Assembly: GCA_022410635.1 (NCBI GenBank)
Contig: JAJVDF010000464.1
Location: forward strand, 570,181 to 634,180
Source: Tretioscincus oriximinensis
Lineage: Eukaryota > Chordata > Lepidosauria > Squamata > Gymnophthalmidae
Direction of reading: 5' to 3'
DNA length: 64,000 nucleotides
Position 1 is the stretch's first letter; each line of letters opens with the position of its first letter. Shown here one piece after another: positions 1-64,000 of the stretch. The notes under the pieces were generated by a model. It did not search any database. It saw nothing but the letters and a program-made list of their open reading frames with translations, and was not told the origin of the DNA. The position numbers and the translations under genes were made by a program.

Positions 1-629
1 CTAATACCATGCAGGAAGGTTTGGTGGTCACTAAACAGCCCAGGGGATACCAAGTGCTCTGCTAAAATACTGAGAAGGTGGAGGGAGAAGAGGAGTAGTT
101 ACAGTATATAGAAAAGAGCTCAGGATCAGAAACATCCTGCAGGGAAGCTGCTGGCCCCTCTTATGAGCAGTGTGCAAAAGTGCATGCAACTCTACAGCAA
201 CAGGAGGAAGAGACAGAAAACTCAAAAGGCACCCATAAGCTGGAAAAAAGTTACAAGCAGAGTTCTTCCTCCTCACACTTCAGTGCTACAACAAGTCAGC
301 TTGAGGGATACCTGGACCACAGCTTGAGGGATACCATGTGTTCCTGATCACTGATCTCCTACATTGTGGACCAGCCTACAGGAACTCTAGGATGCCTGTG
401 GTGGAATGCAGTAGTGGAGTAGGTCCTGGTGAGAAAATGGCACTGGAGTTCACTCCAGTGGGATGAAGCAGTCCTTTGGGTGGAACTTGGGAGGTAGTCA
501 GAAGCTGTCACTTGTGTATGGTGGGAAGCACCCATCAGGGCAGGACTATCAGGTGTGAATGGTCCCTGATAAGCTGATGGTCAGACTGGTCTTCTACAAT
601 GCATGCAGTCCTTATCCCACACATTTAAG

Positions 630-3600
630 TCTCTTTCTCCTACTGTGTAGAAATGACCATGAGCTTCCAAAAAGGGAAGGGTAGTAATAATGGGAGACTT
701 CAACTATCCATGCATCGATTGGGCAAACTCTTGTTCAACTGATGAAAAAGAAATAAAATTCTTAGACATGCTGATTGCTTCCTACAGCACGTGGTTTTTA
801 AGAACTAACCAGAGGCAAGGGAATCCTGGATTTAGTCCTAAGTAATGAACAGGACCTGATACAAGATGTGTAACTGTAACTGATCCAATAGGAAACAGTG
901 GTCACAATACAATAACTTTCAACTTGAATGTGGATAGAAAATTGTCAAGCAGTTCTAACACAGAAACCTTCAACTTTCACAAAGGAAATTTTCCCAAAAT
1001 GAGGAAAATGGTAAAANGAAAATTAAAAGGGAAAGTCCAGTCCCTTCAAAAAGCGTGGGAATTGTTTGCAAATACAATATTGGAAGCTCAAAAAATGCAT
1101 TCCCAAGAGAAAAAAGGGTCTCGTCAAGTCTAAGAAGACACCCATAGGGCTCATCTCTGCAGTAAGGGAAGTTATTAGAATGAAGAGAAACTCATTTAAA
1201 AAGTGGAAGGCTTATCCTAGTGAGAACAGAAGGCAGCACAAACTATGGCAAACCTAATGCAAAGTGGTAGTCAGGGATGCGAAGAAAAACGTTGAGGATT
1301 ACATTGCAAAGAATATTAAAAGAAATGGGTGGGGGAGGATAAGGGAAGGAGAAAGGTGAAGACAACGAAGTGATAATAAATGAAAATATTAAACATAACA
1401 AAGGATAAAATTATGGTTTAACTAGATAAGAAAAGACAAAGATAAGTATAGGTATGTAGATGTATGTATGTATAAACTACATAAGAGATGTGAATATGTT
1501 ACAAAAATAAATATGCCTATCTCCTTGAGGGTGAGAGGGTGAGGGAGAGAGGGTGAAAGGGTGGGGATTGAGTTAATACATGTGTATGTTTTGTTTTCTG
1601 TTATAAAAAACAAAAAACTAAATAAAAATAATAAAAAAAAAGAATATTAAAAGAAATAATAAGGACTTTTTCAAATACATCAGAAATAAGAATCCTACGA
1701 GGAAAACAGTCACACCACTAGATAGCAGTGGACAAAAGAGCATAATCAAGGAGGACGTGGATATTGCAGAAAGGTTAAATGAATTTTTTGCTTCAATTTT
1801 CACCAAAGAAGACAGAGGAAATTTACCCGCAACAGATTTAGTCTTCTCAGAAAGAACACCAGATGAATAAAACTGGATAGAGATAACAAGGGAGGAGGTC
1901 CTTGCTAGCCTTAATAAGCTGAACATTATTAAAAAGCTGAATAAATCCCCAGGGCCAGACAGCTTTCACCCAAAAATTCTTAAAGAACTTAAATGTGAAA
2001 TTGCTGAACTTCTAACTAAAATATTTAATCTTTCCTTAAGATCAGGCATAGTACCAGTAGATTGGAGGGTAGCTAACGTAACACCAATCTTCAAAAAAGG
2101 ATCCCTGAAATTATAGGCCCATCAGTTTAATATCAGTTCCAGGTAAAATGTTGGAAACCATAATTAAGGAAAAAAATTATTAAANACGTATTTCGGAATG
2201 AAACTCAGCATGGCTTCTGCAAAGGTAAATCATGCCTTACTAACTTGCTAGAACTCTTTGAGAGTGTTAACAAACATGTAGATAAAGGGGATCCAGTTGA
2301 TGTTGTCTATCTAGATTTTCAGAAGGCGTTTGATAAAGTCCCTCATCAAGGGCTTCTAAAAAAACTCCATACTCATGGTATAAGAGGACAGACTTTGCCC
2401 TGGATTGGAAACTGGCTAAAAGATAGAAAACAGAGGGTAGTAACAAATGGACAGTTCTCTGAGTGGAAAGAGGCAAGAAGTGGGATACCCCAGGGGTCTG
2501 TACTCGGACCTTTGTTTTTCAATAAATTCATAAACAATCTGGATGCCGAGGTAAATAGTGAAGTAGCCAAGTTCACTGACGACACTAAACTGATCAGGGT
2601 AGTGAAAACTGAAAATAATTGTAAGGCACTCCAGAGTGATTTATTGAAATTGGGTGAGTGGGCATCAAAGTGGCAAATGCACTTCAATTTAAGTAAGTTC
2701 AAAGTCATGTACATTGTTGCAAAGAACCCCAATTACTCCTACCACCTGATGGGATCCAAGCTTTCTGTGACCGAGCAAGAAAAGAATCTTGGGGTGTTGG
2801 TGGACAATTCAATGAAGATGTCAATCCAGTGTGCAGCAGCAGTAAAAAAGGCAAATTCTATGTCGGGGATAATTAGGAAAGGAATCGAAAACAAGTCAGC
2901 AAATGTTGTTTTGCCTCTTTATAAATCTGTAGTGAGGCCACATTTGGAATACTGTGTTCAGTTCTGGTCACCACATCTCAAGAGGGATATTGTGGAACTA
3001 GAGAAGGTGAAGAAAAAGGCAACAAGAATGACCAAGGGTCTGGAGCACCTCCCTTATGAAGTCAGGCTGCAACATCTGGGCCCCTTCAGCCTCGAAATCT
3101 GATGTTTGAGTGGTGATCATTCATGGGATGGAAAGGGTGAATAGAGAAAAATGTTTTCTCTATCACAGAACACTAGGACCAGAGGGCACTCCTTAAAACT
3201 AATGGCCAGAAAAGTGAGAACAGACAAAGGAAAGTATTTTTTCACCCAGAGGGTCATCGGCCTGTGGAATTTACTTCCTGAAGAGGTGGTGGTAGCTAAT
3301 AATTTGGATAGCTTCAAGACAGGACTAGACAGGTTTATGGACACCAAGGGTATAAATGGGTACTAGGATGGATGGATGGATGTTGCCTCCGGGATGGAGC
3401 AACAGGCAGGACTCCTGAAATAACATTTGCAGGGTGTCATGAACAGGTGCATATTTTGCTTTCCCCTGTTTGGACTACCCATGTGCATCTGGTGGGCCTC
3501 TGTGTGAGACAGATGGGCTCTGGCCCAACCCAATATGGCTCTTCTTATATTCTTATGACCTAGGATGGATGTCTTGTTACTGCCTCCAAGATGGAGCAAC

Positions 3601-3749
3601 AGGCAGTATTCCTGAAATGTCATTTGTAGGGTGTTGAGAACAGGTGAAGACTGCCCAGGGGAAATTGGTGGGCCTCTGTGTGCGACAGAAAGCTGGACTA
3701 GATGGGCTCCAGCCCTATTCAGCAGAGCTACTCTTATGTTCTTATGACC
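630..3749 (+). pseudogene. CR1-type LINE, decayed, with endonuclease and RT remnants
   Basis: Residual endonuclease text (VIMGDFNYPCIDW near 688) is followed by reverse transcriptase, most intact at 2245-3102: [34 protein letters not shown], then KFTDDTKL where active copies have FADDTKL. ORF2 tail text [16 protein letters not shown] lies at 3240. The 3' end has an octamer-like ttcttatg. Frameshifts and stops are scattered. It is interrupted at 1327-1638 by a younger insertion. The 3' UTR is present twice (3363-3560, 3559-3749). Confidence 0.88.
1327..1638 (+). mobile_element. L1-type poly(A) insertion nested in CR1
   Basis: A 312-bp segment ending in an A-rich tail (aaataaaaataataaaaa) is bracketed by an exact 19-bp target duplication AAAGAATATTAAAAGAAAT (1308-1326, 1639-1657). 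A long duplication plus an A tail is the signature of L1-machinery retrotransposition. The body is AT-rich with a short gagggtgagagggtgaggg repeat. It may be a truncated L1 or a processed RNA. Confidence 0.75.
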
Positions 3750-3784
3750 AACATTAAGAATGCTGTCTTATTTCTGCTATCCAG

Positions 3785-4180
3785 CTTTATTTGTTTGCTT
3801 GTTTATTTATAGCCCAACCTATATCTGAAGCAATATCTGAAGCTGGGAAGGAAAACAGCATGTGCATCTCCAAGGATCTTCTAAAAGAATACAACGATGG
3901 TGGCTGATGCACCTCAGGGGGGCGACTGTTCCATAATCTGAGGCCAACCACTGCGGAGTCCCTGCTCCGGGTTCCCACTCATGCAGGTTGTTATGGGAGA
4001 AGGCCTTCCTTTAGGTATTTGAAGCCCAAGTTATTTAGGGCNTTATACTTTAAAGTTGACACCCTGAATTGGGCTCGGTAGTGCATTGGCACCCAGTGAA
4101 ACTCTTTCAAGACCGGCGTGATATGTATCCGACCACTCGTTCCAATCAACAATCCGGACTGAACTGTGACGCCCCAAAAG
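3785..4180. repeat. unclassified dispersed repeat
   Basis: Begins gtttatttatagcccaacct and includes ggcgactgttccataatctg and ggcacccagtgaaactcttt. Similar starts recur at 30425, 34005, 42640, 44510, 49650 and 50342. Class not determined. Confidence 0.5.
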
Positions 4181-4199
4181 CTAAAGTCTCATAGCACCC

Positions 4200-5200
4200 C
4201 AAACTGCCATGAATGAACCTCTTCTGCTTTATGATATTTCATTAACAGCTACGAGCAGTTTCTCTCAAACTTTATCAAGCTTATAAAGAACTATTAGTCC
4301 CTTAACAGGTACCCCAGCTATTTTTTCCATCTATCTGTCATCAGTAACCTGGGGCACAAGGACACTTCAATGATTGTTTGTTTTTAATGAAAGAGGTACT
4401 TGTAAATATCCTGAAAAGATAATAAAAGATGCATTAAGAGGGGTAATTTAAAAGGCCCGCTTTCAGTTAAAAAGAAATCCTAGCCGGCAAGCCTTATTGT
4501 CTACGCTGGTTGCATAAGGGGCTCATTTTTATTTGGCAAGACTGTGAAGAGCAACACAAGGCTTCTAATCCTGTTGCCAGGTAATCCTTGACTTGACTAG
4601 AATTTCGAAGGGCCATGGAAGGATGATTGGAAGCTTCGGACTCTCTTGTCTTTTGGGGGGCTGGCGGAAAGCGGGGGGAAGGAAAGTAGTGGCCTTAGGG
4701 GGAAGCAGAAAAAAGGGGAAGCCTTCTCTGTTTGCCTTCAAGACTCTAGATCAGTGATGGNGAACCTTTTGAGCTCGGTCCTTCAAAATTTATTAAAAAA
4801 AAACAACCTCAACTTGGGTGCCGTGTCACATCCAGAAATGTCCATAATTTTGCTATATTCGTGGCTCGAGTCTAGTAAAAAAGGTTACATGTTTGAAACA
4901 CCAGTATGTATTTCTTAAAGAAGCAAAAGCAAATAATTCTTTACATTGGTGACTTTTTTTGTGGCAGGTTTTCATTTGCTAAATCTTCAACTGAACATTG
5001 GCATTTCGTACACTTCCAAGCCCAAGCAGATGCTACGAACTTCTTCTGTCAGACGGGTTATTTTATTGGTTTTAATGTGCTGAATTTTTGTTTTCATTTT
5101 TCTTAAAAAAAAAAAAATCTTAAATTTAAATTTAATTTAATGCGTGCCATAGGTTAGCCATCACTGCCCAAGAACCCAGGAGGCAGAAGCGGTATGAATG
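4200..5200. other. no gene seen
   Basis: AT-rich non-coding sequence downstream of the last visible AP3B2 exon, with poly-A/T runs at 4793 and 5105. ORFs here lack family resemblance. Confidence 0.6.
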
Positions 5201-5217
5201 AAGAGCTAAAGGCAAGT

Positions 5218-5953
5218 TGTGGCNTCCTCCATTTTACAGGTTTGTGTTTCTTTTATAAACTGACCAGATATCCCAGAGGGAGGGGGGAGGAGCAGGCCTG
5301 GGCAGGGGCGTGGCTTCCTGAATCCCTGATTGGGAGGGGGCGTGGCTGGAGGAGCCAACCAATGGGGCCTCAAATAGCCGGTGGGTCAGCAAATAAAAGG
5401 GAAGCTGACCAGGGCTAGAGGCCTTTCTGTCGGAGAGACTTGTGGTGTAGCAAGTGGACAGAGGGCTCCGCTTCTGATCTGCCTCACAGGGAGGAGGTGG
5501 AAGTGTATAGTAGCCTGAAGGAGTCAAAGCTGAGGCTTGACTTGGGGCTAAAACAAATAGACACAGTGCCTGTCTCTTTAAGTTGTGGAAACAAAGGTTG
5601 CTCTTGCTGGGAGTTTGAGCTCGAGTCAGGCTTACTTTATAAAAGCCGAAGCTTTATTATTCTTATCTTCTTTCTATTTCTTATTTGTAAAAAATAAACT
5701 TGTTATTTGTTTTAATTCGAATATCTCTTTCTTTCTCTGATTTCTTTAACAATAATAAATAAGCACNNTACTGGTGGGGGCTGGGAATAAAGCCCCGTCA
5801 CTGAGGTAAACACAGAGGCCTTGTGTAGGCCTGAGGAGATGACTGTGGCTCCAAGCAGTCGTGGGTGCTGGATTGGGCAACAAGGTGGATATTGTGGCAC
5901 CCCTAGCTGGGAGGGTCATCTAATCATGGGGCCCTCAGGTAGGGGTCGTCACA
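5218..5953 (+). mobile_element. solo LTR, TGTGGC...GYCACA family, copy 1
   Basis: Starts tgtggcntcctccatttt and ends gggtcgtcaca. It has a CCAAT box (ccaatggggcctc near 5358), a TATA-like ataaaag (5394) and AATAAA (5693), in that order on plus, as in U3-R-U5. It is 736 bp. The flanks caagt/caggg are not a clear duplication, so this is the oldest of three copies. Confidence 0.75.
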
Positions 5954-5954
5954 C

Positions 5955-6130
5955 AGGGGTGTAGCTGGACTTTTGGAGGGGCCGGGGCATATAAAGTGGG
6001 GCCCCAGGAGCCTGAAAGTTTAATTTTTTCATTTTTATTTTACAAACGGCCGGGGCCCTGACCCTAGAGGCCCCAGAGCATTGCCCAAGCTTGCCCGATG
6101 ATAACTATGCCCCTAGCTACAGGATGACAG
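5955..6130. repeat. possible MITE (caggggtgtagct...gcccctagctac)
   Basis: Imperfect inverted ends around gcccc-rich sequence. A related stretch is at 62835-62975. It is followed to about 6940 by GA-rich non-coding sequence with a C16 run at 6568. Confidence 0.35.
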
Positions 6131-6949
6131 AATAGAGGGCTTGGACAACAGAAGCAGCAAAGATTCTGAAGGGAGAGGAGAGGAGAGGAGGAGGAGGCTG
6201 GGAGAGGGGTGTGTGTTCCTGCCGTGGAAGCGGTGTTAGTGACTCTGCAGCAAGGAGTGGAGGTTCAGGGCAGAAGGATCTCTATGCACAGAAGCAGCGC
6301 TATTCCTACAGCTAGAAGAGAGGAGACGCCACCCGGTGGAAGCAGTGCTAGCACTAGGTCTAGAAGGAGCAAGGAGCGGCAGCATCCACAAAAAGTAGCT
6401 ACCTGTGCTGGCACTTACCCATCCCCATCTTTAACAGTTGCTCTAAAGAAAAAAAGAAGCAACAAGAACACACAAGGCAGCAGAGGAGAACAAAACACAC
6501 GATTAGCGTTAGCTTCCCAGGGTAGCTCCAGAGGCGGCCTCTTCGCCCCACAGCCACAGCCAGCCCCCGCCCCCCCCCCCCCCGAAGCTTTGTGAAGGGG
6601 AAGCACCATCCTCCTTAGAGGCCTCTCCCAATCTTTCTCTCCCACCATGGAAAACTGGAGAGAGGGCAATATTGACACTGGGTTGAGAAAGGGCCAGATA
6701 TAACTGACCATTCTTACAAGGAAGGGGAAAAAAAGGAAACTCTATAAAGCCTGGAGACAAGATGTTCAAGCATGCTGTACAGTGAGTGCTACATGTGTGT
6801 GTTTGCGTGTATTTACTCTGGAGGTTCACGAGAGCTTGCGGCCAAGACTGCAGCTTAGAAGCGGCAGAAATTTCAGCCAAAACCTCTCTAAGGTTCTGTC
6901 CACACTGAGCCGTATCCTGGGTTGTACCTCAGAATACGAGTCTCAAAAC

Positions 6950-7195
6950 AGGCGAGGAACAGTGGCGCAAGAGGTTAAGAGCTGAGTGTTTCAACAGAGG
7001 TATCGAATTTGAGGCCCTTGNGTTGGCCATGGAGAGGGCTGAGTGCCCTCTACTGGCNTCAGCTTCAGCCAACCCCGCTGTTCAAAAGCAAAAGACATTT
7101 GCAAGTAGATTAATGGGTACCACCACAAATGAGGTGGGGAAGACAGTTGTAAGCCTTATGAAAAATTACCTTGTAAGCTGCCCAAATGGGGCCTG
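6950..7195 (+). repeat. Sauria-type SINE
   Basis: The tRNA-like head (ggaacagtggcgcaagaggt) is followed by cagccaaccccgctgttcaa and aatgggtaccaccacaaatg, and the Bov-B-like tail is truncated after ttgtaagctgcc. Confidence 0.75.
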
Positions 7196-7242
7196 CCATA
7201 GTCTATACTGGTATGAAGATGAGATATTTAAGTATAGGACAG

Positions 7243-7244
7243 GG

Positions 7245-7275
<31 letters not shown>

Positions 7276-7319
7276 GATAGATAGATGATAGATAGATGAT
7301 AGATAGATGAAAGATAGAT

Positions 7320-7357
<38 letters not shown>
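7243..7357. repeat. (GATA)n microsatellite
   Basis: About 115 bp of gata/gatgata units starting after a Sauria SINE. Confidence 0.95.
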
Positions 7358-7619
7358 CCGACCCCAAAATAAGGCTCAGTGTGAGCTGCCAGCTGGAACC
7401 AAGAGAGCTCAGCAAATGGGTTTTCGTTTTAGGTGGCAAAACGTCCTGACCTAACAATCCTTTTCTTAAACCACATTGTCATTTATCTATTCCACTGTAA
7501 TTGGCTNTTCTGGAATAAAAGCAATGCTTTATTCCAGAATATCCAAGTATAGTAGGTGAAGTCTGGATGCTGCCTCAGAAGCCACACAAAAATGCACCAG
7601 GGATAATATCTGGAGACAG

Positions 7620-7757
7620 GCAGTTCTTTTCTAACAGAACAGTTTCAGACACAGGCTGGACAACCACCTGTCTGGGATGCTTTTACACAACTGCACACCG
7701 AGATGGTTAGGCCTGATGGCCCTGGAGCTTCCTTACAACTCTCTGATTCTATGAGGC
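7620..7757 (+). repeat. CR1 LINE 3' end
   Basis: Aggctggacaaccacctgtc, then ggcctgatggccctggagct and tctgattctatgag are a classical CR1 terminus. Confidence 0.7.
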
Positions 7758-7919
7758 TTATTTATTTTGCTTTTTTTTTTATTTGAGATTGGGGGTGAGT
7801 CATCAGTATGCAGGTGAGGGTTGTGATGTCCTTTGTTCTTTGACAAACCCTTCCTCCCTTTGCAGTTGAAGGTCAGGGAGAAAGTTAAGGAGGAAAAAGA
7901 CTTTCTTCCAAGGACTCAC

Positions 7920-8017
7920 CTTGCTCCTTCTTGAACTCATTTTCACTCATGAACACAGGAGCCATGAGCTCTCCAACTGGGGGCTGAATGGACACATAAA
8001 ACTGCCGAGTGTGTGTG
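7920..8017 (-). CDS. AP3B2: AP3B2 exon 25 (last one visible)
   Basis: The exon is 98 bp, from ttccag|C to CAAG|GTGAGT. It completes Cys and reads [20 protein letters not shown], then [12 protein letters not shown]. It ends mid-codon, so at least one further exon (expected to begin near GKLMGMNE) must lie downstream. I could not find it between 1 and 7900. Confidence 0.95.
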
Positions 8018-11000
8018 CTGGAAAATAAAAGGGGTGGGGGACAGATTAGTCCAAGAGAATCTCCGGAGTCAGACGAGGAATTCATTGTATAACAGAGGAA
8101 AGATTTAGGATGGTTTCTTATGTTCATGTTGGCTTATGGACAGGTAGAGCAGTAGAGCTAATGAAGGGCTGAGATATTATATTGCTACGATAGATGGGTC
8201 CTCAAGGTAACTTCCAATTAGCAGAAAAGTTGTATCTGTGGGCGGGACTGAGCGCAGATTAGTTAAGAAGGCAACCTCCTGCCCAGGGCTAGCTGTAGTG
8301 GAGGCTGGGAGCTGTAGTCNGCAGGGCAGTGCCCTGCACTGGCTGGGCTAAAGAGGCTGCCTGCTGCTTGGACTTCATTTCCCAGCTGGCTCTGCTGCCA
8401 GCGCAACAACCACTCCCATTTCACTTCCTTCACATTTGGGCTGTTGCTGCTACTGCTACTTCGTGAAGTTGCTAGGCATCCAAGCTTTTAAATAAGCACT
8501 TGTCATCGGGAAAAATGGTGTGGAAAAGCAAGTAGGAATATAACGGATACCCATAAAGCCGGAAACAAGAATACTGGTGGTAGCCATGAATACAAGAATA
8601 AAGCCGGAAGCTGCTCGTTTGTTACTGTAGACAACCGACACCCAGTCTATACTGTACAAACCCACATGAAAAGAAAACGCCATGAATTATGTGCTTATTT
8701 CTCAATCCTGAAGGAGAAATGAGGAATGGATTCCAATTCATGACTACTATTTGGCAGAATTCAAAGAAAAACCTGTGTTACTCTGGTCAGTAACACTCTG
8801 AGAAGCATCTCGTAATGCAGACTGGATCCCTTTTGAAGGTGCTACTAAACCCCTTCTTAACCATTAAGCGCCTAGTTCTTATGGTTCTACAACCCGGCCT
8901 TCTACGTCGCTCGTCTTTCTTGCTGCTATTAATGATGCCCATAATTGCATCATCTTCTTGGTCTGCCAAGTCATACTGCTGAGTCATATTCAATCTGTGG
9001 TATCATAAAATTCTTATCTTTGAAATGAAAAGAATCCACATTAGCAACACGGAGAAAGCACCGAGTGGAATTAAGGCAAAACAGAAGAGGTAGAGACTGT
9101 GAAAACATCCCTCCCTCAATATTCTTGTTTCTACTTCTGCTTCTTTTACTTTTACTTTAAGAAGCACTTTAAGAGACTTTAACAAACTGGAGACAAACTG
9201 GACAAAGTTCCCAAGATGGTGAGTGGTCTATAAACTATGTCCTATGAGGGACAGTTAAAGGGTGTAGGAACATTAAACCTGCAAAAAAGAAGAGACGTGA
9301 CAGATATCTATAAACATCTGAAGGGTTTTTCACAGTGCAGAGAGTTCAACTCTATTTTTCCTTGCACAAGGAAGGATTAGAAGGAAAGAGGTGAAACTGC
9401 AAAGGAAGAGAAATAAATTAGATGTTAGAAAAAAAATTCTGATCGTAAGAGCAGTCAACTAATGGAATTAGTTGCTCCAGGAGATCTTGATGTCTTCAGA
9501 CATTTGTATTTCTTTTCTCCAGGATTCCTCTTGTTTTTACATATTGGAATAGATTTTTTTTTATCTCTGAATATAGCAAGTTGCTTGTTGCTTCCCATTA
9601 CCATTGCTTCAATATCCTTTTAGGACTATATATTTGTATACTCCAGAGCTGCAGAAACAATGAACCGGGTTTTTTTTCCTCTGCAAAATCTCTGTTGAGC
9701 TGCTTTTTATTGTCATAAATGTTTATCACTAGTGAGCTTGGTTTGTTACCATAACATCCATCGCACAGACGGAGTTATTTTGCATTCTCTTGCTAATAAT
9801 AAAACAAGCCATGGAAAGAAACAAGCTTGGCATATCTCTTTCAATTTCTTTTAAAAAAATGTGCCAATATACCCTACTCACGTCCTTCACCAATAAGAGT
9901 GTTATACCGAAAGATATATTTACTCATCTGCAGTTTTACCAATCATGATTTTTATTTATCTGCTACTGCAGCATGTTGTAAAGGGGAATTTGGTAGTTGC
10001 AAGTTACGAACTTTGCACTACACAAGTTAGTATCTGACTGGCGGTTTTCCATTTTTGTTTTCCATTTTTCATTTCAGCTTCCATGTCCCTTTCTGGGTTT
10101 TCCTGCAAAGGAACCTATGCAAACAATCAATACAGACACTCAACAAGACTGAAGACTTTGAACCTACATTCTGCTACATTCTATTGCCTTTCGATATTTG
10201 CACTCTGAGCCTTCAATATATCCATAAGCAGCAACATGGGTGGTAGCCATCCATTTATTATACAATAACTTGCATAGGTTCATTATTATTTCTCTTCTCC
10301 CATAGAAGACGTTGCATGAGTCTTTTAATGAACTCCAAAGTTGTAAGGGATACCCTCTTAAGCCCTCTTTTTCTTTAATCTTCCCCCTTACTGTAGTTTT
10401 TAGTTTCCTGACATCCTCATATTGTCCTAAGCAGCAAGCAGTCTCTTTCCTACCATGTTTCCCTGAAAACAGGACAGTATCTTATATTAATTTTTGCTCC
10501 CAAAGATGCGCTACATCTTATTTTCAAGGGAGGTCTTATCTTTCCATGAAGAAGAATTCACATTTATTGTTGAACAAAAAAATGAATGGTATTGCAGTTT
10601 CTGGCCACTAGGGGGAGGTCACCACAAACAAAAACTTTGCTATGTCTTACTTTCGGGGGTGCCTTATATTTAGCAATTCTGCAAAACTACGTCTTGTTTT
10701 CGGGGAAACAGGACATCTCCTCCACTTATCAAGTACTCCAAACATTCAGGCAGAACTGCTCTGGCTATGTGGAAATGGCTTCTTTATTGACATTTCAAGG
10801 AAGAGGGAGAAGGAGGAGGAGGAGAATTTGAGGGATTCCTTTTAAGGATAAGGAAATGCTGTCTTCTGCTTCTTGTTTGGTTAAAATGTACAGAGGCTAG
10901 ACAGGTTTATGGACACCAAGGGTATAAATGGGTATTAGGATGGATGTCTGGATGCTGCTTCCGGGATGGAGCAACAGGCAGGACTCCTGAAATACCATTT

Positions 11001-14000
11001 GCAGGGAGTCATGAACAGGGGCATATTTTGCTTTCTTCTGTTCAGACTGCCCAGGTGCATCTGGTGGGCCTCTGTGTGACACAGAATGCTGGACTTGATG
11101 GGCTCTGGCCTGATCCAGTATGGCTCTTCTTATGTTCTTATGAGGCTCATTGTTATGCCTCATTGGCACAGTGTTACTATGCAAAGTGCTTAAAGGCTTC
11201 AGTATTTCAACAGAGATACCAGAATTCAATACCTAAGCATTGGCCGTAGAGAGGGGTGAGCATTAACTCAGCTGTCGAAAGCAAATGCAAGTAGATAAAT
11301 GGGTACCACTAAATGGGTTCCCAAAAGGTAGTGGGCAAGATAGAATAGATGTAAGTCTTCGTGCGAAAATAATCTTGTATCGGGTGAGAAGGGCAGGGTA
11401 CAAAAACAAAATTATTATTATTATTATTCCTCTTCTTCTTCCTCTTCATCTTCTTCTTCCATAGTCTTGCAAGAGAACTGCAGTATCCTAAAGAGGAGCG
11501 CAACATTCCATTTTAACTTTTTATATATAAGGATGCTCGGATTTGTCTCCTTGTACAATTTTTGCACTGAGGAGCATTTGGCTTATACAAAGCTGTACTC
11601 ACCACAGCTGGAAGCTGGCTGCCTGAGTTGAGTCACAGAAGTCGATGCCCATGACTACATTGACCGTTTCACCGGCTGCCAAGGACTCTGCAAACACAGG
11701 AGAAAAGATTCCTAGCGAGTCATGAGTTGTACGGGTGGGGAGAAAAATTAATGCTGAATTTGAATTTGGGCATTGTACATAGCTTTGGGCTTTTTACTGA
11801 TGTATCGCAATACATTAGAATATCATGGAAAAGTTATATTTATGGAAAAGAAATATTTATTTCAATAATTAAATTCAAATAGCAAAATCCATATATTACA
11901 TAGATACATTGCATACAGAGAGATCTGTTTCAACCATTTATTTATTTGATTAGAGTGTAACACAATCAGTCTACATATAGAACTTTCTCACAATATTCTA
12001 ATTTTCTGAGAAACTAACTTTTGGGTTTTCATTGCCCGTAAGCCACAATCATCAACATTAAATGCTAGAAATAAATCACTGTCTGGATATTTGCGGCACC
12101 ACTAGCCTGATTAGTNTAAAAAGATATCCTGGTTAGGGGTTCTTCATATGGTTATATGTGGATCCATATATGTGTTTCATTGTTTTAATTGAATTACTGA
12201 AATAAATTCACTTTCCCATGATATTCTAATTTATAGAGATGAGCTAGTACATTTTTCACTCAATGTCTTCTCCAGCTTACACATTGTATCAGTAAGCCAT
12301 CTATCAACTCTCCACTGTCCCAAACTAAAATAATACAGATGAAGTCTACAACAAAATGCTGGAGTATAGTTAGAATTTCCAGGCTATACCAACTCTGCTA
12401 CAACTCCTCCCCTCATCTCCAATAGTCAATTATTAGTCCTGGCTGGAAAGTTCCTGCATGTTAAAGGTTTTACTTTATCTTTACAAAGTTTATANCTTGC
12501 TTGAAAAAAAGCCATTTGGTACACACAGGCTACAAGCTCAAAACGACGCAGGGGTTACTATAAATACCCAGGGGAACCACTGTTGTGTTGCAATGATACT
12601 TGTTTACTATCTTGCCCAACCCTAAGATAGCCGTGGGAAGTCTGGGGCACAAGGCAGCTTACAAAACCTTCTGTTCTTCTCTTCACAACAGACTCTTGTG
12701 AAACAGGTGGGGCTGAGAGATCTCCGAAGAACTGTGATTAATCCAAGGTCCCCCAGCTGGCTTNACGTAAGAGTGTGGAATCCAACTGCGAACTACTCTA
12801 ACCACAAGAACAGATTGGCTCTCCAATTGGGCCATGCCATGCTCAGCATGACCACCAGGGCTTTAAATGGCCCAGGGAAGAGCAGTTAGTTCCTAAATCC
12901 CCCCTTGCACTTGCTTACACATGCCCTACCGATTTCCTTGAACTCCTGGATACGCATGCCTGACAGCAGCTTGGGCTCATTAACACGGATGTTCTTCACC
13001 TCCGCAGCCGTGTTGTTAGAGAACTGGATCTGTACAGCTACCATGCGAGTGTCAGAGGTAAAAGGCTGGCGGCTGAAATGATACTCAACGGAAAGTCCTT
13101 CTCCGGTCATTCGATGCAGCAGCTCGTATGTCTTAACTGTCCCAAATGCAGGATTGATCAACTGCAGATAGAAGCAAATGGGAGGGGCAAAAAGGCATAA
13201 ACGGTACTGTTTATGTAAGCATTTCCCCAGCGTTTTGCTACACTGTTATCTATGTTCTATTTTAATGGTACTTTAGTGTTCTTGATAATTAATTCATAAA
13301 CTGCTTATAAATTCCTCTTGTAATGCACAGCTCTGCTCTTATCCCGTTATTCAGAAGTGCTCTTTTCCTTTTGCCGTGTGGGTACTTCTCCAATGAAGCA
13401 ATTTGCAGAAAACTATCGTTTCTGAAAACGGGACTGAGTTCAGTTCTAAAGCAAATGACTTGTATTAGTGGAAATATATTCTAGCATGCATTAGCCTTAT
13501 CTTTAACAACAGCAACAGCAACAAAGCGAGGTTTGGAATAGCCAGATCTGAACCTAATTAAAATCCTTGAAACCAAAGGTTGATCTCAGATCANTTGCTA
13601 TTTCCTAGCAAAACTTATATCCTTCACTAGTTGGTTTATAGTTAGTGATCAGTATTCTTCGCCATATCACAAAACTTTACGTTCCTTCAGCTGTTAAAAT
13701 GAGTTGGGAGGAGGGGGAAGAAGAGGAAGAAGAAGAGGAAGAAGAGGAAGATTTCCTTAAGATCAGGCATAGTACCAATAGATTGGAAGGTAGCTAATGT
13801 AACACCAATCTTCAAAAAAGGATCCCGGGGTGATCCCGGAAATTATAGACCAATCAGTTTAACATCAATTCCAGGTAAAGTGTTGGAAACCTTAATTAAG
13901 GACAAAATTACTAAACACATGGAGAAGCATGCATTGCTGAATGAAACTCAGCATGGCTTTAGCAAAGGTAAATCATGCCTTACCAACTTGCTAGAATTCT

Positions 14001-17000
14001 TTGAGAATGTAAACAAACATGTAGATAAAGGGGATCCAGTTGATATTGTGTATCTAGATTTTCAGAAGGCGTTTGATAAAGTCCCTCATCAAGGGCTTCT
14101 AAAAAAACTCCATACTCATGGTATAAGAGGACAGACTTTGTCCTGGATTGGAAACTGGCTAAAAGATAGAAAACAGAGGGTAGTATTAAATGGACAGTTC
14201 TCTGAGTGGAAAGAGGTAAGAAGTGGGGTACCCCAGGGATCTGTACTGGGACCCTTGCTTTTCAATATATTTATAAATGATCTGGATGCAGAGGTAAATA
14301 GTGAAGTAGCCAAGTTTGCTGACGACACTAAACTGTTCAGGGTAGTGAAAACTGAAAATGATTGTAAGGCACTCCAGAGTGATTTATTGAAATTGGGTGA
14401 GTGGGCATCAAAGTGGCAAATGCACTTCAACTTAAGCAAGTGCAAGGTCATGCATATTGGGGCAAAGAACCCAAAATACTCCTACCACCTGATGGGAACC
14501 AAACTTTCTGTGACCGAGCAAGAAAAGGATCTTGGGGTGTTAGTGGACAATTCAATGAAAATGTCAACCCAGTGTGCAGCAGCTGCAAAAAAGGCAAATT
14601 CCATGTTGGGGATAATTAGGAAAGGAATCGAAAATAAGTCAGCAAATGTTGTTTTGCCTCTTTATAAATCTGTGGTGAGGCCACATTTGGAATACTGTGT
14701 CCAATTCTGGTCACCACATCTCAAGAGGGATATTTTGGAACTGGAGAAGGTGCAGAAAAGGGCAACAAAAATGATCAAGGGTCTGGAGCACCTCCCTTAC
14801 GAAGCAAGGCTGCAACGTCTGGGCCTCTTCAGCCTTGAAAGGAGACGTTTGAGGGGTGATCTGATTGAAGTGTACAAAATCATGCATGGGATCGACAGGG
14901 TGAATAGAGAAAAAATGTTTTCTCTATCACACAACACAAGGACCAGAGGGCACTCCTTAAAACTGTTGGGTAGAAAAGTGAGAACAGACAAAGGGAAGTA
15001 TTTTTTCACCCAGAGGGTCATCGGCCTGTGGAATTTACTTCCTGAAGAGGTAGTGGTAGCTAACAGCTTGGATAGTTTCAAGACAGGACTAGACAGGTTT
15101 ATGGACACTAAGGGTATAAATGGATACTAAGATAGTTGTCTGGATGTAGCCTCCGGGATGGAGCAACAGGCAGGACNTTTGAAATACCATTTGCAGGGAG
15201 TCACGAACAGGAGCAGCATATTTTGCTTTCCTCTGTTCGGACTGCCCAGGTGCATCTGGTGGGCCTTTGTGTGACACAGAATGCTGGACTCGATGGGCTG
15301 TGGCCTGATCCAGTATGGCTCTTCTTATGTTCTTATGTTCTTATGACTTAGAGTTGGCTTTCCTCAACCCTAAGGGAATCAAAGTGGCTTCTGAAGTAGA
15401 TGGGGTTGAGTGAGCTCCAAAAAACTGTGATGGCCTCATGGAGGAGTGCAGAACTGAACTGGGAGGCCACCAGATAAGAGACAAGTAATGCACTGAGCAG
15501 GGAGTTGGAGCCTATGACCCTGGAGATCACTTCCAACTCTATGAATCTATGATTCTGGCCCTCTAACCACAACACCACTTAGGCCACTTTGAATGTTTTA
15601 AGGAAAAGATGATCATATAGGCAAATAGGTAAGAAGGACAAATGACATACTGCAGTTGCTAAAGATGTTTCAGTCAGGGTGAGTCCTTCGAGGTCAGTCA
15701 CAAGGCTGGAGGAGACTACAGGGCTGGTGGCAACTGGCTGTGGAGGCGGAGACGTGACTGCCAAGCAAAGAAAGTAGGAAATGAGGAGCTTGTATCTTCA
15801 AAACTCATAAATGTTCTTTTGTTTTATCAAAATTGCCTCTGTGATGGCTGGGGAGGTAAACAATTCACATGGTGCTGGGCATACAATTTATAAAATTGTT
15901 CCACATATGAAAAATACAATTCTCATGCTCATATTCCTTTTAAGTGTGCTTTAAAAATTCGGTACCATACTGAAAAACCAAGAGTTTAATTTTCTTGCAG
16001 TTCTGTGCTGTTCTACTTGGTGCTGCAATAAAAAGACTAAGGCTGCATCCACACATCACTTTTATACTACTACCGTAGTGGAATATTCCGCAATAAAGCA
16101 TTGTGTGGACTGGGTTTTTTTCCAGAATATCCATGTTTTATTAGAATGCTTTAGTGGAATAAGTAAGTGATGTGTGGATGCAGTCTAAATTTTTTAAGGC
16201 AGCCTTCTGATTCAATGTTCAAAATTTAATAAACTTCTGCATAGTCTTCTCATAGACTGAAAGGAAAGAACTTTGAAGTAAAACAGCTGCTTCTACTATG
16301 AAAATGTATTGTGCAATCACAGAGCATGAAGGCAAAATCATTCCAGGCCAGAAGGAACCCTTCAGCACCATGGACAGCTCCCACATAACTATTACGTGGA
16401 TCTAACCAGATGATCCCTTTTTGTGGAGGAACCCAGTTTGGGGGTGTCTACCCTGCCCTCCCAGGGAGTGAGATTTTCCCATTTTTTGCTGAAAATCACT
16501 TTAAAAAAATCACTGCACCACCACTAGGGGGCTCTGGCAACCAGGGCCAGCTTCTGAAGGATCCCTCCCCTCAATAAAAAAATTAAAAATGCAAATTTCT
16601 CATGCACTTAAATAAATTCTCATGCACTTCAAAAATAAATTTGATTTTTTTTAAAAAAAACAAATTCACTGCACTACCATTAGAGTGCACTGGCAACCAG
16701 GGCCATCTCCTGCAGGCATCCTCCCCTCAGTAAAAAAAATAAACAAATGCAAATTTCTCACACTTTCAAAATTCTCATACACTTAAAAAAATTCTCACAT
16801 GCTTCGNAGATTTATCAGGTGGGGATTTCGGAGGGGTATGCATGTTGGTGGGTGATTTGCATACTCATGAATATGCAAATTAGAATGAATATTAATTACC
16901 CCAGTTTGGGCCTCAGAAAATTTGGTCAGTCTATATTACATGTCCCTGAAATTAAGTCCTACCTTGAAAATAAGCCGTAGGATGATTTTTCAGGACACTC

Positions 17001-20000
17001 AAAATATGAGCCCTATTTCCAAAATAAGCCCTAGTTACTGTTCATAAAAAAAAATCAATTGATTTTTTTGTTCAAGAATAAATTTAGATTGTTGTTCATG
17101 GAAAAATAAAGCTTTACCAGACTACAAAAGAAAGAATTTTTTGTTGTCCATCTTTTCGTAAAGTCCAAGTTCCTTTCAGGCAGGTTCAAGAGGATCAAAC
17201 TTATAATCTGTCTGTGTGTGGGCAATTAATTATCTGTGACAAGATGCACTATTTAATGAATCCTGCATCGAGCAGGGGGTTGGACCCGATGACCCTGGAG
17301 GTCTCTTCCAACTCTATGATTCTATGATTCTATGATTGGGGTGAGAAATAAGATTCACCCCTTTAAAAAAAAACCACTGGAGCACCTCAAGACTTCAGCC
17401 AACAGTGAGTCATTTAGCAATTAAATGCAATCTTTAATTTAGCANTCTTTGGGCACAGCAAACTAAGGTTTGCCTAGAATGTTGAGGGCCTCTAATTTTA
17501 TGTAACACACAAATAAAATCCCAACCAATTCTATAGTTGTGTTAGTGATTTTCCCATCTCTATCTCCTGAAAAACAAACTCAATGCATTCATACATAAGC
17601 CTACTTTCCAGCTTTATCTTTAGAATGTATAGCAGGATAAAGTCTTCAGAGAATTAAGATTAGGAACATTGCAAAGTTTTAAAAGACCTGATTTGGTTTA
17701 TCAGTTAACTATGAGTATGGATAAAGGTGATTGGTTGATCTCCAATTCTCTCCAAAATGAGCCAATGGGAAACTATTTTTCACATCTTTACCAAGAAAAC
17801 AGCCCACAGAGTTGACCAGGAGTTGTTCATAAATTGNCGGTTCCTAGTACAGGTCTTGAAAAATTCTCAAAAACAGGGTGCACTGCTGTTCCTGGGCGTA
17901 CGGAGAACGCAGGTATAGATGTCTGCCTGCCTACCTGTCTATCCATTGGTCACTCAATTGACCTACCTGCCTACCTACATTCTTTGTAAAACTATTAACC
18001 TCTTTTGGACTATTAAGGGAATGGACATGTTGGCTATTACTAAAGATAGTGAGAGTGCAAATAGTCTGGAGACTGCCAATTTGGCAAAAGACCTTTCTAG
18101 TAGCCCATGATGGCCTGGATTTGCAAAATCCAAACTTGGAAAAATATGCAATCCAAACCAGCATTTTAAAAATTGAATAAATATGTATATGTTTACATTG
18201 ACAACGAATGGAACTCCTAATACCCACCAGTCAAGCCTCAAAAAATCTCTACATCTTTTCTCTGGCAAATTGCCATTTCTTGCTGTACAGACAAGGGTTT
18301 ATTCAACCAACCCGGGATCCGCCTCATCAGGAAGTGGGGAGAGCGACATGAAAAAGCTAAACAGAAGGTTGTAGCTACAGAAATGGGGAAGAAAAGCTGG
18401 GATAATGTCTTGAATGGGTAACACTCACAGTCATCCAAGTCAAGCAAGGATATCTCTTTTGCCCCCTTCTTAGGTGCTTTTGAAGGTTTACTGCTGGAAG
18501 GCTGGAAGAAAAGGAAAAGAAAAACTAAGAAGAAGTCTGTAACACCAACACCGAAAGCCCTCACTTGCCACTAAATTGGACAAGCAAAAGAAGTTTCTTC
18601 ATGTTCCATGTTACCAAAATTGCACTGGAAACCCATGAGACTGATTCATCAACACCCTATGAGGAATGCCCAGATTCATGAATGCACACATGAAAAAAAA
18701 TCCCAAATGGTAGATTCTCCAAGGTCCTTTCCGTATCAAGCTTTATTTTGGCTATACCTTGGAACAGGAATCTGCCATCCAAATGGNGCCTGCCATAGCC
18801 TACAGTAACATGTGCCTTGGCAGATCCCTATTCCAAGATACACCCCAAAATAAAGCTTAGTGCAGAAAGAGCCTAAGATCACTTCTTACAGCAAATCGAT
18901 ATCAACCAGGCCGGTTCAATGTTGCCCCTGGAAACCTGGCTAATTGGTGGGGCATTGTGCAGGGGAAACCAGGAAGAAAAAATCAAATTGAGAGGAAGAA
19001 GAATCTAGTTTTTTTATACCCCTTTCTTGTCACCTGAAAGGACTCAGAGTGCCTTACAAGGTTTTTTTTGCCCGAAGGCAAAATCTATCTTTCCCATCAC
19101 CTTGTGGTGGTACCCATTTATCTACTTACAAATTTCTTTGCTTTCAAACAGCTGGATTGGCTGGAGATAAGGCCAGTATATGGCACTCACCCCTCTCCAT
19201 GGCCAACACTTACTTTGAATTCCGCTACCTCTGTTGAAATACCGAAGCTCTTAACTGTTGCCCCACGGTGATTTGAAACATAGCTTATTGGCTGGTAGAG
19301 TGAAAAGGAGCATGCCACATATGCCACATTGCAAATTTCTCTTGCATCCTACTGATGCACTCAATCCATTCAGAACCTGCCAAAGCCTACACTAGCATAC
19401 AAATGGCAGACCCCTATTCCAAGACATATCCCAAAGGTCTAAGGTATGGCAGCAAACCCCGATTCTGGGATAATAAGCCCAGCGCAGGAAGAAGAAGAAG
19501 AAGAAGGAGAAGGAGAAGAAGGAGAAGAAGAAGAAGAAGAACTGGGTTCTTATACCCCGCTTTTCTCACCTTTCAAAGGGACTCAAAGCGGCTTACAAGG
19601 GTATTTTGCCCGAAGGCTCACATTCTATCTTCCCCACTAGGCTATGGTGGTTCCCATGTATCTACTTGCAGTCAGTTGCAATTTCATGCAGTTCTTGCTT
19701 TCGAATAGCTGGGTTGGCTAGAGCCAGAGGCTAGTGGAAGGTGCTCACCCCTCCTCACGTTCCACACAGGGCTTCGAAACCCCGTCTCCCAGCTGAGAGG
19801 CGAATTCCTAAGCGACTGAGCTATCCATGCTTAGGAATCAGACTTCTTGGCTCCTAGTTTTCCCTTTTCCTGATACTCACTGTTTTCTTCTTCACCTCTT
19901 TNTCCGATAGGGATTCCTCTGCTTCGGAGCCGGATTCAGACTCGGACGAGCTGCTCCCAGACAGACTTCCTTCCTCAGACGAGGACTCTGAACCCGTTTT

Positions 20001-23000
20001 CCCCTCGCGTGGAGACGGCTTTCGCTTGCATCTTCCCCCCTCTTCACTGATGTTGTAAGACAGACAGATTAAAAACAGGAAGAGCAAAGATTGCAAAGTT
20101 TATTTTGTGTCTTTTTTCATTGATTCTTGGGGAGAATTCTGTTTACTTGNGGTTTGCAAATGAGTTCTTATGTAAACTTGCACCAGATTTCCCATTCTAG
20201 GCTCCATTCAAGAGAATCCAGGCAGACATTTTCTCTGTGCTGCCGCATTTATTGATAACAGAAGACAAGGCCCAAGAAGTAATCAAGGCATATACAAATC
20301 TCCAGCTCTACTCCCTTTAAAACAACTCAAAATCTGGGAGAAAAGTCTAGATAATTTCATTTTTTGCAAAAAGAAACCTAGACTAGCAAAATCTATTTAT
20401 CACAAACCTCTGCAATTGGGAGTTTGGGGCTACCCCTCTCTGGAACTTTACTATCATGTGAGTCAATTGCACCGCTTTATAACTCTTTGTTCCAATCATA
20501 GTCCACTCTGGGCCACACTGGAACTCTCCAATCTTCCTTCTTCTCTTCATACCCTTAATCAATTTCATCTTCTCTCTCCTCAGAAAAATCTTAGTATATG
20601 GAATCCCTAGCTGTCTTGTTCCCTCTCCATTTGGTGGAAATGGCAAGATAAACTAGTCCCTTTGCTCTCTCTAATCTCCCCACTTTGTATCTTGCCCCTG
20701 GAACCCAGTTGGATCCATAAATCTCTGTGGTCTCAACTGGCTGCGGCTAATTTTGCAATTATGTCAGACCTACCTAGTTACCCTCTATCTGAGACTGATA
20801 TCATAGATATTCTCAAGGATCCCAAACCCTCATGGTTGGAAATTTTAGCACTTAAGAAATTCTTTAAACAAATCTCACTNGGGGGGGCAGCCCCAGTCAT
20901 TAATGGCATTGGAAAGTAGGCTGGGGGGGGCTAGTAGAGGATCCTGGAACGGTACGTGCGCAGGTGAGTCGGCTCCAAACAGACGAGAAAGAGTACTGTT
21001 CGGGCGGTGTCTCCCATCAAAATATTGGGCTACGGCAGCTCTGATTTGGGACGAGAAGTCAAACGTTGGGTCCTCCGCTGCCACTTCCATGTTAGNCCCG
21101 ACCTCTTCGCTCCCTGCCATCCCTCGGAGCGTTGCACCCGGTGTAGGGAGGGGCCCAACCTCCCGGTCAGCACACTCAGAATCTTCTACCCGCACGGGAG
21201 AAGAGAGGCTAGCTGACAACTCACACACTCCAGACCTTACAGGCTGGAGGGGAACACCACGGGTGGGGACAGACCTGAGAGCTGTCACGAAATTCTCCGT
21301 CAGACGTCGAAACTGGCTGAGCTGATCCCTCGACGGGGGAGCAGCGAANAACTGCCGGAGCTGAGGGGGGGTCCTCANTGACGCCCGCGATATATTAGGT
21401 TTCTCCTTAGTAANATCAGAGTCCATGAACTAGGCTTGTAGGAAAGACTAGGGATAACTTCTGGCTGAGACAGCAACAGAAGGACTGGGGATTAGGGCCG
21501 CCTCAGGGGGTTTATTAATCTTCTGTAGGCGGAGCTTCTGTTGCTGTGACCAATAGGATCAAACCCACTGTGTAGGCATGACTTACCCCCCTAGATCCAG
21601 GGAAGAATAGGGAGCAACCCCCTTTTTGAAATCTTGTTAAAAACTGACTCGTTTAAAGATAAGGGAATGCTCTCAAAAATTTATCACATTCTTATAGATA
21701 GTAGCTCTTCAAATCTTTCGTCCCTGAAAAGCTTTTGGGAAACCGAATGTAATCTATCACTCTCTGATGAGGAATGGGATCATATACCACTCACTTTTTA
21801 CTCTTCCCACAAATCACAATCTGAAAGAGAATTCTCCCTAGAGGTTTTTCGCAGGTGGTATCTGACCCCGTGTATCTGACCCCAACTTAATTAAACCCAT
21901 TTGCTGGCATGGATGTAAAAGTTTTGGGTCATACATGCACATGTGGTGGACTGCCCTAAGGTTCAATCCTTTTGGTCCCTAATCGAGATCAATATTAATG
22001 TTATTATAAAGTCTCAAATACAACTTACCCCTGCTTTAGTCTTCTTATTTCTATTCAAAGACCCTCACCATAAACTCAAACACAGACCATTGTTGAAATC
22101 TCTTCTCACCTTGGCAAAACTTACTATTGCTCAGAACTGGAAGAATGCTGACCAAATGACCAAAACCACTTGGCTCCATAAAGTGTGGACTGCTGTCCTT
22201 AATGACTCAATCACCACTCAACAACAAAAGATGGAAGGTCATGGAAAAGACTCTGATACCCGATTCTTGGATAAATGGTCCCCCCTATTCTTAGCAGCTG
22301 CAAACGATAGTACATTACGTCCAAACAGTTCCTTTAAATCATCATTCTGTAATTATCAGTTGAGTAAATAGTTTTCGTATCTACCTGCTTTTCCATTGCA
22401 GACNTGAGTTACTGTTTTCGTTCAGTAAAGTTCCATGAATTAAAGGTCCTGATACATCGGGGATAGTTGTATATTGTAATATCACACACCTGTAACTCTG
22501 CTCAACTGAGAAGATGTACTAAGTTGCTGTACTTGTTTTCTGTTTGTTTTATTATTGTTCAATAAAGATTTTTTTTTTAAAAAAGACATATACGAATCTC
22601 CCATTTCCCACAATCTCCACTGATTCCCGTCTTCTCAGGTACTCAAAACAATCTTCCGTTTTCTGGACAATCTATCAACCCACCGTCATCCCTGCGTGAT
22701 CCCTCCCTCACGTGGTGCTATGCTGCGCTGCTATCCAATGGGTGCCCTCCCTTTGTCTCCTAGCAACCAATATTGCTTGGTCCAGTCCACCACTGCCAAT
22801 AAATAAATAATAAAAGTGGCTCCATAATATTCCCTTTCCCTTTTTTCCTCTTACCTCCCACCGCTCTCTAGTGATGTCTTCCTTGCATTATTTTTCCTTT
22901 TTTTCTTCTCCTTTTCTTCTGATTGGTCTCCACTGTCTTCCTCTTCCTCCTCCTCCTCATCTTCTTCCTCTTCATCTTCACTGCCAGAACCAGATCCACT

Positions 23001-26000
23001 CTCGCTGCCACTTTCACTTTCAGACCCACTCATGGTCTCCGGCTCTGGCAACAGGAGAAGAAAAGTGATTCAGGGAGATCCACGAAGCTCATTTGGTACT
23101 TGTGTGTGCACTGAAATCGTCATTTCTTTAAACAGGCTTATGCAGATGTTAATACTTGCAGTGTCAGAATCATCTAGCAACGTCATCATTTCCAAGCACA
23201 TTCAAATAAAATGACTTTTTATGCAAATCTGTGCTTGCTGGATTCCAATTAGCTGTAGCAGTGGGAATCTGGATTACGAAAGCTGGGAAGCATTTGAATC
23301 AAAATAACATATCCTACAAGACAGACCCAACAAATGCCCTTGGCAGCCATGTTCATGCTCTTGTGAATCTGGTCTGTGTGTGGACACACCGTTGCTTAAT
23401 CCGGAACAGACTACACTGGTTCAGATCCAATATTGTAATGATTAATGTGTGGTCTACCACTATTCTGGATTAGAGGACTCTTAGTACAGATCTAATCCAG
23501 ATTACCACCAATACAGACTATGTATTGAGCTTCTTAAAACAGATTACGAGGATCACAAATCCGTACTTGCAGTACTTGCAATTAATAATAAAAATTACCC
23601 CAAATAAACAAATTTATCAGAACTCTCGACAGTTTGTTAATCTCTAGCAACCCTTTTTTNAAAAAAAATGTTAGAAAAATAACAATGAGCTAAGGAAAGA
23701 ACCTACTGAATTCACATGAAGTCTGTTTGCTANTGCTGCACTACAGTTTCTCAAACATTTTTTTAAAGTTTCCACTGAAGAAAAACTGTACCAACATTAA
23801 CATTCTAGTACAGGCATCATCTTGTAGTATTTTGCTAAACAGCATCGCTACAGTTCTTATTAAGTTCCGAAGATAATTCAGCTATCGCTGGTCATGCACT
23901 AGTTAAGAAATCTGATGTGAATCAAAAGCATTTCTAGCAGCAATTATGTCGGAAAGAGCTTTTGTCCATTAGGGACATGATAGCTTCAAAATTTGCTCAT
24001 TCTGATTCCTTCACTATCATATGTCTATTTCAGAGAAATAGCCGGGTTAGTCTANTAGAAAGTCCAGCAAAGGGGCCAGTAGCCCTTTGAGACTAACAGG
24101 AGAAAAGTGGGTGGCAGAAGCTTTTGTAGACACGTCGACTTCTTCAGATGCTGGTTATCTGTCTGTACCTGAGCAAGAGTCCTGGAGAGGTTGATGGATT
24201 TCCACTCCATTCGGCTAATATCGATGCTTTCCATGGTAGCCAATTTCAGAGAAACAGCCGTGTTAGTCCAGTAGAAAGTCCAGCAGAGGGGCCACTAGCA
24301 CTTTGAGACTAACAGGAGAAATGTGGTGTATTAAACTTGTTCGTAGGCACGTCTGAAGAAGAATCTGAAGAAGTCCACATGTCTACGAAAGCTTCTGCCA
24401 CCCACTTTTCTATTGCTAGTCTTGAAGTGCTACTGGCCCCTTTGCTGGACTATCGTATGTCTGATACTTTGAGTACCTTCCAGCTTCATATTCTTTTATA
24501 TGTGGGATCATTTGCTGTTTTGCCATGGAAGAAGACCAGGGGTCGAAACACACCTGGCTTCCAGCAAGCTACATTTTACATCTCATGGACCCACAAGTTT
24601 TGGATTCTTCATATATGTATGGACAACTTTATACAAACTTTCTACATTTTTATAATAGAGTCTTTTCATTGTATTTTTGTTTGGTCCAGTTTTGATGTGT
24701 CTATATGTATAGATTGTATATTGTCATAGTATATTATATTTCCGTTTGTGTATATTTGGTTCTGTTGGGNTTTTTTTTTTTGCTTTTTGGAGATTTTTGG
24801 CTTTGATTTAGTTTTTTATCCAGGTTGGGATTTTGTTCTTTGGTTAGCCTCCAAATTGGACGCTGTGACTCCTTCACTATTATATAGTAGAGAAAACCTC
24901 TTTGCAATGCAGAAATTCCATCAGCCCCAACTGAAAAGGAACTAGAAATACACCAGGAGCAGATTCAAGGCTCCTGCCCCTTCCTGCCTTACCGCTATCT
25001 GCTGATTCCGTTGCACCAGATTCTCCTTCAGAATCAGAATAGAACGGTTTCTCTACTTTGTCCTTTCTCTTCTCACGGCTGGTGCACTTTGTCCATTCTG
25101 GGACCTGATCAGGACATGGACAGCAAGAGGAGGAGGAGGAAGAAGAGAAAGAGAAGTTAGTTTTTATATCTTGCTTTTCTCAACGTGGAGGGACTCATGT
25201 TCTCTTCACAACAGACACCTTGTGACGTAGGTGAGGCTGAGACAGTTCCAAAGAACTTTGAGTAGCCTAAGGTCTCACCAGCTGGCTGCACGTAGCAATG
25301 CAAAATCAAACTGGGAGACAATCAGATAAAGAACTCAACACTCTGTCCACAAGACCAGGCAGGTTCTTCTTTAGCTTACACTAGCATGCGAATGGCAGGC
25401 CTCTATTCCAAGATATATCCCAAATAAAGGCTAGAATAGAAGAGTAACTGAGTCATGGCTTGAACTGACCCCTACTTTCAAAACCTTTTTATCTGATTTA
25501 AAATCACCTCGGAAAAGAAAGCAAAACAACACATTTTAGAGCCAAGCTTGTTTTTATCATTTTGCCAAAGGTCGTCCTTGTCTGAGACGGATTCCTCAAA
25601 AGGTAAGTAGATTGGAAGTGCATGGAATTTGCCTGAAGTTAAGGGTGAAATGGCTATTTTTGGAATATAAATCCTCAGTTAGAGAAGCAACATTCCTTCA
25701 AGGATGTTTTCTCTAGTACAAGGAACAAAGTAAGGGAGGAAAAATATTTCCTAGGTTTTCTGAGCATCATGTTAGTTCAAAACATTTTCATCTCAATTTT
25801 CAGTCTGAAATATTCCCACACCCAGGATGCAACATTTTGGTGACCTCAAAAACCCAGAAAACATGGAGTAAAAGGAAAATGAGGTTAGTCAGGTAGAAAT
25901 GCACACCATTCAAGAAACAAAGGCAGCAAGTAGGGTTGCCATAGGCTGCAAATTTTACAGACAATCTACAATTTTAGGATGTCATTTGGGCCGAAAAGAC

Positions 26001-29000
26001 AAACTCAGTGATTTTTGTAGCGGCAGAATCTGCCAGTGCAGTGGTTGGGTGGTGGGAAGAGCATGGTTGGGACATGACTGAGACGTGGTTGAGGTGGGAC
26101 TGCAAATTATGACCTGGACTTTGAATCTTGGATTATGGCAACCTTAACAGCAAGACAATGTAAAACAAAAAGCATCACTGCAACCCCACAATCACCACCT
26201 CTACTGGCTCGCCAAGGAGCCCAATGTGGCTGTCCAGAGGGCCAAGTGATTCCGCCTGGGGGAAAGAAACAGTAGTGTGTGAGAGACTTTCAACACAACA
26301 ACGAAGCAGATCATACCTTTAAATTCTATAGTCTGCAGCAATGCTCTGGTAACCACCATTAAAACATGGTGGACATGGACCCTAACAGGGAAGTCCATTT
26401 CATAAATGTGTCAGAGCTGCCCACACTTTTGGAATTCTTACTTCCTGTCCCATGGGACTAGGAGAAAAGGAAGTACCTCCACGTTGCGCACAGATGGGTC
26501 TGGTGCTTCACTGGGCCAGTCTGGGAGTTCCTGGTAGCCCACAGCCTTGGCGTTGAGGAGATGGGAGAGGGAACCAAGTTGGAAGTGATCACGATCTAGA
26601 AGGAGGAAAGACTCTGCTGGGTCGAGTTTTAACTGAACCCCCAAAGTCATTGTAACAAAATTTATAGACTAAAGGAGACAGATAAAAACCCATCACTTTC
26701 ACAAAGCTATTTATGGTTTTGTTCTGCAAATACTCAAGTTCCTGGGTAAACCAAAGCATTTACGTTTGATTCAGCAGGATTTTTTTTGTGATGCTAACCT
26801 TTGAAAGACGATTCCAAGATTGGAGCAGGTTTTTGTGCCAGGAAGAGCTTCTTAGCATACTTGTTGAGGGCACCGCTCTTCTCAGTGGGCACGATGAGTT
26901 GGCGGATAAAACGAGCGCGATCCCGGATATCGTAGTTCTGGTCGTACTTGGCTAAGTTCAGCACATATTGGGTCAGCAGTTTACTCTGTGGCAGAGAATA
27001 CAAGAGCATGTGGCAAAGCAAAATGGAGAAACCGAGTACAAGAAGAAAAAAAAATCTGGTTTTTATACATCTCCGTTTCTCACCCGAAGGGACTCAGAGT
27101 GGCTTACAAGGTTAATTTTCTCCCAAAGGCTTACATCTGTTCTATCTTCCCCACCATGTTAATGGTGGTATTAATTTATCTAATTGAAATATAGATTATA
27201 AATCTACTTTGTTTCAAATAGCTGAATTGGCTAAAGAGAGAGAGCTCTCCCCTCTCCACGTCCAACCCAGGACCTCGAAACCGGAATTCTCAGTTGAAAG
27301 ACCAGCTCTTAATCACTGCGCCATTCTTGCACATGGAGCGGTGAGGGAAAAAAGGGACACCCACCGAACCAGCCAGATCAGCCAAACCAACCCTGGTGGT
27401 CAATGGGGTGACAGATGTCACAGCCAAATCGCCCTCACATTCAGGCAAGTGAGCCCCACTGTACCGTTACGAGAAGCCGATCTTTTAAATTAAATTTAAC
27501 TACTTCTTGCATAATCTTTCTATAAATAAAGCCTGTCACGGCAATCAGGCCTTCGTCCAATCAGAGCGCCTGGAGGAGGGCACGTTATGCCTCCCACTCC
27601 TCTTTGCAAGCCTCAACAGGGCTGAAGTTGTGTTGAGTACAGAGGGGAAGCTCGGAGTCACCTTCCCTCACGGTCCCTTAGTAAGCGAGGTGCCAGGGCA
27701 AAGCCGGGACAGAGAAGGCAGCAGGATGCCGTGACCCCTCACCACCACTTTGACCGCCCCTTGGCAAACCAATGCCTTGCCATGTGCCAGCCACAACCAT
27801 GCTGGGGGGGGGGCAGGAGCCACCTCCCTCCATTGCCACTTCACTTGCCTTCCTAAGCCCACATTTGTGGGCTTGACCACTACTAGTTTACAATAAACAA
27901 GCAAAACAAGAAAGGAAAGATGATACAAAGGTTGTATGAATATGTAATGAATGTAACGGCACTAGAAATAGCAAATGTTATAATCAGCAATCCAGAAAAT
28001 ATATAGGGAAAAATAGACTGAACAAAAATGGTTAGTAGTAAAGAATTATATATTAGGTAGAAGAAGGAGTGATGTGGCAAAATTAAGATTAATATTTTGG
28101 ATGTAATCCTCTAGATCAGACCTGGGCATTGCACGGCCCCCGGGCCGCATACGGCCCTTTGATTGGCTCTGACCGGCCCATGTAACGTTAATTGGAGCGA
28201 CGGGGGGCTCCTCATAATGCATCCTCCCCTTCGCTTCCGGGCGATTCCTGGGCAGCCCTTGACGGCGGTGCTGGGGCTGATGCTGCTGGCTGCCTCCTGC
28301 CGGGCGCCGTCGCCTTCTCGCCCCTCTGGAGCCTACCTCAGCCGCCCTCGACGGGGCGCCCCGCTGCGGGGCCCAGGGGAGGCGGCCCTGCTGCGGGAAG
28401 GTCGCGCTGCCGCCACCGCGGGGGCAACTTCGGCACAAGCGCGGCTGCTCAGCACTTCCTTCGTGCTCAGAGGCGACGCCGCTCACAACCAGGCGATGGT
28501 GCACTGGACGGGCGAGAACAGCAGCGTAAGGGCCGCCGGTGGGATGGAGGAGGCGGAGGGGGGGATGTTCCCAGGGGAGGGGGGGGAGGGGGGCTGCCCC
28601 CCCTTCCACCCCGTCTCAAGATCTGTGGGTCTCCCTCGGGCAGCTTGTAGTGTTAGCCCAGACCTGGGCAAGGGGCGGCCTGCCTATTGTCTGACCGGCC
28701 CACCCATCTTAGCTCAGAGTTGGGGGTGTGGTTTTACTGTTATATACAGTACTGGGTAGAATTGAGTTAACTGTATTAGTCCGGCCCTCTAAAACCATCC
28801 CAATTTCTCATGTGGCCCCTTGGGAAAATTAATTGCCCACCCCTGCTCTAGATTGTAGAAGTACAGATAGCGAGTGGGGAGGATTCATGAAGGGAGAAGA
28901 AGGGGGGAATCCGAAATATGGCTGTACGTTTGTTTTAAATGTAATTATTGAATGGGACTATATACAAGACTGTAAATTCCCCGTGGTTCCAAACCTCTTT

Positions 29001-32000
29001 GCTAGATGCGCTTACCTGTTTGGAGTTGGTCAGGTAAAGCTTGGCTGCCAGGTTGATAATCTGCAGCTTCACAATGTCCTCCTCACTTGTAAAGGACTTT
29101 GCCATTTTGCGTAGAACATCAGGGGCAATCTTGGGCACGTGCTCACAGTATTCTCCAATCAACCACAGGATGCTGGCCCTGGCCATAGATATCTGAATGC
29201 AAGATGACACAGGAGTTCCTCAAGGCTTCAAAGGGTTTGATAAGGAGACACACAAAACCAGATCTCAAATCCGAAACAAACACAACAGAGCCAAAATCCC
29301 CCCAAATTCCAGATTATCAGAAAAAAATTATTTGCGTCTCTACATACATACAATGATATAATATCAGATAGGTAATAAAATCATTAATAAAATAGAAGCA
29401 GCCTCCAAATATAGTCAACAGTGTTTTTGTCCAACTTCCTAAATACCAAATATGCGAATACTGGATCCTGTGGTTTGTGGACATGATGGTATAATATTGA
29501 CTTCCAGCTGACACATTTCAACATATGGTCTTTCTCAAGACTATAAAATCTCAAGTCAAACATCAGAAAAGCCCAATACAATAGTTTATTCCACAATGGA
29601 ACACGCCAGCTGGAAGTGAACATTGTACCATCATATCCACAGATCCACAGCATCCATATTTGCATATTGGATATTTTGGTTTTATTTAGTCTCCAAAACA
29701 CACTAAAGATCCTTCTGTATACTGTTGACATTATTTGGAGACTGTGCTAAGTGGTCCTATTTTGATGGATGGATGCATGGACGGATGGATAGATGGATAG
29801 ATAGATGGATGGATAGATATTTTCTATACTTTTTTTTCTGATAATCCAGAATTTTTTGGATTTTGGCTTTGATAAGGAGCCTCCCAGAACCCTCACAAAT
29901 ATCAGAGGATTCCTTAGGGAATTCCCATGAGCCCCTAGCAGAGCCTTTTGGGATCACTATTTTCAAAGGCTAAAGGCTAGGAAAAGCTATTCTCCATGCT
30001 CTGCCACTTGGGAGGCCGTACCTGGATATTGTCTATCAGCTTTGCCATGTGCTTGATGATCTCACTATGTTGTGAGGGCTGCATCTGTAGGAGTTTCTTA
30101 ATTACCACGACTGATTCGGCTACCACCAGNTCTACAAAGGATGAACAAAGGAAGAGCTCAACATTACACATGTGGGCAGTTCAGTTTACTTCCCAGAACT
30201 CCAGCTGCACTATAACAGAAGTCTATCTTGCCCCACGGATTAACTATATAGGATATTCAAACCTGTAACACTGCTAAATTGGTGGCTTCAGATCTCTGAC
30301 TGAATAACTGTTAACAAACAGGCTCAGATCTTTCATAACAATGCCTCAAGGAATTTGAAGGGTAAATTGAGCATCTACAGGCCAAAGCGCAAAGCAACCT
30401 CTGCCCACCTTGTGCTAGCTGAAATTTATTGATTTATTTATATATTTGTGTATTTAGTTGATTAGTTGCATTTTTAGTCCGCCCTATACTCAAAGTCTCA
30501 GGGCTAACAATAAAACAGTTACCATGAAAGCAATATTACTGTGAAATAAGGAAGAGAGGGCTTCTACTTTTAATTCCCATTAGCTGCATACAAACTGCAC
30601 TCTTAAACATGGTTGCTTCCAGTGTGTGTGTGTATGTGTGCATGTATGTGAAGGCTAGGGGAGGGGAGGAGGGTGTGGAGTTTTCAAGTAACGTAAATAG
30701 TTGTGAAGAGGTTACGCTAAGATGGTTTTTGTCAAGAAGAAGAACTGCGTTCTTATACCCTGCTTTTATCACCTTACAAAGGGACTCAAAGCGGCTTACA
30801 AGGGTATTATTGCCCAAGGCTGACAGTCTATCTTCCCCACCAGGCCATGGTGGTTCCCATGTATCTACTTGCAGTCAGTTGCAATTTCTTGCAATTCATG
30901 CTTTCTAATAGCTGGGTTGGCTAGAGCTACAGGTTAGTGGAAGGTGCTCACCCCTCCCCACGTCCGACACAGGGCTTCGAAACCTCATCTCCCAGCTGAG
31001 AGACGGATTCTTTAGTGACTGAGCTATCCGTACCTCCTAACCGTCAAGTAATGTTAAGTTATGAGAAGTTGTGTTATGCAATATAATGCAATTTATATAT
31101 GCAATAAACAACAGATTAAAACAATATATACTGCTCAAAACAATTAAGGGAACACTTAGTGTTACACTGTTATATGAACGTGTTCTCTTAATTGTTTTGA
31201 GCAGTACATATATAGTGATGTTCTCATATATATATNAGAACATCACTATATGAGTTAAGTGCCTCTTCACTATAAAATTTCCATTATAAATTGCTGTTGT
31301 GTGACCTGAAACAAATAACCGTCACAATGTATACAAAGAGTTATTGTGTGCTCTACTTAAGATTTCCAGTAACCTAGAAAAGAAAATCTAGCCTTCCAAC
31401 TTCAACTTCAGGAATACAACTAGCAAAGTGAAGTGCTTTACAGCCTGCAGATGAACAGTGTAACTGTAAAAAAAGAAAAAGTAAGAGCGCTTCCCAGAGC
31501 GGGGTTCTCACCATCTCGGTTGGACAGCAGTTGGACAAGTCCGTTAAGACAGGTGTCACGTACTTTGCCAATGTTGGTGGCACATCGGCCAATGGCCTGT
31601 ATGGTGGCTGCCACAAAGTCCTTGTCCATGCTCCGGATGTAGGTCTATGGATAGAACGAGAAGAACGCAAAACGTCTACAGCAGTTCATAAAATGAATGC
31701 AGCCAGATTCTGTGTTACAAGAGCTTGCGAACCAGCTTCTGTTTACTTACCTCTTTCCTTCCTTTCGATTTCAGAGAAATGGCTGTGTTAAGTCTTAGTA
31801 GAAAAAGTCCAGCAGGGGGGCTGGCAGCACTTGGAGACTAACAGGAGAAAGGTAGGTGGCATGATGCACTGAAGAAGTAGACATGTCTCNGAAAAGCTCG
31901 TGCCACCTACCTTTCTCCTCTTAGTCTCCAAGGACTACAAGCCCCCTTGCTGGACTTCTGACCTTTTGGTCAGCTCTGCACCTATCCTTTCACTCCTCCA

Positions 32001-35000
32001 TGTACCATCTATCCAACTATCCAGTTTAATATACATCTATTCTTCTGTCCCTCTAGTCATTTAAAATTGCTGCATGCTGCTTTCCTCAAAACATCTCAAA
32101 CTGGTTTACTACAGGAAACAATATAAAAGGGAAACAAACCAAACGGTTCAGGATTCATACAGGACAAACTTAATCATTAAGAAGTCAAAGTAAGAGAAAC
32201 CACCTCAGCCTGTCAGTTCCATTGGCATGTGATGCAAAGGGGGAATCATTTTTTGCAAGTGCTAAAATAACCTGACAAACATAAGAAGAACCTTGCTCAA
32301 CTGGGCTCATTTCGTCCAGCACTCTGCCTCATACAGTGGACCACCAATTGCAGTAGGGCAGTATGAAGCAGAAGAAAGCAAAACCCTCAACAGTTCTTGA
32401 CTTTCTGCAAATGGTATTTCAGGAAAACTGCCTTTGCAGTATCAAGAGATCCTTCCATTTACACACCTGGCTTCCACAAATTTGTCTGATCCTATCTTAA
32501 AGCTATCCAGGTTCCTGGCTACCACTACCTCTTCTGGGATGAAATCCCATAGACCAATGGCCCTCTGGGTGAAAAAATACTTTCCTTTGTCTGTGCTAAC
32601 TCTTCATTAGCTTCAAAGACCACTCCATGGTCCTATTGTTGTGTGAATAACAATAGATGTAATATACAGGGTGCTTCAAAAAATGTATACACACTGTGAA
32701 CTTCCACAGAAAATTTATTTACTGTTCTACTGTTCTACAAAGTTAAATTTCAGAAAATTAGAAAGCTCAAAGTCCAATGTAAATAAAACGTAATAACAAA
32801 TGTTAATACTGTTCAAATTAGCCTCATAGAGTGGGAAATCCTGAAATTTAAAGTTCAAAGAGTGTATACATTTTTGAAGCACCTTGTATATAATACTTAT
32901 ATAATAAATTTAGGTATTATATGCTTTGGACAGGACCTCCAGGGACCTAGCGATAAAGCACATTTTGCTTACAGAAAGGTCCAGGTTCCGAAACATTCTA
33001 CCATGAGAATCCAAACAGAACAGTCAATGCTGAGCCAAAATCCCTTATTGCCCAACATCTATCTCAGTTTTCCAGAGCTTTCTTGTTGCAGACAGCATAA
33101 CACAAGCAGCAGTTAAGCAACATGAAGGATGGAACCCCAACATAGTAGGATCAGTAAAGACAGTGTAATATAAAGATAGTTCATAGTTTGGAGCTTGCTG
33201 AGCATGGGGATGGGAGAAGAATGTGTCTGGAATCCTAAACCACAACTTAGACAGGTGCCAACCGAACTGTAATTCAGGCAAACCAAACCAAGAATTCTAG
33301 TTATTTGTCTTACAGTTTCTTCCTACAAACTGCTCATATTTCTTTCTTCTCCGTTATATAAACAGATGAAATATTTGCTACAGCTGTTACCCAGAATACC
33401 AACACATAGCAGATTACTTTATATAAGTAATTGCCTCCTGTAGCAAACAAGAAACAAGGAGAGCTATATTCATACCAAGTTATTGCCATTCCCAGAAGAA
33501 ATCTAAAATAAAAAGGAGAAGCACTAAATGCATTTTTTTTTAAAAGTAGGAAATTCATTGCAAGGGTGAGTCTTGGCTTTTGGACCTTCGTCTGCTTGGG
33601 GCAACAGAAAGGCATGGATTTTGTCTCCTCTCCTGCACATTTTTAGTTAAATTAACTTTAATACCCCTCCTTATACCCGAGGGGCACAGGATGGGTCACA
33701 ATAAAATATACCATGAAATGACACTTCCCACATCAATAACTAAATCTGCCTCCTGTCTACTTACCTGAAACTCACGCAGGATTGTAGAAATATTTGTCTC
33801 ATTTGCAAGGTTGGTCAGAACCTCCAGCTAGCCAAAAAGGAGAAAAAGGAAATTTAACCCCAATATGCAATTTAAAACTACTACATATAGATCACAGCAA
33901 CTTGCCCTTCANGAATCTTAAATCATTTTTAAAGAATTTTCAGTACTCTTTACTTGAGCGGGAATCTAACTAATCCACTAACTTTTTTCTTTCTTTAGAA
34001 ATATTTATGCCATCCCTCAATAAGAGGCCTCAGGGCAGGTAACAACAGGAACGATAAAATATACAAATTATTAAAACATTAGTCATTAAGCCCACAAATG
34101 CAGGTGTGGGTTGACTCCACTGGCGCTCCGGCTGTGCAGCATTGGGCTGCAATGGCTGGACTGGGGGATGAAGGACTGTTGTTAAGCCTGCAACAGTTGG
34201 GACATGTGGTGTAGGGCCCTGGTGGATGGGAACAGGCCTCCAGCTGCTGGGGCCAGGAGGCATGGGGCTCTGGGGCNTGGGAGAACTCAATGCCAGCTGG
34301 GGACAGCATTAAGAAGAGTAGGTTTATTGCTGTGTGTGCCTCCAGTGGCTGGAGCATGGGGCTCTGGCAGGAGGGAGTGTTCAGCACTAGCCAGTGGCCA
34401 TGCCAAAAAGGGTGGATTTTCTGCCAACCCACCAATCAGCAGGTCAGAGCAAATGGTGGCAGCCTATGGCAGCACGGAAAAACCAAGATTAATAGCGATT
34501 GACCAATCATTTGCATTTGAAGTGATGGGCACTGATTGTGTCCACTCACCTTGCTTAGAAGGCTGATCACCATGACGTGGATTAGTAAGATACAGATATT
34601 TAAACTACAACCCTTCCTCTACCTAAAATTAGCTTCAGTCAAAGGCTTCTCTTATTTTTTCCCCCAGCAAAACCACATTAAAAGCAAAATGAATACTAAC
34701 CCCCTTCTCCTCCCCTAAGAAAAGGTCTGTCTGAAACTATCCGCATTTTTGTATTTACTACTTTACAGTATTTTTGCAGGAGTGCAAAAAGTATCTTTCT
34801 CAGTTTGCTTGGACATTTTTTTCTAAAAAAACAACTCTATAATACTGCTATAATATAATCTTGAACATGTGCATTTGTTTGCCTTTTGGTAGATTTAGAA
34901 CAAGAGTCAGAAACTCTCATATCCACATATATACCTTGCATTTAAAACAGAACAAGCAACGACAGGCGACATTTTACTGCTTCACATTAAAAAAGAAGAA

Positions 35001-38000
35001 GAACAAAATACAAGAACAAATCCAGCAAGCTGATTTCTCCAGCTAGTAAAGTTCTCCCAACAGAACTTTACTAGCAATGACATCCCTCCGTAGATGCAAC
35101 ATGAAACAGAAATTAGTTTCACAGTTTGGGCACCATCAAGAAGGAAGCTTGTCCTGACCTTCTACACCAGAACAAACCAGCAGGCCCTGTTGCCCAGAAA
35201 CGCATCCTAAGCACCAGTGGATGAAAGCATGTGGGAACCCAGCCAAGAGCATCTTCCCCTGTTGGAAGCTGAATCCGGAGCTCCCTCTGAAACTGGTATG
35301 CCGTAGCTCCTAAATATANTCAGCTGCTCTGGCCAACACACAAGATCTTTACAGCAACATTGCAACTGATTTTTGTCCTCTTCTTGACAAATANCTGTCA
35401 CTGTTTGACAGAGACTGATGGAATTTGTAGTTGGGCATCTTTTATACTTCAACCCATGAACAAATTGATGTGAATTCAGTGAATTTATTGTGGCATGACC
35501 TAGACTACTTCCCATAGGCACAAAACCCTTCTGATAGGATTGTGCAAAAACCCTTGAGGAAAACTCTTTGATGCCCTATTTCCTCCCAACGATGTTTCAT
35601 ACATCAACATCAGACATTGTACGGAAAAGCAAAACAATGCTTCTATTGGACACACAGTCTGGCAGGGCATAAACCATAATGGCGGATCAGTGAATACTCT
35701 TGTGATCAGCTAAGCAGCATTGCATTCACATAAGCATTGAACCCGAGGCATTTACCCACCTTGAGGATTTTGATCTGAGTGGGGTCCGTTGATCTGATGT
35801 AAAAGCTCTTCAGGTAAGGTTCAAACATTCCCTGCAAGAGATACAAAAGCACTGAAATAACTTCACAGAAGATCCCAAGGCATCCTTTTGGCTTTCAAAG
35901 TACCCAGGCAGACACACATCAGGGCTCTGCATAACTCCTAGTTTGTGTGACAAAACCAATTAACCAATAAATAAGTGAAGGACTCCACAACCCCAGGATG
36001 CACTACAAGGGCACTGTTAGGAATGCAGAGCTCCAAATCCAGGAACGACAAGGAAAGCAACCTTGTTGCAGAATATTTATTGATAGAAATAACTCCAGAA
36101 ATAAGACCAGAAGTCAGGAGTTAACTTTGGCAGGAACTAAAGAGTTAGAACAGAAAGTGAAAGGAGAAGCTGGATTATATGCTAGGCTGGGTCAGTCAGG
36201 GCCCTGCTGCAGGACCTCGAAGGCTTGACCATTACGGAGAGGGTGGGGTGTACATGGGCCCTCCCATCTGCTCTGGCTCCTTACCTTATTTTTAAACTCT
36301 TCAGCACAGCGCTAGATCTATGATGCTCGAATGACTGCGCCATGCATGCGCAGCGTGATAATTAGAGCATCAGAGACACAGGGACACACTGATGAGCTTA
36401 AGATAAAGAGTCAGAGTAGGAGGGACTCCTGGTGGGAGGAGACCCCTTTGTTAATCTGCCCCAAGGACTTTACCTCTGATACACTAGTCCCAGCCCATTA
36501 AGAAACCTTCCCTAATTTCTTCTGCACCTTGGATCCTTGGCTTCTCATATTATTCTGGGATTGTTCTGAGGTTTTCTTTTTTTGGAAAAAACAAACAAAC
36601 AAGCAGTCACTCACCCGGCGTTTAATGGACATGGTGGCCACATTCTGGAGCACCACATATTGCACTTCACTATTGAAATGAAAAAAGGGATAGTCATTTG
36701 ACAATGAAATGAAGCGAATAATATTAGTACGTTTTGTAACCGTTGAGAGATTTGTAGAAAGCAAGTGGCTAAACTACAAAGATGAAACCTGCACCAGAAT
36801 TTCTAGCAAGGGAGTCTAGTAGCACCTTAGAGCCTTACAAGGGAAAAAAGTTAATAGTATAAAGATAATAATCTTGATATGTGATTGGAAGTGTAAACTT
36901 TTCAGAGTGTTGCAATATAATGTGATGGCTACTGGGATCCAGTGAGGAGAAGGGATGCATAGACTAATAGGCTAAGAAACCGCAGTCTCTGTTCGTCTCC
37001 CCTTGTGGATGAATTGATGTAAACAGTGGTCTTTCAAATGTTGCTAACCTTCCCAGCTGCCTCAGCATGGATGGGGAATGATCAGGGCTACCAAACATCA
37101 TACACTGACTGGCATTTATTTACTGAAATGGAAAATTAGACAGGTGAGACTCTGCAAACCTGTGACTTCGGAGGAGACGCACTAACGCCTTAGCAATGAC
37201 ACCAACTTCAGCCTTTGGAGCAAGATGGAAGTAGAGTTGAGCAACAGACATCACCACCTACAAAGAAAACAAGCACATGACACTCTGGTATCAGTTTCTG
37301 GAAAACCAAGATATACTGAATATTTAGAGCAGCTCCCAGGCCCAGAAACTCAAACTCCAAGGTCACTCTACTTTTCCTCAGCTCGTGGGTCGTCATTAAG
37401 AGCAAATAATGTGTATACACCATGAACATTGGGGTCAGTTGCAAAATATTGTCTTACCAGCAGAATTAGCCTGTTGCATTATGGTAATATAATAAGCTCT
37501 GGATCCTCCCTTGCTCCCATCCATGCCNCCACCCATTCGCTCTCTCCATTGCTCCCTCCCCTCTTTCATTTGCTGCTTCTTTGTTTTGTTCCTTCTTTCC
37601 ATTTTCCTTTCCTTACTTCTTCTTTTCCTTACTTTTTCCTCTATCTTCCTTCCTCTCCTTCCATATGTTACTCCTTAGTTCTTCCTTCCTTCCCCTGGTT
37701 TCTGGAGGCTGCCAAAGTTCCAAGCCCTGTCATTGGTTTCTGGAGGCTGCCAAAGTTCCAAGCCCTGTCATTGGTCTCTACAGGCTGCCAAAGTTTCAAG
37801 CCCTGTCATTGGTCTCTAGAACCTGCCAAAGGTCTGAACCCTGTAATTGGTCTCTGGAGGCTGCCAAAGTTCCGAGCTCTGTCATTGGTCATTATACCTC
37901 GGAATGTTGAACTCTCCCACAGCCCTTTTATTAGTTTTGATGCTTATTTTCAACAGCCCTAAGAGAAACCACTAACTGGATGCTACCCAGTTTGCAGAAT

Positions 38001-41000
38001 TCCATAGGCTGCCCATTGTGCCCCCTCAAGCACTTACGGCGGCATTGCGGCTTTGCAGCAGGGGTTTGGTGTTGCGTAGGAGGAGGCGGTGGTCTGGATC
38101 CATGACGTAAGGCTTGCGTTTCACCAGGGATGGGGCCTCATCCTTGTCGTCCTTGGCATCTTCTTCTTCTGAACCATAGAAAGCCTTTTCTGCGCTTTCT
38201 TCTAGAAGAGATTCCTGTTGAGGCATGAAGAAATGACAAGGAACCCCAACCCACGAATTACTCAAATCATAAGAGGCTCCCAATCCTTTTTGCTGTCCCA
38301 TCCATATTGGTGGTCCATATCACTTTTGAAAGCACGTAATCAGTTGCATTCCCTGAATAAAGGAAGAAGCAACCCATCAGGTAAGAGGGCAACCCAATCC
38401 AGGAGGGCAAGAACACATGGGTGGCCTGGCATTTTTTATAAAGGTAATGTGAAGTGAACCCGAAATACGTGAACTATATATTTAAAGTCCAGCAAAGGCG
38501 CTAGCAGCACTTTGAGACTAACTTGAGAAAATTGGGTGGCATAAGCTTTCGTAGACACGTCGACTTCTTCAGATGCATCTGAAGACCTGTCTACGAAAGC
38601 TTCTGCCACCCACTTTTCTCAAGTTAGTCTCAAAGTGATTCTAACTCCTTTGCTGGACTTTCTACTAGACTAATACGGCTATTTCTCTGAAATTATGTAA
38701 TTAAAGGAAGGTTATATTAAACCAAACAATCCCTATAACCACCGGGAAGCAACTATACCAAACGAAACAGAGCAAAAACCCACCAAGTACAAATAGAAAA
38801 ACAAAAATATACAAATAGTAAAGTAATCAAGATATATTTAAAACAATATCAGTAGTCCACAATATCCAAAGTATAAATGTGGAGCTGCCCAATATAATGC
38901 TTCAGTCCAAAAGAAAAGGATAAAAGTCCAAAGCTGTAAATTACAATAATAAAATCCTCAGGTAATGTAAGTACAGATTTCCTTTGATGAAATATATAGA
39001 AGAAGGTTCTTCTGTCTTCAAAAAAAAGCGGAGCCCAGACGCGTTTCGACCTAATGGTCTTCCTCAGTGGCCTATTATTGCGTTATATGAACGGGCTTGA
39101 AATTGCCACACATTAATGGGCTCAATTCAAAGTTTGCACTTCCACAACAATTTAAAAAGCTCCAGCAAGACTCTAAGACGTAACAGGACTTTTATCCTAT
39201 ACTTTTGGACTGAAGCACTATATTGGGCAGCTCCACTTTTCTACATTGGAGACTGTAAACTACTGATATTGTTTTAAATATATCTTGATTGCTTTACTAT
39301 TTGTATTTTTGTTTATCTATTTGTACTTGGTGGGAGACCCAAGGGTTTTTTGCTCTGTTTCATTTAAAGGAAGGTCACCACAATAATACGCTTTCAAGTT
39401 TTAGAATGTAGAAATTGGTATCACATCCCTATTAAGTTGTCAACGACACCCTCTAGATCTCCTCTACATTGGAACTGCTATGGGGATATTGGTGATTATG
39501 CCCTGTATGGTGGCAATACTCTTAGTTTCTAAGGGGCTTGGTGACACACGGTGGTACAGTGGTTAAGAGCCCAGAGTTTGACGCTCTGTGTCAGCTGTGG
39601 AGAGGTGTGAGAGCCCTCTACTGCCCTCAGCTCTAGCCAACCCAGCTGTTCAAAAGCAAAAAATTGCGATTAGATAAATGGGAACCATCAAAGAGTGGTG
39701 GGGAAGGTGGAATGTAAGCCTTCAAGTGAAAAATAGCTTATAAGCCTCTCTGAGTCCCTTCAGATGAGAAAAGTGAGGTATAAAAAAACAAATTCTTCTA
39801 AATTCTGAAATGGTATTTTAAAAGAAATCTGTACGATCACGAAGCAGGAGTTTACTACTTTGGTATCATTAGCTTTGTTTCATTTTTTTTAAAGTAGAGG
39901 AAATAAACTACAAACCATTGATAGTCTTTTACTTAGTTGCTACTAAGCAATTGATCACCGCTTCCCGGAAGGACTTTTCACAGTTATCCATCAAAAACTG
40001 GTATCAAGGGGTTTGGAACTTAACTATGGCAATGAAGTAATTTCTCTATAATTTCATTATCAGGCAATATAAATAAAGGCTAAGCACGGTCTTCCATCTG
40101 GAACATGGGGAGGGGTGGGTGCCTTCCAGTAGCCTGCAGCTCTAGCCAACTCAGCTATTTGAAAGAGATGCAAATTTGTAATTTGCATATCAATTAGAAA
40201 AATGAGTACTATCATTAACCTGATGGGGAAGATAGAGTAAAAAATGTAAGCCTTCGGGCAAAAATTAACCCTGTAAGCCGCTCTAGAAAAGAGCGGGATA
40301 TAAAAACTCAATTCTTCTTCTTCTTATGAAAATACTATTACATTGTTAATTTTAAGATTCACATATAACAGGATGGGAATCTTTGAATGTAAAGAAAAAA
40401 GGGTTGAGTGGTCTGGAAACCATGTCCTTTGAGGAATGGTTAAAGGATCTAGGAATGTTTAGTCTGCAAAAGAGAAGACTGAGGATTAGGGTTAGGGGAT
40501 AGCTGCATACAAATATCTGAAGGGCTGTCACAGAGCAGAGGGATCAGAATTGTTCTCAATGGCAAATGGAAGGACTAGAAACAATGGGATGAAACTGCAA
40601 GGGAGGAGATTTAGATTAGATAACAGGAAACACTTTCTAACAGTCAGGGTGATAAACCAGTGGAACAGTTTGCCACAGGAGATGGTGAGTTTGCCTTCAC
40701 TGGAAGTCTTCAAACAGAGGCTGGACAGTCATCCACCAAAAACTGACTGGCCAAGTAAAAAAACAAATGAATATGATAGGTACTGTGCAATGAAGGAAGA
40801 ATCTCCCACAGTGGTAGAACAAACTGCCTGGAAAGTGTCGGATCACCAGCTTAATCCCAGCCTCCCCCTGGAAGCAGGCAAAGCAAACCACTTTTGTATC
40901 TCTGCCCATGCAGAAAACCACAACTTGATCTGAAGGTTGACCAAGAAGGCTGCACTGAAACTATCATTAACTGCCTGAAGTATCTGGTCTAATCTGCACC

Positions 41001-44000
41001 TTAACATAAACGCTAACCAATATACCTTTGAAAGTGTATTCCCAGGTAACTTGGATATTGGCCCATAATTATAATTTTCACACCATACCTCTGGAGTGTT
41101 TTTTTTAAAATACATAAGCTTATTATTATTATTGCACACTGCATATCATACTCATTTATTACATATTTGACCTGTTTTGTTTTGTTTCCTGCTTATTGGT
41201 TTCAGGTAATCTGGGTCAGCCTCCCAAGCTCATTCTGACCAATCAAGAGAAGCAAAATCAGTCACCTGCCCAACAGGCTCCTCCCACATGGCCAACAGGC
41301 TCCTCCCACACACCCAACAGGCTCCTCCCACACACCCAACAGGCTCCTCCCACACACCCAACAGGATTCTTCCACATATCTTTATGCCCTTACTCACATT
41401 TTGGTTAGGACTAAGAAACTGGGTGCGGGCATAGCGGGTCAGCATATTAATGATTACCACCTGGCCCCATTCCTCCACATCTATCAGCAGGTTGCAGAGC
41501 TTCCGGTAATTCTTGTGAATGAGGTCAATACGTTCTGGGCAAACTTCTTCAAAGGCCATCACTACGCTCCCAGCAACTAACTAGCCGAGAAAGCAAAGAC
41601 AAGGAGAAAGGAACAGAGTGCTGGCATTAGGAACTGTAACAGGACTCAAGCAACTATAAATGCAGACAGGTTTTCAGAATCTTTCTCGGAGGCCCTTGTA
41701 TTTAACTTGTCTAAAGGCTTCCAGGTGAAGGAAGGGATACTGTATATGTGTAATACATAAAGCTTGGTGGAATCAGAACACCAATAGCAAAACATAGGAT
41801 TGTTGGCCACATAGGCACAGTATCACTAGGTTTCTGCAGACTAAGCTTCATCACTCTGCTTACAAAATTCAAAAAAGACAAAAGCTCTGCTTTTCAACCA
41901 GCTCATTTTTTGTATTTATTTGTACGGCTATGCTACCTGATATTCTAAGGTCTCAGGTAGGGTTGCCACTGTCCCGTATTATAAAGAATGTCCCGTATTT
42001 TAGCTCAAAATTACGCATTCTGTATTAATCATTCAGTGTCCTATATCATTGGCTTCTTGGCAGGCAGGCAGGCAGGACGCAGTCGGCGGTGACGCTCAAA
42101 ACGTGCGGGTGCAGAATCGGAGCGTGGCACCGGCTCCTGTGGTCCATGGTGGAAGCNGAGCTTCAGCATGAGCCTTAAAAGGCTGCATCGTCTGCCGCCG
42201 CACTGTTTGCAGTGAAGACATTGAGAGCTGGTGCCTTCATCACGCCTGCCATCTTGGGGCACGAATCTTAACGGCAGGCAGTATTTCTCTCTGCAGCCCC
42301 AGTTGCCTGCTTTTCACCCAACAGCCATTTTCAGTGCTATCTATCTCCTGCTTGCAGGAGGAACCTGGAGCCCTGTTTGGCTCCAAAGTTTGTATAAATT
42401 GCGAAGCATCTTGGGCATTAGGCTACAAGGCAAATATTCTACCCTAGTAGGGAGCTCAGTTTGGGCACCAGCATTTTTATTTTGCAGAGCCCTGTTTGGC
42501 TTCAAGCTGTTAGGGGCCTAGACTTGCCCTACAGGCATTTAGGTTTTTGTTTATAGTTTTTATAGTTTTTTATTGCCTCTTATTTTCGTGAAATGTCCTT
42601 TATTTTTAAGAGCAAGTCCCTTATTTCATTTATCAAAAGGTGGCAACCTTAGTCTCAGGGCAGGTTACAGCAAGAGCAGCGTAATGATTAATACACAGTT
42701 AAAATCAGATTCATTAAAATAAACTAACATGGTTGCCATTACTGTGCTTCTGAAAGTTAAGACTGATCAAATTAGATCCACCTGGGAATGAAATCAATTC
42801 CAAAACCTGAGGATGCTACCTCCAGTCACGAGCCACAAGCCTCCATCTACTCTCGGTGAAGAGATTATCAGGAGAACTTCTCCTGTAGACCATAACTGAC
42901 ATGCAGGGCTATGCAGTCTGCTCTGCTCTTCCCAACAGGCATGTTATAAAGTAAGTCCAGCAAAGGAGCTAGCAGCACTTTGAGACTAACTTGAGAAACG
43001 TGGTTGGCATAAGCTTTCGTAGACAGGTCTACTTCTTCAGATGCTGAAGTAGACCTGTCTACGAAAGCTTATGCCAACCACTTTTCTCAAGTTAGTCTCA
43101 AAGTGCTGCTAGCTCCTTTGCTGGACTTTCTGCTAGACTAACACGGCTATTTCTCTGAAATTGTTACAAAGTAAGGAGAGGCTGGGAGAGCTTCAAAGAA
43201 CTGACCAACCAAGTGGTTTTATGAAGGAGTGCAGTATTGAACTGGGAGAACATCAAATAGAGATCCAACATACGATTGGACTGTCAAGGATCATGGGTAC
43301 AACAATCAACATCACTGGAAGCACCAAGAGATGAGGTCATCTCTGGATAAAATGCCATTAGCCCCATCAAATGACAAACAACCCAGTGTACAGACAACAT
43401 TTTAGCCGCATCAGAAATCCCTAGTTAATGAATCGGCTGCCGTAATTATAAAAACATAACTAGTTTATCAGGCAAGCTCCTATCTTGCCTATCACAGATG
43501 AAATAAAGATTTTGTATCTCTAAGTTTTATCTGTCTGTGCTTAGAATTGTATTATTTGTTTTGAAGTATAACTAGTTTAAGGGAAACGTCAGAATTAATT
43601 GTTAATTACCATGATTAAAACAAAATAGAAAAAATCTTAGCAGCGTCTGGTGTTGCATTCCAACTTGGCTGCAATGACAAATTACATGATCTTGGACTAG
43701 TCACTTTGTGCCAACCTGACCTACTTTGCCATGTTGTTAGGAGTGCAAAACAAAGAGGAGGATAATGTTGTTCCCTTCTTGATATCTTCAGAAGAAAGGA
43801 GGAACGCAGGTACGAAAGGCGGATTTTACGCTGTCAATGATTTGAGAAACTTTGAGGTACCACAGAACTGCACCCGTGGCTTTTTAATGAACATGCCTCT
43901 CAGAACATTTAGAGACACCTCGAGCAACTCACTGATATCACTTTTACTTACTGTGGTCTTATCAGCTAACAGCTTCTCAATGACTTCTATTAACTGGTCT

Positions 44001-47000
44001 TTCTGGTCTGAATCAAGGCTGTAGAGCAGAGAAACAAATTCAGTGCATGGATAACTGCTATTACAGAATGTAACCACTAGATGGCATTTACAGCACCCAA
44101 GTACAATTGCACACGCCCCTCTCCTATTAGTGGTTTTGCCCACTTTGACAAGCACATAGTTCTTGTGCATGCTGGCCAAACACACCAGTTATAAATGCAT
44201 AAGTATGTTTGCCATGTAAGGCTCCACTATCGCCACACCACTCTGCTTTTACATGAGAAATACAAAGGAGAAANAATATTTCACAATAATCACATTTTCT
44301 TTTAGAATTTATCTAAAGATTGACAATCCTCATTTTCCCCCAGTCCTCTAAAATTCTGAAAAAAGGGCCAGCAAAACATTTCATCTCTTAACTTCTCTAA
44401 TACTTCTGTGTAAAACAAGAAAATGGGTATTTACTATTAGTCTAACCCCTGGAGCTGTATCAAAACAGCAAGGATAAGAACCTATGTGAACCCAAAGGAA
44501 TATTTATTTATATTTATTTATTTATACTTATACATCAGGGCTTCACACCTGTTCATATTCGGTAGCCCCCATCTCTTGTGGCCTGTAAGCAACTCTGAGG
44601 TGGAGTTAAAAAATAAAAATTTCCTAAATAAATGCTCCTGCTATCGTGACAAAAACTAAAGATAGTATAATTACAGTAGAGTATTAGTATCGTGTCGTGT
44701 AGAGATGTGTGTGAGTCAATTGCTTAAGTTAACAACGCTTCATCCAGTTTAGCCTTAGGTTTGTGTAGTGTTATTATTGCAATGCATATGCAGGCATTTT
44801 GGCAAATCCATCTTGGATTTCATACTGTAAAATGTGCTGGTTGTTTATGCAGACATAGGCATGTATTGAGAGCATGCTCTGGTGACAAAAGCAGTCTGTT
44901 TTTTTAGAATGTGGTTGTTCAGTTGCTGAAAACAGTGATGGTGTGAATGGCCTTAGGAGAGAAAGGTAAGATACTGCAATTTAGAAGCAGAATATTTATC
45001 CTCTCTGTTAAGTCTTGGTGGTTCAAAACTAAACTTCAGAGATGCTAAGATTCCCCCCACCATGCTACATTTTCTGGACTCAGAGGAACGAGGCAACTTC
45101 TTTGCAAACTCTCTTACCTGTACAGCTTGGGGATAGCATGAGCTGCCGTTTTACGCACATATGGAGACATATCCGAAGCTGCCTCCTTGATAGCCAGCAT
45201 CATGATAGGAACAATTATGGGCACACGGATGCTGGAAAGAACTCGTAGGGCACTAGCACGGATTAACTGATTGGGATCCTGCAGTAAAAAGGAGACTAAC
45301 GTCAGGTGATCATAGGCAGTTCTCATTGTGGACCCTCTTTTGCGGAAAGAACTGGGTTTGACAGTTTATTTCCCTCCTTATTTTAGATCAAGGCCCCAAA
45401 CCTTGAGTCCTCGTTGAAAAGTAGAGATAGATAGCAAAGCTAAATCCTGCTGTTCTTCAGCATATCGGACCAGGTAGACATACACAAGCTTCTTCACCTG
45501 AAAAAGAGGACAACAGGTGAGGGTCATAGGAGGCTTCTAAGCCACCATAATTTCTTATCTAAAGGAGAAGTTGTTTACACCAAGGTGGTTTCATGGAGCC
45601 TGACTGCACCCAACAGCCATTTTGGCTTCTTCTTCTTACCTCCACAGCTTCTGCCATTTTGTGACATGGTCTACTGAGAGGTAATGAGTTGGGATTAGAT
45701 TGTTGTTTATGTACATCACTCAGTTTTCTTTCACTGTCATATGAATCTAAACTAAGAACTACTAAAATAGAGAGCAGAAAATCCAACATAGCAGCCACTG
45801 ATAGATCAGTCCATCACCCCGAATCATGAAGAAGACATCCCCTGTACTGGAGGCGGTTTATCCCTAAGAAGAGTGTTGAGAAGCATTAACAGATACTAAT
45901 GTAAAGAGTCTAAGGGTCACCCTGTACTGGAGGTGGTTAATCCCTAAGAAGAGTGTTGAGAAGCATTAATAGATACTAATGTAAAGAGTCTAAGGGTCAC
46001 CCTTCAGGCTAGAGATACTGGGTGTCCCTAAGGGACACATGCAGGTTGCTCAGAACAAGTAAATGTCTTGCTTTTGTCATCTGCTTGATAAACCCAGAAT
46101 CAATTGTTGGGTGACTGCGTGCTGGACTAGATGGGCAGTGGCCCAATCCAAAAGACACCTCTTGCAGTAAGTTCTTACATAACATGATCGTGTTTATGTC
46201 CTGCATGTGTGAATCCGATAAGCATCCGACAAGTCAGTGTAAAAATGGATTTGGAATTACCGGTAGATGGCCTTTGGCCCAATCAAACACACAATTTATA
46301 AAAATGCAAGAGGAACCCTGCTGCATCAGACCACAAAATATTCTGCCTGCCTCTCCAACCCAGAAACCGTGCTGTTTCCCATTCTTCCATGTTGCTCAGC
46401 CATTCCCTTTTACATAGGGTTGCCATACGTCCCGGGTTTTAAGACAAAATCCCGGCTTTTTACATTCCCTGATGCTGCATNGGGGAATGTAAAAATCCAG
46501 GATTTTAAAGGCAAAGGAGCCGTCAGAGCTGACGGCTNCAGCCCGAGCAACGCTTTCCGGGGTCCTGGAAGGAACCTCGGAATGTGCCGTAGCTGCTCCA
46601 GTGCTGGAGGCGGGGTTTTGCGCACCTGCTAGCATGCCAACTCGCCTCAGCAAAGGAAAAACGCCTGGGTTTGTGTAAGGAGAACAGCTCTGTTCCCCTG
46701 TCACAAACCCAAGCATTTTTCCTCCGCTGGAGGCGAGTTGGCGCGCTAGGAGGCGCACGAAACCCCGCCTCCAGCACTGGAGCAGCTACGCGCGCGCACA
46801 TGGTGGTGAGATAGGCAGAAGAGAGGTTCTGCCTGTCTCACTACAAGCGTCCGTATGTGCATGCGTGCACACGCACGTGCACGCGCGCATGTACGTGTGT
46901 GTGCACGCACGTACACGCACCTCCACCCCANCCCCGTCCCAGTTTTGGGCTGCCAAAATATGGCAGCCCTACTTTTACATAATCTGCACAATGATCCATG

Positions 47001-49312
47001 GCAATACACTGATAATACTTTAAAAGACCCACTTAAAACAGTGGCTACGTAAAGTGTGATCTTAGCATAGTTAAGCTTATAACATTGAGGTTGGTTTTAG
47101 GCCGCGCAATACAGCTTACCTCTATATTTTTGCAAGCCACGTTTTTTACTACTGCTGGGAAGAGATCTGATGCGTTCTTGCCTCGGGCAATCATCTGGAA
47201 ATAGCAAAAGCACCAGAAAGGTGTAAAAGATGCTGTGCTTCCGATAGAATTTTCTTTCGTTTTTAAGTGATCTGTTTTGTCTTTGATCGCCAATGCTACA
47301 CAAATGCCAAAGGAAGAGGCCAAACCAATCAATAAAAGTTTATTCTGTAAAGGTCCTTAAAAAAAAAACAAGAAGGGGTGAAGGAAGAACAGAAATGAAA
47401 AGCCATCATGAAAAAATGCATCATGAATAGCTCTTTTGAGCTGCTCCATCTCAAGTGCAGTAGTGGTTCCCCATTTCACTATCTTCGATTTTGATGAAAT
47501 TTGCTACAGGGACTCCTTATGATACAAAATTGTGCAGTGAAAAAAATTTAGGTCATAAGACTAAAAATTAGAAGTTTTAGGGAGCCCTCTAGTAAAGGGA
47601 CCCAAAAGGGTTGTGCGAACTACATGATAGTTTTCGTCAACTTTCAGAAGCTGTAAAAATGGAAGTGGTGGTAATATAGGGGTGAAACTTGGCAAACCTG
47701 CACAGCTGTTAGGGCTTAACAAACTGGCAAAACTCCTGTTGCTTCTACCTTTTGCATTTTATGTGGTTGAAGCTCAAACGTGGTAGAAAAGGCTGTGTGG
47801 CAACATTAACAGACGCATTTAGCCTGGAACTAATTCATCTGTCAGCCTCATCTTTGGTAGATGCACTCGACATACTCTTGAGAAGAAGCCTTGTAATTTA
47901 TGGGACTGTACTTTAAAAAGAAATACAAGTGTTCAAACTGGTACCCAAAATTTGAGTACCGAATGTTGGCTGGTTTTGATTTCCTGTATCTCCAATTTGA
48001 TACCTCCAATCTTCTTCTTTTTAGCACCATTGGAAGGAGAAATGTTGATTTCATTTTGGGTCCTTTCATATAAGAATTGAAAATATTTCCCCAAAATATT
48101 ACCAAACAAATGCTTTTCTGCTGCATTTTTGTCATATATATATAAAATAATAAAACTAATAGTTTTTTGAATAAGTACCAGTTTTTTAAAAAAATAAATT
48201 ACATTATGTTATAAAACAAAAACAGCAGGAACCCTTCTGTAAGGTATTTTTATATACCTATACTATTTTGCCCAAAGTATTCATAACTGCATGTAGGGGA
48301 CTTCCTGTATTTTATGCAAAAATTACGCTTGTTTAGAAATTGGCGCTTCAATATATATCGATCGTTATATTCTAATCCTGCGTGGTCCAACCCGCGACCC
48401 GCCAAGTCATTTTTGTGGCCCATGAAGGAGCCAGGCGGTTCCCTGACTGTGCACATACTGTTAATTTGGCAATTCCCACCTTCAGTACTGGCTCCTGTTC
48501 CGCATGGGAGTTGCCATGTTAGGGGAACTCCNCCCTCCGTTCCCCCAACATGGCGCTAATGGAGGGCAGAGTTCCCTTAACATGGCGACTCCCAAGCGGG
48601 AGTCCTGCCTGTTGCTCCATCTTGGAGGCAGTATAAAGAGATCCATCCTAATAACTATTTAGACCCTTCCTGTCCATGAACTTGTCTAATTCTGTCTTAA
48701 AGCTATCCAGGCTGCTAGACACCACCACCTCTTCTGGAAGTAAATTCCACAGACAAATGACCCTCTGGATGAAAAAAACACTTTCCCTAACTCTTTTGCC
48801 CATCAGTTTCAAGGAATGCTCCCTGGTATTACGGACAAAAGGAGCAGGGGGGAGGCAGCTGCAAGTACCGGCGTCTTGGGCAAGCAGGCATTGAAGTGGC
48901 CAGGCGGCTGCGAGTGTTTTGAGCAACTTTGAGGTTAGATGTAAAAGTTCATTGGCTCTTGGCTCGCAGAGAATGCTGGGAATTGTGTCATGTGACGAAC
49001 ACAAAAAACAGTGTGGAAAACTGAAGGTAGGCATGGCAGAATTGAAAACTTTTTTTCTGGATTTAAAAGAAATTGCAAATTTAAATCCGTCGTGGGGAGG
49101 CAGCAACAGTATATCTTCCACTTGGTCTTTTCTCTCGTTCAACGAGAACAAAGAAAAGAAAAGCACTCTTGAGATTCTTTGGGCTAAGTACAAATCTTCC
49201 TTCCTGCCCACAACCAAGCTGGGACCGGGCACTTACCGCCACAGTCCTCTTCATGGCTTCAAGCTTCAGCGAATCCTTATTGCTGTCCAGCATCTCCTTC
49301 AGGTCATCATGC
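7920..49312 (-). CDS. AP3B2: AP-3 complex subunit beta-2 (beta3B adaptin), 24 exons, partial at both ends
   Basis: This is the large beta subunit of the neuronal AP-3 adaptor, which sorts cargo from endosomes to synaptic vesicles and lysosome-related organelles. Twenty-four exons join in frame: 49237-49312, 47120-47194, 45402-45497, 45118-45278, 43952-44018, 41398-41580, 38038-38214, 37160-37257, 36615-36669, 35760-35831, 33765-33827, 31512-31644, 30022-30131, 29016-29192, 26799-26985, 26477-26595, 24993-25104, 22855-23044, 19881-20046, 18429-18501, 15651-15757, 12930-13161, 11603-11687, 7920-8017. They give 2912 nt. Trunk peptides such as [16 protein letters not shown] and [14 protein letters not shown] are nearly those of mammalian beta3B. 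The trunk is followed by a Ser/Glu hinge and by the C-terminal stretch [16 protein letters not shown]. The paralogue AP3B1 fits less well, judged from recalled family sequences (ARTQFLSP rather than [19 protein letters not shown]). The N-terminal exon and last exon(s) are missing. Introns are packed with mobile elements. Confidence 0.95.
9230..9520 (+). repeat. CR1 LINE ORF2-tail fragment, old
   Basis: Gtcctatgagggacagttaa, aacctgcaaaaaagaagaga and agcagtcaactaatggaatt match the same second subfamily at lower similarity. Confidence 0.65.
10452..10713. mobile_element. palindromic MITE with TTTCCCTGAAAACAGGAC ends
   Basis: Left end accatgtttccctgaaaaca and right end ttgttttcggggaaacagga are inverted. 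Inside are repeats of the form cttatnttnagg. A related end occurs at about 16935-17050. The superfamily was not assigned. Confidence 0.55.
10893..11146 (+). repeat. CR1 LINE 3' end
   Basis: Begins agacaggtttatggacacca inside the ORF2 tail and runs through the standard 3' UTR (gggatggagcaacaggcagg, gatgggctctggcctgatcc) to cttatgttcttatg. Confidence 0.88.
11150..11445 (+). repeat. Sauria-type SINE
   Basis: Diverged head, then gataaatgggtaccactaaa, gatagaatagatgtaagtct and an ATT-repeat tail (11411-11428). It is inserted directly behind a CR1 3' end. Confidence 0.6.
11603..11687 (-). CDS. AP3B2: AP3B2 exon 24
   Basis: The exon is 85 bp, from tgcag|AG to CTGTG|GTGAGT. It completes Glu and reads [20 protein letters not shown], then QAASFQL and two bases of Cys. 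Confidence 0.94.
12660..12890 (+). repeat. CORE/MIR-like SINE
   Basis: Aaacaggtggggctgagaga, then gtgattaatccaaggtcccc and an Asn/Leu-poor noncoding tail. It is the same family as 25135-25375 and lies just downstream (plus direction) of nothing coding. Confidence 0.45.
12930..13161 (-). CDS. AP3B2: AP3B2 exon 23 (C-terminal domain)
   Basis: The exon is 232 bp, from tgcag|TTG to ATCG|GTAGGG. It encodes [20 protein letters not shown], then [11 protein letters not shown] and [17 protein letters not shown]. It begins the beta3 C-terminal appendage-like domain. Its first dozen residues diverge from mammals. Confidence 0.94.
13753..15347 (+). mobile_element. CR1-type LINE, 5'-truncated, RT frame intact
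   Basis: A frame is open from about 13753 to the stop at 15128 (about 458 codons). It contains [80 protein letters not shown] and [16 protein letters not shown], the thumb-to-tail order of CR1 ORF2. The YADD-type box is FADD. The endonuclease is missing because of 5' truncation beside an AG-rich tract (13706-13751). The 3' end has tandem ttcttatg. The lack of stops makes it the youngest CR1 here. Confidence 0.9.
15651..15757 (-). CDS. AP3B2: AP3B2 exon 22
   Basis: The exon is 107 bp, from ggcag|TC to GCA|GTATGT. It completes Phe and reads [20 protein letters not shown], then [23 protein letters not shown] is diagnostic of beta3 subunits. Confidence 0.93.
16041..16185. mobile_element. Harbinger-type MITE
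   Basis: Inverted repeats GGCTGCATCCACACATCAC (left) and GTGATGTGTGGATGCAGTC (right) match at 18 of 19 positions. They are flanked by TAA on both sides (16038-16040, 16186-16188), the 3-bp TWA target of PIF/Harbinger. The core is 145 bp with no coding capacity. Confidence 0.7.
17262..17338 (+). repeat. CR1 LINE 3' terminus
   Basis: Cgagcagggggttggacccg, ctggaggtctcttccaactc and three tandem attctatg octamers are the hallmark CR1 end. Confidence 0.82.
18429..18501 (-). CDS. AP3B2: AP3B2 exon 21 (hinge end)
   Basis: The exon is 73 bp, from ttccag|CCT to GACT|GTGAGT. It encodes [20 protein letters not shown], then DLDD plus one base of Phe. KEISLLDL is the conserved segment that follows the hinge in beta3 adaptins. 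Confidence 0.92.
18720..18873. mobile_element. palindromic MITE (AAGCTTTATTTTGG family)
   Basis: The left end contains AAGCTTTATTTTGG followed by an ACCTTGGAACAGGAATCTGC arm. The right end is its inverse (ATTCCAAGATACACCCCAAA). Related copies occur at 55020-55158, 57843-57957, 25371-25440, 19376-19480 and 63827-63935. Superfamily unknown. Confidence 0.55.
18990..19275 (-). repeat. Sauria-type SINE
   Basis: The inverse tail agtttttttatacccctttc followed by ggactcagagtgccttacaa, and the inverse head ending ctcttaactgttgccccacg. Confidence 0.78.
19488..19835 (-). repeat. Sauria-type SINE, second subfamily, GAA tail
   Basis: A long (GAA/GGA) tract is followed by gggttcttataccccgcttt and actcaaagcggcttacaagg. 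The head ends cctaagcgactgagctatcc. It lies 46 bp from AP3B2 exon 20. Confidence 0.8.
19881..20046 (-). CDS. AP3B2: AP3B2 exon 20 (Ser-rich hinge)
   Basis: The exon is 166 bp, from atcag|T to ACA|GTGAGT. It completes Ser and reads [18 protein letters not shown], then a Ser/Glu run ([20 protein letters not shown]) and KEVKKKT. The N at 19902 is in a GAN codon (Glu or Asp). The acceptor was chosen because it restores frame with exon 19. Confidence 0.85.
20240..22587 (+). pseudogene. L1-type LINE ORF2 3' part with poly(A) tail, interrupted
   Basis: Frames 20416-20919 and 21634-22371 carry the C-terminal part of an L1-like ORF2 ([42 protein letters not shown]), followed by aataaagattttttttttaa at 22561. 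A GC-rich block (about 20880-21600) interrupts the protein homology. Confidence 0.75.
20880..21600 (-). mobile_element. GC-rich insertion in L1 with a 183-codon minus-strand frame, family unknown
   Basis: A minus frame from ATG 21426 runs without a stop to 20875: MDSD, then [20 protein letters not shown] and [18 protein letters not shown]. The upstream minus sequence (21440-21600) contains attggtcacagcaacagaag and looks like a 5' leader. It could be the gag-like 5' end of another retroelement (DIRS or LTR type) inserted in the L1. I do not recognise the protein. Several Ns reduce certainty. Confidence 0.4.
22855..23044 (-). CDS. AP3B2: AP3B2 exon 19 (acidic hinge)
   Basis: The exon is 190 bp, from gccag|AG to GGGAG|GTAAGA. 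It starts [20 protein letters not shown], continues with a run of about 15 Glu/Asp, then a Lys-rich block ([12 protein letters not shown]) and TSLESGG. Low complexity and phase leave little doubt that it is the AP-3 beta hinge. The exact Glu count may vary between alleles. Confidence 0.9.
24031..24240 (-). mobile_element. Penelope-like terminus, minus orientation
   Basis: Begins tttcagagaaatagccgggt and contains gacttcttcagatgctggtt, the same terminal sequence as the other palindromic copies. It then runs into unrelated-looking sequence (24142-24240) rather than a mirrored arm. That stretch may be residual 3' coding sequence of the element. Confidence 0.55.
24241..24452. mobile_element. Penelope-like terminus pair, inverted
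   Basis: A second copy starts tttcagagaaacagccgtgt directly after the first and folds back through ctgaagaagtccacatgtct then acgaaagcttctgccaccca to cccctttgctggact. Two copies side by side suggest tandem or nested insertion. Confidence 0.55.
24993..25104 (-). CDS. AP3B2: AP3B2 exon 18 (hinge start)
   Basis: The exon is 112 bp, from atcag|GTC to AGCG|GTAAGG. It encodes [20 protein letters not shown], then [17 protein letters not shown]. This opens the Ser/acidic hinge, which carries phosphorylation sites in the family. No long ORF marks it. Confidence 0.93.
25135..25375 (+). repeat. CORE/MIR-like SINE
   Basis: Gtgacgtaggtgaggctgag, gtagcctaaggtctcaccag and aaactgggagacaatcagat resemble the CORE of MIR-type SINEs. 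A related copy lies at 12660-12890. Confidence 0.5.
26477..26595 (-). CDS. AP3B2: AP3B2 exon 17
   Basis: The exon is 119 bp, from tctag|AT to GAG|GTACTT. It completes Asp and reads [20 protein letters not shown], then [19 protein letters not shown], the trunk-to-hinge junction. Confidence 0.96.
26799..26985 (-). CDS. AP3B2: AP3B2 exon 16
   Basis: The exon is 187 bp, from cacag|AGT to AAAG|GTTAGC. It encodes [20 protein letters not shown], then [18 protein letters not shown] and [18 protein letters not shown]. This closes the alpha-solenoid trunk. Confidence 0.96.
27040..27345 (-). repeat. Sauria-type SINE
   Basis: Inverse tail (tggtttttatacatctccgt; ggactcagagtggcttacaa) and inverse head (cagctcttaatcactgcgcc). 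It begins about 55 bp upstream of the exon 16 acceptor. Confidence 0.78.
28117..28845 (+). mobile_element. composite hAT-type DNA transposon carrying a captured SorCS-like exon
   Basis: Termini CAGACCTGGGCA... and ...TGCCCACCCCTG form short imperfect hAT-like inverted repeats starting CAG. The element is flanked by an exact 8-bp duplication, CTCTAGAT (28109-28116 and 28846-28853), the target-site length of hAT. A second left terminus (CAGACCTGGGCA) recurs at 28659, so the right part (28659-28845) looks like a short MITE and the left part is an extra left end plus foreign DNA. The interior is CpG-rich and quite unlike the AT-rich flanks. Confidence 0.8.
28217..28525 (+). pseudogene. captured exon 1 of a SorCS-family receptor gene (SORCS2-like), with splice donor
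   Basis: An open frame from ATG 28217 begins [15 protein letters not shown], then a hydrophobic signal-like stretch ([13 protein letters not shown]), a Pro/Arg/Gly-rich propeptide-like part, and [20 protein letters not shown] followed by WTGENSS. That last block is the start of the VPS10 domain of SorCS receptors; SorCS2 and SorCS3 have [24 protein letters not shown] and TGENSS. The frame ends at AGC|GTAAGG, where the genuine exon 1 should splice. The exon lies inside a hAT element on the strand opposite AP3B2, with no following SorCS exon, so it is a transduplicated fragment and not the gene itself. Confidence 0.75.
29016..29192 (-). CDS. AP3B2: AP3B2 exon 15
   Basis: The exon has 59 codons, from ttcag|ATA to CAG|GTAAG. 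It begins with Ile-Ser where mammals have Val-Pro, then [20 protein letters not shown] and on to [13 protein letters not shown]. Confidence 0.96.
29763..29820. repeat. (GATG/GATA)n microsatellite
   Basis: Tetranucleotide run gatggatggatgcatggacg and following units. Confidence 0.9.
30022..30131 (-). CDS. AP3B2: AP3B2 exon 14
   Basis: The exon is 110 bp, from tgtag|AN to CAG|GTACGG. The ambiguous base at 30130 falls in the split codon GAN, Glu in the family. It then reads [30 protein letters not shown] and LIDNIQ. Confidence 0.95.
30737..31040 (-). repeat. Sauria-type SINE, second subfamily
   Basis: Agaagaactgcgttcttata, then gactcaaagcggcttacaag and head gtgactgagctatccgtacc. It is close in sequence to 19488-19835. 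Confidence 0.78.
31131..31204. mobile_element. Tc1/mariner-type MITE, 74 bp
   Basis: CTGCTCAAAACAATTAAGGG and its near reverse complement at the right end form 25-bp inverted repeats around a short spacer. TA dinucleotides flank both ends (31129-31130, 31205-31206). A second small hairpin (about 31212-31252, around an N) follows directly. Confidence 0.7.
31512..31644 (-). CDS. AP3B2: AP3B2 exon 13
   Basis: The exon is 133 bp, from catag|ACC to GATG|GTGAGA. It encodes [20 protein letters not shown], then [20 protein letters not shown] and SNRD, plus one base of a Glu codon. Confidence 0.96.
31771..31965. mobile_element. palindromic Penelope-like terminus
   Basis: Starts tttcagagaaatggctgtgt, has the central ctgaagaagtagacatgtct followed by cngaaaagctcgtgcc, and ends cccccttgctggactt. 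It is the same family and more diverged. It lies about 130 bp upstream of AP3B2 exon 13 in transcription order. Confidence 0.55.
32282..32650 (-). repeat. CR1 LINE 3' fragment, old
   Basis: Contains ataagaagaaccttgctcaa (3' end), gcaaatggtatttcaggaaa, and the inverse ORF2 tail (ctctgggtgaaaaaatactt). Many substitutions. Confidence 0.7.
32667..32886. mobile_element. mariner-type MITE, 220 bp
   Basis: CAGGGTGCTTCAAAAAATGT at the left and its near reverse complement ending CACCTTG at the right give inverted repeats of about 25 bp, flanked by TA (32665-32666, 32887-32888). CAGGGTG...CAAAAA is typical of mariner termini. No transposase remains. Confidence 0.72.
33765..33827 (-). CDS. AP3B2: AP3B2 exon 12
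   Basis: There are 21 codons, from gctag|CTG to CAG|GTAAGT, encoding [20 protein letters not shown] then Q. The exon is too short to stand out as an ORF. Confidence 0.94.
33830..35755. other. intron, no gene or clear element
   Basis: Between exons 12 and 11. Contains an unclassified repeat start (34005) and otherwise unique-looking sequence. Confidence 0.5.
35760..35831 (-). CDS. AP3B2: AP3B2 exon 11
   Basis: There are 24 codons, from tgcag|GGA to AAG|GTGGGT. They encode [19 protein letters not shown], then IKILK, as in mammalian beta3B. Confidence 0.95.
36615..36669 (-). CDS. AP3B2: AP3B2 exon 10
   Basis: This is a small 55-bp exon, from aatag|T to CGG|GTGAGT. It completes Ser and reads [18 protein letters not shown]. 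Confidence 0.95.
37160..37257 (-). CDS. AP3B2: AP3B2 exon 9
   Basis: The exon is 98 bp, from tgtag|GTG to CACAG|GTTTGC. It encodes [20 protein letters not shown], then [12 protein letters not shown] plus two bases of a Ser codon. The donor GTTTGC is non-consensus at +3 to +5 but keeps GT and phase. Confidence 0.93.
37697..37890. repeat. 38-bp minisatellite, about five copies
   Basis: Units start ggtttctggaggctgccaaa and repeat every 38 bp; later units have more substitutions. A single unit occurs at about 57199-57236 in a related repeat, so the array expanded inside a dispersed element (37480-37960; relative at 56870-57290). Confidence 0.88.
38038..38214 (-). CDS. AP3B2: AP3B2 exon 8
   Basis: The exon has 59 codons, from aacag|GAA to GCC|GTAAGT. 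It begins [20 protein letters not shown], passes through a variable charged loop ([11 protein letters not shown]), and ends [16 protein letters not shown] then PLLQSRNAA. The charged loop is where AP3B1 and AP3B2 differ most inside the trunk. Confidence 0.96.
38484..38697 (-). mobile_element. palindromic Penelope-like terminus with hammerhead-like hairpin
   Basis: AAAGTCCAGCAAAGGCGCTA at the left is mirrored by TCCTTTGCTGGACTTT at the right, and the halves meet at 38570-38581. On the minus strand GCATCTGAAGAAGTCGAC continues to GTGTCTACGAAAGCTTATGC. This has the order CUGAnGA, stem II, CGAAA, short stem III seen in hammerhead ribozymes of Penelope-like elements, but the cleavage-site bases are not conserved. 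The plus-strand arm has lost part of stem II. Confidence 0.6.
38755..39375 (-). mobile_element. second palindromic element with near-complete hammerhead motif
   Basis: Arms 38755-38935 and 39190-39375 are inverted copies: gctgcccaatataatgcttc against gaagcactatattgggcagc, and taaaacaatatcagtagt against actactgatattgtttta. The central part on the minus strand (39073 to 39029) reads CCACTGAGGAAGACCATTAG then GTCGAAACGCGTCTGGGC. It contains CUGAGGA, a 4-bp stem II with AUUA loop, GAAA, the short ACGCGU stem III and the cleavage triplet GUC. CCA/UGG can pair as stem I. One extra A separates CUGAGGA from stem II. Confidence 0.6.
39538..39805 (+). repeat. Sauria-type SINE
   Basis: Head ggtggtacagtggttaagag, body gctctagccaacccagctgt, tail taagcctctctgagtccctt and aaacaaattcttct. 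Confidence 0.8.
40080..40326 (+). repeat. Sauria-type SINE, head truncated
   Basis: Gctctagccaactcagctat, gtaagccttcgggcaaaaat, then a tail of cttcttcttctt. Confidence 0.75.
40407..40760 (+). repeat. CR1 LINE, second subfamily, ORF2 tail
   Basis: Reads gtcctttgaggaatggttaa, then agtctgcaaaagagaagact and [20 protein letters not shown] (40648 on). It resembles avian-type CR1 and is distinct from the PEEVVVA subfamily. Confidence 0.75.
41265..41376. repeat. 20-bp minisatellite beside exon 7 donor
   Basis: Five units of about 20 bp (caacaggctcctcccacaca). On the transcribed minus strand each gives GTGGGAGGAGCCTGTTGG. The array starts about 22 nt inside the intron after exon 7. Confidence 0.9.
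41398..41580 (-). CDS. AP3B2: AP3B2 exon 7
   Basis: The exon has 61 codons, from gctag|TTA to AAT|GTGAGT. It encodes [20 protein letters not shown], then [20 protein letters not shown] and [16 protein letters not shown], a trunk block almost invariant in vertebrates. Its donor is about 22 bp from a G-rich tandem repeat (41265-41376) in the following intron. Confidence 0.97.
41958..42651. mobile_element. hAT-type non-autonomous element, TAGGGTTGCCA family
   Basis: Ends TAGGGTTGCCAC and (reverse complement of the right end) TAAGGTTGCCACC are inverted repeats. An exact 8-bp duplication GTCTCAGG flanks them (41950-41957, 42652-42659). No transposase is visible. The interior 42050-42350 is GC-richer than the ends and may be acquired DNA. 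Confidence 0.8.
42953..43162 (-). mobile_element. palindromic Penelope-like terminus with hammerhead-like hairpin
   Basis: Aagtccagcaaaggagctag at the left is mirrored by agctcctttgctggactttc at the right, followed by tagactaacacggctatttc. The minus arm has CTGAAGAAGTAGACCTGTCT then ACGAAAGCTTATGCC, with a 5-bp stem II. The plus arm has lost three bases at the centre (CTGAAGTAGACC). It is the same family as 38484-38697. Confidence 0.6.
43952..44018 (-). CDS. AP3B2: AP3B2 exon 6
   Basis: The exon is 67 bp, from tacag|C to ACA|GTAAGT. It completes Ser and reads [17 protein letters not shown], then ADKTT. Its phases match exons 5 and 7. Confidence 0.95.
45118..45278 (-). CDS. AP3B2: AP3B2 exon 5
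   Basis: The exon is 161 bp, from tgcag|GAT to TACAG|GTAAGA, with the last Ser codon split 2+1. It encodes [19 protein letters not shown], then [18 protein letters not shown] and [12 protein letters not shown], the most conserved part of the trunk. Asp-Met after AAS favours beta3B over beta3A. Confidence 0.96.
45402..45497 (-). CDS. AP3B2: AP3B2 exon 4
   Basis: There are 32 in-phase codons between ttcag|GTG and AAG|GTTTGG. The peptide starts [17 protein letters not shown] and ends STFQRGLK, a hallmark of AP-3 beta subunits. The exon lacks an internal start and is easily missed by ORF calling. Confidence 0.95.
45841..46002. repeat. 80-bp tandem duplication
   Basis: Two units starting cctgtactggaggcggttta (45841) and cctgtactggaggtggttaa (45921) differ at only a few positions. 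Confidence 0.92.
46415..46971. mobile_element. hAT-type non-autonomous element, TAGGGTTGCCA family, with internal palindrome
   Basis: Ends TAGGGTTGCCATA and (reverse complement) TAGGGCTGCCATA are flanked by an exact 8-bp duplication CTTTTACA (46407-46414, 46972-46979). Inside are long imperfect inverted arms (about 46589-46650 and 46730-46792, sharing GCTGCTCCAGTGCTGGAGGC) and a CpG/TpG-rich alternating purine-pyrimidine run at 46845-46920. Confidence 0.8.
47120..47194 (-). CDS. AP3B2: AP3B2 exon 3
   Basis: The exon runs from ccag|ATG to GAG|GTAAGC and has 25 complete codons. It encodes [16 protein letters not shown], then KNVACKNIE, the conserved second helical repeat of the beta-adaptin trunk. 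Confidence 0.96.
47200..48360. other. intron, no clear feature
   Basis: Between exon 3 and the 48.4 kb repeats, AT-rich. Text at 47455-47560 (ggttccccatttcactatct) may be an old repeat but was not recognised. Confidence 0.45.
48365..48610. mobile_element. probable hAT-like MITE fragment with palindrome
   Basis: The text ggtccaacccgcgacccgcc resembles the end of a common vertebrate hAT MITE. Inside, atgggagttgccatgttagg and its near reverse complement (48582-48595) form a hairpin around 48505-48595. No target duplication was identified. Confidence 0.4.
48640..48836 (-). repeat. CR1 LINE ORF2-tail fragment
   Basis: Minus frame [17 protein letters not shown], then [19 protein letters not shown] and [16 protein letters not shown]. 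Confidence 0.8.
49237..49312 (-). CDS. AP3B2: AP3B2 exon 2 (first one visible)
   Basis: The acceptor tgcag|G completes an Arg codon begun in the previous exon. The exon reads [18 protein letters not shown], then AMKRTVA, and ends at GCG|GTAAGT. It is 76 bp. The usual beta-adaptin text is KRIVA, so Thr for Ile is a lineage change or a base error. It starts the adaptin trunk. Confidence 0.95.
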
Positions 49313-49407
49313 CTGCAAAACACACAAGATACTGTTGCTTCTCATGTAATGCTGCAAACGGATTCCTTCAAACAACTAATTAATATAAAAATCTTGTTGC
49401 TTGTATT

Positions 49408-49643
49408 CAGTGCTTTTTTTCTAGAAAAAAAGGTGACGGTACTAACGCCCCCGCCCTGCCGCCCCCGCCGATGGGGGGTGGCGTTAGCGGCGGCGCTAAC
49501 ACCCCCCGCCGATAACGCCCCCCCCCCCCACCGATAACGCCCCCCCCACCGCTGCCGCCCCCCCCCCGCTGCCGGCCCCCCCCCGCCTAAATAAAAGGTG
49601 CCGGTACTGCGTACCGGCGCGTTCCGTCACAAAAAAAGCCCTG
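49408..49643. mobile_element. hAT-type MITE, C-rich
   Basis: Termini CAGTGCTTTTTTTC and (reverse complement) CAGGGCTTTTTTTG are flanked by an exact 8-bp duplication CTTGTATT (49400-49407, 49644-49651). The 236-bp element is dominated by C-runs and GATAACGCC-like repeats. It lies about 95 bp upstream of the AP3B2 exon 2 acceptor. Confidence 0.78.
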
Positions 49644-50112
49644 CTTGTATTTATTTATTTAAGAATTTAAACCAGAGGTCCCAAGGCAGATCACAGTAGA
49701 AAAAACATTAGAAATAATAACTGTACCTGTGGAGAGGAGGTGATTAGCTCAGTCAATTGCCACATTGGCTGAATAATGAGATCAGCCAGTAACGGGATAT
49801 TAGGGAAACCATAGAGGCCCCATCTATCAACATGGAGTCAGTTGTGCCATAGGAAGTAGGGGCACTTGACTTAGATTATTGGTGCCAGAGGCAGCAAACC
49901 TATATTATCCATTTAAATATCTGACGCCACAGAACCCAAATCATATTATCGCAAGTATCCATAATGGTACTAAATTATAGAGACGTTGTGATTCAATCAG
50001 CCATGAAAAAGTAAAATTATATTAAACAAATTGTGCTGCGCAAAACAAATCACATAGAAGCAAAACTGAGTTGTGCAAAACCATATTATGCAAGCGATGC
50101 CTGAACAGTTGG

Positions 50113-50247
50113 CAGACAGGAAAAGGAAATATGGTTCTTCAGCAAAAGTTATGATTATAACTTGTTGCAACAAAAGCANATCTGCGTGAATTCATTAAAA
50201 ACAACAACTGGGANATCAAAGAGGAAAATGGTATCATAAATGTGGTA
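50113..50247 (+). repeat. 135-bp duplicated block, copy A
   Basis: Cagacaggaaaaggaaatat to aatgtggta is identical, apart from Ns, to 56170-56304 in the same orientation. Confidence 0.93.
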
Positions 50248-50280
50248 ATCTGGGGCTGCCCTTGGACTCTGCACTGATGC

Positions 50281-50342
50281 TTATCTATCTTTCTATCTAT
50301 CCATCCATCCATCCATCCACCCCCCACCCATCCATCCATTTA
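50281..50342. repeat. (ATCT/ATCC)n microsatellite
   Basis: Run ctatctatccatccatccat and following units, interrupted by a C tract. Confidence 0.9.
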
Positions 50343-50689
50343 TATTTATACCCTGTCCTATACCTGAAGGTCTCAGGGCAATCAACAATCAAAACAACAA
50401 TACAAAATGGACATTAAAAATACTATTAAAACAGTATCTAAAAGTCAGAAGAAAAGCAACATTTCTTTTAACCAAAGGNCAGGTTAAAGAGATGCGTCTT
50501 CAAAGATCCAAACAAATACACTAATGATGACTGATGCTCCTCCAGGGGGAGACTATTCCATAGATTGGGAGCAACCTTGAAGATGGTTCAGAAGCTGCGG
50601 CTGGTACAGAGCACAGTTGGTAGGCTATTATCTGGTATAGGTAGCCAGACACACATTATGCCACATTATTACACACAAGANGACAGGAG

Positions 50690-51372
50690 GCAACTTCCCA
50701 ACACCTCATTCTATAGAATCCTACTCAAAGATCCTACGTAGGAATACCGCAAGGAATTACGATCATTACTCATGGAATTTCCCATGGGAGTACGAGACCT
50801 GATACAAATGGACACACCACAGGAGCCCTGACCTTCTATCTACTACCCAAAATACACAAACAAGGCAACCCTGGAAGACCCATCGTTTCCAGCACTGGAA
50901 GCCCCAGAGAACACCATCTTAGCTACTATGGATGTGGAATCCCTATACATCAACATCCCCACAAGGATGTTGTACAGGCTATCAAGAACACCATCCTAGG
51001 TGGCATCTCTGCAGACCTGGTCACCAAGATCTACCACTTTGTTCTCACCCATAATTATTTCACTTTTGACCATAACTTATATGATCAAACATATTGACCA
51101 TAACATGGTCACATACTCAAACCATAGCCTATGCAGTCATATATTCAAACTAATGGTACCACCAAGGCACACGCTTGGCCTTCCAATAAGTCAACATTTT
51201 TATGGCTGACCTAGAACAACGCTTTCTCAACTGTTGCACCCATAAATCTCTACCCTACAAGATTCATTGATGACATTTTTATAGTAGCACCTGAAGGAGT
51301 AGATGTGTCTAGGAAAGCTCACACCACCTACCTTTCTCCTGTTAGCCTCCAAGGGCTACTAGAATTATGCCA
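50690..51372 (+). pseudogene. Penelope-like retroelement: decayed RT plus terminal repeat
   Basis: In interrupted frames the sequence encodes [19 protein letters not shown] (50831 on), then [18 protein letters not shown] (50909 on), [19 protein letters not shown] and finally RFIDDIFIV (51258-51284). These are the ordered core motifs of Penelope-clade reverse transcriptase, including the Asp-Asp catalytic box. The endonuclease end is lost: the frame jumps at 51285 straight into ctgaaggagtagatgtgtct and aggaaagctcacaccaccta, the terminal repeat shared with the palindromic copies elsewhere in the window. Frameshifts and stops make it non-functional. Confidence 0.75.
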
Positions 51373-51460
51373 ATTATAAGAGAACTGCACCAACTGCCCA
51401 TTTGCTATCGAGTTCAGTTCAAGGTATTAACATTGATAGGTAAGACCCTAAGCAACTTGT

Positions 51461-52178
51461 TGTGGCGTCCTCCATTGTAAAGGTTTGTATTTCTTTTATA
51501 AACTTTTCAGATATCCCAGAGGGAGGGGGGAAGAGCAGGCCTGGACAGGGGCNTGGCTTCCTGGTTCCCTGTTTGGGAGGGGGCGTGGCTGGAGGAGCCA
51601 NCCAATGGGGCCTCGAGTAGCCGGCTGGTGAGCAGATAAAAGGGAAGCTGACCAGGGCTGGAGGCCTTTCTGTTGAGTGAGACTTGTGGTGTAGCAAGTG
51701 GACAGGGAGCTCCACTTCTGATCAGCCTCAGAGGGAGCAGGTGGGAGTGTATGGTGGCCTGGAGGAGTCAAAGTGGAGGCTTGACTTGGGGCTAAAACAA
51801 ATAAATAGACATCGTGCCTGTCTCTTTAAGTTCTGGAAACAAAGGTTGCTCTTGCTTGGAGTTTGAGCTTGAGTCAGGCTTACTTTATAAAAGCCGAAGC
51901 TTTATTATTCTTATTTGTAAACAATAAACTTGTTATTTGTTCCAATTCAAATATCTCTTTCTTTTGTTTCTGTAACCACACTAAATAAGCACGCTACTGG
52001 TGAGGGCTGGGAATAAAGCCCCGTCACTGAGGTAAACACAGAGGCCCTGTGTAGGCCTGAGGATATGACTGTGGCTCCAAGCAGTCGTGGGTGCTGGATT
52101 GGGCAACAGGGTGATATTGTGGCACCCCTAGCTGGGAGGGTCATCTAATAGTGGGACCCTCAAGTAGGGGTCGCCACA
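51461..52178 (+). mobile_element. solo LTR, same family, copy 2
   Basis: Starts TGTGGCG, ends CGCCACA, and is flanked by an exact 5-bp duplication CTTGT (51456-51460, 52179-52183). TATA-like gataaaag is near 51635 and AATAAA at 51923. It is 718 bp, with no internal retroviral genes on either side. Confidence 0.85.
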
Positions 52179-52189
52179 CTTGTGCCCCT

Positions 52190-54060
52190 AAAATTTGAAG
52201 GAACACCCCCTCTCATATGTACCTGCCCACCTCTTCTACAGTTCTACAAAACTGTAACACAATGTAACAGTTTGATAATAAGCCCACCTCCAGGCTAACG
52301 GAAAAACCACAATACCACAATGCGAACATGAGAAATAAAGAAATACTAGTACAAATAAAGTGCTACAAAGACCGTTGGTGCAATTATTCCTCTCACTGGA
52401 AGGCAGAGCTGGAGGCCTGTGAAGGCCTCAGAATCTCTCACAGGTGACGTCCACATGGTGCAAAGAAAAGATGTAGCATTGGCCAAAAATGCATAAAAGT
52501 ACCTGCAAGGAAAAACATAGAGGCAGCCCTTTCTAGCACTGCTGGATCCCTACAGTTACATGAAGTAAATCTTCCATAATCACGCTCTCAAAGCGTGAAA
52601 AAAATGAGATTTGAATAGAGCCTAAATAAGTGATGTCCGGGGCACTAGCAGAACTACCAGTTGATAAACATGGTAGAGTATGGATGGTTGACTAGACTGC
52701 AAACAGCCAAGTTTGAATTCTTTGACCCAAGTACTCCCTCTTCCTCTGTTCGTTTGTGACTACAGTAGCTATGTTACAGCAAGGCCAGGAGAAACTTGAT
52801 ATCCACAAGCTGTGTGTACAAAAAGAATCCACAGCAGCCTGTGAAATATTTATCTCCCTCGGGAATTCGTTCCTAGCAGCTTGAAAAAGGACCCCTGGCT
52901 CAGAGGCAGTTTCCACAGCAACATCCATCCAAGGCTTCTTGCTGCTCTGTGCCAGGCATTCGATCGCTGGGCCACATCCATGACTGAACAGCTGGCAGGC
53001 TGTCCGAGGGATCATGGGGCTTTCTCAGACCTGACAGCCATGGCTCTGAAGGGCTTCAGCCATTTCGGCTTCAGAACATTCTAGATTGACTTACACCTTC
53101 TTCATCATACTTATAAATGCTTCCTGTTGGTAGCAGTGCTGTAAGTAGAGGCCCAGCCCAGGACACCAACAAAAGGCTTCAGATCTGGGCAACTACATCT
53201 GAAAGTATGGAATATCATGGCCATTAATCCCCATCCCATAATGCCATAAAGTCCAGAGTACAATATTAGTTACCTGAGGAACAACCCATAGCTCCTGCTA
53301 GGCTCCTGGTTTGGACAGCAACAATTGGCAAATGGATATTTAGATCTGTTCCAAGACATCTTAGATCCAATAGGTTGGAAATGTTTGCTGCTAACAGACT
53401 AGATCGGAGACAAAAGTCCTTTCTAGCTGTCACCCATTTTTGGATTCACAGTAATTGGTCACCGCCTGGGAATGGTTTNGAAGGAGTTGGACTGGATCAG
53501 GCTGAGGGAAAGGGAGGCCCGGGGGCAATGACTGGCCCATAGAACCCTTTCATCAGCCCGCGGGACAATCCTGGCCATACCCCACCCAGGCCACATCCTG
53601 TCCTGCCAAGGACAGACCTCAGCCCAGGCCACCACCCCTTTCTCTTTGCCCATGTCCCCTCCCACACCAAGAGCACAGAACAGTGGACTTTTCTATGATT
53701 CTACCCCTCCCTCCCTTCCCTCCCAGATTCAAAAACTGCATATGAATCACATACAGTCTCCAATATAACACACCTTTATACGTGATCAGAGATCTCACAG
53801 ATCTCTGCACAAGAGAATTTGCCTCACCCCAATTCCTGCCCATTTTACTGCCCAGGAAGTAACATCACAAAAATTTCATGCACAAGATCTGCCAGATATT
53901 TTTGTTCCTATAAGTTTCCATTAGTGCTCTCTCCTTTTTCCTTTTGTATTTCATTTCGAGTTTTAACAAAGTGAAAACATTCTTTAGCCAGGGTATCTAG
54001 CCTCCAGGCCTTAGGTTTCCCATTTAATATAACCACATGGATTTCCACAGTACTATAAGT
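52190..54060. other. no gene seen
   Basis: Between the second solo LTR and a CR1 fragment. Non-coding, with no family matches and no strong repeats apart from scattered low complexity. Confidence 0.5.
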
Positions 54061-54071
54061 GACCTGGATGG

Positions 54072-54541
54072 AAATCATGCACGGGAGGGATAAGATGAAT
54101 AGGGAAAAAATGTTTTCTCTACCACATAACACTAGGACCAGGGGGCTTTCCTTGAAGCTGATGGGCAGAAGAGTGAGAACAGATAAAGGGAAGAATTTTT
54201 TCACCCAGAGGGTCATCAGCCTTNGGAATTTACTTCGAGAAGAGGTGGTGGTAGCTAGCAGCCTGGATAGCTTTAAGAGAGGTTTAGACAAGTTCATGAA
54301 CACCAAAGACATAAACAACTACTAGGTTGGATATCTGCATACTGCCTCCGAGACGGAACAACAGGCAGAATTCCTGAAATGCCTTTTGCAGGTCGTTGAG
54401 ACCAGTTGAAGATTTTGTCTTCTCCTGTTCCAGGCTGCACAGGTGCAATTGGTGTGCTTCTGTGTGAGACAGAAGGCTGGACGAGATGGGCTCTGGCCCA
54501 GTTCAGCAAGGCTCCTCTTATATGCTTATGTTTTTATGTTG
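54072..54541 (+). repeat. CR1 LINE 3' fragment
   Basis: ORF2 tail text EKMFSLPHNTRTRGLSLKLM and LREEVVVASSLDSFKRG is followed by a 3' UTR ending ttatatgcttatgtttttat. Diverged. Confidence 0.82.
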
Positions 54542-55019
54542 CATAATTTCAATTTGGTATGAAATACGCTCCATGCATGAGAACAACCATACTTTATTAT
54601 ACCAGATTTGCAGTGCGAGAGACACTTTTCTTCTTCCATAATGGGCCATAAGAAACTTAAAAATGGCTTAAAAGGAAAAGAGCTATATTTTGTAGGACAT
54701 GCAGAACTCTGGAACCAACTGGATTTTTTGGAAAAAAAAACCCAACAACATCAAGATCTCTTGGGAATCTTTTTCCAAAGACACATCTCTATTAAAAAGC
54801 ACTTCCAGCACATATGGTAATGTCCTGTTACTCCACACCCNTGCCAGCAAACCGTGTGAGACCTGTGGAAGCATTCTGGACAACACCACTGGTGTGCAAT
54901 ATCAAGCAAAAGTATTTTAAATATCTCTAATTTGTTAAAACTTCAAAAATGGTATAATTTTTAATTAGCCATTGAGGGCAACCCTTATTATCGACATTTA
55001 TAGCCTTTTACTTGTGAAA

Positions 55020-55158
55020 GGAGCTTTATTCTGGGCTGTATCTTGGGACAAAGCTTGGCACTCAGGGTCTGCCATAGCTTACACTAGCATACGGCTGNCA
55101 GGCTTCTATTCTGAAATATAGCCCAAAATAAGGCTCAGTGTGGACAGGGCCCCTAAGN
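55020..55158. mobile_element. palindromic MITE (TTATTCTGGGCTGTATCTTG family)
   Basis: The left arm starts agctttattctgggctgtat. The right arm is its inverse, ending ataaggctcagtgtggac. It is the same family as 18720-18873, with mid-element text gcttacactagcatac shared between copies. Confidence 0.55.
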
Positions 55159-55632
55159 TGCTACAAGATCCCCTTACTAGACCAAAGCCAGAAGATGCTC
55201 TGTTGGTCCAATACAGGTCGGTATGGGACACAATGTAGAGTTACTTGGGTCCCTTCCCAAGAATCCAAGGAGAAGGAGGAAGGAGCAGAGACAATAGGGC
55301 AGAAGTAAGAAACCTTTTTCTACCAGGGGCCATTTGGATTTTTGGAACATCACTCAAGGGCCACACTCCCTCCCCACCCTGAATCCATACGCCTACCTCA
55401 CCCAGACAACGTTCCTCTTACCCCACACCTCCATCCAGGCCACCACCACCCTTTCCTCTATCCACAGCATCTCCCNCACCCAGACCCACAAAATCACGGA
55501 CTTTTCAATGCTCCCTCTATTCCCTCGCCACTTTCCTCTGCTCCTGCACCTTCCTTTTTTAGCAATTATTTAGTCAGGGAATCCTAGTTTCTTTGGGAGC
55601 AAGCCAAATGCCAGACCAAATGTTTCCTTGCA

Positions 55633-56487
55633 CACATAAGAACATAAGAAGAGCCATATTGGATCAGGCCACAGCCCATCAAGTCCAGCATTCCGTCTCA
55701 CACAGAGGCCCACCAGATGCACCTGGGCAGTCCGAACAGAGGAAAGCAAAATATGCTCCTGTTCATGACTCCCTGCAAATGGAATTTCAGGAGTCCTGCT
55801 TATTGCTCCATCCCGGAGGCAACATCCAGACATCCATCCTAGTATCCATTTATACCCTTGGTGTCCATAAACCTGTCTAGTCCTGTCTGGAAGCTATCCA
55901 AGCTGTTAGCTGCCACTACCTCTTCAGGAAGTAAATTCCACAGGCCGATGACCTTCTGGGTGAAAAAATACTTTCCTTTGTCTGTTCTCACTTTTCGTCC
56001 CATCAGTTTCAAGGAGGGCCCTCTGGTATTAGTGTTGTGGGAGAGAGAAAACATTTTTTCTCTGTTCACCCTGTCCATCCCTTGCATGATTTTGTACACT
56101 TTGATCAGATCACCTCTCAAGGCTGAAGAAGCCCAGACGTTGCAGCCTGACTTCATAAGGGAGGAGCTCCAGACAGGAAAAGGAAATATGGTTCTTCAGC
56201 AAAAGTTATGATTATAACTTGTTGCAACAAAAGCATATCTGCGTGAATTCATTAAAAACAACAACTGGGAAATCAAAGAGGAAAATGGTATCATAAATGT
56301 GGTATGATCATTTTTGTTGCCCTTTTCTGCACCTTCTCCAGTTCCAAAATGTCCCTCTTGAGATGTGGTGACCAGAACTGAACACAGTATTCCAAATGTG
56401 GCCTCACCACAGATTTATAAAGAGGCAAAACAACATTTGCTGACTTGTTTTCGATTCCTTTCCTAATTATCCCCAACACATCCCCAC
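55633..56487 (-). pseudogene. CR1 LINE 3' part with templated insertion
   Basis: Minus-strand frames give [51 protein letters not shown] and [15 protein letters not shown]. The 3' UTR ends at 55633 (cataagaacataagaagagc). A 135-bp block at 56170-56304 is foreign and nearly identical to 50113-50247. Confidence 0.85.
56170..56304 (+). repeat. 135-bp duplicated block, copy B, inside CR1
   Basis: The same 135 bp as 50113-50247, interrupting a minus-strand CR1. The left junction shares cagac with the CR1 text. Confidence 0.93.
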
Positions 56488-57429
56488 CAATTCCTACAAG
56501 CTCCTAGTAAGTTCCAAGGGGGGCAGGATAAGCCAGCTCTGGGCTGCAAGGGTACTAAAACAGCATTTTGCAAACCTCAGGGTCCCTCCCCTCAGTTAAC
56601 AGAGGCCCTCTTGGTAACTCAGAGCCACTTCCACCCTTTACCATACTTCACAGGGGTGTTGCAGGAGAAAGGAGAGGATGGAATGGGCAATGTGCCCACT
56701 TTGAAAGATGTGGTATGAATGTTGAACATTAAATAGAGAAAGAGAAAAACTCACACAGTACTCTTGGTTGGTATCAGAACCCAGTCGTGGGCGTTAACAG
56801 CAGCCTGGGAGTTACAACAGCCATCTGTTGGAAAGGCTGTGATTTTTGATTCCTGTATTTTATTACTAGTGGAAATAGCCCATTGCGTTAGGGTAATGCA
56901 ATGGGCTCCAGTTCCTCCTTCTGCTTTCTCCCATCCATGCCTCCACCCACNCACTCACTCACTCACTCACTCCCTTCCCCCACTCATCCCCCTTTCACTC
57001 ATTGCTTCTTTGTTTTATTCCTTCTTTCCTTCCATTTTCCTTTCCTTCTTTCCTTTATTTTTTGTTCCTTTCCTTCCCTCCTTTCTCTCCCAATACTGGT
57101 CCCAGGACTGAACCCCACTTCTTCATCTTTCCATTCAAGAGAACTGTCGATTTATTACTTTTCTCTGTTTTCTGTCCTTTAGCCAGTTTCCAACCCAAGG
57201 CTCTGGAGGCTACCAAAGTTCTGAGCCCTGTGATTGGTCGGAATGTTAAACTTTCCCACACGGCTTTTATTATATATGATTATAGGCTTTGCTTCAACAA
57301 TAAAGCATTTGATCAGCTGATTGATTGTGAGCTGATTCTCATGTGAGGCAGGGGATTTGATTCCAAGACCCCAGTGGCCTCTTCCTGCGCTACAATTTAT
57401 TTATTTATTTGCATTTCTATATCACCCTA

Positions 57430-57560
57430 CATCCCTGATAACATAAGAGGAGCCCTGTTGAACTGGGCTGGAGCCCATCTGGTCCATCTTTCTGTCTCAC
57501 ACAGAACTGCACTGATCTAAAACAACCTATTTTTCCCAGTTCGGCATGGAAAGGGCTCTG
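57430..57560 (-). repeat. CR1 LINE 3' fragment
   Basis: Acataagaggagccctgttg, ggctggagcccatctggtcc and tgtctcacacagaactgcac are the inverse of the CR1 3' UTR. Confidence 0.6.
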
Positions 57561-58739
57561 GAAGTCATTCGTTTGCCCCCAAACCCAACAGCATCACCCC
57601 ACTTGNCTTTGCTATTTACAGCTCACATCTGCAGCACAGCCATTCTTGGACTACAACCCCCAGCATTCCGCTCAATGGAAGGCTGGTAGTTGTGGTCCAA
57701 GGACATCTTGAAGAGGAAAAAGTCTTGAGGTCCCAGGATTTGTGTTATTACCTGGAAAGTTCATTGACACAAGTCAGAAGCAACAATGTCTACTTTAGCA
57801 CCAAACACACACATATTCAGAGGTTGGGCTACGCTGGACAAGCCTCATTGGGCCTTATTATGGGTTGTATCTAGGCCTGCCNTAGTCTACACTAGCATGT
57901 AGATGACAGACTCCTGTTTTGATATAGCTCAGAATGAGGCTCAGTAGAGACAGGACCTTTGAGGCACTGGTGGGAGATGCCCGCGAATCTCTTGCGCCTG
58001 TATGAGAAAAGCCCCACAAGAAGACATGAGTATGAGAAAGCGTTGTACCTCCTACAGGGGATTTTTACTGGGATTTTTCCAGTTACCAGAAGCAGGGCCA
58101 GAAGTGATGCCTCAGGGCTGAAAGTGACGTATGTAACTTCCGGCCTCTCCTTTCAGGAATGACATCACTTCCGGCCATGACGTCACTTCCGCCCCAGGGG
58201 AATGGTGCCCCAGGGACAGAAGTGGCATCACAAATGATGTCACTTCCGGCCTCTGCTTCCAGGCATGGCGCCCACTGTGACGTCACCTCTGGTCCCACCC
58301 TAGAAATGACGACAAAAAAAATCCACGGCCAAAGTTGCCTGAGATTTGGGGCAGGTTTCTGCCATCTGTTCCAACTGCATGACATTCTGGTGTTGTTTGG
58401 GCGGGTGCTTTTAATCCATTTTCAGTCCTGAAGTCAAGCAGGAAGCAACCATTTCCTCACCTGCTTGAATCCAATTCTTCCAGGGTGAAAATTGGATTAA
58501 AAATACCCGTCAGAACACAGCCTCTGTTTCGTGCTGAGTGACTGTCGTTCAGGCTGAAGTCAGGCACATCATTTTAATCCAATCCCCAAGAATTGGACTA
58601 AACCTGGAAAAAAAACCAGTTTTATTGTTGGTCTAATCCACTTCTTGAGAACTGGATTAAAAGTACATGTGTGACTCCAGTCCTAATGATAAAGAAACCT
58701 GCCTGGGAAACAGAAGTCACCAGTTTCAATCATCAAAAC

Positions 58740-58960
58740 TTCCCAAGGAGGAGGAGAAAAAGAACCCGAAGGCTTACGTTCTATCTTCCCCATCACATTG
58801 TCATGGTACCAACTCACCTATTTGCGATTGCTTGCATTTGAACAGCTAGGTTGGCTNGAGAGAAGGCCAATCGTGGGCGCTCACTCCCCTCCACAGCAGA
58901 CCCCGTGGGCCCCTCTGTTGGAGGACCATTGTTCTTAACCTCTTAACCACCATGCCCCTG
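58740..58960 (-). repeat. Sauria-type SINE
   Basis: Inverse body ggcttacgttctatcttccc and inverse head cttaacctcttaaccaccat; the distal tail is shortened. Confidence 0.72.
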
Positions 58961-59167
58961 AAGGAATGGCAAATGACATCTCTGTGACCGCAGCACAGCG
59001 ATGCCCATTGGAGTCCAAGAGTGACTCTACCTCAGCGGAAGAACAAATGTCCCGGGGAAATAGAAGGCTAATGGCTTCGCCCCCAGTTTCTCCCCAAACT
59101 ACTTCTCTGTCTCTGCCAAGACCACTGCATGGAGCTGCCTGGAGCTGCCTTTGCAATCAAGCAGGGC

Positions 59168-59435
59168 TTTGAGTGGCACAAATGGTGCAGAAGTTAAGAC
59201 ATCTCTCCATCCAGAGGTCCGTTCTTAAAGCCCTGTGTCCGCAGTGAGCGCCCTCTAGTGGCCTCAGCTTTAGCCAACCCAGTTATTCGAAAACACTTTG
59301 CAATTACGCTAATGGGTACCACTACAAATGTGGTGGGGAAGACAGAATAGGTGTAAGCCTTTGTGTGAAAACTAGCCTTGTAAGCCGCTCTGAGTCCCTT
59401 CGGATGAGAAAGCAGAGTAGAAAAACCAGATTCTT
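59168..59435 (+). repeat. Sauria-type SINE
   Basis: Head gagtggcacaaatggtgcag, then gctttagccaacccagttat, ccgctctgagtcccttcgga and an ATTC-containing tail. Confidence 0.78.
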
Positions 59436-60159
59436 TTTGTTGGTTTCAATACTAAAAACAACAAGGAAACAAAGTCCCCCCCCCCCCCCAGGGCATGTGG
59501 GGGGAAAAAAGAAGATAATGGAGAGCGTGTAATGAGAACCAGAAAAAGAAGAAAACACGAAAGCAGCTTTCCTGATATAAATAAAGTCTCTAATCACNAG
59601 ATTCCAGGCAAATGTTGAATCTTGCAAAAAAGACTGCATTCCATTTTAAAGTGAAAAATTCAAACAAATTTTCTAGATTGTTGCGACCTCGAATAATTTC
59701 TTCATAAGGTCTGCGTAATTTAAAATTGATTACAATATCAAAAGGCTGCATAACCTCTCAGATAACACGTAACAAAAAATCTTTCTGTGGTATAATCGTT
59801 TCTTGGGGCAGTTTTAAGGAACAATTTCATCCTTCCTTTAGCCAAGACTATGCAGCCTTTTGAAAATATAAACAATTGAAAATTGGTCAGAGCTTACGAA
59901 GAAATTATTTGAGCTTGTAACAATCTTGGAGATACTAGTCTGTTTGCTTTTCTGATTTCTGAAAATGTTACATTTCATTTTGAAATGGGATACAATCATT
60001 TTTGAAAGAGTCAACATTTGCCTGGAGTGTTGCTATTAGATATTTTATTTACACCAGGAGAGCATCTTGCATGTTTTCCTGCAGGGCATGTGGCTGGTTG
60101 CTGGGTTTTGTGCTTTGTTATCACTCTCCAGGTGCCTCTTCCAGTTTGACAGCCATCCA

Positions 60160-60546
60160 GGGTCTTCTAGCTATCATTCTGGTGACAGGTTTTCTGAAAC
60201 TGTTGGGCAAAAGAGTGAGGACAGACNGGGGAAAGTATTTTTGTGCCCAGAGGGTCACTGGCCTTTGGAATTTATTTCCAGAAGAGGTGCAGGCAGATAG
60301 CAGCCTGGCTAGCTTTAAGATAGGATTAGACAAGTTCATCAAGGTTATAAAGAGCTACTAGGATGGATGNCTTCATCCTGCGTCCGAGATGGAGCAACAG
60401 GCAGGATTCCTGTGTTGGGAACAGGTGAAAATTTAGCCTTCTTGTGTTCCAGACTGCCCAGGTGCAATTGGTGGGCCTCTGGGTGAGACAGAAGGATNGA
60501 CTTTGGCCCATTCAGCAGGCTGAGTGAGACCTGGGTGGCGCAGAGG
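60160..60546 (+). repeat. CR1 LINE 3' fragment
   Basis: Text LGKRVRTD and VTGLWNLFPEEVQADSSLAS is followed by gatggagcaacaggcaggat and gggcctctgggtgagacaga. It lies tail-to-tail with the minus-strand CR1 that begins at 60553. Confidence 0.8.
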
Positions 60547-60552
60547 AGATTT

Positions 60553-62573
60553 AAGAACATAAGAAGATAAGAAGAGCCATCCTGGATCAGGCCAGAGCCC
60601 ATCAAGTCCAGCATTCTGTGTCACACAGAGGCCCACCAGATGCACCTGGTGTGGCGTCCTCCATTTTGAGGTTTGTGTTTCTTTTATAAACTTAGCAGAT
60701 ATCCCAGAGGGAGGGGGCATGGCTGGAGGAGCCAGCCAATGGGGCCTCGAGTAGCCAGCTGGTGAGCGGTTAAAAGGGAAGCTGACCAGGGCTAGAGGCC
60801 TTTCTGTCGGGGACTTGTGGTGTAGCAAGTGGACAGAGGGCTCCGCTTCTGATCTGCCTCAGAGGGAGGGGGTGGAAGGTTATGGTGGCCTGGAAGAGTC
60901 AAAGTTGAGGCTTGACTTGGGGCTGGAACAAATAAAGTGACACAGGGCCTGTCTCTTGAAGGATCTGGAAACTAATGTTGCACTTGCTTGGTGTGTGTGT
61001 GCTTGAGTCAGGCTTACTTGATAAAAGCCGAAGCTTTATTATTCTAATCTTTCTTCTATTCCTTGTTTGTAAATAATAAACTTGTTATTTGTTTCATTTC
61101 AAACATCTCTTTCTTTCTTTTATTTCTGTAACGACAAAATTAAGCAGGCTACTGGTGGGGGCTGTGAATAAAGCCCTCATCCTGAGGTAAACTCTGAGGC
61201 CTTGTGTAGGCCGGAGGATAGTACTGTTGCTCCAAGCAGTCGTGGGTGCTGGATTGGGCAACAGGGTGGATATTGTGGCACCCCTGACTGTGAGGGTCAT
61301 CGAATAGTAGGGCCCTCAGGTAGGGGGCGCCACACCTGGGCAGTATGAAGAGGAAAGCAAAATATGCTCCTGTTCATGACTCCCTGCAAATGGTATTTCT
61401 GGAGTCCTGCCTGTTGCTCCATCCTGTAGGCAACATCCAGACATCCATCTTAGTATCCATTTATACCTTTGGTGTCCATAAACCTGTCTTGAAACTATCC
61501 AAGCTGGTAGGTACCACTACCTCTTCAGGAAGTAAATTCCACAAGCCGATGACCCTCTGGGTGAAAAAATACTTTCCTTTGTCTGTTCTCACTTTTCTAC
61601 CCAACAGTTTTAAAGAGTGCCCTCTGGTCCTTGTGTTGTGTGATAGAGAAAACATTTTTTCTCTATTCACCCTGTCCATCCCATGCATGATTTTGTACCC
61701 TTCAATCAGATCACCTCTCAAACGTCGCCTTTCAAGGCTGAAGAGGCCCAGATGTAGCAGCCTGAATAAGGGATTCTGCTCCAGACCCTTGATCATTTTT
61801 GTTGCCCTTTTCTGCACTTTCTCCAGTTCCCCAATATCCCACTTGAGATGTGGTGACCAGAACTGAACACAGGATTCCCAATGTGGCCTCACCACAGATT
61901 TATAAAGAGGCAAAACAACATTTGCTGACTTGTTTTCGATTCCTTTCCTAATTATCCCCAACATGGGATTTGCCTTTTTTGCTGCTGCTGCACACTGGGT
62001 TGACATTTTCATTGAATTGTCCACCAACACCCCAAGATCCTTTTCTTGCTCGGTCACAGGAAGCTCTTGGTTCCCATCAGGTGGTAGGAGTAGTTGGGGT
62101 TCTTTGCCCCCATGGGCAGGACTTTGCTCTTGCTTAAGTTGAAGGGCATTTGCCACTTTGATGCCCACTCACCCAATTTCAATAGATCACTCTGGAGCGC
62201 CTTACAATCCTTTTCAGTTTTCACTGCCCTGAACAGTTTAGTGTCGTCAGCAAACTTGGCTACTTCGATATTTACCTCGGCATCCAGATCATTTATAAAT
62301 ATATTGAAAAGCAAGGGTCCCAGTACAGATCCCTGGGGTACCCCACTTCTTACCTCTTTCCACTCAGAGAACTGTCCATTTAATACTACCCTCTGTTTTC
62401 TATCTTTTAGCCAGTTTCCAATCCAGGACAAAGTCTGTCCTCTTATACCATGAGTATGGANTTTTTTTAGGAGCCTTTGATGAGGGACTTTATCAAAAGC
62501 CTTCTGAAAATCTAGATACACAATATCAACTGGATCCCATTTATCTACGTGTTTGTTAACACACTCAAAGAAT
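60553..62573 (-). pseudogene. CR1 LINE, split by a solo LTR
   Basis: Two frames cover the RT: 62054-62521 ([49 protein letters not shown]) and 61461-62168 ([33 protein letters not shown]). A frameshift lies near 62060-62165. The LTR at 60650-61334 sits in its 3' UTR. The 5' end is truncated at about 62573. Confidence 0.88.
60650..61334 (+). mobile_element. solo LTR, same family, copy 3, nested in CR1
   Basis: TGTGGCG...CGCCACA, 685 bp, is flanked by an exact 5-bp duplication CCTGG (60645-60649, 61335-61339). It splits a minus-strand CR1: removing the LTR and one CCTGG restores the CR1 text ...agatgcacctgggcagt. Its promoter and poly(A) signals are placed as in copies 1 and 2. Confidence 0.88.
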
Positions 62574-62999
62574 TTCCCCCTTGGTCTGCCTCCCCCAGCC
62601 TACCAAGGCATCCTCCTGCCTCCCCTACACCAGCCTTTCCATCCTACCCCTGGCCAACCTCTTTTAAGGCTTTCGAAGATCATGGAAAGACCAGAAGCTT
62701 CCAGTCACGCCAGCCACCAACGCTAAGCCACTTTCAAGCCACTTCTTTTGGCTCCATCTGGATGCAAGGCAGGGTTTTTTCAAGGTGAGGCCNAGTTGTC
62801 TCACAGTTGATTTTAGGGGTGCAGGGGAAGTGCTTAGGGGCGTTGCTAGCATAGGGTAAGCCAGGGCGGTGGCCTGGGGGGGGGCGCAGGGTCAGGGGTC
62901 CCCAGGGCCCTTGCAATTTGTAAAAAAAAATGAAAAAATTATATTTAGGGGCTCCTGAGGCCCCTGGGCGTCTAGCAGTAGCCTCCTCCCCAGATGCTG

Positions 63000-63720
63000 C
63001 CACGAGTGCTGCCCCCCTTCTCCGCCCCCCCCTACCTTAAAGGTTGTACCACGCTGCCGTCGGGGCTGCCGCTTTCCTGGGCCGCCCCCGCCCCCGCCTC
63101 CTGCTGCTGCTCGGGCGCCTTGAGCAGCCGCAGCTCGTCGCCCTCCAGCGTCCTGTACCACGACTGCGGGGAGCCATCGGGGACCAGGACCGGGCTCTTG
63201 GCCTCTTCGACGGCCGCCGCCCCCCCGCCGCCCTGCTGGGACTTCACCAGGTTGGCCGCGCTGGCCGGCAGCTGCTGCAGGAGCTTCTGCATTTCGGTTC
63301 CCAACCGCGGCAGGCAAAAGCAGCAGCAGCAGCAGCAGAGGCGCGCGGACGCCCCGACGGCGCCTCCCGAGGGGCCCGAGAGGAGCCTTCGCCTTCCCCG
63401 GCTGAGGGCGGCTGACGGTCAACGAGGCCGAGGCCAAAACAGCCCCCGTGCGGAGCAGGCTGCCCGCCCAGCCCGCCGGCCCCGTCCGGACGCCCCCTCG
63501 AGCAAGCCCCGCGCCGCCTTCCTCGCACGCAGGGAAGCCACGTTTGCAAGCCTGTTGCATGCAGACGCCCGGCCGCCTTGCCTCTGGCCCCGGGGCGGGT
63601 CTTATCGCCTCCGCCAGGCAGCAGGCAGCCTCCACTCCCCCCTGAAACCAGACGCCACGACGCGCCGGCAACCCTAGACGCGGCCGCCGGCTGCGCTGGA
63701 GGGGGGGGGGCGGGGGGGGG
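63000..63720. promoter_or_regulatory. CpG island
   Basis: CpG density is high over about 0.7 kb, in contrast to the AT-rich flanks, and includes CAG/CTG and poly-C/poly-G runs. It surrounds the candidate first exon and probably marks a promoter on the minus strand. This is inferred from composition only. Confidence 0.6.
63036..63292 (-). CDS. candidate first coding exon in CpG island, gene not recognised
   Basis: Reading minus, an ATG at 63292 opens 85 codons that end TTAAG|GTAGGG, a good donor. The peptide begins MQKLLQQLPASAANLVKSQQ, then has a Gly/Ala run, SPQSWYRTLEGDELRLLKAP and SPDGSVVQPL. It lies in a CpG-dense GC-rich island (about 63000-63720), as expected of a promoter-proximal exon. 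The donor phase (two bases of a codon) fits AP3B2 exon 2, giving ...PLR|HDDLKE. However, the recalled mammalian AP3B2 N-terminus (a short Ser/Gly-rich peptide ending SSDYKR) is not seen here. It may be an alternative or lineage-specific first exon, or exon 1 of another minus-strand gene. Confidence 0.45.
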
Positions 63721-63826
63721 CGAACGCGTGCGGACGAAAAGGGGGCGTTAGAAAAGCGGGTGGCGCCACCTGGGGGTCACAGGCGGAAAAGCTAAAGGAC
63801 AACAATACCAGCTCCTGTTCCCCAGG

Positions 63827-63937
63827 GAATCTTATTCTGGGCTGTATCTTGGAATAGGTGCCTGCCATAGTCTACACCGGCATGCTCTGCACCTCACCCA
63901 GAATAAGGCTCATGTGTGGAGAAGCTTGTAGATTCTG
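63827..63937. mobile_element. palindromic MITE, same family as 18720-18873
   Basis: Starts attctgggctgtatcttgga, contains tgccatagtctacaccggca and ends cagaataaggctcatgtgtg. It lies next to the CpG island. Confidence 0.5.
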
Positions 63938-63968
63938 TCCCCACTGTGCTATATCTGGAATGCGTGTA

Positions 63969-64000
<32 letters not shown>

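Follow-up and report, generated by a model that had tools for sequence, protein, structure and literature searches.

A dispersed hAT family enclosing SORCS2 exon 1 and its splice donor in the genome of Tretioscincus oriximinensis

Introduction

Plants supply the best-known cases of gene capture by cut-and-paste transposons. In maize, the ends of two neighboring hAT elements of the Ac/Ds system can cooperate in composite (macro-)transposition and carry the DNA between them. To our knowledge, Ac/Ds composites have been described as large rearrangements, and no small vertebrate family of scattered copies has been traced to one. A survey of 100 animal genomes reported 370 Pack-TIRs, of which just four were multicopy, a share that it states as 1.4% (PMC8277862). 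The same paper describes hAT-N8_XT of the western clawed frog, a non-autonomous hAT that holds part of the CAPSL 5'UTR. HelibatN3, a Helitron of Myotis, is described as an amplified element that carries the promoter, N-terminal codons, and splice donor of NUBPL and in principle traps downstream exons (PMC4778049). Mar, a Buster-group hAT MITE of Drosophila, is reported to make 8-bp nnnTAnnn duplications, to have short terminal inverted repeats (TIRs), and to include internally deleted copies; that description also supplies nnnTAnnn as the target criterion for Buster-type elements used below (PMC3517528). Among titles and abstract openings on SORCS2 and transposons, Pack-type elements, hAT gene capture, and Helitron/NUBPL, we found no account of a SORCS2-carrying hAT. 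Here we analyze one in a 64,000-nucleotide stretch of contig C464 of Tretioscincus oriximinensis, hereafter the window, and compare it with its relatives across the assembly.

Results

Anatomy of the element

Positions 28117–28845 of the window are a hAT insertion enclosing most of SORCS2 exon 1, which confirms the core of the original prediction: a hAT transposon with a captured SorCS receptor exon and its splice donor. The peptide match described below and the donor sequence both support it. The predicted exact 8-bp duplication is present as CTCTAGAT at 28109–28116 and again at 28846–28853, and it fits the family pattern nnnTAnnn. The element ends read CAGACCTGGGCA.../...TGCCCACCCCTG, with short, imperfect TIRs (CAGACCTGGGCA / CAGGGGTGGGCA) of the hAT kind; a CAG start is a feature of hAT TIRs. 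Helitrons are not known to make target duplications. A Helitron was ruled out by the TIRs and the 8-bp duplications, as the published description of that class leads one to expect 5'-TC and CTRR-3' ends without inverted repeats.

On the plus strand the element begins with an outer hAT left end of 63 bp (28117–28179) that is common to the short and long forms of the family, whose consensus sequences are identical there at 64/64 bases. Comparison of the same two consensus sequences shows that the next ~57 bp (28180–28237) are filler peculiar to the short form, standing where the long form has its ~380-bp upstream part and its true start. The open frame of 103 codons (28217–28525) joins a filler-derived start to SORCS2 exon 1, with a signal-like peptide and the N-terminal stretch to VHWTGENSS. 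The captured coding sequence proper covers 96 codons (28238–28525), and a catfish SorCS2 model stops at the same GENSS. The frame stands as predicted, as does the splice donor GTAAGG read directly after it (28526–28531), but the ATG at 28217 lies inside the filler and is not SORCS2's own start.

The donor opens what we take, with the parental locus not found, to be a fragment of SORCS2 intron 1 (28526–28658, plus strand). Its last eight bases (TGTTAGCC, 28651–28658) resemble a target site, and we read them as left over from a previous insertion of the inner element that follows. This inner hAT element of 187 bp (28659–28845, plus strand) runs from a second left terminus (28659–28702), present where it had been predicted, to the common right end (inverted TIR ~28832–28845). 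The element as a whole has 65% GC and a CpG o/e of 0.65, compared with 43% and 0.33 for the window, in agreement with the earlier description of its frame as CpG-rich. No transposase frame was found in the window element.

Copies across the genome

A nucleotide search of the species' own assembly (1.54 Gb, 2455 contigs) returned the window copy and 39 other places at 94–97% identity as the best 40 of 2294 candidates; 38/40 scored places spanned the whole 729 bp and the other two nearly did. The 2294 candidates are not justified as a copy number: a search with the SorCS2 N-terminal stretch, in which all 70 candidates were scored, gave 67 places, in a list that may be incomplete. Within it, 65 places had at least one end of the SORCS2-carrying hAT element and two (C930 and C64) were native first exons. 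Eight further places turned up only in the searches with the right or the upstream part described below (C615, C561, C184, C59, C464, C115, C759, and C17), and a hand tally across searches came to at least 73 related places in the genome, as the suggestion of other copies had anticipated.

We defined two-ended copies as those retrieved loci in which both ends were found by pattern with up to 4 changes. There were 66 distinct copies of this kind, 53 with an exact 8-bp duplication (the window copy among them), 9 with one mismatch, and 4 with more than one. Among the 53 exact duplications were 48 different 8-mers, which shows that the element moved after the capture. TA occupied positions 4–5 in 48/53, the Buster-type nnnTAnnn. 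Taken by itself CTCTAGAT is a common 8-mer, with 4 occurrences in the window vs 2 expected by chance; exact duplications in so many two-ended copies, most of them different, rule out a chance 8-bp repeat and show that the window insertion is real. The exon end with its GT was kept in 55/66 two-ended copies, and 13/66 had the upstream part. A host gene fragment is here enclosed by transposon ends, as in Pack-TIRs. The window copy is one member of a dispersed family, and the capture was not made at this site. Two copies on C1488 (L003 at 102117 and L020 at 113435) lie only 11 kb from each other in opposite orientation, and both are flanked by exact duplications of their own.

Long, short, and deleted forms

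The window copy is an example of the most frequent form observed, of ~730 bp. We queried the assembly separately with the right part (best 40 of 1700 candidates scored) and with the upstream part (16 candidates, 16 scored). The latter query recovered 16 places carrying all or part of the further ~380 bp upstream, which has 70% GC and a CpG o/e of 0.95; nearly all of the 396 bases searched were held by 14 of them and a part by two. Seven were complete long elements of 1.0–1.09 kb. The upstream part led into ATG GCG GGG... in frame with the exon in L071, L072, L077, L078, L080, L082, L083, and L084 (8/16 as printed), while the start was frame-shifted in L074 and L076 and was missed or misplaced by our script in the other six. 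From its sequence and position, the ~380-bp part is probably SORCS2 5'UTR/promoter. Promoter sequence had also been suggested for the window copy, but there the ~57-bp filler stands in its place, and promoter capture is probable only for the longer sister copies.

Beyond the shared left end, the 625 bases common to the short and long consensus sequences differed only at the last bases of the filler and by one gap; divergence was otherwise confined to consensus positions ~65–121. Two deleted forms were also found. One joins position 736 to 999 (L074, L078, L080, and L082). The other, of ~575 bp, joins 482 to 639 (L092, L096, L097, L099, L100, and L101) and keeps the exon and donor with loss of the inner left terminus. 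Each of the six ~575-bp copies is flanked by a separate duplication, exact in five and with one mismatch in the sixth, which shows that movement does not require the inner left end. A tree of the copies was unusable, as were the between-group distances, since the left ends of the long copies were misaligned (differing at columns 30–119 where ~65–121 would be correct) and support for the short clade was 0.33. The order of forms that we suggest, from long to short, comes from gene anatomy and not from the tree. One of the 736–999 deletion copies, L078 (C464:282195), shares its contig with the window copy, from which it lies ~316 kb away.

Identity of the captured gene

The end of the frame had been assigned to SorCS from its motif, and the searches agreed. 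Residues 64–103 of the peptide matched SorCS2 in the PDB (6ffy, which we take to be the mouse protein) at E 6e-12, and the sole other match up to E 10 was unrelated (E 1.1). With a 27-aa core the SorCS2 match was E 4e-11 and the next, a Sortilin-related receptor, was E ~0.9. The PDB matches contained no SorCS1 or SorCS3, so these scores alone do not separate the three paralogs. Two of the three database matches of the peptide carried a name, and both were SorCS2 (catfish models); one of these (P0002) has GENSS as its very last residues, as fits an exon border at this point. Scanned against Pfam, the peptide had a single match, which fell under the cut-off.

The paralogs within the same genome provided a further comparison. 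The element reads WTGENSS, as do 6ffy and catfish SorCS2, and the two paralogous native first exons on C930 and C64 read WSGHNSS, with 76% DNA identity to the element over 118 and 80 bases. These two exons evidently belong to SORCS1 and SORCS3, because C64 also bears two sets of VPS10 exons; the gene names are our assignment. We rejected SORCS1 and SORCS3 as the source, given the different motif and the 76% identity of their exons.

Host locus

An AP-3 complex beta exon of 59 codons (29016–29192, minus strand; borders read by eye) matched AP-3 beta-1 at E 1.4e-29. The element ends 171 bp from it, within the intron on the exon's 3' side, and since the AP-3 beta exon is on the minus strand the captured exon is antisense to the host gene. 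An antisense position in an AP3B2 intron had been predicted: the antisense position in an AP-3 beta intron stood, and AP3B2 and AP3B1 were not separated by the matches, which were named 'beta-1' or plain 'beta'. The window copy is probably inert in this intron. Elsewhere in the window, 27195–27442 (minus strand) matched Rfam 7SK at 116 bits, with 248 bases spanning all 331 positions of the model; this may be a retrocopy derived from 7SK close to the element. There were also several long reverse-transcriptase-like frames, e.g., 13880–15130 (plus), 2245–3102 (plus), and 61461–62521 (minus), which resemble CR1-type LINEs.

Inner terminus and origin of the composite

The second left terminus was readable in 46 of the 52 aligned copies, and in 42/46 TGTTAGCC directly preceded it. 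This 8-mer fits the Buster-type target nnnTAnnn, and TA made up only 3/423 dinucleotides in the captured part, TGTTAGCC included. Its persistence before the inner terminus indicates that a pair of hAT ends flanking SORCS2 exon 1 probably transposed as a single unit, in line with the original prediction for DNA between two neighboring hAT ends. A twin of TGTTAGCC on the right flank was absent in all 104 loci examined.

Considering the observed ends, target duplications, dispersed copies, captured exon with donor, and long and short forms together, we think it likely that a non-autonomous hAT family with Buster-type targets captured SORCS2 exon 1 along with upstream sequence, the donor, and ~130 bp of intron 1, after which it spread by ordinary cut-and-paste transposition. 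On this reading, SORCS2 intron 1 would have contained a 187-bp hAT element at TGTTAGCC, and a further hAT left end would have lain upstream of the SORCS2 start. Transposase may then have paired the outer left end with the right end of the inner element, in which case everything between moved as a composite. Internal deletions with filler DNA would later have yielded the ~730-bp form of the window, the ~575-bp form, and others, with the 730-bp form apparently spreading most.

The exon could instead have been copied into a hAT by template switching or gap repair (FoSTeST or gap filling, as modeled by Tan et al. 2021), with the inner left terminus as a by-product of repair. To account for the multicopy Pack-TIRs of animals, the published survey proposes FoSTeST (PMC8277862), and the ~57-bp filler and many internal junctions suggest that template-switch or gap repair did act later in this family. 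As an account of the capture itself it is possible but doubtful, since template switching does not explain why an intact nnnTAnnn 8-mer, the mark of an earlier insertion, should stand right before the inner terminus. Joint movement of two hAT ends around the exon remains the reading that we prefer.

Decay of the copies and possible function

We compared 40 short copies taken from the best-scoring matches, a sample biased to intactness, so the counts overstate how intact the family is. The frame was open in 27, GT was present in 35, GTAAG in 34, and frame and GT together in 24. Codon changes amounted to 102 synonymous and 187 non-synonymous (8 stops), where 112.5 synonymous, 217 non-synonymous, and 5.1 stops were expected from changes outside the frame. 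These values fit neutrality, and no selection on the captured peptide was detectable in the 40 short copies. Change from consensus was 0.9–1.8% by region at non-CpG sites and 6–8% at CpG sites, which are thus decaying as expected of methylated DNA. By these measures the copies look young and are evolving as passengers.

In principle, any copy could give a host gene a foreign start. Judging by structure, the long copies could each serve as a promoter/first-exon trap and the short copies each as a donor-bearing exon. A working cassette, in which sense copies start transcription at the SORCS2 promoter (long form) or have their signal-peptide exon spliced to exons of the host, would suit the joint survival of frame and GT in 24/40 short copies and the CpG-rich upstream sequence added by the long form, and HelibatN3, of like anatomy, is described as doing so (PMC4778049). 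We nevertheless regard it as rather unlikely, with codon changes that fit neutrality and CpG sites in decay.

Parental SORCS2 locus

A parental SORCS exon had been expected in the same genome. We searched for one, and no native SORCS2 exon 1 occurred among the 67 protein-search places or the 16 upstream-part places; the latter all start with the same hAT left end, so none of them is the parent. Later SORCS2 exons were located on C220, identified at E 1e-47 to 6ffy. With the parental exon 1 not found, we infer from the protein what was captured and in which genome. The plain reading of the missing native exon is an assembly gap at a GC-rich exon. A parental copy in the same genome serves as a working criterion for Pack-TIRs in the published survey and is not part of the nature of the element (PMC8277862).

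Capture in another species followed by horizontal transfer would also leave no parental exon here, and the recovery of later exons on C220 with no native exon 1 among the 67 places speaks for it; we consider it improbable, as assemblies easily miss a first exon rich in GC. The idea that the window feature is a native SORCS2 first exon or an ordinary pseudogene, and not part of a transposon, starts from real SORCS2 coding sequence with a donor but has a negligible chance of being correct, refuted as it is by many dispersed copies that share both ends and have separate target duplications. The adjoining AP-3 beta exon also speaks against it, as does the lack on C464 of any of the 12 VPS10-domain matches of a genome search; synteny with SORCS exons 2 onward had been named beforehand as what would refute the capture.

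Discussion

A vertebrate hAT family has kept a host coding exon with its donor through dozens of transpositions. This amounts to a natural experiment in exon shuffling, with one first exon in many insertions at known places and orientations, and the doubled terminus with its own target-site relic offers a direct test of how such capture begins. More speculatively, and judged from sequence, a composite of two hAT ends around a first exon might distribute cassettes of promoter, signal-peptide exon, and donor, with sense copies conceivably re-starting or re-addressing host genes, e.g., by supplying a secretory leader; we hold this idea only tentatively.

Each of the closest described systems shares part of this design. 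The SORCS2 element resembles Mar, as Mar has been described, in its 8-bp nnnTAnnn duplications, short TIRs, and internally deleted copies, but Mar derives from its own transposon whereas the interior of the SORCS2 element is a host gene (PMC3517528). Like hAT-N8_XT in the published account, it is a non-autonomous hAT with a host gene fragment that moved repeatedly and has distinct target duplications. The frog element is reported with three copies and a UTR piece, whereas the SORCS2 element has dozens of copies, a coding first exon, a donor, a doubled left end, and, in its long copies, a probable promoter (PMC8277862).

The cargo is most like that of HelibatN3, which has the same design and was likewise amplified. 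According to its description, HelibatN3 captured 6 codons, compared with about 100 in the SORCS2 element, most copies of which are without the upstream part. HelibatN3 is a Helitron without TIRs, whereas the SORCS2 element is a cut-and-paste hAT (PMC4778049). The element works like HelibatN3 but belongs with the Pack-type hATs.
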